Shown: positions 1 through 64,000 of the stretch, one piece after another
How positions within the stretch are numbered: the stretch's first letter is position 1
Layout of the letters: each line of letters opens with the position of its first letter
Assembly: GCF_900182605.1 (NCBI RefSeq)
Contig: NZ_FXTB01000001.1
Coordinates: forward strand, 1,116,001 to 1,180,000
Length of the DNA stretch: 64,000 nucleotides
Source: Saccharicrinis carchari
Lineage (GTDB): Bacteria; Bacteroidota; Bacteroidia; Bacteroidales; Marinilabiliaceae
Direction: 5' to 3'
Notes under the pieces: generated by a model
Told to the model about the DNA's origin: nothing
Database searches by the model: none
What the model saw: only the letters and a program-made list of their open reading frames with translations
Program-made: the position numbers and the translations under genes

Positions 1-106
1 CAATCACCAACAACACTTCAATTACAAAGTACCAAAAAATCTTCCGTTTTAACTTTACGGTATTATCATCCGTTTTGCCAAACAATTCCTTAAATTTTAA
101 TCTCAT
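1..106 (-). CDS. N-terminus of an unknown protein, cut by the left edge
   Basis: An open reading frame starts at ATG 106-104 and runs 35 codons without a stop to the window edge. The visible peptide begins MRLKFKELFGK, continues with a basic stretch, and ends in the hydrophobic run FWYFVIEVLLVI, which looks like the start of a first membrane helix after a short cytoplasmic lead. It is divergent from the LytTR regulator at 471. A membrane sensor or transporter is possible, but nothing identifies a family. Confidence is limited because only 106 bases are seen. Confidence 0.5.
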   Translation of the reverse strand, partial: MRLKFKELFGKTDDNTVKLKRKIFWYFVIEVLLVI

Positions 107-470
107 AAAAACCAGATAATTACGTAATGTCATCAGTGAAGTTTGGTTTTACTAAAAAATTACATTCCAATTTTTAGGCAAACTGTATCCACAACCATTT
201 ATAGTTTTTCTTAACTTTTTTCTTTGTTTACATGGTGTATGTAAACATTTTAAAACTATTAAAAAAAGGCTCACCTTAAAAGTTAAAAAAACTTAATGAT
301 AAATATGCGCATGTGTTTTGATCAAAACATCGCTGTTTAAGAACATTTATAATAACATAAGCATACTATTTATGCACTAAAAATAACAAAGCTCAGTTTT
401 TATTTATCAGTTTAATACTTTTTTACTATTTTACTGCTTTATTTCTCACACATTATTTTAGATACTACCT
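107..470. other. AT-rich divergent intergenic region
   Basis: About 360 bases lie between the two divergent genes. The region is very AT-rich and holds no open frame, hairpin or RNA gene I can support. It presumably carries promoters for both flanking genes, but I found no full TTTG/TAnnTTTG pair. Confidence 0.5.
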
Positions 471-1214
471 ATGCTTACCGCTGCGATAATAGATGATGAG
501 TATTCTGCCCGGCAGAGCTTAGAATTGATTTTACGTATGTATTTGAACGAAACCATTGAAGTGGTTACAACAGCAGATAACCTTAAGGATGGTGTTTTAT
601 TAATAAAAAAACACGCCCCCGACATTGTTTTCCTGGACATTTCGATGCCACAGCAATCGGGCTTGGATTTCTTCAGTTATTTTAACACCATCAATTTCGA
701 TGTTGTTTTTGTTACGGCACATCAGCATTACGCTATCAATGCGGTGGGTTTAGGTGCATCAGGCTACATATTAAAGCCAATTAAGCCGAAGCAAATAATA
801 GATGAAGTGAATAAAATTAACCTAAAAAAAGAAAAGTATGCACAACAGCTGGCTAAGGACAGTAACGCCGGCTACAATAACTGTAAATTACTGGTAAACC
901 ATCAAAAAGGTTTACACATCGTTGCATTCAACGAAATTACTGTTGTACTTGCCGATGGTAATAGTTGTAAAATAATAAAAACAAACGGAGAGTGCTTGTC
1001 GGTTAATAAAACCATTGGAAGTATTCAAGAATCACTGCCCCAAAGTCATTTTTTCAGAACACACCGATCGTGCATCGTAAACCTCAATTTTATTACCGAA
1101 ATCGACAAGGAAAAAAATAAGATTATTTTATCGGATACTGAAACCCCCGTGGCATCTTCAAACATTAAACTGTTGATTGCAAGATTATCGCGATTAAGCC
1201 ATAATTGCGTATAG
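471..1214 (+). CDS. LytTR-family response regulator
   Basis: A 247-residue two-domain regulator. Residues 1-120 form a receiver domain: acidic pair in IIDDE at the N-terminus, phospho-acceptor Asp in VFLDISMPQQSG, the Thr of FVTAH and the Lys of LKPIKP. Residues about 140-245 form a LytTR DNA-binding domain with the typical HRSCIVNL segment. Such proteins act in the cytoplasm as transcription factors phosphorylated by a LytS-type histidine kinase. No kinase is seen, although the divergent edge gene could be one. It ends two bases before the convergent DUF4294 gene. The targets cannot be read from the sequence. Confidence 0.93.
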   Translation: MLTAAIIDDEYSARQSLELILRMYLNETIEVVTTADNLKDGVLLIKKHAPDIVFLDISMPQQSGLDFFSYFNTINFDVVFVTAHQHYAINAVGLGASGYILKPIKPKQIIDEVNKINLKKEKYAQQLAKDSNAGYNNCKLLVNHQKGLHIVAFNEITVVLADGNSCKIIKTNGECLSVNKTIGSIQESLPQSHFFRTHRSCIVNLNFITEIDKEKNKIILSDTETPVASSNIKLLIARLSRLSHNCV

Positions 1215-1215
1215 T

Positions 1216-1818
1216 TTACAGCAAGCCATTATCAATCATCAGTATTATGTGTTCTACCATAGCCTCACTGCCCTTACTATTGTACTCGGCCTTAAGGTTG
1301 GAGCCAAAAATACGAGCAACGGACTGCCACATAAAGGCCGAGAAGCCTCCCTTTAACTCTTTTATCAGTTGGTAGCTTGTGTCGCCGGTTTCTCTATCTA
1401 TTAATTTTATCAGCATCCGACCTTGCGAATACGTCAATTTTTTTAGGGGCTGCTCAAATTCATTAAACAGCTCCTTTTCCGATTGTTTTACAAACTGTTT
1501 TCTGTGCTTCTCTCCTTTTATGGTATCCAATGAAGCAGCAATTTCATCAATTTTATTTCTGGCCAAACGCGCATAGGGTAAGGTTTTTTTTATGTTTATC
1601 ACCAATCTACCGTACCTGCGTTGCTCTCTTTTATTTTTAAAAACCCACGGCGTAACTACTTTAATTTCATCAATATAAACATGCGGAACGGTGTCGCCCC
1701 GAATTATTTTTTGCGGCACATAAATCACACCGGAATGTATTGAATCCCTTAACTGGCCATACGAGGATTTGCTCGCGACAAGTACAAAAAATAATATAAA
1801 AAAGATTAGCCTGTACAT
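1216..1818 (-). CDS. DUF4294 family exported protein
   Basis: A 200-residue protein with an N-terminal signal peptide (hydrophobic FFILFFVLVASK, then SSYGQ, a likely cleavage site). The body has the character of DUF4294, a Bacteroidota-restricted family: a basic RRYGRLVINIKKTLPYA segment, a helical middle rich in Lys and Glu, and a C-terminal GETGD/QLIKELKGGFSAF-like part around residues 145-165. Function is unknown; location is probably periplasmic. It is separated from upstream ychF by a terminator at 1878-1906, so it has its own promoter. The family call is from memory of the pattern. Confidence 0.8.
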   Translation of the reverse strand: MYRLIFFILFFVLVASKSSYGQLRDSIHSGVIYVPQKIIRGDTVPHVYIDEIKVVTPWVFKNKREQRRYGRLVINIKKTLPYARLARNKIDEIAASLDTIKGEKHRKQFVKQSEKELFNEFEQPLKKLTYSQGRMLIKLIDRETGDTSYQLIKELKGGFSAFMWQSVARIFGSNLKAEYNSKGSEAMVEHIILMIDNGLL

Positions 1819-1877
1819 TTATATCAACTTGGTGCACAACAAAGTTAAATAAAAAATAGCAATCGATATATAGCGCA

Positions 1878-1906
1878 TAAAAAAACCGATCTGGTGTAGA
1901 TCGGTT
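1878..1906 (-). terminator. Intrinsic terminator downstream of ychF
   Basis: The inverted repeat AACCGATCT-GGTGT-AGATCGGTT, read on the minus strand, is followed by a run of seven T. It lies between the ychF stop at 2040 and the start of the DUF4294 gene at 1818. Confidence 0.8.
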
Positions 1907-2039
1907 AGTAATAAGCATATTTTAATGGGCCAGCTGATCAACTCCATTTGGCCTCAACACTTTATGGCTAATTATTATTTACAATAAATAGGCAAAACTA
2001 CCTACCTCCATGTTTTTTAACGAAGCAAAGGTAAAACCG

Positions 2040-3140
2040 CTACACATTAAATCTAAAGTGCATTATATCACCATCTTTAACCACATACTCCTTTCCCTCC
2101 ACATTCATTTTGCCTGCTTCTTTACAAGCCTGTTCCGATTTATATTTTATAAAATCGTCATATTTTATGACTTCCGCCCTAATAAATCCTTTCTCAAAAT
2201 CGGTATGAATTACTGCCGCTGCCTGAGGGGCGCGATCTCCTTTTTGATAGGTCCAGGCACGTACCTCCTTCACACCTGCTGTAAAATAGGTTTCCAAGTC
2301 CAGTAACCTATAAGCCGAACGAATCAGTTTAGCCACACCCGATTCTTTCAATCCAATATCTTCCAAAAACATTTGACGTTCCTCAAAAGAGTCCAGCTCG
2401 GCTATGTCGGCTTCCGTTTGTGCCGCTATCACCAGCACTTCGGCATTTTCATCGGCAACGGCTTCCTTAACCGCTTCAACATGTTTATTTCCTTTGAGCA
2501 CTGAACCCTCGTCTACATTACAAACATATAGCACGGGCTTATTGGTGAGCAAAAAAAGTTCCTTGCCCAATTTCTGCTGCGCATCCTCTAATTGAACTGA
2601 ACGTGCTGATTTCCCCGATTCCAATGCGGCTTTATATAAATGTAGCACCTCCACCAGTTTTTTTAAATCCGGATCTTTAGATGTTCTGGCCGCTTTCTCG
2701 GAGCGCTGCAATCTGGCCTCAATCGTTTCCAGGTCTTTTATCTGAAGCTCCATGTCAACAACATCTTTATCTCTCACCGGATCAACAGAACCGTCAACAT
2801 GGGTAACATTATCATTATCAAAGCAGCGCAGCACATGAATAATGGCATCTGTTTCGCGAATATTCGACAAAAACTTATTGCCCAGCCCCTCGCCTTTACT
2901 GGCACCTTTAACCAAACCTGCAATGTCAACAATCTCTACCGTAGCAGGCAGAACTCTTTGGGGCTTCACCAACTCTTCCAGTTTTATCAACCTATCATCG
3001 GGCACCGTGATAACACCCACATTAGGTTCAATTGTACAGAACGGAAAATTGGCCGATTGCGCCTTTGCATTCGACAGGCAATTAAACAAAGTTGACTTTC
3101 CCACATTGGGCAAGCCCACTATTCCACATTGTAATCCCAT
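2040..3140 (-). CDS. ychF: Redox-regulated ATPase YchF (Obg-family NTPase)
   Basis: 366 residues, the usual YchF length. The P-loop GLPNVGKST is at residues 9-17, the switch region includes VDIAGLVKGASKGEGLGNKFL, and the C-terminal TGS/ubiquitin-like domain ends in DGDIMHFRFNV, as in other YchF proteins. YchF is a cytosolic ATP-preferring member of the Obg GTPase group that associates with ribosomes and modulates oxidative stress responses. The gene is monocistronic: a TACTTTTG box (-7 type) sits upstream at 3205-3212 on the minus strand, and a terminator follows at 1878-1906. Confidence 0.97.
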   Translation of the reverse strand: MGLQCGIVGLPNVGKSTLFNCLSNAKAQSANFPFCTIEPNVGVITVPDDRLIKLEELVKPQRVLPATVEIVDIAGLVKGASKGEGLGNKFLSNIRETDAIIHVLRCFDNDNVTHVDGSVDPVRDKDVVDMELQIKDLETIEARLQRSEKAARTSKDPDLKKLVEVLHLYKAALESGKSARSVQLEDAQQKLGKELFLLTNKPVLYVCNVDEGSVLKGNKHVEAVKEAVADENAEVLVIAAQTEADIAELDSFEERQMFLEDIGLKESGVAKLIRSAYRLLDLETYFTAGVKEVRAWTYQKGDRAPQAAAVIHTDFEKGFIRAEVIKYDDFIKYKSEQACKEAGKMNVEGKEYVVKDGDIMHFRFNV

Positions 3141-3253
3141 TTTATATATTTATTTCAGTATCAATGTAATCTAAACATGATTTGTGTAATCTCAAAAATT
3201 TGTGCAAAAGTACATCAAATTTTTGGCTTGATGAAAATAAGACAGTACTTGTT

Positions 3254-5317
3254 TTAAAAAGACAATTCCACTCCTCCAATGGCATTAAAAGGGAGCCCGG
3301 GATAGTAATATCGTGGCCGGGCATTGCCAAAAGATTTAGCATTAACCACCAGCATGGAAGCATAAGGCTTATCGAATATATTGTAAACACCCAAATAAAC
3401 ACTTCCGCCTATCTTGTTTAAACTAAAGTCAAAAGACACCCTGGCATCGGTTTTATGGTATGAGTTTAACTGCTTGCTGTTGGCATCGTTAAGATACTGC
3501 GACCCGGTAAAGGCATGGTTTATATTAAATCGGAATGGATTAAAGTATCCCTGCAACTGCAAGCTTGTACTTGAGCCCGGAATACCTGGCAGATGCTTGT
3601 TTTTATAGTTGATACCGTCATCAACAAAATCAATGAACGTATTTTTGGAGACAAAAAAGGAAAATTCTAAGCTCAAATGTTTGCTTTCTACTTTTTTAAT
3701 AAGATCCAGGCCAAGGGTGGCTTCGATACCCCGATGTGCCGTTTTACCTGCATTTTTTCCATAAAACTGATCTATCGCATCGCGCTCGGTTACCAAAAGG
3801 TTTTTCATCCTCATCCAATACAAGGTCAAATCGGCATAAATATTGGCTTCGGGATAAGCCCACCTTGTTCCCATTTCATAGCTCATTCCCTCTTCGGGCT
3901 TTATGTTTTTGTTAAAGGATCCATTGGGCATTTGCGCTTCTTCTACCGAGGGGGTCGAAAAACCGTGCCCCAAGCTGCCAAAAACATAGATTTGTGCCGA
4001 TAGCTGATAGTTAAAACCCACCCGAGGCGAAAACACCGGATCATAAGCATATTCTGTTTCTTCGTTGGTTTTAATCCTATTCACTGAAGCATAATCCGTA
4101 TGGTTATAGTTGAATGCCGCTTGCAAAACAAGTTCCGACAAAGGATGGTACTCAAGCAGTCCAAAAATATTGTAATAGCGGCGCCGATGTTCCGTATCAC
4201 TAAGCTGCTTACCTAAATCATCCTGTTTTACCCCAAACATAGCAACTTCATTGTTATCGATCATTGTTTCGATTCCAACTTCTGCCCTTAATTGTGCCAC
4301 ACTATAACTAAGCTTATTTCGCAAACCATAGGAATAGCGATTTTCATTAAGTTGGTTAAAAGGACGTAACTCGTTGAGCGATGAACTTTTTGCAAAGAAG
4401 CTAAAGGAATTAACCCAGTTGTTTCTAATGGGAGATACAAACCCCAAGCAAAGCATATGTCCCCTGTCCTCTTCGTAGCCCCTGATATTGTACCATGAGG
4501 AGGCTGCTTTTTGTGGCTTATCCTTAAAATCCAAACTATCCAGGGAACTGGGAATTCCACCTTTGAGGTATTTGAAATTATACAAGAAATTGAAATAATT
4601 ACGCCCCAGTGTTTGCTGTCCTTTAAAGGTGAGGTTATACCTTTGATACGAACTATTTTGCCTGTATCCATCCGTATTTATGGCACCCCCTACAAGTTGA
4701 AAATTTCCTTTTTGGGTGTTTTTTAGCTTGATATTTGCGTGATGCAAATGGGTACCAAAACTACCTACCCCGCTATTTATACGTATGGTAGACTTATCCA
4801 ACCCCTTACTAAATGGATGCAGCAAAACAACCCCTCCCAATCCGGCACCGTATAAGGACGAAGCAGGCCCCTTGAGCACCTCTACCCTACCCATGTCGTT
4901 AAGTCCAATATTCTCCAATGCAGTAGCACCATCCCCGTCTGTCAGAGGCATTTCGCCCCAATAAGCTTTTATACGATTGGTTTGATAAGGCGTGCGTGAT
5001 CCGATACCGCGGATAGTGATGCGATTGGTGCTTAAAGTACCCTGCTGCATCACCACACCGGGTAATCTATTAAGTTGAAGCTGTAAAGTATAGGGGCTCC
5101 CCGATTGAAGCGCTGTACCCGGTATGGCAGCATAAGCACCCGGCCATTTGTTTTTTGCGATTATTTTTACGGGAGCCTGCACAGAAACTTCATGAATCTG
5201 ACGATGCACCATTTTTCTATCCAGCGTATCCTTGGGCATTTGATCCTTTTGCCCAGTTTGACCTTTTGATATAAAAACAAAACAACAAAACACAATTAAG
5301 GCCCAATTTTTTACCAT
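3254..5317 (-). CDS. TonB-dependent outer membrane receptor
   Basis: 687 residues from ATG 5317; a TTG three codons upstream is less likely. A signal peptide (WALIVFCCFVFISKG) is followed by a short linker, a plug domain (about residues 45-160, with ITIRGIGSRTPYQ and the segment VEVLKGPASSLYGAG) and a 22-strand-type beta barrel ending in aromatic-rich strands and Phe. There is no CarboxypepD-like N-terminal domain, so it is closer to siderophore/vitamin-type receptors than to SusC. No SusD, binding protein or regulator is adjacent, so the substrate cannot be assigned. The 113-base gap to ychF contains that gene's promoter. Confidence 0.92.
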   Translation of the reverse strand: MVKNWALIVFCCFVFISKGQTGQKDQMPKDTLDRKMVHRQIHEVSVQAPVKIIAKNKWPGAYAAIPGTALQSGSPYTLQLQLNRLPGVVMQQGTLSTNRITIRGIGSRTPYQTNRIKAYWGEMPLTDGDGATALENIGLNDMGRVEVLKGPASSLYGAGLGGVVLLHPFSKGLDKSTIRINSGVGSFGTHLHHANIKLKNTQKGNFQLVGGAINTDGYRQNSSYQRYNLTFKGQQTLGRNYFNFLYNFKYLKGGIPSSLDSLDFKDKPQKAASSWYNIRGYEEDRGHMLCLGFVSPIRNNWVNSFSFFAKSSSLNELRPFNQLNENRYSYGLRNKLSYSVAQLRAEVGIETMIDNNEVAMFGVKQDDLGKQLSDTEHRRRYYNIFGLLEYHPLSELVLQAAFNYNHTDYASVNRIKTNEETEYAYDPVFSPRVGFNYQLSAQIYVFGSLGHGFSTPSVEEAQMPNGSFNKNIKPEEGMSYEMGTRWAYPEANIYADLTLYWMRMKNLLVTERDAIDQFYGKNAGKTAHRGIEATLGLDLIKKVESKHLSLEFSFFVSKNTFIDFVDDGINYKNKHLPGIPGSSTSLQLQGYFNPFRFNINHAFTGSQYLNDANSKQLNSYHKTDARVSFDFSLNKIGGSVYLGVYNIFDKPYASMLVVNAKSFGNARPRYYYPGLPFNAIGGVELSF

Positions 5318-5404
5318 GGATATCAATTATTAAACATTTGATGTGCCAATGTGAGGATGTAGCTCCTTAGTATAAAATAAAATAGCTGATAAGCACAAGG
5401 TATC

Positions 5405-6604
5405 TTAACCTATTACTCCGGAGCCTATCAACTCATCATCCATATACCAAGCGGCAAACTGTCCTGGTGCAATGCCACGCTGGGGTTGATCAAACACCAC
5501 ATACATGCCTTGTTTACGGCAATGAATCACTCCATTTTGCAGTGGCTGCCGATAACGGATACGAATGCGCAGCCTGCAACTCTCGCCCTCTTTCAAGGCT
5601 AAATCAGGACGAATCCAATGCAGCTCGCCGGTATTTATTTTAAGTACCTGACGGAACAACCCGGGGTTTTCTTTGCCCATACCCACATAAATCTGATTGT
5701 GCAGAATATTTGTACCAATAATAAACAGCGGTTCGGGAAAGCCTCCAATATTCAGCCCTTTACGCTGTCCCACGGTATAAAAGTGTGCCCCGCCATGCTC
5801 ACCGACCTTTTTGCCATATTTCGGATGAAATAAATACGGTTTGGACAGCTCTTCGAGTACCTCATCGGTTGGGTTGTCGAAAGCTTGTTGCCAATTGCGC
5901 TTGTATAATTCCGAATCCTTTTCAATAAGAAAGACTTTACCTTTTTTTGATTCCAGTTTTTGCTGAAGAAAAACGGGTAAATCCACTTTACCTACAAAGC
6001 AAATTCCCTGCGAATCTTTTTTATGGGCAGTAATCAGATTTAACTCATTAGCTATCCTGCGCACCTCAGGTTTTACAATATCTCCTATTGGGAATAAAGA
6101 CTTGGCCAGTTGTTGCTGCGAGAGCTGGCAAAGAAAATAACTTTGGTCTTTGTTGGTATCATTACCCGCCAGCAATCGATGATATACCTTACCGTCTTTT
6201 TCTATGGTGTCCTTTCGGCAATAGTGGCCGGTAGCCACATAATCGGCTCCCAGCTCAAAGGCTTTGTCCATAAAAACATCGAACTTAATTTCGCGATTGC
6301 ACAGTACATCCGGGTTGGGTGTACGCCCCTTTTCGTACTCGCTAAACATATAATCCACCACACGAGCACGGTACTGCTCGCTCAAATCGACAAAATGAAA
6401 GGGAATATCCAGTTTTTTTGCCACCGACATGGCATCGAACCTATCCTCTAACCATGGGCAATCCGAATCCAGCACTCCTGTGGTATCGTGCCAGTTTTTC
6501 ATAAACAGGCCGATTACCTCATAACCCTGTTGCTTTAAAACATAGGCCGCAACACTCGAATCTACCCCTCCCGACAATCCTATAACTACTTTCTTTTTTT
6601 GCAT
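5405..6604 (-). CDS. mnmA: tRNA-specific 2-thiouridylase MnmA
   Basis: 399 residues. The PP-loop SGGVDS is at residues 11-16; the catalytic cysteines are visible in [13 protein letters not shown] and in [19 protein letters not shown] marks the start of the central domain. MnmA adenylates U34 of Lys/Glu/Gln tRNAs and installs the 2-thio group using persulfide sulfur from the cysteine desulfurase relay. It is longer than E. coli MnmA (about 368) by insertions in the middle and C-terminal beta domain, common in Bacteroidota. It follows dnaN on the same strand but a terminator separates them. Confidence 0.97.
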
Positions 6605-6753
6605 GATTATTTCTTTAATACCCGGACAAGTTATACCTGTAATAAGTATCAGTTATGAAGTATTAGCCATCAGATAATTAAGGCTTTGATACTCACAACC
6701 AATAGACTAACTACTGCATTCATCCATCGTAAAAATTTAGCCAACAAAGATAT

Positions 6754-6783
6754 AAAAAAAGGGAGCGCAAGGCTCCCTTTTTT
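6754..6783 (-). terminator. Intrinsic terminator downstream of dnaN
   Basis: A GGGAGC-GCAAG-GCTCCC hairpin is flanked by A7 and T6, so it can work in both directions. It sits 54 bases past the dnaN stop codon, on the strand of dnaN. Confidence 0.85.
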
Positions 6784-6836
6784 ATATCTATATTCATTCA
6801 TTAAACTGCATCCATTTTTTTATCGGATACAACTAA

Positions 6837-7964
6837 TTACGCGTTAATCATCATGGGCATTAACAACATAAGTTCATCCTCGGGGCCATCGTTTTCGGTG
6901 GGTAAAAATATACCCGCGCGAGCAGGGTCGGCTAACTCCATTACCACATCATCTGTAGAAACATTGTCTAGCAACTCAGCTAAAAAGGCCGATTTAAATC
7001 CTATTTCTATTGGTTCACCTTCGTACTGACAGCTTAATTTTTCGTATGCTGAGATAGAAAAATCAATATCCTGTGCAGAAACCATCAATTCATCTCCCTT
7101 GATAGACAACTTTACCAAATTACTTGCCTGGTTCGAAAACAGGGATACTCTTCCCAACGAATTGACCACCTCCTGACGGTCGATAATCACTTTATTGGGA
7201 TTGTCCTGCGGAATAACGGCATTATAACTGGGGTAGTTTCCTTCTACAAGGCGACACACCAAACGATGGTTTTCCATCTGAAAAAAAGCATTTTTATCGT
7301 CGAACTCTATCAGCACATCCCCCTCTTCTTTTACCAAAACACTTTTTAAAAATGAGGCCGGTTTTTTGGGTAAGATAAAGGACGAGGAAAACTCCGTAGT
7401 CGCATCACTGCGCTGATATCGCACCAACTTATGTGAGTCGCTGGCCACAAAGGTGAGATTTTCGGGCGACATTTCGATCAATATTCCGTTCATTACCGGA
7501 CGCAACTCATCATCGGCAGTAGCAAACAGCGTTTTATTAATCCCCGAAAGTACCAAGGAAGCGGGCAAATTCAAACGTGACGACTTATCGGCATCTATTT
7601 GTGGTATCTCCGGAAACTCATCTCCATCCAATCCTACCACACTAAACTTACCTTTGTCGGTAACAATATCTACCTTTTTGGTATCGTCCGAAATATCAAA
7701 AGTGATGGGTTGCTCAGGGAACTTTTTGAGTGTTTCAAGTAAAATTTTTGCCGGTAATGCAATTACTCCGGTGCCTTCAATATTTTCCAGAGGCATGGAA
7801 GTTACCATGGTCGATTCCAAATCGGAGGCCGTGATGGTAAGTTTATCTTCGCTTAGTTCAAACAAAATGTTTTCCAATATCGGAATAGTACTCTTGCTGC
7901 TCACAACACGGCTTACCGCCTGTAAGTGATATAAAATTTCGGAACTTGAAACTACAAATTTCAT
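6837..7964 (-). CDS. dnaN: DNA polymerase III beta subunit (sliding clamp)
   Basis: 375 residues, full length for DnaN with its three clamp domains. Recognisable parts are the N-terminal MKFVVSSSEILYHLQAVSRVV, ILENILFEL, the central TLKKFPEQPITF, and the C-terminal LMLLMPMMIN, the counterpart of the conserved carboxyl end that forms part of the clamp-binding groove. It encircles DNA as a dimer and tethers polymerase III. There is no dnaA, recF or gyrB neighbour, as is usual in this phylum. Upstream there is a 405-base gap shared with the divergent ilvD. Confidence 0.97.
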   Translation of the reverse strand: MKFVVSSSEILYHLQAVSRVVSSKSTIPILENILFELSEDKLTITASDLESTMVTSMPLENIEGTGVIALPAKILLETLKKFPEQPITFDISDDTKKVDIVTDKGKFSVVGLDGDEFPEIPQIDADKSSRLNLPASLVLSGINKTLFATADDELRPVMNGILIEMSPENLTFVASDSHKLVRYQRSDATTEFSSSFILPKKPASFLKSVLVKEEGDVLIEFDDKNAFFQMENHRLVCRLVEGNYPSYNAVIPQDNPNKVIIDRQEVVNSLGRVSLFSNQASNLVKLSIKGDELMVSAQDIDFSISAYEKLSCQYEGEPIEIGFKSAFLAELLDNVSTDDVVMELADPARAGIFLPTENDGPEDELMLLMPMMINA

Positions 7965-8369
7965 ATTTTATTGTTTATTTTTGATTATATATCTTCGGGG
8001 TCGTGCAAAATCCCTTCCTGAATTATCTTGCTACGTACTGCATATGAGCCATTTAAAAAACATCTGCCTTTCCAGCTTACGAAAGGTAATAATAAACTAA
8101 TTCTTTGATTTAACCAAACCTAATACGTAGGAGTTAACATGTTTTTTTTTGATGAATTACCCTACCATCCGACAAAAAGATAAGCTAAGCAAAACGGATA
8201 AGATAAAGGTAAGTGCCACAGGGTTGTTTATAGCTTCCACCTAAACTTGTTAGATGTTTAATAATCCCGCAGGGTGTAAAACAATTCAATTTGCTTAGGT
8301 GTTAAAGGAGTTTACAGTTTAAATTAATAACCCCGACATTGTTAACCCCGATGTCAGAAAAAAAAATAT
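7965..8369. other. Divergent intergenic region between dnaN and ilvD
   Basis: About 400 bases between divergent genes. Just before ilvD there is a short imperfect hairpin (GACAT near 8336 pairing with ATGTC near 8351). I see no leader peptide with branched-chain residue codons and no riboswitch-like structure. Confidence 0.5.
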
Positions 8370-10046
8370 ATGAAACATCCATTAAACCGACATAGCCGTA
8401 CTATTACACAAGACGAGAGCCTTCCCGCTGCACAAGCGATGCTTTATGCTATCGGGATGAACGAAAGCGATCAGGAAAAAGCTCAGGTGGGTATCGTAAG
8501 TACCGGATTCCAGGGCAATCCCTGCAATATGCACCTAAACGACCTGGCCACCCTGGTTAAACAGGAAGTAGATATCCAACAAGATCTCTACGGACTTATT
8601 TTTCACACCATCGGTGTAAGCGATGGCATTACCAATGGTACCGAAGGAATGAAATATTCCTTGCCCTCGCGCGAGATTATCGCGGACTCTATTGAAACCG
8701 TTGTTGGTGCCCAATTTTATGATGCTGTGATTCCAATTGTGGGTTGCGACAAAAACATGCCCGGTGCCATGATTGCTTTGGGCCGACTGAACCGCCCGGC
8801 CATTTTGATGTATGGTGGCACTGTAAAAAAAGGACATTGGAAAAATCAGGATTTAAATATTGTATCGGCTTTTGAGGCCTATGGCGAGCGGATAACTGGT
8901 CATATCTCCGATGATGATTACAAGGGGATTATAAAAAACTGTATACCCGGAGCAGGAGCTTGTGGAGGTATGTACACAGCCAATACGATGGCATCTGCCA
9001 TTGAATGCATGGGGATGAGCCTACCTTATTCCTCATCCAACCCGGCAATAAGCCCCCAAAAAAACCAGGAACCACAACTTCTTGCCTCTGCCATCCGAAA
9101 CCTCCTGGAAAAAGATATCAAACCGCGCGATATAATGACAAGATCGGCTTTTGAAAATGCCATTGCGCTTATTATGGCTCTGGGAGGATCAACCAATGCG
9201 GTGATACACCTACTTGCCATGGCTAAAGCTGTGGAGGTACCACTTAGCATAGATGATTTTCAGAACATCAGTGACCGAACACCACTTTTAGCCGACCTAA
9301 AACCCAGCGGTGCATTTCTGATGGAAGACCTGCATAATGCCGGAGGAATACCTGCTGTGATGAAATTATTATTAAAAGAAGGTTTTATTGACGGCAACTG
9401 CCTCACCGTTACAGGAAAAACCGTAGGGGAAAATCTGGAGGAAATACCGGATTTAACAAAAGGACAAAAAATTGTGCATTCTAAAGATCAGCCTTTGCGC
9501 AAAAGCGGACATCTTCAGATTCTATACGGTAACCTCGCCAAAGAGGGGGCGGTTGCAAAAATTACCGGCAAAGAAGGTGATCTGTTCAAAGGTCCCGCCC
9601 GCGTTTTTGACGACGAAAATGCCGCCATAGAAGGGATCCGTACTACAGTAAAACCCGGCGAAGTAATCGTTATCCGTAATAGTGGACCTAAAGGGGGACC
9701 CGGCATGCCCGAAATGCTAAAGCCTACGGGAGCGGTTATGGGAGCCGGATTGGGTAAGGAGGTGGCGCTAATTACCGACGGGCGTTTTTCCGGGGGCTCA
9801 CACGGCTTTGTTGTTGGACATATTACTCCTGAAGCTTACGAAGGCGGCTTAATAGGGTTACTTAATAACGGGGATATCATTACCATTGACATCAACAACA
9901 ACCGGATTGATGTAGACTTGAAAGAGGATGAAATAGAAAAACGCAGAAAAAAATGGAAACAACCCGACAATGATTTACCGAGCGGTATGCTAAAAAAATA
10001 TAGGAATCTGGTATCGCCTGCCTCGCAAGGCTGCGTTACCATTTAA
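8370..10046 (+). CDS. ilvD: Dihydroxy-acid dehydratase
   Basis: 558 residues, the normal IlvD length. Iron-sulfur cluster cysteines are seen in [17 protein letters not shown] and [14 protein letters not shown]. The C-terminal part has the conserved [15 protein letters not shown] and [11 protein letters not shown] motifs. It dehydrates 2,3-dihydroxy-isovalerate and -methylvalerate in the last common step of valine/isoleucine precursor synthesis. Other ilv genes, often next to it in Bacteroidota, are absent here; the following gene is convergent, so it stands alone. ATG 8370 is the only sensible start. Confidence 0.97.
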
Positions 10047-10052
10047 CTTAAT

Positions 10053-10088
10053 AAAAAAGAGCCGCATCATACGATGTGGCTCTTTTTT
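10053..10088 (+). terminator. Intrinsic terminator downstream of ilvD
   Basis: The hairpin GAGCCGCATC-ATAC-GATGTGGCTC, with A6 before and T6 after it, lies 12 bases past the ilvD stop and between convergent genes. It could serve both directions. Confidence 0.88.
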
Positions 10089-10131
10089 ATTATCCCAACA
10101 AACAGGTTGTACTCAACTCAAGCACCTCTGT

Positions 10132-10590
10132 TTAAGCTTCTTCTTCTTTTTGTGTTGATTTTTCATTCGGGGCTTCTTCTGCTGAAGTTTCCGTTTCTTC
10201 ATCAAATTTAATAATATTCTTATCTACCAGCAGGTTGTACCACATTATAACTTTTTTTATATCTGATACATATACCCTGTCCTTATCGTAATCGGGTAAT
10301 ACCTGGTTAAAATAGCTTTTTAACTCGTTGGCCGACGACTTGTGGCTAATCGCTTGTTTGCCACCTTCCTTTTCGTAGATATTTTTAAACACCTCAGCTA
10401 ACTTTTCATCACCCTGTTCGGTAAAAATAGAAATATCCTCTAAGGCACTTATCCTTGACGTTGCATATGCAGGCATTCTTTTGCCGTCCACCAAGGATTC
10501 GACAATAATGCTATTTTTGGCTTGCGAAATCATTTTAAACAACCCGCTTTGTCCCGAAACGGACAATATCCCCTTTAACATTTCACTCAT
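10132..10590 (-). CDS. DUF5606-type conserved protein
   Basis: 152 residues, soluble, no signal peptide. The N-terminus (MLKGILSVSGQSGLFKMISQ, then NSIIVESLVDGKRMPAY) has a compact SH3-like look and the tail is very acidic (many Glu/Ala). This matches my recollection of DUF5606, a Bacteroidota-only family with no known role. The middle has a helical KSYFNQVLPDYDKDRVYVSD segment. It follows the TerB/DnaJ gene on the same strand after a 105-base gap. ATG 10590 is used; Met4 is an alternative. Confidence 0.75.
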   Translation of the reverse strand: MSEMLKGILSVSGQSGLFKMISQAKNSIIVESLVDGKRMPAYATSRISALEDISIFTEQGDEKLAEVFKNIYEKEGGKQAISHKSSANELKSYFNQVLPDYDKDRVYVSDIKKVIMWYNLLVDKNIIKFDEETETSAEEAPNEKSTQKEEEA

Positions 10591-10695
10591 TGTAATATTT
10601 TTATCAATTTAACCCTTGTTGTACGCTATTGCGGTGCAATCTTTAATTCTGTGCAAAAATAGTACAATCACATTAACATCAAATAAAAACCGCAG

Positions 10696-11430
10696 CTAAT
10701 TAAATCCTCTTTGTTTTTTTATGGTATTATACGCTTCGTTTACATGCTGAAATTTATTTTTGGCCGAAGCTTGAAACTCCTCTCCCAGATGGGCAATTTT
10801 ATCGGGGTGAAATTTAATGGCCATTCTTCGATAGGCTTTTTTCACTTCTTCATTGCTTGCCGTAGCCTCCACTTCCAATATCTTATAGGCTGATGTTGTA
10901 TCTTTTACGTACATATTTAGCACTGCATCATAATCTATCGTTGACAGTCCCAACAGCAATGCAATATGGCGTATCATATCCTGTTCGCTTTGGGGTATAT
11001 GGCCATCGGCATTGGCCACTCCAAAAAGCATATGTACAAGTTGCACACGCGAGTTATAATCTACATGGCGCGCTATTTGTGCGGCTACCTGCTCCAGTGG
11101 AATGTCCTTTGAGAGGATATCACGTAGCATCAAAAGTGCCTCTGCGGTCTTGCTTTCACTGAACGAACCACGCAGGTAGGCTTTAACAAAATCAAGCTCG
11201 GTACGCACCACTTTACCATCTGCTTTCATTACGGCAGCAATCAGAATCAGCAGGGCAGCTACAAAACCGTCGCGTGGATTACCAATGGCACTTCCTCTTT
11301 CAAAGTCGGTAGAAACCTTATCGGCCATAGTACCTACAACAAAACCAAGCAGTGCACCCACCGGGCCAAATACCCACCATCCTAAACCGGCTCCTAGTAA
11401 AGAGGAACCCGATATTTTAAATTTTTTCAT
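10696..11430 (-). CDS. TerB-like and DnaJ-domain membrane protein (DjlA-like)
   Basis: 244 residues from ATG 11430 (MKKFKISGSS); the frame extends further upstream to 11505, but that part overlaps a dispersed repeat region and is probably not coding. The order is: a glycine-rich hydrophobic hairpin at residues 8-37 (GAGLGWWVFGPVGALLGFVVG), a TerB/tellurite-resistance-like helical domain at about 65-165 (ADGKVVRTELDFVKAYL, ANADGHIPQSE), and a C-terminal J-domain with the HPD tripeptide (KFHPDK). J-domain proteins stimulate DnaK ATPase; DjlA-type proteins do this at the membrane. The specific client is unknown. Confidence 0.88.
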   Translation of the reverse strand: MKKFKISGSSLLGAGLGWWVFGPVGALLGFVVGTMADKVSTDFERGSAIGNPRDGFVAALLILIAAVMKADGKVVRTELDFVKAYLRGSFSESKTAEALLMLRDILSKDIPLEQVAAQIARHVDYNSRVQLVHMLFGVANADGHIPQSEQDMIRHIALLLGLSTIDYDAVLNMYVKDTTSAYKILEVEATASNEEVKKAYRRMAIKFHPDKIAHLGEEFQASAKNKFQHVNEAYNTIKKQRGFN

Positions 11431-11724
11431 CTTTTTATTGTTGATTTCATTTACCAAACGAAACTCGCCATTATAATCATTCCTCCTCCTGCTAAGGCAG
11501 GACAAGTAGTGTGAGAGAAAACTCTCATAGCTTGCCCCGACCCTTCGGAGGCTCGTTTCATCTGTAATAATCTACAAGCACCATGTACTCAAAGGCAATA
11601 CGAGGTTCACTATGTTTTTTGTGTCCTTTGGTTTCCTCCGTGTTCCCTATGGTCATTTATTTAAAAGAACCCCATTGCATGGCTTAAAATAAACTAACAA
11701 GCAAAGCACCTGTTGCATCAATAT
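11431..11724. other. Intergenic region with repeat sequence
   Basis: Between coaE and the TerB/DnaJ gene. It holds one copy of the dispersed repeat described at 11513-11564. At about 11612-11655 there is low-complexity text made of imperfect units around TCCTTTGG, TCCTCCGTG and TCCCTATGG, a style of degenerate repeat met in large environmental genomes. There is no open frame with coding character. Confidence 0.5.
11513..11564 (-). repeat. Dispersed intergenic repeat R1, copy A
   Basis: Read on the minus strand it begins GATGAAACGAGCC, then CCGAAGGGTCGGGGC, then CTATGAGAGTTTTCTCTC. The same about 50-base text with scattered substitutions occurs at 33193-33242 on the plus strand. Each copy has a short GC hairpin (CCGA...TCGG) and a GAGAG/CTCTC hairpin, the layout of a REP-like palindromic element. 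Confidence 0.7.
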
Positions 11725-12306
11725 CTATACCATCAATTCCTCATGTATGCGGAGCACTTGTGGAATCACCAAATCAACATCGTTGCAGGCAATAATATAA
11801 TCTGATTTATTCACCTTTTCTTTCTCCTCCATCTGATTTTTCATTCTGTCCAAAACCATTTTTTCACTTATTCCATCGCGACGCATAACACGCTTTATCC
11901 TAACACCTTGCGGTGCTGTTACTGTAACTACTTTATCAACTTGACGATAGGCGCCGCTTTCAAATAAAATGGCAGCTTCTTTAATCACATAGCTACAATA
12001 CCTATGCTTGCTCAACCATACTTTAAAATGCGCTGCAACGAGTGGATGAATAACAGCATTTAATTGTTGTAATAATTCCTTGTTGCTAAAAACCAAAGCG
12101 CCCACCTTATTCCTATTCAATTGGCCATTGTTGTAAATATCCTTACCAAAAAGCAAAGATACTTTCTTCACGATTTCCGGATGGGTGTTGGTCAAATGCC
12201 GTGCTTCAGTATCGGCATTATAAACCGGTACGCCTAAAACACCAAATATGTTGCACACGGTAGTTTTACCGCTGCCGATACCACCTGTTACCCCAACTGT
12301 TATCAT
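11725..12306 (-). CDS. coaE: Dephospho-CoA kinase
   Basis: 193 residues, standard for CoaE. The P-loop GGIGSGKTT is at residues 8-16; VYNADTEARHL carries the acidic residue of the nucleotide/substrate site, and VIKEAAILFESG and RVMRRDGISEKMVLDRMKNQ match the CoA-binding and lid regions. It phosphorylates dephospho-CoA in the final step of coenzyme A synthesis. Its ATG overlaps the stop of ybbR by four bases (ATGA), so the two are translationally coupled. Confidence 0.96.
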   Translation of the reverse strand: MITVGVTGGIGSGKTTVCNIFGVLGVPVYNADTEARHLTNTHPEIVKKVSLLFGKDIYNNGQLNRNKVGALVFSNKELLQQLNAVIHPLVAAHFKVWLSKHRYCSYVIKEAAILFESGAYRQVDKVVTVTAPQGVRIKRVMRRDGISEKMVLDRMKNQMEEKEKVNKSDYIIACNDVDLVIPQVLRIHEELMV

Positions 12307-13322
12307 CGTTCCTTAACTTTTTTAAACAAGCATTCCACAAACAATGGTGAGTAAGAAACGTTTTTAATGCCTTCGGGTTGTTTTAACATCCTTACCTTCA
12401 ACCGGTCGGGCAAACCGGGAGTAGTACTTGAATTAAAATCGACCGCAACAGAAAAATCCTGTATTTTAACCTTATTAAAACGGCTGGCAGCGACGGTAAA
12501 GCTAATACCTATATCGTCGGGGAAGGTTTTTAAAGCTAAGGTATCGGGCACATTAAGATGCTGAATGGGAATACGCATATTTTTTTGTGTATAAGGCTCA
12601 ATAGGAATACTTACAACCACCCTGGCCGGATTGAATGTAACATTAGCGATCTGTTCCAGACTCACATTTCGAATGAGTGAATCGCTCAATCCTTCATAAA
12701 CCATAAACTCCGTATTCACAAACAGAGTTGAATCCAGGAGCGAACCGGGACCTGCCACCTCAATACTGTCGGGTTTAATTGATACTTGTCCGGATTGATA
12801 ATACTGCTGCTTAAAATTTAACTGCGAATTAAACTTTACCGGTACCCGTTTACGTACTTTTTTTTCGAAATAGATAAAAAGTGTATCTGGTGAGATGGAT
12901 AACAACTCTACATCCTTAGGAAAAGCACCTGCAAAATTTTTAAAAATTTCGTGTGTTGGCAAATAAGCCCCATACCTATTTTCTGTTTCTATACGTCGGA
13001 AAGTGGAAACTTTAAGTAAATGCGGTTCTAAGAGCTTGCCCATATGGTAGGGTAAGATATTATAGCCCAGAGATTTAATTTCGATATTTAATTTATTTTG
13101 CGGTTTACCCAATAAAATAAAATCGTCGGGAAAATCGCCATATTTTACAGGGTACGATATGCTTGTAGTAAACTCCTTACGCAAGGCGTTTAAAAACCAG
13201 AGCCCTGTAGCAAGCACCAAAAACAACATAAACACCAACAAATCGCGGTTTTGCTTTACCGAAGCAAACTTTGTTTTGGCTTTATCTGACCACTTTGTTA
13301 TGTTATTTTTAAATTGCTTCAT
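12303..13322 (-). CDS. YbbR/CdaR-like membrane protein
   Basis: 339 residues. A cytosolic basic N-terminus is followed by one membrane helix (LLVFMLFLVLATGLWFLNAL, about residues 28-48) and an extracytoplasmic region of YbbR-like beta repeats (IPIEPY..., VKFNSQLNFKQQYYQSGQVSIKPDSIEVAGPGSLLDS-type segments). In Firmicutes YbbR/CdaR binds the diadenylate cyclase CdaA; in Bacteroidota the role is unproven and no cyclase gene is seen. An intrinsic terminator ends only about 10 bases before its start codon. It is coupled to coaE by a four-base overlap. Confidence 0.85.
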   Translation of the reverse strand: MKQFKNNITKWSDKAKTKFASVKQNRDLLVFMLFLVLATGLWFLNALRKEFTTSISYPVKYGDFPDDFILLGKPQNKLNIEIKSLGYNILPYHMGKLLEPHLLKVSTFRRIETENRYGAYLPTHEIFKNFAGAFPKDVELLSISPDTLFIYFEKKVRKRVPVKFNSQLNFKQQYYQSGQVSIKPDSIEVAGPGSLLDSTLFVNTEFMVYEGLSDSLIRNVSLEQIANVTFNPARVVVSIPIEPYTQKNMRIPIQHLNVPDTLALKTFPDDIGISFTVAASRFNKVKIQDFSVAVDFNSSTTPGLPDRLKVRMLKQPEGIKNVSYSPLFVECLFKKVKER

Positions 13323-13326
13323 AGTT

Positions 13327-13362
13327 AAAAAAGGCCAATAACCACAAATTTAGTTATTGGCC
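13327..13362 (-). terminator. Intrinsic terminator between yajC and ybbR
   Basis: A perfect 10-bp stem GGCCAATAAC/GTTATTGGCC with a 10-base loop is followed on the minus strand by T6. It lies 20 bases after the yajC stop and its T run is 4 bases upstream of the ybbR ATG, so it should end the nusB-DUF1573-yajC transcript, or attenuate read-through into ybbR-coaE. Confidence 0.85.
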
Positions 13363-13382
13363 CGGAATTAAAAAATTATCCT

Positions 13383-13703
13383 TTATCGTTTTGCTTGCGC
13401 ATCCGACATATCCATGATGATAGCCGACTTGTCGATTTTTATCAACACATCATTGGCTATCTCCATCATAACATGCGCATCTTTTATTTCGGCTACCTTG
13501 CCATAAATACCTCCGGTGGTAATTACCTTATCACCTTTTTTAAGTTCTTCGCGATATTTTTTCAATTCTTTTTGACGCTTCATTTGCGGGCGTATCATAA
13601 AAAAATAAAAAACCACGATAATTAAAAGAAAGGGCAATAGTTGTTGAACAACCCCAAATCCTCCTTCGGGAGCTCCTTGTAAAAAAACACTTTGTAAATT
13701 CAT
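13383..13703 (-). CDS. yajC: Preprotein translocase subunit YajC
   Basis: 106 residues with the YajC layout: a single N-terminal membrane helix (LLPFLLIIVVFYFFMIRPQMKR) followed at once by the basic KRQKELKKYREELKKGDKV and a small beta domain (VITTGGIYGKVAEI). YajC is an accessory of the SecYEG-SecDF holotranslocon in the inner membrane. It is third in the nusB - DUF1573 - yajC block, 14 bases after the DUF1573 gene. Confidence 0.95.
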   Translation of the reverse strand: MNLQSVFLQGAPEGGFGVVQQLLPFLLIIVVFYFFMIRPQMKRQKELKKYREELKKGDKVITTGGIYGKVAEIKDAHVMMEIANDVLIKIDKSAIIMDMSDAQAKR

Positions 13704-13717
13704 TGTAAAAAATTTAT

Positions 13718-14185
13718 CTAATTAATAACATTGGCCGTAACGACCAACTCTTTCATTTTGCTTTTAATATTTGCGTATATTCGAATCACTTTATACTGAT
13801 GTCCGGAAAAACCTCGCGAATCGAAGCGTACTTCAATTTCGCCCTCATTGCCGGGCAATAAAGGCTTTTTAGGGTACTTTACCAGCGTACAACCACAACC
13901 CGCCTCCACTTTATCAATAACCAGCGGATGATTTCCTGCGTTAGTAAAGTTGAAATAGCAACCTACTGTTTCCCCCGCTTTTACCTGGCCAAAAGTATGA
14001 AGCGTTTTTTCAAGTTGTATTTGTGTTTCCTGTGTTGCATGACTAACATCTTGTGTAGAACCGGATGAGTTGCATGCACCTAAGGCTATAAGCACCATTG
14101 CACTTGCAGCACAGCCCCATACCTTAGTTTTAAACTTTGTACACAATAACGCCGTACACCAGCGTGTCAACCTTTTACTTTTCAC
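13718..14185 (-). CDS. DUF1573 domain lipoprotein
   Basis: 155 residues from GTG 14185, overlapping nusB by 11 bases; TTG 14146 would give a more typical lipoprotein signal (MCTKFKTKVWG...), so the start is uncertain. The lipobox LGAC is near residues 35-38, followed by an immunoglobulin-like DUF1573 domain (TFGQVKAGETVGCYFNFTNAGN, EAGCGCTLVKYPKKPLLPG, RFDSRGFSGHQYKVI). The GCGCT pair of cysteines is typical of the family. It is probably anchored in the periplasm or outer membrane. The role is unknown, but its place between nusB and yajC is common in the phylum. Confidence 0.88.
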   Translation of the reverse strand: MKSKRLTRWCTALLCTKFKTKVWGCAASAMVLIALGACNSSGSTQDVSHATQETQIQLEKTLHTFGQVKAGETVGCYFNFTNAGNHPLVIDKVEAGCGCTLVKYPKKPLLPGNEGEIEVRFDSRGFSGHQYKVIRIYANIKSKMKELVVTANVIN

Positions 14186-15122
14186 CGTCCATTAATCCTT
14201 TTCCGGTTTTTTTAATTTGATTCGTTTCTTTCAGTTCCAGTATGGCTTTATCCAAAATACCATTAATAAACTGACCGCTTTTTTCAGTTGAGTAATGTTT
14301 GGCAATCTCAATATACTCGTTCATACTTACTTTAACCGGTATTTCAGAAAACTCAATCAATTCGGCCAGCGCAAGCTGCATTAATACAATATCTAAAAAG
14401 GCCACTCTTTCTACCTCCCAATTTTTAGAGTGTTTTTTTATCATTGCCAAGTAATCGTTATGATTAACGGCTGCTTTTCGGAAAAGCCTCTTCACAAATT
14501 CTTCATCGTCATCATCCTTAAAAGTATCCATAAGTTTTGGCGGCACCTCTTCATCCAAGGTTTTAACTGTTTTAACCACCATGCTCAAAACAAATTCTAC
14601 TTCGTCGTTCCAATAAATACTTTGCTCCTCAAAAGTGCTGTAAATAGGCTCAAAATAAGCGATAACTTTTTCAAACAGCTTGGCAATAAATTTCTTATCC
14701 AGTTCAAAAGAGCTGCCTTCGGCTATCATATAATCCTTATACTGCTGTGAATCAACAATGTGTGCATATAAACTTTTTACCACTTCTTTATGGTTCGCCC
14801 AATTATTGCCTTTTTGATCGAGGTATGTACGAACATCATCACAATCGGCCAGTTTAGAAAGTACTTTGTTAGTTATAAAACGTGTATTGGGATTTAACTC
14901 ATCGCTTGAAGCCAATTTTTTATTCCTACCATACTCTATCCGTCCCATGGCATAATCCCTAACCTCAAGTATTAAAAGAATATACAAATAGTATAAATCC
15001 AGTGATTTAGAAATACTATGAAACAGTTCTTTCTCGGAATTACCGATGCTTGTTTCGCTATGTTGATAGTGTGCATACAATATCTGCATCACCTTAACTC
15101 GTAGTAGACGTCTGTTTAACAT
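14175..15122 (-). CDS. nusB: Transcription antitermination factor NusB (long Bacteroidota form)
   Basis: 315 residues, over twice the E. coli length because of an N-terminal extension, which is normal in Bacteroidota. It starts MLNRRLLRVKVMQILYAHYQ. The NusB fold proper lies in the C-terminal about 140 residues (NWEVERVAFLDIVLMQLALAELIEF, IPVKVSMNEYIEIAKHYST, GQFINGILDKAI). NusB with NusE/S10 binds boxA RNA and supports rRNA antitermination. First gene of a leftward operon with the DUF1573 gene and yajC. Confidence 0.95.
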   Translation of the reverse strand: MLNRRLLRVKVMQILYAHYQHSETSIGNSEKELFHSISKSLDLYYLYILLILEVRDYAMGRIEYGRNKKLASSDELNPNTRFITNKVLSKLADCDDVRTYLDQKGNNWANHKEVVKSLYAHIVDSQQYKDYMIAEGSSFELDKKFIAKLFEKVIAYFEPIYSTFEEQSIYWNDEVEFVLSMVVKTVKTLDEEVPPKLMDTFKDDDDEEFVKRLFRKAAVNHNDYLAMIKKHSKNWEVERVAFLDIVLMQLALAELIEFSEIPVKVSMNEYIEIAKHYSTEKSGQFINGILDKAILELKETNQIKKTGKGLMDGEK

Positions 15123-15501
15123 TATTCAAAGAACTTTTAATATTTTAATTAGGCCGTAAAAATAGGTCTTTTTTAATATGATACCACATAAAAAGTAATA
15201 TTTCCTTACATATTCAATACAGCAAACGACCTACCACAAGCATAGGATAAAAAGAGTTTAAAAATATAAATATAAAAACTTAAAATGTTAAATTAAAAAC
15301 ATCGCTTCTATTTTATTTAGTAATTGATTACCTAAATATTATAACGTAATTGTGTCGTATTTAAAGTAAAAAAAATCATCTATTAAAGATTATAGTCAAT
15401 TTTAATTTGGAATAGTATACAATTATTAAAAAATAATTCCCATTTTTGAACAGCAATTAAGAAACAACTTTTTTATTCAATAAATTACAAATTGATTGAC
15501 G
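15123..15501. other. AT-rich divergent intergenic region
   Basis: About 380 bases, extremely AT-rich, between divergent nusB and the DUF3276 gene. It should contain both promoters, but no full consensus pair stands out. No RNA gene or repeat was seen. Confidence 0.5.
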
Positions 15502-15864
15502 ATGGAAGGATATGCGAAAAAAGAAGGTTTTGAAAAGAGAGAAAGAGATGAAATCTTTTCGAAAGCGGTGAGAGCAGGCAAAAGAACTTACTTTTTTGAC
15601 GTTAAAGCTACTCGCAAAAACGATTATTATTTAACGATTACGGAAAGTAAAAAAAAGTTTGAGCAAGATGGCAGATTCAGTTTCGAAAAGCATAAAGTTT
15701 TTCTGTACAAAGAGGATTTCGATAAGTTTGCCGATGGCCTGCAAGAAGTGGTAGATTACATCAAACAAAACCAACCGTTTGAGCAAGAACCAAAAGAAGA
15801 GCTGGCAGAAGTTTTGGAAACAAACGAGTACACCAACGTTGAGTTCGAGGATTTATCAGAATAA
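15502..15864 (+). CDS. DUF3276 PUR-alpha-like nucleic-acid-binding protein
   Basis: 120 residues from ATG 15502; a TTG two codons upstream is less likely. The core RAGKRTYFFDVKATRKND-YYLTITESKKKF followed by FSFEKHKVFLYKEDFDKFADGL is the PUR repeat of DUF3276, a family almost confined to Bacteroidota and spirochaetes, whose structures resemble eukaryotic Pur-alpha and bind nucleic acid. The tail is acidic. Single gene with its own terminator. The cellular target is not known. Confidence 0.92.
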   Translation: MEGYAKKEGFEKRERDEIFSKAVRAGKRTYFFDVKATRKNDYYLTITESKKKFEQDGRFSFEKHKVFLYKEDFDKFADGLQEVVDYIKQNQPFEQEPKEELAEVLETNEYTNVEFEDLSE

Positions 15865-15884
15865 AACAACTACATTTAAATAAC

Positions 15885-15918
15885 AATAAAAAAAGCTGCT
15901 CTGAGAGCAGCTTTTTTT
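15885..15918 (+). terminator. Intrinsic terminator downstream of the DUF3276 gene
   Basis: An AAAGCTGCTC-TGA-GAGCAGCTTT hairpin with a T7 tail, 20 bases past the stop codon. Confidence 0.9.
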
Positions 15919-16249
15919 ATTGTTATTTTTTTCCGGCTAACCGAAATTAATGATGATGATTCAAACTGACTCATAGTGACGAAAGCCGCTTCCCTTGATG
16001 TACGCCATGGTAATTTGTTTTTCAATCCTTTTATTATTACTGTTGCGGTAGTTGGTGCTTACCTTTTTTTATTTTGTTTTAACCCTTGACCACCACATGC
16101 CGATCTACTTTTCACGTGTTCAAGAACTACCCGGTAGAGGAGCTTCGGTGTTGGTAAAAAGCTTACCATAATTACCACAAATACCCGGTACAAGAACGTG
16201 GCGAAGGATTGGGCATAGCACGCTTATCATCACGTAAATTCCTGAACCT
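15919..16249. other. Intergenic region between convergent genes
   Basis: About 330 bases without coding character. It shows an imperfect direct repeat beginning ACCCGGTA near 16129 and near 16187, with GGTAAAAAGCTTACC as a small palindrome between them. No known element is recognised. Confidence 0.4.
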
Positions 16250-16558
16250 CTATTCAATGTATTTCGCCATTTTATCGTCAATGGTAACATCATGACCGGC
16301 TACCGATTGTATTTTTACGTAACACATTACCTTTTGGGCTCCTTGTGAGTAACATACGTTTTGAACACTTTTTACAACTTGCATTAATTCGTCGTAATGA
16401 CCTTCCAAAACCGTTTCGAATGGGCTTACGGTATAATTTACGCCCGACTCTTCTATCACTTTAATCGCACTATCAACAATCGCATAAGCGTCTTTTTCAG
16501 TAGAGATGGGCAGCACTTGCACCGCCACATTTACCATATTCTGATTTAAATAATCCAT
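16250..16558 (-). CDS. MTH1187-family thiamine-binding protein
   Basis: 102 residues, the full length of the MTH1187/YkoF-like (DUF77) family. VNVAVQVLPIS at the start of the fold, AIVDSAIKVIEESGVNYTVSPFET and VLEGHYDELMQVVKSVQ match the ferredoxin-like family pattern. Relatives bind thiamine as small cytosolic oligomers, and some occur with thiamine transport genes. No thiamine genes are near. It sits 14 bases after an unknown gene on the same strand, likely one transcript. Confidence 0.88.
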   Translation of the reverse strand: MDYLNQNMVNVAVQVLPISTEKDAYAIVDSAIKVIEESGVNYTVSPFETVLEGHYDELMQVVKSVQNVCYSQGAQKVMCYVKIQSVAGHDVTIDDKMAKYIE

Positions 16559-16572
16559 GTTAAGTTTTATGT

Positions 16573-17346
16573 TTAATTGTACTCTTCCGTGCTGCCTTTA
16601 CTTTCATCGCGGGCTTCCTGCACCATATTCCTTATTTCCTCTACAGACAGTTTCTTAACATTGGTAACAATAAATGATGACATTAAAAAATCGCCCATCT
16701 GATTACATTCTTTCACTACTTTGTTTATAGTATCCTTAACGTTTACAGCAAAATCAAGCAGTCCGGTTATCATAAACATATCCTTTTCAATTTTCACCTC
16801 TTCAACAACACCGCTGTTTTCATCAAAAACATAATCGATTTCTTTTTGAACCAGTTCTTTTTGCCACTCAGCAAGCTCAAGACCCTCGTTGGCCACCAAT
16901 ACAATAAAGTAACGCAAATTACTACCCTGACCACCCATTCCTGTAGAAACGAAAATAGGGGCTTCACCCAGCAACGAAGTCTCCAGCACCATTTTTGATT
17001 CTTGAAAAGCCATTTTGCTCCATTGCTCCAGTCCGGCATCCGGCTTTTCGCGATAGGCCTCCAGCGCACGGTAGGCCACAGGGTCGTCTATTTTAGCCAA
17101 AGACGATAATAGTTTCTTTTTTTCATCAATGTCAAGCGCTGGATTCAACAAGCCATCTTTTTGATCTATAAGCGCTTTTTTATCCAACCCATCGTATAGT
17201 TTTTTCGACATGTCAAAATACTCCATCTGCAGCTCCACGTCCACCTCATCTTCTATTACCGAAATGGTGTTTTTACCATTCCTCAACAGCTCCTGCAATC
17301 GCTGATATGCCTTATTAAAATCTATCTCTTCTTTCATACTCTCCAT
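16573..17346 (-). CDS. Conserved hypothetical protein
   Basis: About 257 residues from ATG 17346 (MESMKEEIDFNKAY); ATG 17337 is an alternative, and the longer frame to 17439 adds an implausible hydrophobic lead. The protein is soluble, acidic and mainly helical in its first 120 residues. It then has an alpha/beta part with GEAPIFVSTGMGGQGSNLRYF near residues 125-145 and a C-terminal VEEVKIEKDMFMITGLLDFAVNVKDTINKV-type segment. I do not recognise a domain. It is probably co-transcribed with the thiamine-binding MTH1187 gene, the only functional hint. Confidence 0.7.
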   Translation of the reverse strand: MESMKEEIDFNKAYQRLQELLRNGKNTISVIEDEVDVELQMEYFDMSKKLYDGLDKKALIDQKDGLLNPALDIDEKKKLLSSLAKIDDPVAYRALEAYREKPDAGLEQWSKMAFQESKMVLETSLLGEAPIFVSTGMGGQGSNLRYFIVLVANEGLELAEWQKELVQKEIDYVFDENSGVVEEVKIEKDMFMITGLLDFAVNVKDTINKVVKECNQMGDFLMSSFIVTNVKKLSVEEIRNMVQEARDESKGSTEEYN

Positions 17347-17520
17347 GTTTAAGAACTGCAAAAATAACAAACCTATTTGGTTTCCCGAACCTAAACCATT
17401 TATAAACGTTATAAAAAATCGCCCGGTAAAAATGAACACCTGGCATTAAAACACATTTAGCTGTAGGTAACAATAAGGTAGGCATTTTAGCTTATTATAA
17501 AAAATCCCTATTTGTTGGTA

Positions 17521-17551
17521 TTTGAGGTGCAGTTTTATAACTATACATTTG
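17521..17551 (+). promoter_or_regulatory. Bacteroidota-type promoter of feoAB
   Basis: TTTG at 17521-17524 (-33 box), 19 bases, then TACATTTG at 17544-17551 (-7 box, TAnnTTTG consensus). The start codon at 17578 implies a leader of about 20 bases. No clear Fur or DtxR box was recognised. Confidence 0.75.
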
Positions 17552-17577
17552 TTGATCATTTTGAGGGAGTCAGGTAA

Positions 17578-20079
17578 ATGAATTTAGCAGAACTACATAC
17601 AAACCAAGAGGCCGTTATTGTAAAAATAAAAGGGCACGGCGCATTTCGTAAGCGTATTATCGAAATGGGTTTTGTGAAGGGGAAAAAAGTGAAGGTAGTT
17701 AAAAATGCCCCCTTAAAAGATCCTATTGAATATAAAATATTAGATTATATGGTTTCGCTTCGACGCAGCGAGGCCGCATTGGTAGAAGTAGTATCAGAAG
17801 AGGAAGCGAAAAAAATGGCGTCCATCCCATTTGAGGGGACAATAACCGATGAAGTGCTCCGGGAATCGGCCATGGAACGCCGTAAAACCATTAATGTGGC
17901 CTTAGTGGGCAACCCTAACTGTGGAAAAACCACCCTTTTTAATTATGTGAGCGGCTCACAGGAACATGTGGGCAATTACAGCGGTGTAACCATCGATGCC
18001 AAAGAGGGCACTTTTAAACACAAAGGCTACACCTTTAATATCGTGGATTTGCCGGGCACTTATTCATTATCGGCTTATTCGCCCGAGGAAATTTTTGTGC
18101 GCCGCCACATCATCGAGAGAACGCCCGATATCATCATCAATGTTATAGATGCCTCCAACCTGGAACGCAATCTACTACTTACTACACAGCTTATCGACAT
18201 GGATGTAAAGGTGATAGCAGCACTTAACATGTATGATGAACTGAAAAAGAAAGGCGATACTTTTAACCATCAGAAATTGGGTAATATGTTGGGCATAAAT
18301 TTTGTGCCCACGGTCAGTTCAAAACGACAAGGTATTCATGAACTGTTTACCAAAGCCATTCGGATTTACGAAGATATGAGCGTAAATCAGCGGCGGGTAT
18401 CTATAAATTACGGACCGGTGCTGGAAACGGCTATTGCTAAACTACAGAAGGAAGTTTTTCCAGATTTTGACTTACCCAAAGACATATCGCCCCGGTATAT
18501 AGCCCTAAAAATGTTGGAAGAAGACGAAGTTTTCTGTGCGAATCTTTTGCAAAATGGTGAACTACCTCGTCTGGAAGCCAAAAACCAATCCATCATTAAA
18601 AAAGTAGAAACCGATTTGGGTGATGATTGCGAAACCTTGATAACCGATGCCAAGTACGGTTTTATTGCAGGCGCACTTAAACAAACCTACAAAGAATCGC
18701 CCAAAATAAGAATCCGTAAATCCGAAATAGTAGACACACTTATCACGCATAAGCTTTTCGGGTTTCCCATCTTCTTCTTTTTCATGTGGCTGATGTTCCA
18801 AAGCACCTTTACACTTGGTCAATACCCCATGGATTTGATTGAGAACGGGGTGGAGGCACTGATGGGACTGATGGACAACATCTTAACGGCGGGACCATTT
18901 AAGGATTTACTTATAAACGGTATCATTAGCGGCATGGGCGGTGTAATAGTATTTTTGCCCAATATACTTATCCTCTTCTTTTTCATTTCATTTATGGAGG
19001 ATACGGGTTACATGGCTCGTGCGGCCTTTATCATGGATAAGCTGATGCACAAAATGGGCTTACACGGAAAATCATTTATACCACTTATAATGGGCTTCGG
19101 GTGCAACGTGCCAGCCATTATGGCCACACGCACCATCGAGGACAAAAACAACCGCCTGATTACCATGCTCATTAATCCATTAATGTCGTGCAGTGCAAGG
19201 TTGCCTGTATATATTCTTTTCATAGGCGCTTTTTTCCCTCAACATTCGGGAACCATATTATTTGGCATGTACGGATTGGGTATATTATTGGCCATTCTTA
19301 TGGCCCGCTTATTCAGGAAATTTTTATTCAAAGACAAGGATATTCCTTTTGTTATGGAGCTTCCGCCATACCGCATGCCCACGCTACGAACCACCTTGAG
19401 ACACATGTGGAACAAAGGTGCTCAATACATAAAAAAGGTGGGTGGTATTATTATGGTAGCTTCTATCATCATATGGTTTTTACAGAGTTTTCCGAAAAAT
19501 ATAGAATACACCCAAAATTACGATAACAATATTCATGCACTGCAAACGCAACAGGAACAATTAAAATCTGCAACAAATGAGGAAGCAGATCAGGCTGGTT
19601 TAAAGGATGATTTGCAAAGACAAATAGATGCCTTAAAAGCCTCCAAATATACCGAACAACAAAAAGCCTCTTACATCGGTCGCCTGGGGCACTTTATTGA
19701 ACCTGCTATCCGTCCGCTTGGTTTTGATTGGAAAATGGGAATCAGCATTTTGAGTGGTGTTGCGGCCAAAGAAGTGGTGGTGAGTACCATGGCCGTGATT
19801 TACCATAGACCCGGAAATACAGTCGAGGAGGATGAAAATGGCTTAATAGGGAACCTCCAGACCTCAACCGATAGCCAGGGTAAACCATCCTTTACACCTT
19901 TAGTGGCCTTGAGCTTTTTAATATTTGTGTTAGTGTATTTTCCCTGCATTGGTGTAATTGCTACCATACGCAGGGAGTCGGGATCGTGGAAGTGGGCCGT
20001 ATTCACTATTTTTTATACAACAGGCTTGGCTTGGTTGTTGTCGTTTATTGTTTATCAAACCGGAAGTTTAATATTTTAA
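17578..20079 (+). CDS. feoB: FeoA-FeoB fusion ferrous iron transporter
   Basis: 833 residues. Residues 1-75 are a FeoA-like SH3 domain (GAFRKRIIEMGFVKGKKVKVV). The G domain follows with G1 GNPNCGKTT at 111-119, G3 VDLPGTYSLSAYSPEE and the FeoB-type G4 LNMYDE. The membrane part has Gate motifs including IPLIMGFGCNVPAIMATRTIEDKN and the later GVAAKEVVVSTMAV. An extra hydrophilic, probably coiled stretch (about residues 645-700, rich in Gln, Lys, Asp) sits between membrane helices. It imports Fe(II) across the inner membrane using nucleotide hydrolysis. First gene of a rightward metal-related cluster; the fusion is normal in this phylum. Confidence 0.97.
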   Translation: MNLAELHTNQEAVIVKIKGHGAFRKRIIEMGFVKGKKVKVVKNAPLKDPIEYKILDYMVSLRRSEAALVEVVSEEEAKKMASIPFEGTITDEVLRESAMERRKTINVALVGNPNCGKTTLFNYVSGSQEHVGNYSGVTIDAKEGTFKHKGYTFNIVDLPGTYSLSAYSPEEIFVRRHIIERTPDIIINVIDASNLERNLLLTTQLIDMDVKVIAALNMYDELKKKGDTFNHQKLGNMLGINFVPTVSSKRQGIHELFTKAIRIYEDMSVNQRRVSINYGPVLETAIAKLQKEVFPDFDLPKDISPRYIALKMLEEDEVFCANLLQNGELPRLEAKNQSIIKKVETDLGDDCETLITDAKYGFIAGALKQTYKESPKIRIRKSEIVDTLITHKLFGFPIFFFFMWLMFQSTFTLGQYPMDLIENGVEALMGLMDNILTAGPFKDLLINGIISGMGGVIVFLPNILILFFFISFMEDTGYMARAAFIMDKLMHKMGLHGKSFIPLIMGFGCNVPAIMATRTIEDKNNRLITMLINPLMSCSARLPVYILFIGAFFPQHSGTILFGMYGLGILLAILMARLFRKFLFKDKDIPFVMELPPYRMPTLRTTLRHMWNKGAQYIKKVGGIIMVASIIIWFLQSFPKNIEYTQNYDNNIHALQTQQEQLKSATNEEADQAGLKDDLQRQIDALKASKYTEQQKASYIGRLGHFIEPAIRPLGFDWKMGISILSGVAAKEVVVSTMAVIYHRPGNTVEEDENGLIGNLQTSTDSQGKPSFTPLVALSFLIFVLVYFPCIGVIATIRRESGSWKWAVFTIFYTTGLAWLLSFIVYQTGSLIF

Positions 20080-20083
20080 AGTT

Positions 20084-20296
20084 ATGGTACAAGAGATATT
20101 AATGTGGACATGTGTAGTTGGGGCCTTTGGATATACTGCTTATTCATTTGGCAAAGCTATTTGGGAAGCCTACCAACCAAATGTTACCAATGGATGTGGA
20201 AGTTCGTGCGGAGGTTGTGGCCCCAAATCAGATTTGATGAAACAGGTAAAAAAGAACCAAATAAGACCGCTCAAGCTATCCAACACAGAGCGTTAA
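20084..20296 (+). CDS. FeoB-associated Cys-rich membrane peptide
   Basis: 70 residues, starting four bases after the feoB stop. One membrane helix (residues 4-25) is followed by a Cys-rich cytosolic cluster CGSSCGGCG at 38-46 and a basic tail. This is the pattern of the small FeoB-associated family, placed like FeoC in other bacteria. A role in metal hand-off or FeoB stability is inferred, not shown. Confidence 0.88.
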   Translation: MVQEILMWTCVVGAFGYTAYSFGKAIWEAYQPNVTNGCGSSCGGCGPKSDLMKQVKKNQIRPLKLSNTER

Positions 20297-20343
20297 CACT
20301 TTTTTAACACGAAAATTTAAAAGGATTTATTTTCTTTGTATAT

Positions 20344-20856
20344 ATGATAATTCGAGAAATAAATAAGCGTTTTATTGCCATCCTTACCCTGGCTATGTTC
20401 TTGTTGAGCACCAATGGGATGGTTCTCTTTTATCATTATTGTCAGCACGGCAGCACGGTAGAATATGTTATGTTTATGGATTCCACCTACGATCAGTGCA
20501 GGGAAAATGCAACTGACCATTGCCATATCCATCATCCTGAAAAAGAATGCTGTGAGCAGCACAACGATAAGCTCAATGAGAACTTCAACGAAGAACATTT
20601 CTGCTGCTCGGATCATAAAACCTATACAAAAACATTAAAGCTTAAAAACGAATATAATTCTTCTGACAGGCAAGCCATGCCAAAACCTATCTGCTTAGAA
20701 TTATTCTTATCCAACATTTCTCCAGGCTTAAGCATAAGCAATCACACCATTTTCACTACCGAAGGTTGGCGGGAACTTCCGCTCGAGAAACCTCTTTTTC
20801 AGTACAGTGGTACACAGTTGGTGACTTTATATCGCACCTTAAAAATCGCTTGTTAA
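20344..20856 (+). CDS. HYC_CC_PP-type Cys/His-rich exported protein
   Basis: 170 residues. An N-terminal hydrophobic segment (residues 9-30, FIAILTLAMFLLSTNGM) is followed by HYC at 31-33, C52, HCHIHH at 59-64, CC at 69-70 and CC at 87-88, then a Pro-containing PKP near 114. The HYC...CC...P order matches the Bacteroidota HYC_CC_PP family as I know it, small proteins often next to HMA proteins and TonB receptors. The Cys/His spacing suggests periplasmic metal binding. It lies 47 bases after the FeoB peptide and ahead of the TonB receptor. Which metal is involved cannot be told. Confidence 0.78.
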   Translation: MIIREINKRFIAILTLAMFLLSTNGMVLFYHYCQHGSTVEYVMFMDSTYDQCRENATDHCHIHHPEKECCEQHNDKLNENFNEEHFCCSDHKTYTKTLKLKNEYNSSDRQAMPKPICLELFLSNISPGLSISNHTIFTTEGWRELPLEKPLFQYSGTQLVTLYRTLKIAC

Positions 20857-20991
20857 TATTTTGCTACCCCATGAATGCTTTTAATGATAAGGCTTTCATT
20901 GATAATTAAAGGATGCAGGGGAACGTGTCTTTACAAAAGCAGCTAATGCTCCCATGCTAAAAACAATTAAAACCACGCAAAATATTTATTG

Positions 20992-23205
20992 ATGAGCAAG
21001 ATATATACAATCGCTTTCGCTATGCTAATTTCCTTGTCGGCCTATGCCGCTAATATTAAAGGAAAAGTATTGGAGAAAAAAGAAAACAATACCGTTCCGC
21101 TGGTAGGTGTAAATGTTTATTGGGCAGGAACTACCCATGGCACCGTTACAGATTACCAAGGTAACTTTCTGTTGGAACAAAACAAAACAAAGAATCAATT
21201 ACTCGTTTTTAGTTACGTAGGCTATCAAAACGATACAATAACTGTAAAAGGCACTTCGCCCATAACGGTGTTTATGCGTCAGGGTGCAGATTTAGACGAA
21301 GTAACCGTAACCTATCGCCGCCCCAATACATCCATTTCGAAACTGACCCCCCAATTTGTTCAAAATATATCGCAAAAAGAACTGGAAAGGTGCGCCTGCT
21401 GCAACCTTTCGGAGAGTTTTGAAACCAATGCCTCGGTTGATGTGGCCTATGCCGATGCTGTTTCAGGTGTTAAACAGATACAGCTTCTGGGACTATCCGG
21501 CCGTTATTCGCAACTTTCCATAGGTAACATACCCACTTTGCGCGGTGCCGAGTCGGCCTTTGGGATGGAATATATCCCGGGCACATGGATGGACGGTCTG
21601 CAAGTTTCAAAAGGTTCTGCCACCGTTAAAAACGGCTACGAGTCTATTACCGGACAAATAAATATTCAGTTAAAGGAACCCGCCGGAGAGGAACGCCTCC
21701 ATTTTTACAGCTATGGAAACATGGACGGAAAGGTAGAATCAACCTTTGGATATGCTTTTGACTTAAACGAAAAATGGAGCACTTCCATTATGGTGCAAGG
21801 GAGTGGTAATTTTAGGGAGATGGATATGAACAACGATGGCTTTTTGGATAAACCCAAGGCCAAAATGGGTACCTTCATCAATCAATGGGATTATTCCGGC
21901 GATTCGTTCTCATCTAAATTTGGGTTTTCGTATATAAATGAAGAGCGCCAAGGTGGTCAAAAAGGGTACGATCATAACAAGACACAAGCCTTACAAACAC
22001 TTTATGGAATCGGAATAAATGTAGAACGTTTCAATGCCTTTGCCAAAAATGGTTTTATTTTCGATCGTGAGGCAAGCAGCCTGGGCACCATCCTGTCGTA
22101 CAATTACTTCGACAGAGAATCATTTTATGGCAACAGGGTATTTGACGTTACACAGCAAAATTTTTATGGCAGTATCGTTTATCAATCCTACCTGGGCGAC
22201 ACCCGCCATACCTACAATATCGGCACAAGCCTGGTATACGATAATAATGATGCACTCTTTAATAACGATAACGATAACGTAGGATACGAAGAAACCGTGC
22301 CCGGTGTTTTTGCCGAATACAACTTTATACCCAATTCAAAATTTACGCTTATGGCGGGTTTGCGCTACGATTACAGCAGCCTGCACGATGGATTTTTCAC
22401 ACCCAGAATACATACCAAGTATAGCCTATCCGATTATGTAACCTTCCGTGCCAGTGCCGGTAAAGGATATAGAACCGCCGATGCCATTAGCGAAAACTCC
22501 AACCTATTGGCCAGTTCAAAAGTGTTTTATTTTGATGAGAAGATAAAACAGGAGGAAGCATGGAACTACGGACTAAGCATGGTTAACGAAATCCCCTTGG
22601 GCCAAAGAAATTTAAACCTGAGTCTGGAGTTTTACCGTACCGACTTTGAAAATCAGTTGGTGGTAGACATGGATCAAAACAGCAAGGAAGTACATTTTTA
22701 TAATCTGGATGGTAATTCTTTCTCTAATATTTTTCAGATAGAAGCAGGCTATGAATTATTTAAACGTTTTGACCTTACCGCTGCCTATCGCCATAACGAT
22801 GTAAAGAGTACATTTAATGGAGTGGAAAAAGAAGTTCCGTTTGTAAATAAATACAAAGGTTTACTATCGGGATCCTACCGTACTAACATGGATAAGTGGC
22901 AGTTTGATGTAACAGCGCAGTTTAACGGCGACCAGCGTTTACCTTCAACGGGCAATAACGCCCCAGCCAATACCCGACCCGACACATCGGAGCGTTATGT
23001 AATACTATTAGCCCAGGTTACCAAAAACTACCGTAACTGGAGCGTTTATGTAGGTGGTGAAAACCTAGGCAATTTTAAACAAAAGGATGCCATCGTAGCA
23101 CCAGAAAGCCCTTTCGGAACTGATTTTGATGCCAGCAGGATATGGGGACCCCTTTATGGTGGAATGGTATACGTGGGCGTTAAGTATAATTTAAGTAAGG
23201 AATAA
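20992..23205 (+). CDS. TonB-dependent receptor with N-terminal beta-sandwich and CxCC motif
   Basis: 737 residues from ATG 20992; a TTG one codon upstream gives the longer frame. A signal peptide (AFAMLISLSAYA) is followed by a CarboxypepD-regulatory-like domain at about 22-98 (NIKGKVLEKK..., DYQGNFLLEQN, LLVFSYVGYQ), a plug that opens with ERCACCNLSESFETNASVDV (Cys at 134, 136, 137), and the barrel. The Cys motif at the plug start suggests contact with thiophilic metal; neighbours on both sides are Cys/His metal proteins. Outer membrane import of a metal complex, perhaps copper, is inferred. Confidence 0.88.
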   Translation: MSKIYTIAFAMLISLSAYAANIKGKVLEKKENNTVPLVGVNVYWAGTTHGTVTDYQGNFLLEQNKTKNQLLVFSYVGYQNDTITVKGTSPITVFMRQGADLDEVTVTYRRPNTSISKLTPQFVQNISQKELERCACCNLSESFETNASVDVAYADAVSGVKQIQLLGLSGRYSQLSIGNIPTLRGAESAFGMEYIPGTWMDGLQVSKGSATVKNGYESITGQINIQLKEPAGEERLHFYSYGNMDGKVESTFGYAFDLNEKWSTSIMVQGSGNFREMDMNNDGFLDKPKAKMGTFINQWDYSGDSFSSKFGFSYINEERQGGQKGYDHNKTQALQTLYGIGINVERFNAFAKNGFIFDREASSLGTILSYNYFDRESFYGNRVFDVTQQNFYGSIVYQSYLGDTRHTYNIGTSLVYDNNDALFNNDNDNVGYEETVPGVFAEYNFIPNSKFTLMAGLRYDYSSLHDGFFTPRIHTKYSLSDYVTFRASAGKGYRTADAISENSNLLASSKVFYFDEKIKQEEAWNYGLSMVNEIPLGQRNLNLSLEFYRTDFENQLVVDMDQNSKEVHFYNLDGNSFSNIFQIEAGYELFKRFDLTAAYRHNDVKSTFNGVEKEVPFVNKYKGLLSGSYRTNMDKWQFDVTAQFNGDQRLPSTGNNAPANTRPDTSERYVILLAQVTKNYRNWSVYVGGENLGNFKQKDAIVAPESPFGTDFDASRIWGPLYGGMVYVGVKYNLSKE

Positions 23206-23397
23206 CAAGGTGGTGATGTGGTGGGGTAAGGTAATTGACAACGGATAATTATTACCTATTAGTGATCAGCCTGTTGGCGACACACGATCCGTCGAAAAAT
23301 ATTGTATTAAGATGACGATATACCGTGCTACCCCCGCAGCTTACCATTTATTAATATCTGTTTACTGAAATAAATAATCATTTAAAAACAAAACATC

Positions 23398-23721
23398 ATG
23401 AAAAAGATGAAGTTATTGACAGTAACCCTGTTATTATTTATGGGTATGGCAAGCACTTTTGCCAAGGACGATCCTAAACTAAAGAAAGTAACCTACACAT
23501 GTAATGTAGATTGCCACACTTGCAAGGAGAAGATAATGAAAAACATCCCTTACGAAAAAGGGGTAAAAAAAGTGGAGGTAGACATTAAAAATCAACTGGT
23601 AACGGTAACCTTCCGGAAAGACAAAAACACAACCGAAAAAATTAATAAAGCTATTGATAAATTGGGTTACCAGGCCAAAGTAAAACAACCTGAAACCAAC
23701 GAGGCATCCGAAAAAAAATAA
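23398..23721 (+). CDS. Exported heavy-metal-associated (HMA) domain protein
   Basis: 107 residues. A signal peptide (LLTVTLLLFMGMASTFA, about 1-22) is followed by one ferredoxin-like HMA domain. The metal loop is CNVDCHTC (Cys35, Cys39, Cys42; the CxxC pair is 39/42). The second half VKKVEVDIKNQLVTVTF and KAIDKLGYQAK completes the fold. The export signal places it in the periplasm, unlike cytosolic CopZ. A copper-like metallochaperone or sink working with the upstream receptor is the likely role. It lies 192 bases after the receptor, so it may have its own promoter. Confidence 0.88.
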   Translation: MKKMKLLTVTLLLFMGMASTFAKDDPKLKKVTYTCNVDCHTCKEKIMKNIPYEKGVKKVEVDIKNQLVTVTFRKDKNTTEKINKAIDKLGYQAKVKQPETNEASEKK

Positions 23722-23740
23722 TCGGACAGAGTTCAGTATA

Positions 23741-23759
23741 CACTCCGGGAGTGCTTTTT
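23741..23759 (+). terminator. Probable terminator after the HMA gene
   Basis: A CACTC-CGG-GAGTG hairpin followed by CTTTTTA, 19 bases past the stop. The same right arm can instead pair with 23871-23880 (see the palindromic element). Confidence 0.55.
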
Positions 23760-23880
23760 AGACACCCCTCCCTGCCTAACTTGAGCAAGCCAAAACCCTG
23801 CAAAGGTTTTGCCCTGTTCAGGTTAGCTTGTGTTTGTCTTGCCAAGCCATCAACCTCATTTAGGTTCCTGGCACTCCCGG
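23745..23880. repeat. 136-bp palindromic element with nested inverted repeats
   Basis: Ten-base ends CCGGGAGTGC (23745-23754) and GCACTCCCGG (23871-23880) are exact reverse complements. Inside, 23776-23826 forms a second imperfect inverted repeat with arms CTAAC/GTTAG and CAAAACC/GGTTTTG, and AACCT/AGGTT near 23852-23865 a third. It sits between convergent genes. It could be a small non-autonomous mobile element, a REP-type element, or a structured 3' end. No flanking target duplication is evident. Confidence 0.5.
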
Positions 23881-23895
23881 GAATTACCCCAGTAT

Positions 23896-24588
23896 TTATT
23901 CCAGCATAAAATAAACAACTATCTCATATTCAAGTACTATTTTTTCAAAATCTATATCGGGCATGTTTCGCTGGGCAGCATCACTTTCGGCTTTAAATGC
24001 CCTATTTACCATCCGGTTCCTATAGGGCCTAAAGTTACGCTCTTGCACGTAAAGCGCCTTGCCAATCGTTTGACCAATGGCCTCCGCCATACTACGTGCT
24101 TTTTGTTGAGCGGCTTTTATTGCCTTTACCTTTACCTCTTGCCTGAATGCCTCAATTTTGGAATGGTCGGTTTTGAGGATAGCCAAATTGGAAATACCAA
24201 TTTTTTCTAATTGGTAATATACCTGACCCGCCATTTGGCCACTGTTTACTATAAGCTGGTATTTTTTATCATTGCGGATACTCGACTTTTTATACCAATA
24301 CTCTTTAAAGTCACTTGAAAAATCAAGTATGCTTAAATCACGCTTCACATCAACACCCATAGATGAGAGTGCGCTAATCATTTTTTTTTCAAGTTGCTCA
24401 ACTTCCTTCTTCCCTTTACTATCATCTTCTTTAATCTCAATTGAAATATAAATTTCGTCGGGCACTATTTCTATTTTGGAGCTACCGGTTACCTCAATAT
24501 AGGGCTGATCTATAAAATTTTTAACTCCTTGTGCTTGTGCTGTCGTAAAACCATAAATAACAACTAACAATAACAATAACTTTTTCAT
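23896..24588 (-). CDS. SIMPL (DUF541) domain exported protein
   Basis: 230 residues from ATG 24588 (MKKLLLLLVVIYGFTTAQAQ, a clean signal peptide); the frame extends to 24645 without coding character. The body matches SIMPL/DUF541: YIEVTGSSKIEIVPDEIYISIEI near residues 30-52, VDVKRDLSILDFSSDFKE, and a C-terminal KAAQQKARSMAEAIGQTIGKAL helix. SIMPL proteins form periplasmic oligomeric rings in a few cases; no enzymatic role is established. It runs convergent to the HMA gene. Confidence 0.88.
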   Translation of the reverse strand: MKKLLLLLVVIYGFTTAQAQGVKNFIDQPYIEVTGSSKIEIVPDEIYISIEIKEDDSKGKKEVEQLEKKMISALSSMGVDVKRDLSILDFSSDFKEYWYKKSSIRNDKKYQLIVNSGQMAGQVYYQLEKIGISNLAILKTDHSKIEAFRQEVKVKAIKAAQQKARSMAEAIGQTIGKALYVQERNFRPYRNRMVNRAFKAESDAAQRNMPDIDFEKIVLEYEIVVYFMLE

Positions 24589-24761
24589 AAAATAATATTT
24601 TAATATTTGTTTGTCTATATAATGTACAAAGTAGAGTTTTTCCATAAAAAAAACGACACAAAATTAATTGCATCGCTTTTTATGCTGAAATATTTTTTAA
24701 TCGTTGCTAGTATAGATGCGTTTAATTAAGCCCTAAGTACTTTCATCAAACTATAATTATT

Positions 24762-25115
24762 TCAATCTATTATTTTAATCGCATCATTAAACTCAACTAC
24801 ATTAACCGGTTTTTTTAAAAATGCCTTTGCCCCGGAGCTTAAACAAGAATCTATTGTGCTTTGCTGCGTATCACCTGAAACTACAACTATAGGCACCCCT
24901 ATCCATTCCTTTGCCATGTCTCTTAGTATTTCAAAACCATCTTTTTGAGGCATGTATAAATCCAATAATACCAAATCAGGTCTTTCTTTTATTATAGTCT
25001 GCCATCCCTCCACCCCATCATTGGCTTCCAATATATGTAATCTGTAGTTTTTTAACATACTGCGCAACGCCAGCCTCGAATCCAAGGCATCATCAACAAT
25101 CAAAACTTTTTTCAT
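24762..25115 (-). CDS. Single-domain response regulator (CheY-like)
   Basis: 117 residues from ATG 25115 (a GTG one codon upstream is possible), just a receiver domain. Visible are the acidic pair in VLIVDDALDSR, the phospho-acceptor Asp in LVLLDLYMPQKDG, the VVVSGD switch residue and Lys in FLKKPVN. It lacks an output domain, so it must act by protein contact in a phosphorelay. No histidine kinase is encoded in the window, so its partner is elsewhere. It is divergent from galK. Confidence 0.93.
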   Translation of the reverse strand: MKKVLIVDDALDSRLALRSMLKNYRLHILEANDGVEGWQTIIKERPDLVLLDLYMPQKDGFEILRDMAKEWIGVPIVVVSGDTQQSTIDSCLSSGAKAFLKKPVNVVEFNDAIKIID

Positions 25116-25118
25116 CAC

Positions 25119-25443
25119 AATAACGATTTACGCTTTATACTTATATATAAAGAAACGCAATATATTACAAATAGATTATAGATATTGATAAAACCGCGTA
25201 TACTTTATTTAAACCCATGCATTTACACCATCAACAACATAGCTGCCATTTCTTAAGTGTTAAAAAATTGAACTAGTAGGGACTGGTAGGTATTTTGTTA
25301 TATTTTTTTCTTATTATTGCAATAACTAAAAAGAATTAACCAGAAACACCTACTATTTAGCGGATAGTAACTATTAATCTTATCTGGTAAAAGGATTGCA
25401 AAAAGTACAGAACTATTCATCTTAATAAATAAATTACAAAATC
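25119..25443. other. Divergent intergenic region upstream of the galactokinase gene
   Basis: About 325 AT-rich bases between divergent genes. A TTTTG near 25292 and a TATTATTG near 25311 could be weak promoter boxes for the galactokinase gene. Nothing else is recognised. Confidence 0.4.
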
Positions 25444-26721
25444 ATGGCACAGATTAATTCGTTAATCGAGAAATTGAACGGTGGTGACAATCCATTTTTT
25501 AAAGAATTATACGGTACTGAGAAGTCTGTTTTAAAAGAGCAAGCTGATCGTTACATAAAGTACATGAACGAATTTAAAAGCATCTACAAAAGTAGTGATG
25601 TGAGTCTATTTAGTTCACCCGGGCGTACCGAAGTGGGAGGCAACCACACGGATCACCAACTGGGACGTGTTTTGGCCGGTGCGGTTAACCTGGACAATAT
25701 TGCGGTAGCAGCGCCCAACGGAACAGATAAGATAAGAATAACATCTGTTGGTTTCGACCCTTTTGAAGTTGACCTTAACGACTTAGAGATTACTGAATTT
25801 AAGGTTACGCCGGGCAACCTGGTAAAAGCCATTGCTACAGGAATAAAAGAAATTGGTTTAAAAGTAGGTGGTTTCGATGCTGTTATACATGGCTGTGTCC
25901 CCGAAGGTTCCGGTTTAAGCTCCTCGGCATCTATCGAAGTGCTCATTGGTGCCATTTTCAGCCATTTGTTTAACGACGGTAAGCTTGACCCTGTAGACAA
26001 TGCCAAGATAGGACAAAAAGCCGAACACGCCTGTAAAAAATTCTGCGGATTAATGGATCAAACAGCCTGTGCCGTTGGTGGTTTTATTACTATTGATTTT
26101 AAAGATGCCAGCAATCCGATTGTTAAAGCAATCGATTTTGATTTTGCCCACACCGGTTACTCCTTAGTAATAACCAATACAGGCGGTAGCCACGGTGGAC
26201 TTGATGAAGAATACAATGCACTTCCCGGCGAAATGAAATCTGTGGCTAAAGAACTGGGGCACGATGTACTGCGTCCACTTTCGATGGAAAAAGTAGTGGA
26301 AGCCATACCTGCCATACGCGAAAAAGTTGGCGACCGGGCATTACTTCGCTCCATACACTTTCAGGCCGAAAACGCCAGGGTTGTCGATGAGGTAGCCGCT
26401 TTGGAAGCCGGTAATTTTAACAAATTTCTGCAATTGGTTATCGATTCGGGGTTCAGCTCGTACATGTACAACCAAAATATTTATGTAGGCAACGATCCGG
26501 CTTATCAAAGTGTATCCTTGGCGTTAGCCCTGAGCGACCTAGTACTTAAAGGTAAAGGCGCCTGGCGTGTTCATGGCGGAGGGTTTGCAGGAACCATTCA
26601 GGCTTTTGTGCCCAACGACGCACTACATACGTACATTTCAACCTTAGAGCCGGTATTTGGAAAAGGCAATTGTCATGTACTGTTTATCCGATCCAAAGGT
26701 GCCGTAAAAGTAGAACTTTAA
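25444..26721 (+). CDS. Galactokinase-family GHMP kinase with unusual sugar motif
   Basis: 425 residues, longer than E. coli GalK (382). GHMP kinase motifs are in order: PGRTEVGGNHTDHQ at 59-72, VPEGSGLSSSAS at 152-162, catalytic MDQ at 204-206, and HGGGFAGT near the C-terminus. In typical galactokinases the first motif reads GRxNLxGEHTDY; here the Glu before His-Thr-Asp is Asn67 and a Gly-Gly replaces Ile-Gly. Context (galM, sugar MFS transporter) supports galactose-1-phosphate formation in the Leloir pathway, but another sugar is possible. galT and galE are absent here. Confidence 0.85.
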   Translation: MAQINSLIEKLNGGDNPFFKELYGTEKSVLKEQADRYIKYMNEFKSIYKSSDVSLFSSPGRTEVGGNHTDHQLGRVLAGAVNLDNIAVAAPNGTDKIRITSVGFDPFEVDLNDLEITEFKVTPGNLVKAIATGIKEIGLKVGGFDAVIHGCVPEGSGLSSSASIEVLIGAIFSHLFNDGKLDPVDNAKIGQKAEHACKKFCGLMDQTACAVGGFITIDFKDASNPIVKAIDFDFAHTGYSLVITNTGGSHGGLDEEYNALPGEMKSVAKELGHDVLRPLSMEKVVEAIPAIREKVGDRALLRSIHFQAENARVVDEVAALEAGNFNKFLQLVIDSGFSSYMYNQNIYVGNDPAYQSVSLALALSDLVLKGKGAWRVHGGGFAGTIQAFVPNDALHTYISTLEPVFGKGNCHVLFIRSKGAVKVEL

Positions 26722-26733
26722 AAATTTTTAGAA

Positions 26734-27756
26734 ATGACAAAAGCTTCAGATGTTTTTACGCTAAAGAACGCAAACAATGTTGAGCTTACCTTTATTGGTA
26801 GAGGTGGGCAGATAACAGGAATGAAAGTACCCGACGCCAAAGGCGAAATTACCGATGTAGTGATTGGCTATCCCGGCATAGAAGAAACACTCGCCGGCGA
26901 TGCTTATCTGGGTGCCCTGTGTGGCCGATATGCCAATCGCATTGTAAAAGGCACTTTTGAACTCGATGGAAAAAAATACCAATTGGACATCAACAACGCC
27001 CCCAATCATTTGCATGGTGGACACGATGGCTTTAACAGCCGCGTATGGGAGGTTGAACCATATGCCGACAGCAGGTATGCGCAAGCTTATAAACTATCGC
27101 TCACAAGTCCGGATGGTGATCAAAAATATCCCGGAGAACTTACCGTTAGCGTAATATATGGCTTGACCAACGATAACGAACTGGTGATAGATTATACGGC
27201 TCAAACTACAAAGCCAACCATTGTTAACCTCACCAGTCATGCCTATTTTAATTTAAAAGGAGCAGGAACGGGCAACATCGAAGATCATCTACTGGAGGTG
27301 AACGCCGATTATTACACGCCTATTTCTGCCGATATAGGCACCGTTAACGGCGAAATAGCACCGGTAAAAGGTACTGCTATGGATTTTGTAGATGCCAAAA
27401 CAATAGGCGAAACATGCCATAGCAATGATCCTCAGGTTAAGATAGTGGATGGCATAGACCATAATTTTGTGATAAGCGGTTACGATGGGAACTTAAAGCT
27501 GGCAGCCAGATTAAAAGATCCCACGAGCGGCCGCGAAATGGAAGTTTATACCGACCAGCCGGGTATACAGATTTATACGGGAAGCCATTTCGACAGTACA
27601 GAGATAGGAAAATTAGGTAAACCCATACAAAAATGGGCAGGTCTGGCCATGGAAACACAAATATTTCCGGATTCGCCAAACAAGGATAACTTCCCTAACG
27701 CTATTCTCCGACCAGGAGAAACTTATAAACATACTTGTGTTTATCGATTTTTGTAA
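26734..27756 (+). CDS. galM: Aldose 1-epimerase (mutarotase)
   Basis: 340 residues. Typical GalM features: GAYLGALCGRYANRI-like segment (YLGALCGRYANRIVKG), NNAPNHLHGGHDGFNSRVWEV with the His pair, NLTSHAYFNLKG with the catalytic His, DGIDHNFV, and the C-terminal METQIFPDSPNKDNFPNAILRPGETY with the catalytic Glu. It interconverts alpha and beta anomers of galactose or related aldoses. Starts 12 bases after the kinase stop, so the two form an operon. No signal peptide, so cytosolic, unlike the secreted GalM proteins in some relatives. Confidence 0.95.
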   Translation: MTKASDVFTLKNANNVELTFIGRGGQITGMKVPDAKGEITDVVIGYPGIEETLAGDAYLGALCGRYANRIVKGTFELDGKKYQLDINNAPNHLHGGHDGFNSRVWEVEPYADSRYAQAYKLSLTSPDGDQKYPGELTVSVIYGLTNDNELVIDYTAQTTKPTIVNLTSHAYFNLKGAGTGNIEDHLLEVNADYYTPISADIGTVNGEIAPVKGTAMDFVDAKTIGETCHSNDPQVKIVDGIDHNFVISGYDGNLKLAARLKDPTSGREMEVYTDQPGIQIYTGSHFDSTEIGKLGKPIQKWAGLAMETQIFPDSPNKDNFPNAILRPGETYKHTCVYRFL

Positions 27757-28107
27757 TAGCTACGAAGATTAAATAAGAGGATAGCGATAACTGCGCTTAT
27801 TAACAGCCGGCTCATCTATTACTTAGCCAGCATACTTGCCGTTATCGTCTACCCTCCGGTTAAATACGTTTAGCCAAAATAAATAATTTAAAACTATTTT
27901 TTATAAGCGCTTTTTTTGTGTTAAATGTCAAACATGCGTTTTTAAGTATTATATTGCTACCGTTTTAAAACACGCAGATTGTTTGCAACGATATTATATT
28001 AATAAGCAATAGAAACATAAATTCAAATTAATTAATACAAACTAGAAGCAAATAGGGTTAACCTTATCATTTGATAAAGTTGGCTGCTATGTTAACTATT
28101 TAAAATT
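27757..28107. other. Intergenic region between galM and the sugar transporter
   Basis: About 350 bases. It contains TAAGCGCTT followed by a T7 run near 27902-27917, a short palindrome too small to be a confident terminator. The transporter gene therefore probably has its own promoter. Nothing else was seen. Confidence 0.4.
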
Positions 28108-29361
28108 ATGAATAAACAGAAGAGTTATTTGGGGCCATTTGTAACAATGGTATTCCTGTTTTTTATTGTTGGTTTTTTAACCGTGGTGTTTCAGCAGTTT
28201 CAAACACCCTTGCGCGAAGCATTTTTAGGCGCAGATAGTATTAAGTCCATTAAAAACACATTAACCATTATGGTTACTTTTGCCTGGTTTTTAGCTTATC
28301 CGCTAACAGGTAATACAGGTTCGAAATGGGTAGATCGTTTTGGGTATAAAAAAACCTTACTGCGTGCTCTGGGTGTGATGGTAATTGGCCTGTTAATTAC
28401 GGCTGGATCTGCCTACCTGGGCTCCATGAAGGACGGTATTGTTATAGCCGGTATACCCTTGGGCTTCTTTGTGTTTCTTATTGGTTCTTTCGTAGTGGGT
28501 GCAGCCGCAACTATTATGCAGGTGGTAATTAACCCTTACCTGACGGCCTGTGAGGTAAAAGGAACAAGTGCTATTCAACGCATCACCATCGGTGGTTCAT
28601 CCAACTCCATTGGTACCACTTCTGCTCCGTATTTTGTATCGGGTCTTGTGTTCGGTGGCGCTTCCATGGCCGAGGTGGACATCAATAAAGTAATCATACC
28701 ATTTATGTTGTTGGCCATTACCATTGCCTTGGTAGTCTTTGTTGTAAGCCGTTTGTCCTTGCCTAACATTGAAGGTACAACCAACGTAAGCGGTGAAAAA
28801 CTGGAGAAAAGCATCTGGTCCTTCTCCCACCTGAAGTTAGGTGTGATTGGTATTTTCTTCTATGTGGGTGTTGAAGTGGCAATTGGTGCCAACATAAACG
28901 TGTATGCCGAATGGTTGGGCGGTTCCTTCGCCGAGGCAGCCGCTAAAATGGCCACTTTATACTGGGGTGGTATGTTGGTAGGCCGTTTAATTGGCAGTAC
29001 CTTAAGTAAAATTTCTGCCAAGACGCAGCTGGTGGTTACCTCTGTAGGCGCTACTGTTCTGGTTTTAATCTCGATGATTTCAGGTAATCCTTGGTTTTTG
29101 GTGGGTATTGGTTTATTACACTCCATTATGTGGGGCGGAATCTTTTCACTAGCCGTGGCCGATCTTGGCAAATATACCTCCAAAGCTTCAGGTGCCCTCA
29201 TGATTGGTGTAATCGGTGGCGCTATTCTGCCCTTGTTGCAAGGAATGATGGCCGATGCGCTGGGTGGCAACTGGGCTTGGACTTGGACACTGGTTATCCT
29301 CGGTGAATTGTATATTTTGTACTATGCACTATTGGGTTCAAAAGTACGCCAGAAAGGTTAA
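28108..29361 (+). CDS. MFS sugar transporter (FucP/GluP-like)
   Basis: 417 residues with twelve predicted membrane helices. The N-terminal half has GFLTVVFQQFQTPLREAF, and loop 2-3 has the MFS signature form GSKWVDRFGYKKTLL. The second half has GVEVAIGANINVYAEW and LYWGGMLVGRLIGS, typical of the fucose/glucose/galactose:H+ symporter branch. It brings a hexose across the inner membrane. Position after the kinase and galM supports galactose or a similar sugar; a 351-base gap means separate transcription. A terminator follows. Confidence 0.9.
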   Translation: MNKQKSYLGPFVTMVFLFFIVGFLTVVFQQFQTPLREAFLGADSIKSIKNTLTIMVTFAWFLAYPLTGNTGSKWVDRFGYKKTLLRALGVMVIGLLITAGSAYLGSMKDGIVIAGIPLGFFVFLIGSFVVGAAATIMQVVINPYLTACEVKGTSAIQRITIGGSSNSIGTTSAPYFVSGLVFGGASMAEVDINKVIIPFMLLAITIALVVFVVSRLSLPNIEGTTNVSGEKLEKSIWSFSHLKLGVIGIFFYVGVEVAIGANINVYAEWLGGSFAEAAAKMATLYWGGMLVGRLIGSTLSKISAKTQLVVTSVGATVLVLISMISGNPWFLVGIGLLHSIMWGGIFSLAVADLGKYTSKASGALMIGVIGGAILPLLQGMMADALGGNWAWTWTLVILGELYILYYALLGSKVRQKG

Positions 29362-29387
29362 TCGTTTTAAAAAAACAAAAGTAACAG

Positions 29388-29425
29388 ACATGACTTTCTG
29401 GTTTTCCGGGGAGTCATGTTTATTT
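29388..29425 (+). terminator. Probable terminator after the MFS transporter
   Basis: Arms ACATGACT and AGTCATGT enclose an inner CTGG-TTTT-CCGG-like stem and are followed by TTATTT. It begins 27 bases after the stop codon. Confidence 0.6.
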
Positions 29426-29794
29426 ATGTAGCTTGCCTTAAAAATGTTATTAAAATATACTTGTATCATATAGCTTTAAAAAAAATGGTGAGAATATATT
29501 ATTAATAACATACATAGCATAGCAATCTTAAGCCACTAAAGAATATAATTTCTGAAGTGGCTTTTTTATATACAGCCTAGCAAGCAAGGTGGTTTTTATA
29601 ATAAACCAGGCCACCCTTAATAGTGCCGGTTTGGACAAAAACAGGTTGAAAATATAAAACCGGGTAGCAGAACCGATGTTATTTTAAAGTAAAAATGAAA
29701 TCACCGCATAAGCAACTCTTGTTTTTAACCAACATTAATGTATTTTTATGAAGGGAAAACAACTTGCACTCTTAAGGAAATAAACATCCCTTCG
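29426..29794. other. Intergenic region upstream of the TetR gene
   Basis: About 370 bases holding the second hairpin listed at 29530. The rest shows no coding frame. The longer frame upstream of the tetR ATG (from 29738) has no coding character that I trust. Confidence 0.4.
29530..29571 (+). terminator. Second terminator-like hairpin
   Basis: AGCCACT at about 29530 pairs with AGTGGCT at about 29556, followed by T6. It lies between the MFS and tetR genes. A short unannotated transcript could end here, or it may back up the first terminator. Confidence 0.5.
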
Positions 29795-30370
29795 ATGAAT
29801 AAAAAACGAAAGCCTACAAAAAAGGAAATTATTATAAACGAAGCCGTAGAATTATTCGTTAACAAAGGCTTTACGGCTTCTACCAACGAATTGATAAAAC
29901 TAGTAGGCATAGCCAAAGGAACACTCTATCATTACTTTAAAAGCAAAGATCAGCTCATTGTGGAGATATACAAAACCCTGATGTTTGAGATTGAAAAAGA
30001 ATGCGTGTCGGAAATGTCGGAAACAGACGACCCGCAGGCCTATACCAAAGACGTATTCGGAAAAATAGTGAGCTGGTTCATAAAAAACCCCAAGCGTTTT
30101 GCCTACATCAATAGTTTTGAGGCCAGCCCCTATATAAAAATTCATGCACTCTCGGTGCGTGAAACTTTAAGCGGTCCGCAAAAAAATATCTTGCAGAAGG
30201 TAAATATGGGTGTGATGAAAAACTACGACACCCACCTGATTACCTATTTTGACTTTGCTTTTACCCGATCTATGGCCAATTATTTTCTTTCCCAGGGCAA
30301 CCCCATGTATAAATTTAAAAAAGAATTTAACGAAGCCTTTGATTTATATTGGAACGGCGCATCAAGATAA
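29795..30370 (+). CDS. TetR/AcrR-family transcriptional regulator
   Basis: 191 residues from ATG 29795 (MNKKRKPTKKEIIINEA); an AAGGAAAT stretch precedes it. The N-terminal helix-turn-helix (EAVELFVNKGFTASTNELIKLVGIAKGTLYHYFKSKDQLI, residues about 14-53) is a textbook TetR DNA-binding domain. The remaining helical part would bind a ligand and dimerise. A palindrome of the kind bound by TetR proteins lies at 30454-30473, between this gene and the TonB receptor, which points to that receptor operon or itself as target. The ligand is unknown. Confidence 0.93.
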   Translation: MNKKRKPTKKEIIINEAVELFVNKGFTASTNELIKLVGIAKGTLYHYFKSKDQLIVEIYKTLMFEIEKECVSEMSETDDPQAYTKDVFGKIVSWFIKNPKRFAYINSFEASPYIKIHALSVRETLSGPQKNILQKVNMGVMKNYDTHLITYFDFAFTRSMANYFLSQGNPMYKFKKEFNEAFDLYWNGASR

Positions 30371-30453
30371 ACTTTCAAGAAAAAAAATCTTTATCTATAA
30401 AAAGGTAATTACCTCAGCTATAACAATCTGTTAGGCCAGGTTAACCTTCAAAC

Positions 30454-30473
30454 AACCGACTTGCTGGTCGGTT
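30454..30473. promoter_or_regulatory. Candidate TetR operator (or terminator hairpin)
   Basis: A perfect inverted repeat AACCGAC-TTGCTG-GTCGGTT, 84 bases after the tetR stop and 80 bases before the TonB receptor ATG. Arms of the ACCGAC...GTCGGT kind are common in TetR-family operators. It is followed by TTATTCATTTTT, so a role as a weak terminator for tetR cannot be excluded. Confidence 0.55.
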
Positions 30474-30552
30474 TTATTCATTTTTACATCAAAAAATTCA
30501 AAAATTTGAGTAGCTTTAAAACGTTTATTCAACCTTAAATCAATTTTTGAAA

Positions 30553-33165
30553 ATGAAAAATTTAATGACAAAGCTCTATGTGGTCAGTATATTGCTGGCC
30601 CTTCCCATGGCAGTCTTTGCCCAGGGTAAAGTATCCGGTAAATTGGTGGACGCCGACACGAAGGAACCCCTGATAGGGGCGGCCATCTTTTTAGAATCAG
30701 ACAACGGTGTAGGAACGATTACCTCACTGGACGGTACTTTCGCACTAAATCTCGAAAACGGTGCTTACACGCTTGTATTATCCTATTTGGGATATGTAGA
30801 GCAAACAAAAGCTATTCGGGTAGATGGCGACCTTAAATTAGGAACTATTAAGCTGGAATCTTCCTCTGTAGGCCTTAACGAAGTGGCAGTAATAGCCTCC
30901 GTAGCTGTGGACCGCAAAACACCCGTTGCACTATCTACTTTGTCGCCACAGGTAATAGAGGAAAAACTGGGCACGCAGGAATTTCCGGAGATACTCAAAT
31001 CAACCCCCTCGGTATATGCTACCAAAGATGGTGGTGGATTTGGCGACGGACGTATCAACGTTCGAGGATTTGATTCGCCCAACGTGGCCGTTATGATAAA
31101 CGGAATACCCGTAAACGGAATGGAAAACGGCAGAGTGTATTGGAGTAACTGGGCCGGGCTTGCGGATGTGACCCGATCAATGCAGGTACAGCGCGGATTG
31201 GGAGCATCAAAGGTGGCCGTTCCTTCAATCGGTGGATCCATCAATATCTTAACAAAAACCACCGATGCCACTAAAGGTGGTTCTATTGCAACATCAGTGG
31301 GTAACGATGGCTACAAAAAGGTTTCCTTCAACGTATCTACCGGGCTTAACGAAAAAGGTTGGGCAATGACCCTCCTGGGTGCAAAAACAACCGGCGACGG
31401 ATATATTCAAGGCACCGAGTTTGAAGGATACTCCTACTTTTTGAACGTTGCCAAAAGGATTAACGACAACCACCAGCTATCCTTTACCGCTTTTGGTGCC
31501 AAGCAATGGCACTACCAGCGAAGCAGGTTCGACAAACTTTCGATAATGGACTGGGAGACTAAAAAAGATAAATATAAATACAACGGTACTTATGGCTTTG
31601 GAGTAAACGGAGTACGTAAATCATCGGCCAAGAACTTCTATCACAAGCCCCAATTTTCGCTGAACCATTACTGGAACATTAACGAAAAATCAAGTTGGAG
31701 CACATCGTTATACGGTTCAGTTGGTAATGGCGGAGGACACTCTGCCCGTGGCGATAACCGCAGTTGGTTGTACGGGACTGACGACACGTACAGGACCCTT
31801 GACGGTTACAAGGACTATGCAGCTATTCAAAAAGTGAATGCCGAAAACCCGGATGGCGCCACTTCCATAATAAGTATATCTAACAACAGCCACCGCTGGG
31901 CGGGTGCCATCTCTACCTATAACACAAGAGTAAACTCCATCGACTTTTACGGAGGTATTGATTTTAGATATTACGAAGGAGACCACAACAACGAAATAGA
32001 GGATCTTTTAGGGGGTGCGTTTTTTATAGACCCATACAGAGCTAGAGTGGCCCACAAAAAGAACGACCTTTCATTTACCCAGAAGGAATTATTGCACGGC
32101 GATAAAATCTACCGCGATTATGTGGGTCATGTAATGTGGTCGGGTACTTTTGCTCAGGCCGAATATAACAAAGGCCGATTGGCCGCATTTCTTTCGGGAG
32201 CGCTCTCCAATACTACCTATTGGCGAGTAGACAACATGTACTATGCCGAGAATGAAAAAAAATCGGATAAAATTGATTTTATCGGATTCAGTGTCAAGGG
32301 AGGTGCCAACTATAACTTGACAGATATTCATAATGTATTTGCCAACATAGGATATTTTTCCAGGGCACCTATTTTTGACGATGTATTCCTCTCGAGCAAC
32401 AACAGCAACAGCATGAACGATGGTGCAGAAAACGAAAAGATATTCTCTACCGAAGTGGGTTATGGCCTCAGAACAGCACAAGTTCATGCCAACCTGAACC
32501 TGTACAGAACCGAATGGCGCGATAAGTCGTTTACCGATGCCATTGACAGCCAGGATCCAGACCTGGGCAGGGTGAATGCACAAGGAGTGAACGCCCTGCA
32601 CCAGGGAATTGAACTTGATTTAAAATACAAACCCACCAAAAATTTGGAGATTACCGCCATGGGATCGTACGGTGACTGGCAATGGGTGGATGATGTAGAA
32701 GCTTTTATGATGGACCGCGACGGTAACCTTGTGAACAGAGACAAGGAGATTGTTACTGACCCCAATGAAGCTGAAAAAGTGTTGTTGAACATTGGAGATG
32801 TGCATATTGGCGATGCAGCACAAACAACCGCTGCCTTAGGTGTTAACTACAACTTTTTAGATGGTTTTAAAGTAGGAATCGACTACAACTATTACGATAG
32901 GTTGTTTGCCGATTATGGAAATATCGACGATCTGGAGGGAGAAGATACCTGGCAAGTTCCATCGGCCAACGTATTTGATGCCAATGCCAGCTACCGCTTT
33001 AAGTTTGGCAGTTTCGACGCATCCCTTTTTGGTAAGGTAAGCAACTTGTTCGATGCAGTGTACATCACCGATGCCGAGAGTGGATCCAACGACACATGGA
33101 AAGATGCCTACGTTTTTTATGGTTTTGGCCGTACTTGGTCCGTAAGCCTTAAATTAAATTTTTAA
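30553..33165 (+). CDS. TonB-dependent receptor with CarboxypepD-like domain
   Basis: 870 residues from ATG 30553 (a TTG two codons upstream is possible). Order: signal peptide (LYVVSILLALPMAVFAQG), beta-sandwich regulatory domain at about 25-105 (GKVSGKLVDADTKEPLIGAA, LVLSYLGYVEQ), plug at about 120-245 (INVRGFDSPNVAVMINGIPVNG, MQVQRGLGASKVAVPSIGGSINI), and a long barrel ending in VSLKLNF. It is SusC-like in layout, but the partner lipoprotein downstream is not SusD. Substrate unknown. Preceded by a TetR gene and operator-like palindrome; the lipoprotein follows after 236 bases containing two repeat elements. Confidence 0.9.
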   Translation: MKNLMTKLYVVSILLALPMAVFAQGKVSGKLVDADTKEPLIGAAIFLESDNGVGTITSLDGTFALNLENGAYTLVLSYLGYVEQTKAIRVDGDLKLGTIKLESSSVGLNEVAVIASVAVDRKTPVALSTLSPQVIEEKLGTQEFPEILKSTPSVYATKDGGGFGDGRINVRGFDSPNVAVMINGIPVNGMENGRVYWSNWAGLADVTRSMQVQRGLGASKVAVPSIGGSINILTKTTDATKGGSIATSVGNDGYKKVSFNVSTGLNEKGWAMTLLGAKTTGDGYIQGTEFEGYSYFLNVAKRINDNHQLSFTAFGAKQWHYQRSRFDKLSIMDWETKKDKYKYNGTYGFGVNGVRKSSAKNFYHKPQFSLNHYWNINEKSSWSTSLYGSVGNGGGHSARGDNRSWLYGTDDTYRTLDGYKDYAAIQKVNAENPDGATSIISISNNSHRWAGAISTYNTRVNSIDFYGGIDFRYYEGDHNNEIEDLLGGAFFIDPYRARVAHKKNDLSFTQKELLHGDKIYRDYVGHVMWSGTFAQAEYNKGRLAAFLSGALSNTTYWRVDNMYYAENEKKSDKIDFIGFSVKGGANYNLTDIHNVFANIGYFSRAPIFDDVFLSSNNSNSMNDGAENEKIFSTEVGYGLRTAQVHANLNLYRTEWRDKSFTDAIDSQDPDLGRVNAQGVNALHQGIELDLKYKPTKNLEITAMGSYGDWQWVDDVEAFMMDRDGNLVNRDKEIVTDPNEAEKVLLNIGDVHIGDAAQTTAALGVNYNFLDGFKVGIDYNYYDRLFADYGNIDDLEGEDTWQVPSANVFDANASYRFKFGSFDASLFGKVSNLFDAVYITDAESGSNDTWKDAYVFYGFGRTWSVSLKLNF

Positions 33166-33192
33166 AGGAACCGTTAGTTATAAAATTAGCAT

Positions 33193-33242
33193 GATGAAAC
33201 GAGCCCCCGAAGTGTCGGGACAGACTATAAGAGTTCTTTCTC
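33193..33242 (+). repeat. Dispersed intergenic repeat R1, copy B
   Basis: Same text as the minus-strand copy at 11513-11564: GATGAAACGAGCC, CCGAAG.GTCGGG, CTAT.AGAGTT and TCTC in the same order and spacing with only point differences. It lies just after the TonB receptor stop codon, and repeat R2 follows 80 bases later. Confidence 0.7.
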
Positions 33243-33323
33243 GAACAAGAGCGGCATGAATGGCAAGTTACTTCGAATGCTATATGTAAACAAATAATTT
33301 TAATGTGATGAAACCGGCATAGC

Positions 33324-33385
33324 CGGAGCAAATAATTAGGCCACACAGGAGGATGATTATAAATTGCACTGGCTATCAGGGTTTT
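33324..33385 (+). repeat. Dispersed intergenic repeat R2, copy 1
   Basis: Contains TAGGCCACACAGGAG followed by ATTATAAATTGCACTGG. The second copy is at 38980-39042. The sequence immediately upstream includes the palindrome CCGGCATAGCCGG. It ends 16 bases before the start of the repeat lipoprotein gene. Confidence 0.7.
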
Positions 33386-33401
33386 GCTAATTTTTAAACA
33401 A

Positions 33402-34520
33402 ATGAAAAAGATTTTAAATATAACCATTATAGCAGCTCTGTTTGGTTTGATGGGCTGCGAGGACGTAACCGATCAATTTGACGGTTTGGATGATCGACAG
33501 TCCAATTTTAACATTGGCAAAACACCGCTCGAAGGCCCTTATGTTTTAACCGAAGAGGATTACGCACTGTCGTCAAATAAAGATGTTAACAATTTCAAGA
33601 ATTTTTCGGAATCGCTTCCCGCTAAAGATTATGTACCGGAAATTCTGAATAAGAACTATTATACCAAAGAGGCCGGGATTGAATTGAGAATTACCTACGA
33701 TTATTATTCCAGGCCGTCGGTTGATGAAGATAATGCGTATGAAATTAGTAACGATGAATATAAACTCATGGGTCAATCCTATTCTAATTTTACCAATGAC
33801 GACCTGGCAAAGGCATCCATTGCCCTATTGTTCACAAATAATATCCCTCTCAGTTTAATGGATCCGGGTTCGGAGCTAACTGCTAAATATGTTATTGCCT
33901 CACAGGGAGATACCAGATATGTAAAAGTTAACGACGATTTTTCTACCGAAGTACTGAGCAAAAAGCCGGATGCATTTTATACCTTAAGTGGAGATGACTA
34001 TGATCTTTTGGGCGAACGTTACCCTAATTTTTATTCTATCTCCGATGCACAAACCAAAATTGCTGAATTTGCCCAGATGGCAGAGGGCAAAGGTGCGGGC
34101 AATTATGCCTGTGTGGTGTACAGAAGTTTTTACGACAGATACGCAGTTTACAAATATGATGGCACCGCCTGGTCGTTGTTGGGTTCTGTAAACCCCAAAT
34201 CCGAACTGTTTAAGTTCGACGGTATGGAATGGTCGTGGATACCCCCGATTAAATTCGTAAAATCCGACAAAGCATTTACGGTGGAATACGAACTAACCGA
34301 TGCCGACTACGAATTGGTAGGTAACGGTAGGTATTATAATTTTGACGTACGAGAAGGCAAGGACGAGGAGAGTGAAGAGGTACGGATAGAAAAAATATCG
34401 AAAATTCTCAAAACAAATTTCGAGGTGGCTTTAGGCCAGGTGTATAAAGTATCGTTTAAAGTGTACAGTGGCCAAAACGAAACTTGGGATCTCACCCTGG
34501 AAGCTGTTGAGGACAACTAA
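33402..34520 (+). CDS. Lipoprotein with four YxLTxxDY repeats
   Basis: 372 residues from ATG 33402. The signal ends in the lipobox LMGC (Cys19), with an acidic EDVTDQFD after it. Four copies of a short motif of form Y.LT..DY.L.G..Y.NF occur: YVLTEEDYAL (47-56), YEISNDEYKLMG (113-124), YTLSGDDYDLLG (193-204) and YELTDADYELVG (296-307). A second pair, YKYDGTAW and FKFDGMEW, lies between copies 3 and 4. No enzyme motif is seen. Probably an outer-membrane surface lipoprotein that works with the upstream TonB receptor, in the position of SusD but unrelated to it. Confidence 0.8.
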   Translation: MKKILNITIIAALFGLMGCEDVTDQFDGLDDRQSNFNIGKTPLEGPYVLTEEDYALSSNKDVNNFKNFSESLPAKDYVPEILNKNYYTKEAGIELRITYDYYSRPSVDEDNAYEISNDEYKLMGQSYSNFTNDDLAKASIALLFTNNIPLSLMDPGSELTAKYVIASQGDTRYVKVNDDFSTEVLSKKPDAFYTLSGDDYDLLGERYPNFYSISDAQTKIAEFAQMAEGKGAGNYACVVYRSFYDRYAVYKYDGTAWSLLGSVNPKSELFKFDGMEWSWIPPIKFVKSDKAFTVEYELTDADYELVGNGRYYNFDVREGKDEESEEVRIEKISKILKTNFEVALGQVYKVSFKVYSGQNETWDLTLEAVEDN

Positions 34521-34547
34521 AAAGAAGCGAACAATCAAGCTATATTC

Positions 34548-34582
34548 AAGGCCGACCCCGCGGGGGTCGGCCTTCTTTTTTA
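34548..34582 (+). terminator. Strong terminator after the repeat lipoprotein gene
   Basis: A 12-bp GC-rich stem AAGGCCGACCCC/GGGGTCGGCCTT with a three-base loop, followed by CTTTTTT, 27 bases past the stop. Confidence 0.92.
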
Positions 34583-35008
34583 TACATCCCCTATCAGCTA
34601 TACCCTGCCAGGTTTCAGGCTTTCGATTGATTCCTATCCCTCAGATACCGGCAGACTGCGACGGGCAGAGAGCGCTTGTCTCCCAAATCGAACTTGGGAA
34701 ATGTTGTCACGAGCAGGCTTGTATTTTTACAATCAGAAAATCCTTTTAAAATAGGCTGGTAGATTGTTATGCCAGTACCGATTGGTTTGTCACAATCATT
34801 TTTTTTAAGCTGATTTTTTTATTTACGGATCAATGCACACCTGTTTAACCAAATGCAGCCACCAGGCGAAAATTCATATTTGACAATGTGCATTGGGCGT
34901 ATGGAATTTATGGGTGCGGCATGTCAATTGATTACGTATTAATAGGACGTAACAGACTATGCCTACAGGTGCGCATAGCTTTTTCGCTACAAGTACTTTG
35001 CAGGCTGC
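34583..35008. other. Non-coding stretch between convergent genes
   Basis: About 425 bases. The first 170 bases are less AT-rich than usual intergenic DNA here and may be a decayed gene or repeat, but no frame gives a recognisable protein. The rest is featureless. Confidence 0.4.
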
Positions 35009-35434
35009 CTAAAAATCAATCAAAGTAATTTTAAACTTTAGCACCTTACCGTCGCGATAAGCGTAGCTGCTCGGAACATAAAGGTAGGCCGCACCACCTT
35101 TTTTCATATAGGGGATACCGATTTGCCAGCCAAGTATTAATTCCGACAATTTAAATGTTATTGGATCATCGGTTTGCGGCACCCGCGTATCCGAAGGCAG
35201 ATTGTACAGCTCATATTTTACCTTAATATTATCGCTTAAAATGGGGCTCTCACCTGTACCTTCCTTTATATGCTGAATATATACACCCGAAGGGTCTTTT
35301 ATCGCCGTTGTTATGTCATTACTGTCAAGGTATTTCTGGATAGTTTTATCATCCTTTTCCATTACCGACTCCTCTTTTTTGCAACTGCCCAAGGCCAGTG
35401 CAAGTGTTAGAATGATTAATAGGGTGTTTTTCAT
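35009..35434 (-). CDS. FKBP-type peptidyl-prolyl isomerase lipoprotein
   Basis: 141 residues from ATG 35434. The signal ends in LGSC (Cys18). After a charged linker comes an FKBP fold: GVYIQHIKEGTGESPILSDNIKVKYELY, then LSELILGWQIGIPYMKKGGAAYLYVPSSYAYRD, which matches the usual VIPGWxEGLxxMKxGGKxxLxIPxxLAYG. Final LKFKITLIDF is the last strand. The aromatic and Gly positions of the active pocket are mostly kept, though the Tyr-Gly after the AY segment is Arg-Asp. It is a periplasmic or outer-membrane folding helper; single gene. Confidence 0.9.
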   Translation of the reverse strand: MKNTLLIILTLALALGSCKKEESVMEKDDKTIQKYLDSNDITTAIKDPSGVYIQHIKEGTGESPILSDNIKVKYELYNLPSDTRVPQTDDPITFKLSELILGWQIGIPYMKKGGAAYLYVPSSYAYRDGKVLKFKITLIDF

Positions 35435-35624
35435 TTTCAAATTGTTAATAGTTTATTTTGGATATTTATATGAAACCTATGAGGCAAAAAAACACCTTTG
35501 TTGCGTGGTTATAGAAAAGTTTTATGAATTTCACACCTTCCTGAAGTTTGAATTAAAGTGCTTTGCCGAATTAAAACTCCTTAAAACAGCCTTTTAATCG
35601 AATAATTTGCCTAAGAGGTAGCCT

Positions 35625-36584
35625 TTATTGTGTTTTGACTTCTTCGCCTGGTTTCCTCTTATCGTAGGCATCCACAATGCGTTGCACCAAGGGGTGACGC
35701 ACAATGTCGTTAACATCAAAAAGTATTGTTTTAATCCCTTTTATTCCCTTTAAAATTCGCATGGCCTGCACTAATCCCGACATAGATTTGCGTGGTAGAT
35801 CAATTTGTGTAATATCGCCGGTGACCACATATTTAGTGCTTTGCCCCATGCGTGTTAAAAACATTTTAATTTGATTGGTAGTGGCGTTTTGTGCCTCGTC
35901 CAGTATTACAAAAGCCTCGTTTAGGGTACGTCCACGCATAAAAGCCAGGGGGGCAATTTGTATAGTTCCGTTTTCTAAATAATCTTTTAATTTAGCTGCA
36001 GGTATCATGTCCTGCAGTGCATCATATAAAGGCTGCAAATAGGGGTCTATTTTTTCTTTCATATCACCTGGTAAAAAACCCAGCTTCTCCCCTGCCTCTA
36101 CCGCCGGGCGACTAAGGATAATTCGGCGTACCTCTCGCCTTTTAAGCGCTCGCACAGCAAGGGCAATGGCGGTATATGTTTTTCCCGAACCTGCCGGACC
36201 CACGGCAAGGATAAGGTCATTTTTTTCGTACTCCTGCACAAATAATTTTTGGTTGGGTGTGCGTCCTCGTATGGGTTTTCCGTTAATGCCGTGCAATATA
36301 ACATCATTTACCTCCTTAGTTCTGCCTACTGCTCCACTTTCCACAATCTCCAATATGGAATGTTCGCTAAGTACATTGTACTCATTATAGTGCTCGAGCA
36401 ACAGGTGTACTTTTTCTTCAAAGTTAAGTACCTCCTCCTCCTCCCCCATAACCTTAAGCCAGTCGCCACGGGCAATAATACGCAATTTGGGAAATCTGTT
36501 TTTCAACAAATCAAGCTTTACGTTTTTAACACCCAAAAACTCAATTAAATCAACAGAATTCAGGTAAATCAGTTTTTCTATCAT
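35625..36584 (-). CDS. PhoH-like ATPase
   Basis: 319 residues from ATG 36584 (MIEKLIYLNSVDLIEFLG); the frame to 36623 adds an unlikely lead. A KH-like N-terminal part is followed by the PhoH P-loop GPAGSGKT, the region IILSRPAVEAGEKLGFLPGDMKEKIDPYLQPLYDAL, the Walker B FVILDEAQNAT and TRMGQSTKYVVTGD. Cytosolic, with RNA-binding/helicase-like ATPase activity reported for relatives, linked to RNA metabolism. Single gene, divergent from mazG. Confidence 0.95.
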   Translation of the reverse strand: MIEKLIYLNSVDLIEFLGVKNVKLDLLKNRFPKLRIIARGDWLKVMGEEEEVLNFEEKVHLLLEHYNEYNVLSEHSILEIVESGAVGRTKEVNDVILHGINGKPIRGRTPNQKLFVQEYEKNDLILAVGPAGSGKTYTAIALAVRALKRREVRRIILSRPAVEAGEKLGFLPGDMKEKIDPYLQPLYDALQDMIPAAKLKDYLENGTIQIAPLAFMRGRTLNEAFVILDEAQNATTNQIKMFLTRMGQSTKYVVTGDITQIDLPRKSMSGLVQAMRILKGIKGIKTILFDVNDIVRHPLVQRIVDAYDKRKPGEEVKTQ

Positions 36585-36721
36585 ATCATAAAATAAACAA
36601 TAATGCTTACAAAGAAACAACAAAAATCAGTAAATCTAATACAAGGCACTAAAAGCGTTTCACCGAAATAAATATTACATTTAAACTTTATTCATAAATC
36701 GACACAGAAAAACAAAACATA

Positions 36722-37495
36722 ATGCAAAAAAAACTGACGGCCTTTGAAGAATTACTCCATATAATGGATGAGCTGAGAGAAAAATGCCCTTGGGACAAAG
36801 TACAGACCAATAAAACACTGCGTACACTTACCATTGAAGAAACCTATGAACTGGCTGATGCTATTATTAAAAATGACCCGGCACTCATAAAAAAAGAATT
36901 AGGAGATTTACTCCTGCACATTGTATTTTACGCCAAAATAGGTGAAGAAAAAAATCAATTCACCATTAAAGATGTAATTGACTCCCTGAACGAAAAATTG
37001 GTGTACCGTCATCCGCATATTTTTAGCAACACGCAAGTAAACGATGCGAAAGAGGTGGAAGAAAACTGGGAACGGCTTAAACTGAAAGAAAAAGATGGTA
37101 ACAAATCGGTATTGGCAGGAGTACCTCATTCGTTACCGGCCATGGTTAAAGCCAATCGAATACAGGATAAAGCTCGAGGTGTGGGTTTCGATTGGGAAAA
37201 CCGTGAGCAAGTATGGAACAAAGTACAAGAAGAATTAAAAGAGGTAAGAGCCGAAATTGCCAAAGGCGATTCCGACAAGATAGAAGCCGAATTTGGCGAT
37301 TTACTGTTTTCCATTATAAATACCGCACGCCTGTATGGCGTAAACCCCGAAAATGCCTTAGAAAGAACCAACCGTAAGTTTATAGCACGTTTCAATTATC
37401 TCGAAGAAAAAACTATTAAAAAGGGTATCGACTTAAAAAATATGTCACTATCCGAAATGGATAAAATATGGGATGAAGCAAAAACAAAGGAATAA
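36722..37495 (+). CDS. mazG: Nucleoside triphosphate pyrophosphohydrolase MazG
   Basis: 257 residues with two MazG domains in tandem. The first has CPWDKVQTNKTLRTLTIEETYELADAI and ELGDLLLHIVFYAKI; the second has EEVRAE-type KEVRAEIA and EAEFGDLLFSIINTAR, with the metal-binding Glu/Asp set in both. It hydrolyses non-canonical or damaged NTPs to NMP and PPi (house-cleaning) and affects ppGpp in E. coli. Single gene; convergent to the FIST gene, with a hairpin between them. Confidence 0.96.
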   Translation: MQKKLTAFEELLHIMDELREKCPWDKVQTNKTLRTLTIEETYELADAIIKNDPALIKKELGDLLLHIVFYAKIGEEKNQFTIKDVIDSLNEKLVYRHPHIFSNTQVNDAKEVEENWERLKLKEKDGNKSVLAGVPHSLPAMVKANRIQDKARGVGFDWENREQVWNKVQEELKEVRAEIAKGDSDKIEAEFGDLLFSIINTARLYGVNPENALERTNRKFIARFNYLEEKTIKKGIDLKNMSLSEMDKIWDEAKTKE

Positions 37496-37505
37496 TCCTT
37501 ATAAG

Positions 37506-37535
37506 GATGGCACCCTGCCTTTGCCGGGTGCCATC
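37506..37535 (+). terminator. Hairpin between mazG and the FIST gene
   Basis: GATGGCACCC-TGCCTTTGCC-GGGTGCCATC forms a 10-bp stem 10 bases past the mazG stop. The nearest T-rich run (ATTTTTAATTATTT) is some distance after it, so it may be a weak or bidirectional terminator. Confidence 0.6.
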
Positions 37536-37554
37536 TATGGAATACCATTTTTAA

Positions 37555-38658
37555 TTATTTAAATAACAGTATTGTTGCCGTTTGATTCATATGGCCGATA
37601 TAACTCTCGCCATAGGTGCTCAAACCAACGGTGGGTATGTCTGCAAAGAGCTTACCATAGGCATTGGTTTGATTTTTATCTTGTAGCTCCAACGTGCGAA
37701 ACATGCAATTAAAATTTATAAGTGCCGAGACAGAACCCAGCTCTTGTACTTTCTCAGCTAAATCCTGCTTGGTGCTTTCAATAATATCTTGAGACTCCAA
37801 TAATTCCAATTCGACTCCTTCGTTAATGCCACAGTAAAATAAAACATCATTACCATCAACCCTTTGCGGACTGCGGACAAAGTAATCACCAACTACAGAA
37901 ATACCCAATGGATGAGTAAAAAACTGGTTTTCCACAAGTTCATCATTAGTGCCCATTAAACGGGCATACTCTGTACTAGCCGGCTTGCCGTTTATTTCCA
38001 TAACCCTTCTGGCTTCGGATTTTGTAATAAGAGCTTTTTTATTTAAACTTTTAAAACTCTGCGTTTTAAGCACACTAAATGCTGTATTACATTTTAACAG
38101 AGCTATTACAGCTGCGTTGCTGTAATATTCGCCATTAGCATACACATAGGTTTTTTTAAAAGCCATGTTGTCGCCGGCCGAGCCTCCCACAAAGGTTATA
38201 TTGGTTAAGTCTCCAATACGTTCGTTTATCTTTTCTTCCATGCCGCTCAAACCATCTATGAGCAACAAGCCCACATGTTCTTTTGTATCTAATTGCGATA
38301 AATCTTCTCCATAGTAGTCCTTTAACCTTACAAAACTTTTGTCAACGGCCAAAATATCTTCGGTGATATCGGTCAGTACTTCAATTTTACAATCCTCAAC
38401 AATTTCCTCACCAAGCGCCATAAGTACAATACTGTTTTCGAGCATTTTACCCGAAACAATTTCCCCCGATGAACTGCAACCAATAACTGGTGTTTGCTCG
38501 AACATCTCGTAAACTCCCCTACTTATTTTTTCGGGATTTATGGTTGGAGAAGCGTAAAACTGAATAAACTTTGGATCGCAATCTCCAATTTGCATTTTTA
38601 TATCTTTCAGGATACCATCTATATCCTGCTTTGTGGAGTGGGCTATTTTTACTTTCAT
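37555..38658 (-). CDS. FIST N/C domain sensory protein
   Basis: 367 residues, no signal peptide or membrane helix. N-terminal FIST domain (residues about 1-205): KVKIAHSTKQD, FIQFYASPTINPEKI, PVIGCSSSGEIVSG, ITFVGGSAGDNMAFKKTYVY. C-terminal FIST_C domain (about 210-360): GVELELLESQDIIESTKQDLAEKV, ALINFNCMFRTLELQD, IPTVGLSTYGESYIGHMNQTATILLF. FIST proteins are thought to sense small ligands, often amino acids, ahead of signalling enzymes. Here no kinase or cyclase is attached; the only partner is the small upstream protein. Confidence 0.92.
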   Translation of the reverse strand: MKVKIAHSTKQDIDGILKDIKMQIGDCDPKFIQFYASPTINPEKISRGVYEMFEQTPVIGCSSSGEIVSGKMLENSIVLMALGEEIVEDCKIEVLTDITEDILAVDKSFVRLKDYYGEDLSQLDTKEHVGLLLIDGLSGMEEKINERIGDLTNITFVGGSAGDNMAFKKTYVYANGEYYSNAAVIALLKCNTAFSVLKTQSFKSLNKKALITKSEARRVMEINGKPASTEYARLMGTNDELVENQFFTHPLGISVVGDYFVRSPQRVDGNDVLFYCGINEGVELELLESQDIIESTKQDLAEKVQELGSVSALINFNCMFRTLELQDKNQTNAYGKLFADIPTVGLSTYGESYIGHMNQTATILLFK

Positions 38659-38677
38659 TATATTTACTTTAAAACTG

Positions 38678-38881
38678 TTAATTCGAAAGCTGTATGTTAA
38701 AATTTTCAGCTACCTCGTAAATTTTGGCAATCATCTCGTCTGTATCAGGCGTATCAGCCGTAATCTTATCGGGCATTATACCCTTCAATATCAATTTTAT
38801 GCGTACATTCCTTTCTTGAAATGCATCGCCCTGAGCTTTTTTTCGTACCAGCTCATCAATCAGCAATTTTGCTTTTCCCAT
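38678..38881 (-). CDS. Small conserved-looking protein upstream of the FIST gene
   Basis: 67 residues, charged and helical (GKAKLLIDELVRKKAQGDAF, MIAKIYEVAENFN). It starts at ATG 38881 and ends 19 bases before the FIST start, so the two are almost surely one transcript. I do not recognise a family. It might be a small partner of the FIST sensor; this rests only on the gene order. Confidence 0.65.
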   Translation of the reverse strand: MGKAKLLIDELVRKKAQGDAFQERNVRIKLILKGIMPDKITADTPDTDEMIAKIYEVAENFNIQLSN

Positions 38882-39270
38882 TGTTGCTATATTATTTTAG
38901 TTAAAAATTATTTATACCACAATAATCGGGTAAGTAATCCTATAAAACCGGAACAACCTACCTCGCTCCAACATGGCCCGGCACTAAATACATAGGCCGC
39001 ACAGGAGACGGATTATAAATTGCACTGGTAATCCGCGCTTTTCCGGTTTTATAACGGATGAAACACAGTATATACTTGTACGCAGCCAAAAGCGGAAGGA
39101 TGTGCACTATTGATGAAAGTGATAAATTATATGACTAAATGCGTCAATAAGTCTAACGGGTTAATATTTATCCATAAAGCCAACATTGCATTTTGCATTG
39201 TTAAACATTTTTTCGTACTTTAATTAGGTATTTTGATCACCCATAAATATGTACTTAAAACACTCCTGTT
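38882..39270. other. Divergent intergenic region with repeat
   Basis: About 390 bases between divergent genes. It contains R2 copy 2 (38980-39042). A GTACTTTAAT sequence near 39215 could be part of a promoter for the sugar-binding gene. No other structure was seen. Confidence 0.4.
38980..39042 (+). repeat. Dispersed intergenic repeat R2, copy 2
   Basis: Contains TAGGCCGCACAGGAG and ATTATAAATTGCACTGG, shared with 33324-33385. In this copy CGGATTA and TAATCCG make a perfect 7-bp stem around the conserved 13-base loop TAAATTGCACTGG. Confidence 0.7.
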
Positions 39271-40263
39271 ATGAAAGCACCTAAAATCATTTTTATTTTT
39301 GCACTTGCCCTATTAACTATGGCAGGATGCAAACACAAACCGAGTGTAGGCTTGCTCATGGACACGCTACAAACGGAACGATGGGAAAAGGACATGACAC
39401 TAATTGAACAAAAAGTGAAAGAGATGGGGGGCACATGTACGGTTGCCATCGCCAATTCAGATGCCAATAAACAATTGGAACAAGCAAAAGAAATGATTGA
39501 TAACGGAGTGGAGGTGCTAATTGTGGTGGCGGTAGATTCGAAAAAGGCATGCGAAATTGTTAATTATGCGCACAAAAATAGAGTGCCGGTGATTTCCTAC
39601 GACCGCCTGATAAAAGATTGCATGCTTGACTATTACATAGCCACCGATAACATAGAAATTGGCGAGCTACAAGCCAATTATCTCACCCGCATTAAACCAA
39701 CAGGCAAATATGGTATTATAGGAGGCTCCATTATCGACAATAACGCTCACCTCCTTTATCTGGGACAAATGAACGTATTGCAGCCTCTGGTTGAAAAAGG
39801 AGACATAGAAATTGTTTTTAGTGAATTTTCTGATAGTTGGGCCTTACACGAGGGGTATAAAATTACCAACAATTATTTAAATCAGGAGAATGCCGAACTG
39901 GATGCGGTTATCGCCGGAAACGATGATTTGGCCGCCGGTGTGATCAGTGCCCTTAAAGAACATAACATGGGCGGGAAGGTATTGGTAGCAGGCCAAGATG
40001 CCGAACTACAAGCCATCCGCAACATCGTTGGTGGAAACCAAACTATTACCATTTATAAGCCCATTGAATCTATGGCTCATGCAGCGGCCAACGCAGCCAT
40101 TAAAATTGCACATAACAAAGCACCTTCAGATATGAACCTGACCATTAATAACGGTAAGCATCTGGTTCCGGCTATTTTATTGCCTGCACAGGTGGTACAT
40201 CGTCAAAATATAAAAATGACCGTCGTTTCTGAAGGCTTTATTGAGGAAGAGGAAATTAATTAG
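39271..40263 (+). CDS. Orphan sugar-binding lipoprotein (XylF-like periplasmic fold)
   Basis: 330 residues. The signal ends in the lipobox MAGC (Cys20). It then has a periplasmic-binding-protein type I fold: VGLLMDTLQTERWEKDM, IANSDANKQLEQAKEMIDNGVEVLIVVAVDS, VPVISYDRLIKDC, IIGGSIIDNNAHLLYLGQM, DAVIAGNDDLAAGVISALKE, VLVAGQDAELQAI, QTITIYKPIE. This is very close to D-xylose-binding XylF. No ABC permease or ATPase is next to it, and in Bacteroidota such proteins can act as sugar sensors for two-component systems. Transport or sensing cannot be decided from the window. Confidence 0.88.
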   Translation: MKAPKIIFIFALALLTMAGCKHKPSVGLLMDTLQTERWEKDMTLIEQKVKEMGGTCTVAIANSDANKQLEQAKEMIDNGVEVLIVVAVDSKKACEIVNYAHKNRVPVISYDRLIKDCMLDYYIATDNIEIGELQANYLTRIKPTGKYGIIGGSIIDNNAHLLYLGQMNVLQPLVEKGDIEIVFSEFSDSWALHEGYKITNNYLNQENAELDAVIAGNDDLAAGVISALKEHNMGGKVLVAGQDAELQAIRNIVGGNQTITIYKPIESMAHAAANAAIKIAHNKAPSDMNLTINNGKHLVPAILLPAQVVHRQNIKMTVVSEGFIEEEEIN

Positions 40264-40414
40264 TGGGTGGCGGCTGGCTATTTGTGGATATTAATTACCA
40301 ATACCTGAAGGGTCAACTGCAAAGCAAATAACGAAAAAAAGTATAGCCTGATTATTACCTCGTAAAGCATTGCATTAGCCAGTTTGGTACTACTCTCACC
40401 AACTTATTCAAACG

Positions 40415-40450
40415 CAAAAAAGGAGAACACGTTCGGTTCTCCTTTTTTTA
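40415..40450 (-). terminator. Intrinsic terminator downstream of yidC
   Basis: AGGAGAAC-ACGTTCG-GTTCTCCT flanked by A6 and T7, 28 bases past the yidC stop. It lies between convergent genes and is probably bidirectional. Confidence 0.88.
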
Positions 40451-40477
40451 TTTTTGACATTAGCCTTACGCTATAGC

Positions 40478-42346
40478 CTATCTTTTTTTCTTTCCTTTTT
40501 GCGACTTCTGTTGCAGCTGTTGTTGCTTGGCCATTTCTTCGATACGCGCCTGAAAACCTGATTTCTTTTTGGGTTTCTTTTGATTGGCGGTAAGCTTAGC
40601 CAATATCGCTTTTTCGTCGATAAACCTTCTGATCAGTAAAGTTTGTATTATCGTTATCAAAGTAGATACAAAATAATAATAGCTCAACCCCGAAGCATAC
40701 TGGTTAAAGAACACCAAAAACATTACGGGCATCATATACATCATGGCTTTCATACCCGGCATTTGGTTGGTAGATGCCGTCATCTCCTGGTTCATTTTTG
40801 TATAAACAATATTGGTAATTGCCATTAATAAACAAAATAAGCTAACGTGATCGCCATAAAATGGAATGGTGAACGGAAGATCCAGTACTGAGTCGTAGCT
40901 GGATAAATCGTTAGCCCACAAAAAGCTCTCGTGTCTAAGCTCAATAGATGCAGGAAAAAAGCGGAACATGGCAAACAGGATAGGCATCTGCAACATCATT
41001 GGCAGGCATCCACCCAAAGGACTTACACCCGCCTTGCTATATAATGCCATAGTAGCTTTTTGCCTTTCCATCGCTTTGTCGGCAGGTATCTTCTTATTAA
41101 TCTCGTCAATCTGGGGCTTCAGCACCTTCATTTTAGCAGTTGACATATACGATTTATACGTCAACGGAAACAATACCAGCTTAATTATCAAGGTAAGTAA
41201 CAGGATAATCAATCCATAATTCGCTATGCCACCTTCTAACCAGTTAAATATGGGTATGATGGCAAACTTATTTATCCATCCAAAAATACCCCATCCTAAG
41301 GGAATGATTTCTTCTAGGTCGAGGCCGTTTATTTTTTTAAGGGTTTTGTATTTGTTTGGACCAAAATAAAACTGAAAAGCTTTCTCGTTCTGCATTCCGC
41401 CGGCATGAGGAATCACCAGCGAAGCCGTGTTGGTACTTAAAATAGGCGAATTACCCTCTTCGGGATATACATTTAAATTAACTTTTCCCGCAGCAAATTT
41501 ATCTTTGGCAATCAGTATCGATGAAAAGAACTGATCTTTAAAAGCAATCCACTTTAATGGGGTTCTGAAATCTTCGTCGCCCGACTTACCTGAAATATCG
41601 TCCACCACATCCTCGTAATACTTATAATAAACCCCGGAATATTGAATCTCAAAAGTACGACCCTTTTCCTGGGCTATCACGTCCATCTTCCAATCCAAAT
41701 CAAAACCTCCCCTGTTGGCCTGTATAAGGTTATCTACATTGTTTTGCACGATTGCAAAATCTACGAGATACGATTGATCCGACAGCTTATAATCGAAAGC
41801 CATAAACTGATTTGCTCCCAAATTTAATTTAAACCGTAAAGTAGAATCGTTACTGGCATCACTGTCAACAGTAAAATGCAGATCATTGGTATTTAAAATA
41901 CGATTATTGTAAAAAAAGTTAAAGCCAAAAACATTTTGGTCGCCATCAAAAAGCACCAGCGGATCATCCTTGTAATTGGTAAATTCTTTTAACTCTACCG
42001 AGTAAACCTTTGCACCACGACTTGAGAACTTAACCTTTAATAACTCATTTTCCAGGGTGTAAAACTCATTCTCTCCATCCACGGCATCCGAAAAAATACC
42101 AAATTTATCCGTTTTACGTTTGTGAAGTACACTGTCGGGTGTTGCCTGTAATTCTTGCGTTACTGCCTGTTGGTTTATATCGGCCTTCTGAGCAGCTTCC
42201 TGTGCCGAAAGAGCTTCGACCCGGGCAATTGAATCGCGGCGTAGTTTTAAAGCTTCTATTTCTTGTTCACTGGGTTTATTCATCCACCAAAATAGCCCAA
42301 GAATTATGGCTATCAGTATCATACCCGTAACGGAGTTCCTATCCAT
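40478..42346 (-). CDS. yidC: Membrane protein insertase YidC
   Basis: 622 residues. An N-terminal membrane helix (GMILIAIILGLFWWM) and a large periplasmic beta domain (about 70-360) are followed by the conserved five-helix core: NYGLIILLLTLIIKLVLFPLTYKSYMS, MQKATMALYSKAGVSPLGGCLPMMLQMPILFAMFRFFPASIELR, and the last helices with YYYFVSTLITIIQTLLI. The C-terminus is a Lys/Gln-rich basic tail, which often contacts ribosomes. It inserts and folds inner membrane proteins with or without SecYEG. It follows pyrG by 45 bases on the same strand. Confidence 0.97.
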   Translation of the reverse strand: MDRNSVTGMILIAIILGLFWWMNKPSEQEIEALKLRRDSIARVEALSAQEAAQKADINQQAVTQELQATPDSVLHKRKTDKFGIFSDAVDGENEFYTLENELLKVKFSSRGAKVYSVELKEFTNYKDDPLVLFDGDQNVFGFNFFYNNRILNTNDLHFTVDSDASNDSTLRFKLNLGANQFMAFDYKLSDQSYLVDFAIVQNNVDNLIQANRGGFDLDWKMDVIAQEKGRTFEIQYSGVYYKYYEDVVDDISGKSGDEDFRTPLKWIAFKDQFFSSILIAKDKFAAGKVNLNVYPEEGNSPILSTNTASLVIPHAGGMQNEKAFQFYFGPNKYKTLKKINGLDLEEIIPLGWGIFGWINKFAIIPIFNWLEGGIANYGLIILLLTLIIKLVLFPLTYKSYMSTAKMKVLKPQIDEINKKIPADKAMERQKATMALYSKAGVSPLGGCLPMMLQMPILFAMFRFFPASIELRHESFLWANDLSSYDSVLDLPFTIPFYGDHVSLFCLLMAITNIVYTKMNQEMTASTNQMPGMKAMMYMMPVMFLVFFNQYASGLSYYYFVSTLITIIQTLLIRRFIDEKAILAKLTANQKKPKKKSGFQARIEEMAKQQQLQQKSQKGKKKR

Positions 42347-42391
42347 TTTTTATATTATTTTATATACAAATATATTGTTAGCGTAGTTGTT

Positions 42392-44005
<1,614 letters not shown>

Positions 44006-44127
44006 TTAAATGAAACCTAAAATTCCTTTGAAAAAATAAAGCACAAAGGTAAAAATTAATGGGTAAATAAAAAGCACGCTTCTCTTATCAGTTATCAGTA
44101 AAGTTATCGCATGGTAACAACATCCTT

Positions 44128-45327
44128 TTATATTTTTCTTAATTTCTCCAAAGCTTTCTTAATCCTTTGCATGGCCTCCACTAATTGCTCGTCGGAAGCT
44201 GCATACGAAAAACGCAAACATTCAGGACTACCGAAAGCTGCACCCGATACGGTAGCTACTCCTCCTTTTTGCAAGAGGTACATAGCCAAGCTATCGGCAT
44301 CATCTACCCGAAAATCCTCGTACGATGTTCCAAAATAACTATCTACTTGCGGAAAAAGATAAAAGGCTCCTTTGGGCACATTCACTTTCATGCCTTTGAT
44401 TTCGCGCGCCATTTGCACCACCATATCTCGACGACGTAAAAATACTTCTTTCATTTTATGGGATGGTTCTTGTGTTTGTGTCAATGCGGCTGCGGCTGCC
44501 ACCTGCGAAATGGCACATGCGCCCGATGTATACTGCCCCTGTAACTTATTACAGGCTCCGGCTATCCATTGCGGGCCAGCTATATAACCAATGCGCCAAC
44601 CCGTCATGGCATAACCTTTGGATACCCCATTCACCACCACCACACGGTCGCGGACTTCCTCAAACTGGGCTATGCTCTCATGTTTACCTCCAAAGTTAAT
44701 GAGCTCATAAATTTCGTCGGAAACAACAATAACATGGGGATATTTGGCAAACACATCGGCCAGGGCTTTTAATTCAGATTTGGAATATACACTGCCCGTA
44801 GGGTTGCTCGGAGAACTAAATAAAAATACTTTGGTACGTGGTGTGATGGCCTTCTCTAACTGTGCAGGGGTAATTTTAAAATCCTGTTGTAACCCGGCTT
44901 TTATAACCACATTTGTACCCTGAGCCAAATTTACCATCTCAATATAACTTACCCAATAGGGAGCCGGCACAATCACCTCATCGCCCAGCCCTACCAAGCT
45001 AAGTAAAACATTGGCAATGGACTGTTTAGCTCCATTAGAAACTACGATTTGCGAGGGTTCAAACAATAGCTTATTATCGCGTTTTAACTTGGCACACACC
45101 GCCTCACGTATCAATGGCAGGCCGGGAACGGGTGTATATTTTGAGTAATTATCGTCAATCGCTTTTTTGGCGGCCTCTTTAATATGCCGGGGTGTATTAA
45201 AATCGGGCTGACCTATACTTAGGTTGATAATATTATGACCTTGCGCTTGTAATTCACGACTTTTTTGCGACATGGCCAATGTGGCTGAGTCGCTTACATT
45301 GGCCAATCTTTCAGAAATATGTATCAT
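44128..45327 (-). CDS. Class I PLP-dependent aminotransferase (aspartate type)
   Basis: 399 residues. PLP fold-type I landmarks: INLSIGQPDFNTPRHI, SNGAKQSIANVLLSL, PYWVSYIEMV, SSPSNPTGSVYS, VVSDEIYELI, the cofactor Lys in SKGYAMTGWRIGYIAG, and RFSYAASDEQL with the carboxylate-binding Arg near the end. It resembles the subgroup I-gamma aspartate aminotransferases (AspB/AspC of Gram-positives and Thermus). It would link aspartate and glutamate via oxaloacetate/2-oxoglutarate. Exact amino-acid range is inferred. Single gene. Confidence 0.93.
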   Translation of the reverse strand: MIHISERLANVSDSATLAMSQKSRELQAQGHNIINLSIGQPDFNTPRHIKEAAKKAIDDNYSKYTPVPGLPLIREAVCAKLKRDNKLLFEPSQIVVSNGAKQSIANVLLSLVGLGDEVIVPAPYWVSYIEMVNLAQGTNVVIKAGLQQDFKITPAQLEKAITPRTKVFLFSSPSNPTGSVYSKSELKALADVFAKYPHVIVVSDEIYELINFGGKHESIAQFEEVRDRVVVVNGVSKGYAMTGWRIGYIAGPQWIAGACNKLQGQYTSGACAISQVAAAAALTQTQEPSHKMKEVFLRRRDMVVQMAREIKGMKVNVPKGAFYLFPQVDSYFGTSYEDFRVDDADSLAMYLLQKGGVATVSGAAFGSPECLRFSYAASDEQLVEAMQRIKKALEKLRKI

Positions 45328-45544
45328 AAAAATAAAGTTTTATCATGGAGGTTTTTTCCACGGTGAGGATTACCCAAATTAAATACCCTCCGTTGTGATA
45401 TCGATAATCAAATTAGAATTTTAGTTATATATTGGTTCCTTGCCATTACACAATCGCTTTACAGGCTTGCAAATCATTTCAATTACCACTATTTTCACGG
45501 CATAATTTAATGATAGCGTTACAAAAGTAATATTTTCCCGGATT

Positions 45545-46072
45545 ATGGAGGTTTTTCTTGAACTGATCAGATATACCGTGCCAAGCATGGTGATGCTTAT
45601 TTTTACTTTGTTGTTGGTACGATGGTTTTTAAAAAGCGAAAATGATCGAAGGAAACAAGAATTACTTATGGGTCAGAATATGAATTCGTTACCTATGCGG
45701 ATTGCGGCTTACGAAAGACTCACTTTGTTTTTGGAACGGATAAGCGCCGAATCTATCATTATACGCGAACAACCGCATGCACGTACCGTAAAAGAATTAC
45801 AAGCCAACCTGCTAAAAGCCATACGTACAGAATATGAGCACAATATGGCTATGCAGGTTCATTTACCTCCCCGCACCTGGATGATGGTACGCAACGCAAA
45901 AGAAGAAATGATAAAAACGGTAAATATATCGGCCAACATGGTGAAACCGGGAGATGCCTCCATGGCACTCGGGAAAACAATCCTGGAACAATTTCCCAAC
46001 ACAGCAAATTATCACTTTAAAAAAGCGTTGGATAGCTTAAAAACAGATGTACAATCTTTTTATAACTTGTAA
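45545..46072 (+). CDS. Conserved membrane-anchored protein of unknown function
   Basis: 175 residues. One N-terminal helix (YTVPSMVMLIFTLLLVRWFL, about 9-29) anchors a helical cytosolic domain: KSENDRRKQELLMG, IAAYERLTLFLERISAESIIIRE, VKELQANLLKAIRTEYEHNMAMQVHLPPRTWMMVRNAKEEMI. I know this as a Bacteroidota-restricted uncharacterised family but have no function for it. Single gene, divergent from the aminotransferase. The LPPRTW segment is likely the most conserved part. Confidence 0.78.
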   Translation: MEVFLELIRYTVPSMVMLIFTLLLVRWFLKSENDRRKQELLMGQNMNSLPMRIAAYERLTLFLERISAESIIIREQPHARTVKELQANLLKAIRTEYEHNMAMQVHLPPRTWMMVRNAKEEMIKTVNISANMVKPGDASMALGKTILEQFPNTANYHFKKALDSLKTDVQSFYNL

Positions 46073-46203
46073 AATACAACAAACGTCCACCAAGCCCGTA
46101 TTATAAAAAACCTGTGGGTTAAAGGTAATAACCGGCAGCCCAATGATTAATTCTCACGCAGGCTTAAACAACATCAAACTAAGTCAAAAAAAAATTTATT
46201 TAC

Positions 46204-48585
46204 GTGCAAAAACATAGCGATAGCAACTATTCCCATTCAAAAGCACCGGTAACGGAAAGTACTATGCCGGATATTCGGAAGATATTTCAGCTATTTAAAA
46301 AAAACTGGTATTTTTTGCTCATATCTTTTCCATTGTTTACAGGATTAACATATATATACCACCGATATACTCCGGTTGTATACAAAGGTTCGGTAACCAT
46401 AATGCTTAAAAGCGACGAAAAAAGAACGGTATCCGGAGCAGAGATCATTGAAGGGTTTGGTCTTTCGCCTGAAACAAAAAGTATTGAAAACCAAACCATT
46501 ATATTACGATCAAAAAAAATAGTTAAACGCGCTATCGATAGACTCGATTTTGCTATTGACATATACAGCAACGGGGTTTTTAAAGATACAGATATGTACC
46601 AAAAAAGTCCTTTTGTTATAACCATGGACTCCTCCCACGTACAATTGCTGAATACCCCCATACACATTGAACCCATAGATGAATCGCGAGTAAAAATTAG
46701 TATAAAAACCGAAAATGCCACGCTGCACACCTTTGCCAACGAAAAAAACCAAGGTGCCAGTGGTGCCGTCACATACGAGAAAATTGTTAAAATAGGGGAT
46801 TGGATAGATACGCCTTTTTGCAGGTTTACCATCCATACCTCCTCTGCTTTATCCTCCCAGGTGGGCTATTATTTTTATTTCAGATCGCACGACTGGCTGG
46901 CCGCCGCTTATCGGGGAAAGATTCAGGTAAGCCCCTATAAGGAGGGAAGCTCCATCATTTACATATCTTCAACGGGCACTAATCCCCATAAGATTAATGC
47001 TTTTTTAGATGCCCTGACCTTTGTGTATCTGGAACAAAGCCTGGAGCGTAAAAATGAAATTGCCAAAAGAACCATCGCTTTTATTGAAACACAACTTAAA
47101 CAAGTGGCCGACACCTTGCGCCAGGCACAGCGTAAAATGATAGATTTTAAACGTAACAATGTGTTTAGCGCCCCTACCGAACTTTCAGAAAGACTTGCCG
47201 AACGTTACTTTGAATACGAAAAGCAACTGGGTTTGTTGCAAGTGAGCGAAAGCTACTACACCAGGCTAAGCAAGCACCTGGAAAGTGAACCGTTAAGCGA
47301 TGATTATTTACTGCCCATATTTTCGATTGAAAGCAATGCCTTTGTTACTTCATTGGTTACCGAGCTCCTGGGTTTGCACAATGAGCTATCCCTGTTACAA
47401 GCACAAACCAACACCCATAATCCACTGCTGGCCGAAATGAATCAGAAAATAAATCTGAGCAAGCAAAACCTTTTAGTTGCACTACATAAAATACTAAAAA
47501 ACGTAGCACTTGAAAAGAAAAAAATAAAAGATCAAATGTCACATTTGGCTGCAAGGATGAACGATTTGCCGGAAAACGAAAGATTGTTTTTAGATATAGA
47601 AAGAGATTACAAACTAAACGATGCCATCTATACCTTTCTGCTGCAAAAAAAATCGGAAACACAAATAACCAAAGCTTCCAATACACCCGACAATGAAATT
47701 TTAGATGACGCCAGTATTGTAGGTGTCGTATCGCCAAACAAATCAAAAAATAAGCAACAAGCCATTCTTTTGGCTTTCTTGCTACCCGTAGGTATCGTAG
47801 TTTTAAAGGAATATCTGAATAATAAAATCAGAGACCGGAATGATTTAACTTCCCTGGCACCGCGCACTACCATTTTAGGATATATACCTCAATATAAAGG
47901 CACAGGTAATATGGTGATTAAAGCCGAACCTTTATCGAGTACATCCGAATCGTTTAGGGCCTTGCGTACCAAGCTAAAGTATTTGACACCGGAAAACGGT
48001 AAGCTTGTTCTCACCATTACCTCTACCAATACCGGTGAGGGCAAAACTTTTTGCGCCCTTAATCTGGCATCCGCATTTGCCATTTCCGGAAAAAAAACGG
48101 TTTTGGTGGGTTTTGATCTCCGCAAGCCCAGACTTACAGAATTGTTTAGACACGAAAATGAACAGGGCTTGTCTAATTATCTGATAGGTCAAGCTCAAAT
48201 AGATGAGATTATGTATCCGGGCGGTGCGGATAATTTTACCATCGTTCCTTCGGGCACTATTCCACCCAACCCCTCTGAACTCATATCCGGAATCCATACA
48301 CAACGGTTCTTTACGGAAATAAAAGAGATTTTTGACGTGGTGATTGTAGATTCGCCACCCATAGGCCTGGTAGCGGATGCCCGTTTATTACTTGAATACA
48401 GCGATTGCCATCTTTTTGTTGTTAGAGCCAATAAAACGGTTAAAGAACAATTTAAACATACCCTTCAAAACCTTATGGATGATGAGGTACCTCCTACCGG
48501 CATTGTACTTAACGATTTAAATAGCAAAATAGGAGGTTACGGATATTACTCCGAGAAATATTATACCGACTCGAAAAAGGCATAA
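46204..48585 (+). CDS. Wzc-like polysaccharide co-polymerase and tyrosine autokinase
   Basis: 793 residues from GTG 46204; ATG 46264 (MPDIRKIFQLFKKNWYFLL) is an equally good start. Wzz domain with first helix at about 36-55, coiled-coil periplasmic stretch (IETQLKQVADTLRQAQRKMIDFKRNN), second helix (AILLAFLLPVGIVVLKEYL), then a BY-kinase domain: Walker A STNTGEGKTFCALNLA, Walker A' VLVGFDLRKPRL, Walker B VVIVDSPP. It ends in a Tyr cluster YGYYSEKYY, the autophosphorylation site type. It would control capsule/exopolysaccharide chain length and export. No wza, wzb or glycosyltransferases are next to it; murB follows after six bases. Confidence 0.93.
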   Translation: MQKHSDSNYSHSKAPVTESTMPDIRKIFQLFKKNWYFLLISFPLFTGLTYIYHRYTPVVYKGSVTIMLKSDEKRTVSGAEIIEGFGLSPETKSIENQTIILRSKKIVKRAIDRLDFAIDIYSNGVFKDTDMYQKSPFVITMDSSHVQLLNTPIHIEPIDESRVKISIKTENATLHTFANEKNQGASGAVTYEKIVKIGDWIDTPFCRFTIHTSSALSSQVGYYFYFRSHDWLAAAYRGKIQVSPYKEGSSIIYISSTGTNPHKINAFLDALTFVYLEQSLERKNEIAKRTIAFIETQLKQVADTLRQAQRKMIDFKRNNVFSAPTELSERLAERYFEYEKQLGLLQVSESYYTRLSKHLESEPLSDDYLLPIFSIESNAFVTSLVTELLGLHNELSLLQAQTNTHNPLLAEMNQKINLSKQNLLVALHKILKNVALEKKKIKDQMSHLAARMNDLPENERLFLDIERDYKLNDAIYTFLLQKKSETQITKASNTPDNEILDDASIVGVVSPNKSKNKQQAILLAFLLPVGIVVLKEYLNNKIRDRNDLTSLAPRTTILGYIPQYKGTGNMVIKAEPLSSTSESFRALRTKLKYLTPENGKLVLTITSTNTGEGKTFCALNLASAFAISGKKTVLVGFDLRKPRLTELFRHENEQGLSNYLIGQAQIDEIMYPGGADNFTIVPSGTIPPNPSELISGIHTQRFFTEIKEIFDVVIVDSPPIGLVADARLLLEYSDCHLFVVRANKTVKEQFKHTLQNLMDDEVPPTGIVLNDLNSKIGGYGYYSEKYYTDSKKA

Positions 48586-48591
48586 AAAAGA

Positions 48592-49602
48592 ATGGTTATA
48601 CAACATTACGCTTTAAAACCGCACAACACATTTCATTTTAACGTGTATGCCGATTATTTTTCGGCTCCCAAAAATAGCGATGAAATAATTCAGGTACTCA
48701 CCAACCCGCTACTTCGTAAGCAGCCACTTTTTATTTTAGGTGGTGGTAGCAACGTACTGTTTAAGTCCGATTTTAAGGGATTTATTTTAAAGCCCGACAT
48801 CCAATCCATCCGTATTATAAAACAAAACGAACAAAGCGTATGGGTAGAAGCCGGTGCCGGTATCGACTGGGACAGTTTTGTGGCCTGGAGTGTGGATAAG
48901 GGTTACTACGGCATCGAAAATCTTTCGTTGATACCCGGTAACGTTGGAGCTTCGCCGGTGCAAAACATTGGAGCCTATGGCACCGAAATAATGAATGTTA
49001 TCACCCGGGTAAACGGTATTTTTTTAGACACTCTGGAGCCATTTAGCTTCACAAACAGCGCATGTGATTTTTCGTACAGAAACAGTATTTTTAAAAATAA
49101 GCTAAAAGGAAAAACCATTATTACCTCCGTTGAATTTGTACTTGGCAAGCAGGGAAAAATAAAAACGGATTATGCCGGTGTAAAAGAAGAGGTATTTAGG
49201 TTAGGCAAACCTACATTAAAAAATGCGCGGCAAGCCATTATTAATATCAGGGAATCCAAACTGCCCGATCCTGAATTAGTAGGTAATGCAGGTAGTTTTT
49301 TTAAAAACCCCGTTGTAAAAAGCGCGGTAGCCAACGCCATTGCTCTTGATTACCCTGATGCACCCATTTATAAAGTGGATGATCAATTTGCCAAAATACC
49401 TGCCGGATGGATGATAGAACAATGCGGGTGGAAAGGGAAAAGTATGGGTAATGCAGCAGTACATAAAAATCAAGCGCTGGTACTTATTAATAAAACCGGT
49501 AAAGCTACCGGTGAAGAAATGTTGGCGCTGGCACTGGAAATAGAAAGATCAGTTAAGTTGAAGTTTGGTATAGAGATAAATAAAGAAGTAAACGTGGTGT
49601 AA
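48592..49602 (+). CDS. murB: UDP-N-acetylmuramate dehydrogenase (type I)
   Basis: 336 residues. FAD-binding motif LGGGSNVLFKSDF; IPGNVGASPVQNIGAYG; DFSYRNSIFK with the catalytic-site Tyr of type I enzymes; NAGSFFKNPV with the catalytic Ser; PAGWMIEQCGWKGKSMGNAAVHKNQALVLIN. It reduces UDP-GlcNAc-enolpyruvate to UDP-MurNAc with NADPH in peptidoglycan synthesis. It starts six bases after the wzc-like gene, so it is likely co-transcribed with it, an uncommon pairing. Confidence 0.96.
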   Translation: MVIQHYALKPHNTFHFNVYADYFSAPKNSDEIIQVLTNPLLRKQPLFILGGGSNVLFKSDFKGFILKPDIQSIRIIKQNEQSVWVEAGAGIDWDSFVAWSVDKGYYGIENLSLIPGNVGASPVQNIGAYGTEIMNVITRVNGIFLDTLEPFSFTNSACDFSYRNSIFKNKLKGKTIITSVEFVLGKQGKIKTDYAGVKEEVFRLGKPTLKNARQAIINIRESKLPDPELVGNAGSFFKNPVVKSAVANAIALDYPDAPIYKVDDQFAKIPAGWMIEQCGWKGKSMGNAAVHKNQALVLINKTGKATGEEMLALALEIERSVKLKFGIEINKEVNVV

Positions 49603-49689
49603 AATCATGCAACAACGGTTTGATAAAAATTAATTGTAAAACAATTTGAACCACAGTCTGTTTTATCAGTTAAACCAACATTAAAAAAC

Positions 49690-50196
49690 ATGAAAAAAAT
49701 ATTCTTAGCCTTAGCTGTAACTGTATTTATGCTATTATCCGCCTGTGGTGGAAGTCAAACCAAGGATAACAAACAAGCATCCGAATCTGCAAGCATGCCT
49801 ACGACCGAAGTTTTGGAATCAGTAACAATCGAATTAGAAGGTCATGATAACATGAAGTATACCGGCGATACCAAAGTTAAAGTGAAAGCCGGCCAGAAAA
49901 TTATATTGACACTAAACAATGTAGGTCAATTACCTAAAGAAGCTATGGGACATAATGTAGTAGTGCTGACTTTGGGAACTGATGTAGCTAATTTTGGCAC
50001 GGAAGCTATAAAGGCCAAGGACGATGATTATATCCCTGCAAATTTAGCATCTTCCATTATTGCACACACTAAATTATTAGGACCGGGCGAAACTGATTCT
50101 ATTACTTTTCGGCTCGATACCCCCGGTGTTTACGACTATATATGCACTTTCCCGGGGCATTGGGCAACAATGAGAGGAACAATAACGGTACAATAG
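49690..50196 (+). CDS. Azurin-like blue copper lipoprotein
   Basis: 168 residues. The signal ends in LSAC (Cys19), a lipobox, then a Ser/Lys/Gln-rich linker. The cupredoxin domain keeps the azurin copper ligands: His88 in MGHNVVVL, and Cys152, His157, Met161 in CTFPGHWATM. The azurin segment DDDYIPANLASSIIAHTKLLGPGETDSITF is present. It is a membrane-anchored periplasmic electron carrier. The natural donor and acceptor are unknown; no oxidase or nitrite reductase gene is near. Single gene. Confidence 0.95.
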   Translation: MKKIFLALAVTVFMLLSACGGSQTKDNKQASESASMPTTEVLESVTIELEGHDNMKYTGDTKVKVKAGQKIILTLNNVGQLPKEAMGHNVVVLTLGTDVANFGTEAIKAKDDDYIPANLASSIIAHTKLLGPGETDSITFRLDTPGVYDYICTFPGHWATMRGTITVQ

Positions 50197-50327
50197 TGGT
50201 CGTAAAAAACAATTTAGTTTAGTTTCATCCTTTGAATAAGTAATACCATTTTTATAAATTTTAAAATGGTGCTTGTCTGATCGCCCGTTTTTCCCAAACC
50301 CTTGAACAGACATTACCTATGTATAAG

Positions 50328-50358
50328 TTGCTAAAAAGCAGACAATTGAGTAAGTTTG
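50328..50358 (+). promoter_or_regulatory. Bacteroidota-type promoter of the thioesterase gene
   Basis: TTG at 50328-50330, 20 bases, then TAAGTTTG at 50351-50358. Start codon at 50410, leader about 45 bases. Confidence 0.7.
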
Positions 50359-50409
50359 AGGCAAACTAAGATAGCAGAACATATCTCTTATTAAAAACCA
50401 AATAAAATT

Positions 50410-50781
50410 ATGACGCACTCACTTAGCCCCGGATTAAACTTATCGCAAAAATACACTATTACCGAGCAGGATTTGGCTTCCACATTAAAAACAAGCCAGG
50501 TAGCCTACGCCTCTACCCCATCGTTAATTGTATTGATAGAAAAGGTAATATGCACCTTGATACAGGATTTAATTGGAAAGGAAAAAACCACGGTGAGTGC
50601 CGAGATAAATATGAAACATCTAATACCTATGGCCGCCGGAGAGGAAGTTACCTGCTCGGTACATCTTAAGTTTGTTGAAGGCAATAAATTATTTTTTGAC
50701 TTTGCCCTATTTACAACGGATGAAGATGTAGTGGCCATAGGAGCACACGAACGAGCTATTGTTAAAAAGGATGAGTATTGA
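50410..50781 (+). CDS. FlK-like hotdog-fold thioesterase
   Basis: 123 residues. It resembles the fluoroacetyl-CoA thioesterase-like hotdog family: VAYASTPSLIVLIEKV followed by TTVSAEINMKHLIPMAAGEEV and a C-terminal EDVVAIGAHERAIV. Thr36, Glu44 and His70 keep the spacing (8 and 26 residues) of the Thr-Glu-His catalytic triad of FlK. A cytosolic acyl-CoA hydrolase is expected, with a housekeeping substrate rather than fluoroacetyl-CoA. Single gene with its own promoter. Confidence 0.85.
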   Translation: MTHSLSPGLNLSQKYTITEQDLASTLKTSQVAYASTPSLIVLIEKVICTLIQDLIGKEKTTVSAEINMKHLIPMAAGEEVTCSVHLKFVEGNKLFFDFALFTTDEDVVAIGAHERAIVKKDEY

Positions 50782-50799
50782 TGTATTAGATCGTTACAG

Positions 50800-50890
50800 G
50801 TTAGAAAGTAGAGGTTAGAGAGTTAGAAATTAGAGGTTAGAAATTAGAAGTTAGAAAGTAGAGGTTAGAGAGTTAGAAATTAGAGGTTAG
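50800..50890. repeat. 50-bp tandem repeat (minisatellite)
   Basis: Two copies of a 50-base unit (50800-50849, 50850-50890, the second incomplete) are identical over the shared 41 bases. Each unit is itself built from variations of GTTAGAAAT and GTTAGAGA. It lies just after the thioesterase gene. No protein is encoded. Confidence 0.9.
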
Positions 50891-50974
50891 GCTTGCTTAC
50901 TAAAACCTTACTATCAATACATTAACCCATATTTTGGAACTTGAAAAAATGCGACATTGATTAGTTTATATCGT

Positions 50975-52342
50975 TTAAAATTTTCGCACGGTTACCTGCT
51001 TATTATCGTTTACAAAGCGGTTTATAAGTATTCGGGCATCCTGATTGTCGCTGTACAAAGTAATTCCCTGCACCACTTCGTCGAGCGAGCTGAAAGCGGC
51101 ATCCTTAGCTACCCATCCAAAACCCATGTACCTGCCCTCTTTTACCACAACTACTGAAAGCTCGTCCACATCTCTACCTTTATCCGTCAGCAAAAAACTA
51201 TCATATTTGTACCGCAGCAGTTCAATTAGTTCCTGCGCTCTGCTATTGTATTTATGGCATGGCTCCTCGCCAACGCAGGCACCTTTACAAATATTTAACT
51301 GGTACTGAAAACAGGCCGTGGCCGAGTCAGACAGTCCACATAGCTTTTGACACAATCCATATTCCTCTACTTTAGCAAACAAAAAGTCTTTAGCATTTTT
51401 CGCCGATTCAAAAGAGCTGATAGGGCTTATACGGCCATCGTTGCGGGCAATGTTAAAGCGGATATAGCCCTTTCTGTCGGTAAAGGAAAAGAGTCCGTAA
51501 TGAAAGCGGTTTTTGCGTTGCGCTTTATTATATAAGGGTTTATTCTGTTTTATCTCGGCCGACTCCTTTAATAGAGCAAGTAGTTCGCTACCGGTAAGCT
51601 CATAATCCACATCGGCCACTTCCGCTTTCATTTTCTGCGCTTTTTGTGCCTTGGGATTACCTAAATGTGTAAGCACTCTTTGCTTAATATCCTTACTTTT
51701 GCCTATATATATAAGTTCAGCCTTATGGTTATACAAATAATACACTCCTGTTTTATGCGGTAGGTGAGTTAACTTTTCGACGTTCAGTTGTGGATGTAAA
51801 CCTTTTATCGAAAAAAAATTATTTCCTTCCACAGGCAATAGTACACCCCCATTTTTCTTCAATAAAAGCTCAAACAATGCTACTGTAGCTAAAGCATCCC
51901 CCGCTGCTCTATGTCGGGCATTATTGGATATACCCAGTTTATCGCATAAATTACCCAAGCTGTAGGACGAATATCCCGGCATTAAATTACGGCTCAACTT
52001 AACTGTACATAGTGTTTCCCTTTCAAACGGATAACCCAAAGCCTCGAATTCGCTTTTTATAAAACCATAATCGAAAACCGCATTGTGTGCTACAAAAACG
52101 CTACCTTGCGTAATTTCAACAATACGTTTGGCTACCTCGTAAAACTTAGGGGCCTCCTGAACCATCTGGTTGCTTATACCGGTAAGCTGGGTAATGTAGG
52201 CCGGAATAAATTGTTCAGGATTAATCAAAGAAACAAACTCATCGACCACTTTTTTTCCATCGTGCAAATAAATGGCTACTTCGGTAATCTTACCCTTTTT
52301 AAAAGTCCCGCCAGTTGTTTCAATGTCGATAATGGTGTACAT
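50975..52342 (-). CDS. DEDDh exonuclease fused to a UvrC-type GIY-YIG nuclease domain
   Basis: 455 residues from ATG 52342 (MYTIIDIETTGG); ATG 52366 adds eight residues. Residues 1-165 are a DnaQ-like exonuclease: DIETTGG (Exo I), VAHNAVFDYGFIKSEF (Exo II), HRAAGDALATVALFELL (Exo III). Around residues 195-285 a GIY-YIG domain follows, KTGVYYLYNHKAELIYIGKSKDIKQRVLTHL. The C-terminal part has a four-Cys stretch (CQKLCGLSDSATACFQYQL, CKGACVGEEPC). It is the form of the UvrC N-half/Cho-like family fused to polymerase III epsilon. DNA repair is likely. Single gene. Confidence 0.92.
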   Translation of the reverse strand: MYTIIDIETTGGTFKKGKITEVAIYLHDGKKVVDEFVSLINPEQFIPAYITQLTGISNQMVQEAPKFYEVAKRIVEITQGSVFVAHNAVFDYGFIKSEFEALGYPFERETLCTVKLSRNLMPGYSSYSLGNLCDKLGISNNARHRAAGDALATVALFELLLKKNGGVLLPVEGNNFFSIKGLHPQLNVEKLTHLPHKTGVYYLYNHKAELIYIGKSKDIKQRVLTHLGNPKAQKAQKMKAEVADVDYELTGSELLALLKESAEIKQNKPLYNKAQRKNRFHYGLFSFTDRKGYIRFNIARNDGRISPISSFESAKNAKDFLFAKVEEYGLCQKLCGLSDSATACFQYQLNICKGACVGEEPCHKYNSRAQELIELLRYKYDSFLLTDKGRDVDELSVVVVKEGRYMGFGWVAKDAAFSSLDEVVQGITLYSDNQDARILINRFVNDNKQVTVRKF

Positions 52343-52461
52343 AACAGCCTTATAATTCTGATCCATTTAATATAAAAGCATAGCTGCCTTTTGTGGTAAA
52401 AATAGGAAAAAAATTATTTTAACCAGCAAAGATGTAAAACCGCTCAAATCGCTTGTAAAAC

Positions 52462-52493
52462 TTTGGTTAACTTGAAAATTAATCCTATATTTG
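52462..52493 (+). promoter_or_regulatory. Consensus promoter of the structured RNA gene
   Basis: TTTG at 52462-52465, exactly 20 bases, then TATATTTG at 52486-52493. This is a perfect match to the Bacteroidota -33/-7 consensus and no protein gene follows it. Confidence 0.85.
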
Positions 52494-52497
52494 TTTT

Positions 52498-52736
52498 AAG
52501 GTATTACAAAGGTAAACCGCATCAGTTTGACCTAGATTGTTAAACTCAACACTATAATAGAACCGAGTAAAGCTGTCTGATCCAAAGGCGGGCCTCACCT
52601 TAGGGTTATCGTTCGCGATACGGAGGATTACTGCGGATCGGATGCACTCAAATCCTGTTTACAGGAGTTTAAATAATCAACTTCTGATGCGGCCTTCATA
52701 AAAGAGCTACCCACTTCGGTCGGTAGCTCTTTTTCT
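52498..52736 (+). ncRNA. Structured non-coding RNA, 6S-like candidate
   Basis: About 240 bases between its own promoter and terminator, no open frame. Closing stem CCGCATCAG (52517-52525) with CTGATGCGG (52684-52692), extended by TTGA/TCAA. The next stem is TTAAACTC (52540-52547) with GAGTTTAA (52665-72). Then comes a large loop: its 5' side (about 52548-52578) is open and its 3' side has a small CCTG-TTTA-CAGG hairpin. The apical arm is GATCC/GGATC, CCTC/GAGG and a TATCG-TTCG-CGATA hairpin. A long rod with a central bubble and a 3'-side hairpin is the architecture of 6S RNA, which binds RNA polymerase holoenzyme. The RNA gene is well supported; the 6S identity is inference. Confidence 0.72.
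52703..52735 (+). terminator. Terminator of the structured RNA
   Basis: AGAGCTACC/GGTAGCTCT, 9 bp, around a small AC-TTCG-GT tetraloop stem, followed by T5. Confidence 0.9.
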
Positions 52737-52994
52737 ATTCAATACAAATGCAAGTCAGGGAGGTAAATAGCAAACAGATACATCCCTTGCACGGGCAGGC
52801 TGCCTTTTATTGTCTCTTTTATGTCTGCCGGTTTCCTGACTGCCAATGGTAGAAAACAGGGTCATTTACTTTCAATATATAACATACTTTGCAATTGGCT
52901 TTTCCGTCATAAAATCCAATCTTTTATACTTATCACTTCTCAATGTACCGCTATGTTATCCTGTTAGTATAGTAAGATGCCTATGCTCCTTTAA

Positions 52995-53246
52995 ACGATA
53001 GGCCAAATATACTCCCCCACAACAGAGCAGCGGCGCAGGCATGTGCATACCAAGATAGGGGGCGGCCCGGAATCGGCCGTATATAAATTGACAGATAGCG
53101 GTGCCAACTGGGGAAAATTAACGGAGGATATACCCCCAGAAGACATGGGTGGCAGGGGAAATGAAATGCCTAAGCTACGAAAAATGATGGATGATTTAAT
53201 TGCATCCCACACTCCCGGGCCGGATACCGGAATGGAAATGATTTGA
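52995..53246 (+). pseudogene. Fragment of a BNR-repeat (sialidase/VPS10-like) protein gene
   Basis: The frame opens after a stop at 52992. Read from there it gives IYSPTTEQRRRHV, then KIGGGPESAVYKLTDSGANW and KLTEDIPPEDMGG. This resembles the BNR-propeller proteins abundant in Bacteroidota (QRRR..., GGGPESGIYKSTDGGKTW, LPKGDMG). The remaining 30 residues (MPKLRKMMDDLIASHTPGPD) do not continue that family and might be the tail of another protein. No start or rest of the gene exists here, so it is a remnant. Confidence 0.5.
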
Positions 53247-53398
53247 GTGTGCAAAGTTCACAAAAGTTCAAAAGCTAGCGTTCGAGGTAAATACTGCCAA
53301 GCCAAATCAAGGTCTGGCGACGCCCTGCCTACTCAGGTATTGGAGAAACATAGAGCGCATCTTTACTTTGTCATGAAGCTTCAACAGAAAGTTAGATG

Positions 53399-54706
53399 CT
53401 ACAAATCTTTTAGGAGAACGTTCTTTTCAGACTTATCGCGCAATTGCTTAAAATGATCCGCTACTTTTTTTACTTTGATTAAGCCTTCGGTTTCTTCAAA
53501 ATGAAGGTTTTCACTTCCATGTTCTTCAATCATATTAAGTACGGTGCTCACCTGAAGTCGGTTTATATCTAAGGCAGGCTGAAAGGTTGCGGGCTCATTG
53601 GCGTCACCGGACACCTCCACCAATACCTTGCATTTCACCAGCTCAAATAATATCTCGTTAAGCAGTCGGATAGGCAGCTTCAGTTCTACTGATAACTCCA
53701 TTGGCGTTAGTGGCTCCTTGCCGGCTTCAAAGCGTTTAACGGCATTATAACTCACTAACAAAGCCACCAGCTTTTTATATTCGGCACTTGCATTTTTAGT
53801 ATCTATTTCAAACTCGTAACTATTTACGTTTTGCACCGAAAATGATATTTCGGCCCCAAACATTACAATGAGCCAACTGGATTGCATCCATATTAAAAAC
53901 AGCGGCAACGCGGCAAAGCTTCCGTAAATGGCATTGTAACGGGATACTCCCACCATAAAATGAATAAAGTAATACTGAAGCACCTGAAACAGCACACCAG
54001 CCACCACACCACCTACCAAAGCCGAAAGAAAATTAACTTTGGTATTAGGCATAATCAATATTAACATGGTAAAAACAATACAGATAAGTACATAAGGCAG
54101 CGTGGATGAAACGATACGGCCAAAATAGCTGAGTGCGGAGTAATCGTTAAATGTACTCGATACGAATACTATCATACTACTGCTCGAAATCAAAAACAAC
54201 AGGGCTACCAAAACCAAAGCAATATAATCGGTAAACCTGCGTGCAAAATTACGCGCCCGTTTTACTTCCCATATATCATTAAAACTCTGTTCAATATTAC
54301 CCAACATCTGCATTACCGACCAAAACAATATAACCAGTCCCACACCTATGATTATTCCGCTCTTGGTGCTTTTGATATACATCTCGGCCAAACGTAGTAT
54401 GTACTCGAGCACTTCTTTTTGACCTACCATTCTATTGCTTAACTCTTGTTTTAAGGTTTCGTCGAAACCGAAACCCAGCGCTATTCCATACAACAGAGCC
54501 ATCAGCGGCACTACCGACATGAGGGAGTAAAAAGTTAATGCCGATGCTTTTTGCTGACATTTATCTTTAATAAAACCCTTGACAGATAAATAGAGAATTC
54601 GAAGTATATTTATGATGATAGAATGCGGACGTGAGAGCTCCACTTTCTGGATCCTCCACATATCCTCGGTGAGATATTGAATAATTTTTGAGAAAGATTC
54701 TTTCAT
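53399..54706 (-). CDS. YihY/BrkB-family inner membrane protein
   Basis: 435 residues. The YihY/virulence factor BrkB domain with six membrane helices spans about 40-310: KASALTFYSLMSVVPLMALLYGIALGFG, VGLVILFWSVMQMLGNIEQSFNDIWEVKRARNFARRFTDY, LLFLISSSSMIVF, SALVGGVVAGVLFQVLQYYFI, and YGSFAALPLFLIWMQSSWLIVMFGAEISF. It ends in a soluble helical tail of about 120 residues resembling a winged-helix region (TPMELSVELKLPIRLLNEILFEL). Formerly annotated as RNase BN; now seen as a transporter-like family of unknown function. It lies just downstream of rnpB on the same strand. Confidence 0.92.
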   Translation of the reverse strand: MKESFSKIIQYLTEDMWRIQKVELSRPHSIIINILRILYLSVKGFIKDKCQQKASALTFYSLMSVVPLMALLYGIALGFGFDETLKQELSNRMVGQKEVLEYILRLAEMYIKSTKSGIIIGVGLVILFWSVMQMLGNIEQSFNDIWEVKRARNFARRFTDYIALVLVALLFLISSSSMIVFVSSTFNDYSALSYFGRIVSSTLPYVLICIVFTMLILIMPNTKVNFLSALVGGVVAGVLFQVLQYYFIHFMVGVSRYNAIYGSFAALPLFLIWMQSSWLIVMFGAEISFSVQNVNSYEFEIDTKNASAEYKKLVALLVSYNAVKRFEAGKEPLTPMELSVELKLPIRLLNEILFELVKCKVLVEVSGDANEPATFQPALDINRLQVSTVLNMIEEHGSENLHFEETEGLIKVKKVADHFKQLRDKSEKNVLLKDL

Positions 54707-54739
54707 TATAAATTACTTGAAAGATAAAAGAAGAAAAAA

Positions 54740-55109
54740 ATAGCAAGTCGATAAGCCGGGTTCTGTCACTCATACATGAGCGGTCTATCATTTGTCTATG
54801 CTTATTATTGCTAATAAGCTAAAGCAACCTACCCCTCACAATTGCTTTCGCACCAAGGCGGACCACCCTGTATCTTCCGAAATTGTGATATATTTGGTCT
54901 TGCAATCCATTAGTTGCACGGCTACCTGTGTTACCACAAGTACCGGTGGGCTCTTACCCCACCTTTTCACCCTTACCGAACCGTAGTTAGGCGGTTGTTT
55001 TCTGTTGCATTACTATACCCTCACGAGTATCTTCCCGTTAGGAAGCATGGCGCCCTGTATTGCCCGGACTTTCCTCCTCAATTAAGCGGCGATAGACTGA
55101 CTTGCTATT
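54740..55109 (-). ncRNA. rnpB: RNase P RNA (class A)
   Basis: Read on the minus strand, the 5' part has GAGGAGGAAAGTCCGGGC (the universal CR-I/P4 region), CAGGGCGCCATGC and CTAACGGGAAG; the 3' part ends ACAGAACCCGGCTTATCGAC. The P1 stem is 10 bp: 55099-55108 with 54741-54750. A TACATTTG promoter box sits at 55114-55121 just upstream, and a T7 run follows the 3' end at 54734-54740. It is the catalytic RNA that cuts the 5' leader from pre-tRNA. Plus-strand open frames inside this interval are not genes. Confidence 0.97.
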
Positions 55110-55113
55110 GGTG

Positions 55114-55121
55114 CAAATGTA
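55114..55121 (-). promoter_or_regulatory. -7 promoter box of rnpB
   Basis: TACATTTG (TAnnTTTG consensus) on the minus strand, ending about five bases before the deduced RNase P RNA 5' end. No clear -33 TTTG at the right spacing. Confidence 0.6.
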
Positions 55122-55443
55122 ATAAAAAACGGTGAAAAAGAGCGCAGAGTGTAAAAACCAATTACTGCTAGTTTTTTGTTAATATTGATAGGCTTGGCAA
55201 ATGTGCCGTCCCATACGGGACTGGGTTTCTCTTTGGCAGGAATAACTATCCACAATACGTACCCAGCGGCACGCGATGTATCAGATTCACATAATCATTG
55301 CGTAAAACAATTGTCCTCAGAGTCTATCCCGATCTTCTAAAAAATTATGTAACGCTGTGTAAAATAATTTCATTAATGGAGCTTTGGCCTATCTTCATTC
55401 CTAGCCCAGGACTTACACCTCCTTTTTATCACCTATGTTTCTT
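55122..55443. other. Non-coding stretch between rnpB and the SPOR gene
   Basis: About 320 bases with no open frame. No terminator with a clear T run was found for the T9SS operon that ends at 55444. Nothing else is recognised. Confidence 0.4.
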
Positions 55444-56070
55444 CTATTCTATTTGATAGGGTAAATACGCATCCAGCTCTGCCACATAGGCATCCTTATA
55501 TCCTATGGCTTTGATATTGGCCAATTGTGCTACGGCATCTTTATACGAATAACTCCCTACGGTATAGCGATAGATCTTATCTTTTAAATAAAATTCTTTC
55601 ACATCCTCTACACCTTTAAAATGGCTGAGGTACACCGGAAATCTAAATGCACTTAATTGTATGGTGTAACGTTTGTTAGGATCAGGTTTAAAACCCCGCT
55701 TTATTTTATTTTTGAGTTGATATTTTGCCGTGTTCACAACAAAAGCCTCTACATACCCCAAATCTTTATAGTACACGAGCTCATTTTTGGCTTTGGCATA
55801 GGTAGGGAAAGTACCCACGGTATAACGCACATAACCATCGGCACATGAAAACTCACGCGCCTGCTCAATATTGTTAAAAAAAGAGGGTTCGCCTGCAGGA
55901 TATTTTAATGCTATAATCTGTATGGCGTAATCGTCAGTTTCGGGTACGGAAGATACGCTTACAATGGTTTTTGAAGTTCGCAGAGAAGCTAACTTATCCT
56001 TACGCTGCTGTGCCTGCATCCCCGTTAAACAAACAAGCCATATTAAGGCTAAAATACAATTCCTTTTCAT
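55444..56070 (-). CDS. Exported protein with two SPOR-like repeats
   Basis: 208 residues. A signal peptide (CILALIWLVCLTGMQAQ) is followed by two similar SPOR-like units: YAIQIIALKYPAGEPSFFNNIEQAREF...YVRYTVGTFPTYAKAKNELVYYKDLGYVEAFVV (about 47-112) and YTIQLSAFRFPVYLSHFKGVEDVKEF...YRYTVGSYSYKDAVAQLANIKAIGYKDAYV (about 134-199). SPOR domains usually bind denuded peptidoglycan glycan. The gene starts eight bases after the OmpA gene, so it is last in the T9SS module. A periplasmic peptidoglycan-contacting partner of the OmpA protein is inferred. Confidence 0.82.
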   Translation of the reverse strand: MKRNCILALIWLVCLTGMQAQQRKDKLASLRTSKTIVSVSSVPETDDYAIQIIALKYPAGEPSFFNNIEQAREFSCADGYVRYTVGTFPTYAKAKNELVYYKDLGYVEAFVVNTAKYQLKNKIKRGFKPDPNKRYTIQLSAFRFPVYLSHFKGVEDVKEFYLKDKIYRYTVGSYSYKDAVAQLANIKAIGYKDAYVAELDAYLPYQIE

Positions 56071-56078
56071 CTCTATCC

Positions 56079-58079
56079 TTATTCTTTAACTTTCCAAACA
56101 ATTACTTCTATTCGCTTGTTTTTCTGCTGTTCCTCTTCGCTACAGAGTACACCGCGCTTACACCTGTTAACGATATAACGTTCGCCATAACCACGTGGTA
56201 TAGTTGATTCTTCATCTACTCCTTTATCCTGTAGCATTTGCTGCACCTTTTCGCCCATTTTTTGCGTTTTCAACAGGTTATCGTATTTACTGCCCCTGGC
56301 ATCGGAATGAGTATTCAGCTTAACTACAATCTGCGGATTACTTTGCAGATAGCCAGCCAGCCTCTCCAAAGTTCTTTTACTTTCTTCTAGCAGCTCGGTA
56401 CCGTTATAGTACAGTATCATTCCACTAATGTCGTCGAGTACGGTATCGTTGAACATTGGGGTTAGTGCTATTCCGTTTTGGTTAATATCATTAATCTCTG
56501 AAATATCCACTATCATTCGTTTTGGGTTAAACTCACCCTCCTTTGTAAATACCAGTTCAAATACTTGCCCCTCTTTTTTAAACTTATCGGGGATGCTGAT
56601 ATTAAAATTACCTTTCGCATCCGAAACCGCTGTACCTATAAGCGTAGCGCTGTTTTTATCTAGCACCTGAACCTGAACCCCTTGTGCTACTTCATTGTTA
56701 AAGGTAGATTTTATTTTAGCAGCTACAGCCATTGGAAAAACAGATAAGTTGCTTGCTGTTTCTGCTGGTTCCTCTTTCACCTCCGGTAAGGCCGCTATTT
56801 CTATCACATCACCCACCTCCGGATTGTCCTGTTGAGTTTCTTCCTTTTCTTGTTGCAATAGTTCTACATAAAATATATCGTCGTTGGCTCCCCTTCTATT
56901 ACTCGACAGAAAACCTCTGCTGGGGTCTTTGGGGTTGATGGTATAAGCAAAGTCATCTTTAGGTGAGTTAAAAGGTAGCAACAGATTTTGCGGTTTTTGC
57001 CATTTGCCATTTTTAAACTCCGATTTAAAAATATCCAAACCACCATAACCGATATGGCCATCGGATGAGAAAAACAACTCATTGGTTTTGTTAATAGAAG
57101 GAAACTCCTCGTTTCCATAGGTATTAACTTCGGGGCCCAGGTTACTCATTGTACCGTATGCTCCACCCCTTAGTCTTTCTACCTTGTAGATATCTTTGCC
57201 GCCATAGCCCCCTTTTTTATTCGATACAAAATACAAAAACTTGTCGTCGGGAGATACCGCCGGCATAACACAATCATAATCGATGCTGTTAAAGGGAAGC
57301 TCCTCGGATTTACCCCAATCCTTACCATCGTATTGTACTTTAAATATTTTTAGTCTGTTCCCTCCTTTAACCCTAACGGCCAGGGTGTAGTACATCGTGT
57401 TGTAATCCGAAGTAAAGGCAATGGCGCCAATATGATATTGAAATTGTAGTTTTTCTGAAAACAGGCGCCCCTCTTGTATCTCATGGTCTATCAAATCAGA
57501 ATAATAAAGATCTAAAAAAGCTTTTCCGGTTTTATCGAGGTTTTTATTATTGGTATCTTTTGGAGCCGAAGAATATACAACGCCATCCTTATAGTAAACC
57601 GTACCAAAGGATTGGCCGGCGGTATAAATAGCAGATGGAATAACCCGCACGTTCTGATCCATTTCGGCATGCTTAACCGCCCATTTACAAGCCGCTATTA
57701 AGTCATCCACCTCATCTACTCTTACGCCATCGGCTTTGGCCATTTGGTAGTATTCTATAGCCATTTCGTAACCACCTTCTTTTTGCAGTGTTTTGGCAAA
57801 AGTTACCAGATCGTTGCCGGAGAGTTCGTCCATTACTTCGCCAAAAGTATTGAATGCACTTTGCGTATCATTTAGCTCAAAATAACAGGTAGCTATTTTT
57901 TTGGTAACATCGGTATTAATTTCTTCGCCTTCTTCCTTGGCTTGGGTATACGATAAAAGTGCCTGATAATATTCGCCTTTATGATAAAGTTTATCGCCTT
58001 TTTTTACATATTTGCCTTGCGCCGACAAAATATGGCCGGCCACAAACATCAATAAAAAAATTATATATCGAATTTTCAT
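56079..58079 (-). CDS. PorE-like OmpA-family protein (TPR, PD40 propeller, CRD, OmpA)
   Basis: 666 residues. Signal peptide (IIFLLMFVAGHILSAQG); TPR-like helices at about 20-130 (GDKLYHKGEYYQALLSYTQAKEEG, FELNDTQSAFNTFGEVMDEL); WD40/PD40-type propeller at about 140-410 (MPAVSPDDKFLYFVSNKKGGYGGKDIYKV, EEFPSINKTNELFFSSDGHIGYGGLDIF); CarboxypepD-like segment at about 450-545; C-terminal OmpA domain with LNTHSDARGS and NKRIEVIV. The domain order is that of Porphyromonas PorE, a T9SS component that links the machinery to peptidoglycan, but this family has many paralogues next to PorP/SprF genes. It starts 102 bases after PorP/SprF. Confidence 0.9.
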   Translation of the reverse strand: MKIRYIIFLLMFVAGHILSAQGKYVKKGDKLYHKGEYYQALLSYTQAKEEGEEINTDVTKKIATCYFELNDTQSAFNTFGEVMDELSGNDLVTFAKTLQKEGGYEMAIEYYQMAKADGVRVDEVDDLIAACKWAVKHAEMDQNVRVIPSAIYTAGQSFGTVYYKDGVVYSSAPKDTNNKNLDKTGKAFLDLYYSDLIDHEIQEGRLFSEKLQFQYHIGAIAFTSDYNTMYYTLAVRVKGGNRLKIFKVQYDGKDWGKSEELPFNSIDYDCVMPAVSPDDKFLYFVSNKKGGYGGKDIYKVERLRGGAYGTMSNLGPEVNTYGNEEFPSINKTNELFFSSDGHIGYGGLDIFKSEFKNGKWQKPQNLLLPFNSPKDDFAYTINPKDPSRGFLSSNRRGANDDIFYVELLQQEKEETQQDNPEVGDVIEIAALPEVKEEPAETASNLSVFPMAVAAKIKSTFNNEVAQGVQVQVLDKNSATLIGTAVSDAKGNFNISIPDKFKKEGQVFELVFTKEGEFNPKRMIVDISEINDINQNGIALTPMFNDTVLDDISGMILYYNGTELLEESKRTLERLAGYLQSNPQIVVKLNTHSDARGSKYDNLLKTQKMGEKVQQMLQDKGVDEESTIPRGYGERYIVNRCKRGVLCSEEEQQKNKRIEVIVWKVKE

Positions 58080-58181
58080 GATACAAAGATATTAATTCTA
58101 TAATCAGAAAGCATGCCCTGTTTATGTGTTGTTTACAGGCACAAAGGGTTAAGGGTTACAAATAATTGAGTAATAATTCGT

Positions 58182-59120
58182 TTAAAAATATCTGATCGAT
58201 CGCATACCGGCTCTTTTGTTAAAGGTAAAATCGAACTGGATACCTATTTCATGTGATCCATATTTGGCATATTTATTTATGGAACTCAGCGCGTAATCAA
58301 AGGAATAGCGTACGGTAAACTGGCGGTTGATAACATATTCCGATAAAAACACCATCTCCGAAACGGAACGGTACGAAAGTCCCAACCAAAGGGCATCGGC
58401 AACCAGCACATTGGCCGAAACATCGAATTGCAGTGGTGCCCCATAAACTTCCCTTAGCAGCAACGTTGGCTTAATCTTGACACCGTCCCAGTCAATTACG
58501 TAGCCTCCATAGAGATACATGTGCATATTTTTTAGGTCGAGCGTATTTTTATACGTTTCTTCCCCTTCGTCGAAATTATTGGAGAACATTTTGGGTACGG
58601 AGAAACCGGCAAAATAATTTTCGCCATAAAAATAAGTTCCAAAACCCACATTCATCCCGAGCTTGGATTCCTTTCCATTAAAAAGCGGATCGCCAAACTG
58701 TTCGGTGATAGCCTTGTTGCCATCGTACACACGTGAACTGACACCAAGTTGCAAGCCAAAAGAAAGAAATTTTTCACGATCGATCATCAACTTGTAGGAA
58801 GCCGCTGCCATGGCATCGAAATTATTGGAGAAACCAATATTGTCGTTCATTATGCTTACCCCAACACCCAGGTTGGTATCCTCGATGGGACCATGCACGT
58901 TTAAGGCCTGATTCATGGGAGCACCATCAAAACCCACCCATTGGCTACGGTGTATCAACAGTCCGCTTATAACATCGCGTGTACCGTTATACGCGGGGTT
59001 TAACAAACCCTGGTTGGCAATGTAATGGTTAAATTGCACCATGTCCTGCCCGTAGACAGCACTTGTGGCCAACAGCAAAATAAAACTAATAATTGCTTTT
59101 TTAAATGGCATATATATCAT
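58182..59120 (-). CDS. PorP/SprF-family type IX secretion membrane protein
   Basis: 312 residues (ATG 59120, or ATG 59111). A signal peptide (FILLLATSAVYGQ) is followed by the family signature QDMVQFNHYIANQGLLNPAYNGTRD and a beta-barrel with GLSYRSVSEMVFLSEYVINRQFTVRYSFDYALS near the C-terminus. In Flavobacterium SprF is needed for surface display of the adhesin SprB; PorP is a T9SS component in Porphyromonas. It sits 50 bases downstream of the giant sorting-domain protein, the arrangement of a cargo-specific helper. Outer membrane. Confidence 0.94.
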   Translation of the reverse strand: MIYMPFKKAIISFILLLATSAVYGQDMVQFNHYIANQGLLNPAYNGTRDVISGLLIHRSQWVGFDGAPMNQALNVHGPIEDTNLGVGVSIMNDNIGFSNNFDAMAAASYKLMIDREKFLSFGLQLGVSSRVYDGNKAITEQFGDPLFNGKESKLGMNVGFGTYFYGENYFAGFSVPKMFSNNFDEGEETYKNTLDLKNMHMYLYGGYVIDWDGVKIKPTLLLREVYGAPLQFDVSANVLVADALWLGLSYRSVSEMVFLSEYVINRQFTVRYSFDYALSSINKYAKYGSHEIGIQFDFTFNKRAGMRSIRYF

Positions 59121-59170
59121 GGTCAGTTCAATTATTCAACAATTGTATTTAATGCTCCCCTCACAGTGGG

Positions 59171-62100
59171 TTATCTGCGTAACTCTATATATCCGTTGTA
59201 TTCTTTAGTTTCTACCCTGTCACCTATATTCACCTCCACCTTGAACACATAGAAATATGTACCGTTTGGCAAGTCGCTGCCAATAGAAAACATACTGGCC
59301 TCGGATGAGGTGCCGTCCCACCAATTACCATCCTCACCATAGGTGGTGTCTTTGGAGCGATATACCATGGTTCCCCATCGGTTAAAGACTTCGAGTGTTG
59401 ATTTAGTTGCTGTCACCCCATTTTTATTGATACCAACAATTCTAAAATAATCGTTAAAGCCATCCCCATTAGGCGAAAAGGCATTAGGTATTAAGAATGT
59501 TTTATCCTCCTCGATCTCTTTGTTCCCAGCATAAAAATAAACCATAGCCGTATCTGTACGATACATGTAATCAATATTCCGTATGACGTACCTTACTGAG
59601 TCGAGGCCATAAAAATTAGGCAGCTTTTCGTAAGTTAATGCACCGCTTATGGTATCTATTGAAGCTACACCAATAGTTTTAACAGGATTTCCTTTTTTAT
59701 TAAGCACAACATTATTTAAGCTATCCACGAAGCCTTCCAACAATGCGAATCGTATATTGCCTTGATTATCTGAATCCTGAACAATATCTACCGATTGATT
59801 TAGGATGTCGTTTGTGTGGACTAAAATACTGCCTGTGAGCGCTTTATTTTCAATGCTAAGACTATCATCGATCGCAATAAGCGGTGAATCAAAGAATTTA
59901 ACATTATCTGCTACAGAGGCACTACATCCTGTAACGGGATTCGTTGCCATCACTTTATAGGTTCCGCCGGAAAGGATTTCAATATCATCGAACACAATAG
60001 CACTTCCATCTCCTTGACGAATCTGACCATAAATTGTGTTTGTGTCCCATCCTTTGTATAATGTATAATTTATACCTGTTTCACTTCCATCCATGGTTAC
60101 AAAGTCGCCTACATAACAATCTCCTGCATCGGGTTTAGTACAGGACAATAAGTATGTTGTGTCTGGCAATGGATTTTCTATAACCTTAACGGTATCTTCA
60201 CTTATTAACTCACAACCAGTAGAATATAATATTGATTTTACGATATACTCTCCACCGGTTAATTGTTTTGTGTAAAGCTGCTCGCTATTGTTACCTACAA
60301 TAACATCGAGGGCATTTTCCATGTCCATTAGGTTATGAAGCAGGTATGCTACACCCTGTTGCGAATTTTCAATTCCAATTCTTAATCCTTCGTCGCCTTC
60401 ACAATAAGAATCCTTTCCTTTGGTAGCAGAATCTGAGCCAAATTGGGTGAAGGTTACAAACTCATCCGGTGCATTATTAAACTCAACACGCACTGTTCCC
60501 ATGGAAACATCGCATGCGCCGCTGTTTGACATGGCGATTACTTCATATATTTCGGAACTTCCGGCCGGTTCGTTTACCGTCCACCAAATAGAATCTCTAA
60601 CGGCTCCTGTAATCGTATCTAAAATATTGCCTACAGTAGATTGGATACGATAATTTCTTCCGGGATCGAATCCCTGGAGATAGATCATAGCCTCACCACC
60701 ACAAACCCTTTCGTTATCGGCTACAAGCTTATGCATAGCAGGTAGGGGTTCCAATAATATGTTCACTAAATTACCAGCATTGGCTAAACTTACACATGCA
60801 TCACCACCTCTTGACTTGTGGATGGTATATACACCTTCCGGGACTAAATCAGGGAAAGCCAGTTCTTGTGCTGTACCGCTTGCATTTGTTCCTGTTACCT
60901 CCGATATTACCGTACCACTGGCATCCTTCACCTGATAAGTAACATCTAACTCATTATCCGTAAGCCTGAGCTCAACCCCCTTTTCACTTCCACAATACGT
61001 TGTTCTCACTGTTGGATCGATGATTTGATCTAAAGGTGCGGGACTTTCTGCCACTGTAACGCTTCCATTCATATTTGAGGTACAGCCTTGATCGCTAATG
61101 GCCATGAATGTATAAATTCCTTCCTGGTTCACTTTATATTTAAGTGAATCCTCATCTGTCCTTCCGGGTATCTGAGCCAGAATACTCAAGCTACCTGAAC
61201 CATCGTCCAACTGGAGTCTGTAGGTAAAGTCTGCTTCGGATTGAACCACACCCAACATAGCACCATCGTTTGTCAAATCACATGTTGCACCCGATCCGAA
61301 CATCGCAAAAGCTACTGGTAAAGGATTCACATTCAGGTTTACCCTGTTGGCCATTTCTGTATCGCAAAGTCCATTACGAGCCATCACGTAGTACTCACCT
61401 TCCTCGATGGCCTCGTTAAATTGTATAGCATTACCCGTACCGCTTATTGTTTGCAATGGCGCAAGATCGCCTGCTTTCCAAAGCTCATAATCTACGGCTA
61501 CTTCGGTAGCAGCCAACCCAAATTGTACACCCGGGTCGCCGTTACAAATTTCGCCCGAACCGGTAACCTGTTGTTTGGTAATCGCACCTGCTACATCAAC
61601 TATAAGCGTAGAAGAAGCATAGATAGAGCATCCTTCTTTGATAGCTTGCACCCCATAGGTGGCATTAGCATCCACTACACGTTCAAAACCTACATCGTTT
61701 CCATCCCCGGTAATGCTTGGAATACCTATGGCAGGATAATAATCGGTACCCACTTGTTTTACAAGCACGTAGGTTACACCAAGTTCGGAGCTTTCAACAT
61801 ACAATGAATCACCGTTATCACAACCTGTTCCAGGATCTGCCAGCAAAAGTGCCACATCCATAGGCAATGGTTTTTCGGTAATTGATATGGGGCCGTTTAG
61901 CATGGTTGAAGTACATGAGGTTATTCCATCCGTACGCTGGGCTATAATATTATAGTCGCCCGTGGCATTAATTGTAAACTCAAGCCTGCTGTTGTTGCCA
62001 TTTTGCCATGTGCCTCTGTTGCCTGAGTTAATTTCTTCCCAGGTATATTCCACATCGGCTTCCGAATCATTCATGTAAATCATAGTTGATTCACCGGTAC

Positions 62101-64000
62101 AATATTCGTTTACATCGTTATAAATTTCATATTCGCTAGGTAAAGGATCTATTACCACTTCAATTGTATTGGCCATCGGAGTTGAACAACCCACCATGGG
62201 CACGGAAGCTTCCACCGTATATATACCTTCGTTACTCAATGGCCCGGAAAATATGAGTGGAGCTGCCGGCGTATCAATGCCGATCAGCATTTCGATAAAA
62301 TTACCATCGCGGTATAAACGATATTCAATATCCTCTTGCTGTCCGTCGATGCTAATGGTAATACCACTTGCGCCTTCACAATAATGGCCGCTTGTATTAT
62401 CCATTGCATTATCGGTAATCAAATTAAATTGAGCCGGTACAGGTACGGTGCGCACATCTGCGTGCCCGGTCATAGGGAACTGACATCCGGAAGCGGACTC
62501 TACACGGACTGTGTAAACCCCCTCGGCTGTAACTGTGCCAAATGAAATCGGTCCGTTTACACCCGGTACCGAAACTCCGGTATCTGCACCATCTAAATAT
62601 AATTTGTAGTTTACTGTGTTATCCAGCGATCCGTCTAACTGCAATTCAACCCCGGCACCACCGGCACAATATCTTCCATCGGTAAGGTCGGTTGGATCGG
62701 CAGGATTTACTACTGAAAGTTCAAAAGCTACTTCCGCAACGTCACTAACAATCTCGAAGGAGCCATCCATCATTTTGGTACATCCGGTAATATTATCCTC
62801 AGCCTGGATGGTATAAAAACCAACAACGAGGTTAGCGGTAAAATCAATTGACGAACCTGTTCCTATCTGGCTGTCAACTTCCGTTCCACCAACCAGTAAT
62901 CTATAAATAAAGTCCGGTTGTGTTCCGGAAAGGGTAATATCATGTCCGGCACCACCATTACAACCGGTTACCGGGCTACCACTTGGTGAGCTGAGTGTAT
63001 AACTATCAGGTAAAGGATTTTGTGTAATAGTTTGTGGGCTATTTAACATACTAACAGGCGCATCAGGCAAGCCATTGTAAAATGCTATGGCCCTATACGA
63101 TTTGCTGCCATCTATATTAACATGTTGCCATCTCAAATCCTCCGTTCCGGTGTACTCAATAGTATCTATGGCAACACCTGTAAGATCATCAACCAAGGCA
63201 TACGACACACCAACTTGCGGATTACCAACCAGATAGATGTAAATATCCTCGTTGCTATCCGAACAATAGGCTGAAGCACTGGTTTCTAATGTTAAAGGTA
63301 ATACACCATCATAAACAGTAAGGTTGATGCTTGCCGTTGATACACAATTATTTCCATCATATACATCCACACTCACCACATCTCCATCAACCAGTGCATC
63401 CGTATTATAGGTGCTGGTTATGCTACGGGATTGTTGTACAATATTATTTACCGAGAATTCATATTCAGTTCCGCCGCCACCGGTAAAAGTGAGCATTGTT
63501 CCACTAATAACCGTATTTGATGGCGATACATTTAATGTAGCAATCGGCAATGGATTTACCGTAGTAATAATTTCAGCTGTATTGGCACCGCACGATGAAG
63601 TACTGTAACTTACACGTGCCGAAACTTTTTGTGCATCTGTTAAAACCGATGTAACATAAGTATCGTTGGCATCCGGTCCTTGAACAGGATTACCATCAAG
63701 GAACCATTCAAACACATCGCCGCCACTCGCTGTAAAGGTAACTTCGTCGCCGGTACAGATGATATTGTCGTTGTCGGAACTTATAATACCTACTACAGGT
63801 ATTGGGTTTACCTTTATTATAATACCCGCATGAGATGCCGTACAATTAGATGCATCGGTAACCTGAACCGTTACGTTGTCGTTGTCTAATAATGTAGTAG
63901 TTTTGTATTCATGTTCAACACCGGGACCTTGCATTGATATTCCATTCACAAAAAACTCATAAGCTACACCGCCTGTAGCAGTAAAAGTAACTTCTTCAGT
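59171..64000 (-). CDS. Giant T9SS type B sorting-domain surface protein (C-terminal 1609 residues)
   Basis: The frame is open to the right edge, so the N-terminus lies outside; at least 1609 residues. The visible part is a chain of about 80-120-residue Ig/PKD-like repeats, many introduced by NPLP-type linkers (TVNPLP, TQNPLP, IDPLP, VNPLP, LEPLP, ENPLP), each typically with two or more Cys and a YCEG/YCAG or CNGG-like motif. The end is a gliding-motility-type C-terminal domain: IPNAFSPNGDGFNDYF, LEVFNRWGTMVYRS, NGTYFYVFKV, YNGYIELRR. This type B signal targets proteins to the cell surface through T9SS. Adhesin or gliding-type function is inferred. Confidence 0.93.
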   Translation of the reverse strand, partial: TEEVTFTATGGVAYEFFVNGISMQGPGVEHEYKTTTLLDNDNVTVQVTDASNCTASHAGIIIKVNPIPVVGIISSDNDNIICTGDEVTFTASGGDVFEWFLDGNPVQGPDANDTYVTSVLTDAQKVSARVSYSTSSCGANTAEIITTVNPLPIATLNVSPSNTVISGTMLTFTGGGGTEYEFSVNNIVQQSRSITSTYNTDALVDGDVVSVDVYDGNNCVSTASINLTVYDGVLPLTLETSASAYCSDSNEDIYIYLVGNPQVGVSYALVDDLTGVAIDTIEYTGTEDLRWQHVNIDGSKSYRAIAFYNGLPDAPVSMLNSPQTITQNPLPDSYTLSSPSGSPVTGCNGGAGHDITLSGTQPDFIYRLLVGGTEVDSQIGTGSSIDFTANLVVGFYTIQAEDNITGCTKMMDGSFEIVSDVAEVAFELSVVNPADPTDLTDGRYCAGGAGVELQLDGSLDNTVNYKLYLDGADTGVSVPGVNGPISFGTVTAEGVYTVRVESASGCQFPMTGHADVRTVPVPAQFNLITDNAMDNTSGHYCEGASGITISIDGQQEDIEYRLYRDGNFIEMLIGIDTPAAPLIFSGPLSNEGIYTVEASVPMVGCSTPMANTIEVVIDPLPSEYEIYNDVNEYCTGESTMIYMNDSEADVEYTWEEINSGNRGTWQNGNNSRLEFTINATGDYNIIAQRTDGITSCTSTMLNGPISITEKPLPMDVALLLADPGTGCDNGDSLYVESSELGVTYVLVKQVGTDYYPAIGIPSITGDGNDVGFERVVDANATYGVQAIKEGCSIYASSTLIVDVAGAITKQQVTGSGEICNGDPGVQFGLAATEVAVDYELWKAGDLAPLQTISGTGNAIQFNEAIEEGEYYVMARNGLCDTEMANRVNLNVNPLPVAFAMFGSGATCDLTNDGAMLGVVQSEADFTYRLQLDDGSGSLSILAQIPGRTDEDSLKYKVNQEGIYTFMAISDQGCTSNMNGSVTVAESPAPLDQIIDPTVRTTYCGSEKGVELRLTDNELDVTYQVKDASGTVISEVTGTNASGTAQELAFPDLVPEGVYTIHKSRGGDACVSLANAGNLVNILLEPLPAMHKLVADNERVCGGEAMIYLQGFDPGRNYRIQSTVGNILDTITGAVRDSIWWTVNEPAGSSEIYEVIAMSNSGACDVSMGTVRVEFNNAPDEFVTFTQFGSDSATKGKDSYCEGDEGLRIGIENSQQGVAYLLHNLMDMENALDVIVGNNSEQLYTKQLTGGEYIVKSILYSTGCELISEDTVKVIENPLPDTTYLLSCTKPDAGDCYVGDFVTMDGSETGINYTLYKGWDTNTIYGQIRQGDGSAIVFDDIEILSGGTYKVMATNPVTGCSASVADNVKFFDSPLIAIDDSLSIENKALTGSILVHTNDILNQSVDIVQDSDNQGNIRFALLEGFVDSLNNVVLNKKGNPVKTIGVASIDTISGALTYEKLPNFYGLDSVRYVIRNIDYMYRTDTAMVYFYAGNKEIEEDKTFLIPNAFSPNGDGFNDYFRIVGINKNGVTATKSTLEVFNRWGTMVYRSKDTTYGEDGNWWDGTSSEASMFSIGSDLPNGTYFYVFKVEVNIGDRVETKEYNGYIELRR

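Follow-up and report, generated by a model that had tools for sequence, protein, structure and literature searches.

The gene at positions 52462-52736 (+) of the window, the 64,000-nucleotide stretch of DNA analysed here, most probably (roughly 94%) encodes the 6S RNA (SsrS) of a Marinilabiliaceae bacterium (genome G000, 4.64 Mb), with its own promoter, its own terminator hairpin and a predicted capacity to hold RNA polymerase as a mimic of an open promoter. 6S RNA is small and widespread among bacteria, and it shuts down their RNA polymerase by resembling a promoter in its open state. The assignment as a 6S RNA gene is supported and the gene is ordinary in itself, belonging to a known kind; the new part is the joining of three Rfam families. 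The identity, which the sequence-only reading had put forward as possible, found support in an Rfam match, in covariation, in homology to RF00013 (6S) via intermediates, in a zapA neighbour in relatives, and in the conserved nucleotide C52550, the predicted start of the product RNA.

A predicted -33 promoter element, TTTG, lies at 52462-52465 (+), with a similar element in most relatives, and is followed after a spacer of 20 nt by the predicted -7 element TATATTTG, of the Bacteroidota type TAnnTTTG, at 52486-52493 (+). The promoter pattern TTTG-N20-TATATTTG, the non-coding nature of the transcript and the strong terminator, all read earlier from the letters, were found again: the pattern is present at 52462-52493, the interval 52462-52736 holds zero ORFs of at least 50 aa (ATG, GTG or TTG start), and a hairpin is present at 52700-52733. 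The latter forms a predicted intrinsic terminator (52700-52734, +), recognized from its fold, with the stem 52700-52711/52722-52733 and a U-rich 3′ end. The start region and 5′ leader (52494-52516, +) were placed from the positions of the promoter and the closing stem P1, so that the transcription start is approximate. Folding of 240 nt gave -75.9 kcal/mol (z = -4.14), a value reached by 0 of 200 shuffles.

By itself, the pattern TTTG-N19-21-TANNTTTG is no rarer in the window than chance (3 seen vs. 2.0 expected). An exact TANNTTTG stands within 110 nt upstream of the RNA in 28 of 30 Marinilabiliaceae (f1) loci and in 28 of 31 loci from elsewhere in the order, compared with about 2 per set in shuffles, the chance level being taken from per-locus shuffles summed over each set. 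In most such loci of the order, TTTG or a 4-mer differing from it at one position also stands 19-20 nt above TANNTTTG. A consensus scanner, made for other consensus sequences, listed neither the promoter at 52462 nor the terminator at 52700.

A boxA-like sequence, GTTCTTTGA, was observed in 6S leaders, following the upstream gene or promoter and preceding P1, for example at L069, L044 and L013, and also at L084. It occurs in the rRNA leaders of the same phylum, exactly in two of the three readable ones and with one mismatch in the third. With no more than one mismatch it was counted in 8 of 30 f1 loci (0.17 expected) and 12 of 30 loci of family f7 (0.10 expected), as well as in 1 of 31 other same-order loci, 1 of 6 in f11, 0 of 5 in f6 and 0 of 4 others. 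The window's own leader lacks it, the nearest sequence having 3 mismatches.

The RNA forms a rod whose closing stem, P1, pairs 52517-52525 with 52684-52692, exactly the 9 bp that had been proposed. The second stem also exists, but it has 13 bp with one bulged A rather than the 8 bp assigned to it: in this helix, P2, the 5′ strand GAUUGUUAAACUC (52535-52547), the predicted template of the product RNA, pairs with the 3′ strand GAGUUUAAAUAAUC (52665-52678), leaving A52673 bulged. The internal bubble with its 3′-side hairpin and the UUCG-capped hairpin (52608-52619) were both recovered as described. The 5′ side of the central bubble spans 52548-52564 and contains C52550, while its 3′ side, AAAUCCUGUUUACAG (52650-52664), carries the hairpin 52655-52657/52662-52664, which can be extended through G52665-A52666 at the expense of P2. 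Above the bubble, the 5′ strands of the upper arm (52565-52583) comprise P3 (52565-52568 and 52572-52573) and P4 (52575-52583), and the corresponding 3′ strands (52635-52649) comprise P4 (52635-52643) and P3 (52644-52649). The apical region (52586-52632) is built from P5 (52586-52587/52631-52632), P6 (52593-52596/52623-52626) and two hairpins, P7 (52597-52599/52604-52606) and P8 (52608-52611/52616-52619), the latter with the UUCG loop. All of these elements are on the + strand.

This structure (P1 to P6, the two apical hairpins and the 3′-bubble hairpin) was drawn from the window sequence and then scored on alignment A1, which consists of the window and 29 other f1 loci (n = 30), the other 24 matching f1 genomes being left unaligned. 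In A1, 97.5% of the 1568 cells pair and the bases on both sides change in 26 of 53 pairs. The covariation score was 0.323 vs. 0.156 in shuffles, of which 0 of 500 scored as high, and structures slid along the alignment reached at most 0.069. The expectation that the stems would covary in related genomes is therefore borne out among these 30 f1 sequences, and the rod with closing stem, central bubble and upper arm that is typical of the 6S class has covariation behind it. In P1, both partners change in 5 of 9 pairs, and 99.2% of cells are paired (n = 30). In P2, 100% of cells are paired, 11 of 13 pairs are invariant and one changes on both sides, as would be expected if the sequence of P2 matters besides its pairing.

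A wider alignment, A3, holds 70 sequences from f1, the same order, f7, f6 and f11; it was fitted to the model, so that its counts are biased towards the structure, and in it both sides change in 9 of 9 P1 pairs and 12 of 13 P2 pairs across the class, with a whole-structure covariation of 0.575 vs. 0.194 in shuffles. The weakest helix in A3 is the 3′-bubble hairpin, with 76.2% of cells paired. All of these covariation counts refer to sequences, not to independent events. A3 was made with a stricter E-value than its predecessor A2, which included a spurious minus-strand match at L055 and gave nearly equal pair counts. Row L173 3117-3196 of A4 proved false, and A4 was kept out of the counts.

The search with Rfam models, suggested as a check of the identity, returned a match of RF01693 (Bacteroidales-1, “6S-Bacteroidales RNA suggested”) at 52521-52700 (+) with 100.1 bits, above its gathering cut-off of 60. 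At gathering level, RF01693 and RNase P RNA are the only matches in the window. RF01685 (6S-Flavo) matches at the same place on the + strand with 31.4 bits, below its cut-off of 85, and RF00013 had no match in the window at E up to 10, nor in the G000 genome. The window locus is the one RF01693 match of that genome. RF01693-type matches were found in 54 of 60 sampled f1 genomes, 49 of them above the cut-off. One f1 genome, G421 (98% complete, 5% contamination), has two RF01693 matches, on C36 and C51, with 92.3 and 83.3 bits; the pair reflects either a mixed assembly or a second 6S copy.

When 395 genomes were sampled evenly across the phylum, RF01693 found 12 genomes and RF01685 found 49, with six found by both at the same locus. 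A covariance model, R1, was made from f1 sequences only and applied to other loci, omitting the f1 loci of the model and three duplicates of others. It matched all 64 loci given, 31 from the same order and 33 from f7 and f6, over all 177 positions at E ≤ 3e-7. Since R1 matches every one of these Bacteroidales-1 and 6S-Flavo loci, RF01693 and RF01685 are one RNA. Family f7, found by 6S-Flavo, is taken as Flavobacteriaceae. Over the 395 genomes, R1 found 48, once each, including five in f11 that neither RF01693 nor RF01685 had reported; under its strict filters it missed 12 of the 49 genomes of RF01685. A second model, R2, was built from the Bacteroidia sequences of A3. Among 40 genomes without an R1 match, R2 matched five, one of which (G037) was already known from a sub-cut-off RF01685 match. 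Of these additions, L161 looks weak, and L163 lies between zapA and rny, neither of which had been used in finding it.

The connection to classical 6S RNA runs through intermediates, because RF00013 misses the window and R2 misses E. coli ssrS, giving no match even with filters off. RF00013 matched 55 of the 395 genomes, once each; the best match scored 42.3 bits against a cut-off of 46.4, which was thus passed in 0 of 395 genomes. For comparison with R2, 33 RF00013 loci were assembled, 30 from the 55 matched genomes together with G005, G009 and G010, three of 20 chosen genomes in which an R2 match before rny was already known. L226 was left out as a weak, short match with 17.1 bits (E 0.775) away from the rny contig. 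Although the families of these 33 loci have no sequence in R2, R2 matched 25 of them at E up to 1 (17 below 0.01), with place and strand identical to those of RF00013 in all 25; in the remaining 8 of 33, R2 had no match at default filters. At L195, for example, RF00013 scored 40.8 bits and R2 46.9 bits. The genes zapA and rny stand on either side of the RNA at all 33 loci, and neither gene was used to find 30 of them.

The same location recurs in the families found with 6S-Flavo. At all 30 f7 and all 5 f6 loci, zapA and rny flank the RNA and share its orientation, and ZapA and RNase Y were confirmed by Pfam on two examples each. The gene order in E. coli K-12 is zapA-ssrS-fau, and according to passages of PMC7641849, zapA is in every case immediately followed by ssrS in the beta- and gamma-proteobacterial operons surveyed there. 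Given zapA-RNA-rny in f7 and f6 and zapA-ssrS in E. coli, rny loci were searched. The gene rny was looked for in 22 genomes and was present in 19, from each of which one locus was taken. With filters off, R2 gave 15 matches at E up to 1 in these 19 loci. Ten full-sized matches, the nine best among them, lie directly before rny on the strand of rny; of the other five, L179 (62 bases) is also before rny and too short to count, and four are elsewhere. Upstream of the RNA, Pfam identified the ORF as ZapA at nine of the nine loci scanned (for L184, the scan used the shorter of two ORFs); the tenth locus, L185, has another ORF in that position. An all-Rfam scan of 14 rny loci showed sub-cut-off RF00013 matches at the same place in L170 (26.1 bits) and L172 (25.3 bits). 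R2 found no full-sized 6S-like match before rny at 9 of the 19 loci, one of them in the window's own genome, and in seven of those nine genomes no 6S candidate was found; these seven may carry the RNA at another site or in a form too diverged to recognize, or may lack it. Seven RNAs from other classes of the phylum were newly aligned (A5), but the result was too uneven to serve as the basis of a third model. The 6S identity is supported by homology to RF00013 via intermediates, zapA synteny in relatives and a conserved predicted start.

The neighbours of the window gene are different ones. Upstream and divergent from the RNA is the gene of a protein with an exonuclease (RNase_T) and a GIY-YIG domain by Pfam (50975-52366, -), and downstream and convergent with it is the gene of a BrkB-type membrane protein (53399-54706, -; Pfam PF03631). 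Relatives were to be examined downstream of the exonuclease/GIY-YIG gene, and this gene was seen upstream of the RNA, on the other strand, at 27 of 30 f1 loci, compared with 0 of 76 loci of other families; BrkB follows downstream at 19 of 30 f1 loci, likewise on the strand opposite the RNA. Most loci in these neighbour counts span 1.5 kb each way. In f1, zapA is beside the RNA at 0 of 30 loci, the zapA link being frequent for 6S and not strictly defining. The rplT gene for ribosomal protein L20 was seen upstream on the same strand at 10 of 31 other same-order loci (L003, L004, L005, L072, L073, L078, L079, L084, L089 and L091). With L20, zapA/rny and exonuclease/BrkB as neighbours, the surroundings of the gene differ between lineages. 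RNase P RNA of bacterial class A (54736-55108, -; 248.5 bits) is encoded roughly 2 kb away from the 6S gene, on the strand of the BrkB gene and immediately upstream of the latter.

The start of the product RNA was mapped in two steps, by aligning E. coli 6S and L195 to RF00013 and then L195 and the window to R2. The E. coli product RNA starts at U44, which aligns with a C of L195 and, through it, with C52550 of the window. In the E. coli RNA and the window RNA alike, this start is the third nucleotide past the copied helix (P2). C52550 is conserved in 30 of 30 sequences of A1 and 66 of 70 of A3. Accordingly placed by alignment, a product RNA 5′-GUUGAGUUUAACAAUC..., beginning GUUGAGUUUAAC, is predicted to start opposite C52550.

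On the proposed mechanism, P1 and P2 would play the part of the downstream duplex, the central bubble that of the melted region and the arm from P3 to P8 that of upstream DNA, so that the rod could bind and hold the holoenzyme of RNA polymerase with the housekeeping sigma factor. When nucleotides are abundant, polymerase would copy the 5′ strand from C52550 through P2. Synthesis of this product RNA would open P2, and the freed GGAGUUU would lengthen the 3′-bubble hairpin, whereupon polymerase would be released. We infer polymerase binding, product-RNA synthesis, the release rearrangement and growth-phase control; what the data show are the sequence family, the covarying structure, the homology to RF00013 via intermediates and the zapA synteny in other Bacteroidota.

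In f1, UCCUG of the 3′ bubble can pair with CAGGA, using two bases of P2. The 3′-bubble hairpin was equalled by at most 5 of 200 shuffles in 13 of 13 f1 sequences tested; at a limit of 10 of 200 shuffles, it passed in 9 of 19 f7, 5 of 29 other same-order, 0 of 4 f6 and 0 of 5 f11 sequences. Given these counts outside f1, the release rearrangement may not be general; it is likely in the window RNA and unproven as a general feature. A survey of Rfam structures (PMC7657543) likewise saw no covariation in support of the alternative 6S helix.

Three other explanations were weighed, all of them at low probability. The most credible of these, though very improbable, is a Bacteroidales-1 RNA with another function, such as base pairing with mRNA via ACUCAAC or GGAGUUU, without polymerase binding. 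It could account for the conserved stretches at and beside the bubble, and GGAGUUU has by eye a candidate likeness to a ribosome-binding sequence. However, the conserved single strands are located at the central bubble of 6S RNA, the homology to RF00013 via intermediates and the zapA synteny in relatives favour 6S, and product RNAs are reported for Bacteroides 6S in part of PMC7366714. A decayed or duplicated, non-functional 6S copy, which we rate as slightly less probable still, would agree with the position of the window gene away from the zapA-rny place of other lineages; against it, the genome has no other RF01693 match, the stems of the RNA are intact, and compensatory changes preserve them across f1.

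The least probable explanation, to which we give almost no weight, is a cis-acting leader or attenuator of a downstream gene. The RNA does have a promoter and a terminator, and its f7 and f6 copies are flanked by zapA and rny, which share their orientation. Yet in the window the next gene recognized by Pfam, BrkB, is on the opposite strand, and the longest ORF on the + strand between has 69 aa, the ORFs there being outside the Pfam scan; moreover, the RNA stays constant while its neighbours vary by lineage.

On the wider question of the three families, we lean somewhat towards Bacteroidales-1, 6S-Flavo and classical 6S descending from one zapA-linked 6S gene that predates the split of Bacteroidota and Proteobacteria, with zapA-rny as its place in Bacteroidota, a place left by the window's order. 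In the same joint reading, the gene would rather plausibly have moved to rplT in some lineages and to the gap between exonuclease/GIY-YIG and BrkB in Marinilabiliaceae. The Marinilabiliaceae copy would then, with comparable and moderate confidence, have its own promoter and mostly a separate terminator, and the gene at zapA-rny would lie largely beyond the Rfam cut-offs.

6S-Flavo and Bacteroidales-1 were described by Weinberg et al. (2010), who in passages of PMC2864571 count 6S-Flavo among RNAs sharing the function of a known class. According to parts of the respective papers, 6S RNA was observed in B. thetaiotaomicron together with two classes of product RNA (PMC7366714) and was detected in Flavobacterium psychrophilum (PMC9723704), so that 6S RNA in Bacteroidota is not new. 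In a literature search that extended neither to Wehner et al. (2014), the likeliest source, nor to the supplements of PMC2864571 and PMC7366714, no work was found that unites RF01693, RF01685 and RF00013, and neither zapA-6S-rny in Bacteroidota nor the complete helix set was found within the same scope.

Rfam lists Bacteroidales-1 as merely a suggested 6S, apart from 6S-Flavo and 6S, and this suggestion now becomes a statement of homology. To Bacteroidales-1 are added the closing stem, the template helix, the bubble hairpin and a predicted start of the product RNA. The interval between zapA and rny offers a place to search where all three models fall below their cut-offs, as in the 55 genomes with sub-cut-off RF00013 matches. 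Finally, control of polymerase by 6S becomes testable in a phylum whose TTTG/TAnnTTTG promoters are unlike those of E. coli.

Compared with the RF01693 model, the window RNA gives a full-length match with the same apical arm and conserved bubble sequences. The Rfam structure, however, pairs the upper arm only, leaving P1, P2, GAGU/ACUC of P3 and the 3′-bubble hairpin unpaired, and most f1 RNAs differ from it by a separate terminator hairpin after P1. RF01685 represents the same RNA, R1 matching 33 of the 33 f7 and f6 loci given, but its apical arm is shorter, it is located between zapA and rny, and an exact TAnnTTTG is upstream in just 1 of the 33 loci. At f7 loci such as L013 and L031 a T-run directly follows P1, where f1 mostly has the extra hairpin; the f7 closing stem itself looks like an intrinsic terminator, since P1 continues straight into the T-run.

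With E. coli ssrS and RF00013, the window RNA shares the closing stem, the helix beside the bubble, the central bubble, the upper arm and, via relatives, the zapA link, whereas the conserved sequences are unlike and the models do not match directly either way. In the portion of PMC8876501 concerned, E. coli 6S is described as forming an extended 3′-bubble hairpin once P2 is opened, and B. subtilis 6S-1 as having a shorter one already in the free RNA. On that description, the window RNA resembles 6S-1 in its predicted 3′-bubble hairpin in the free RNA and in the predicted use of the 5′ strand as template, but the f1 hairpin takes P2 bases and in this respect is closer to the extended hairpin of E. 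coli than to that of 6S-1.
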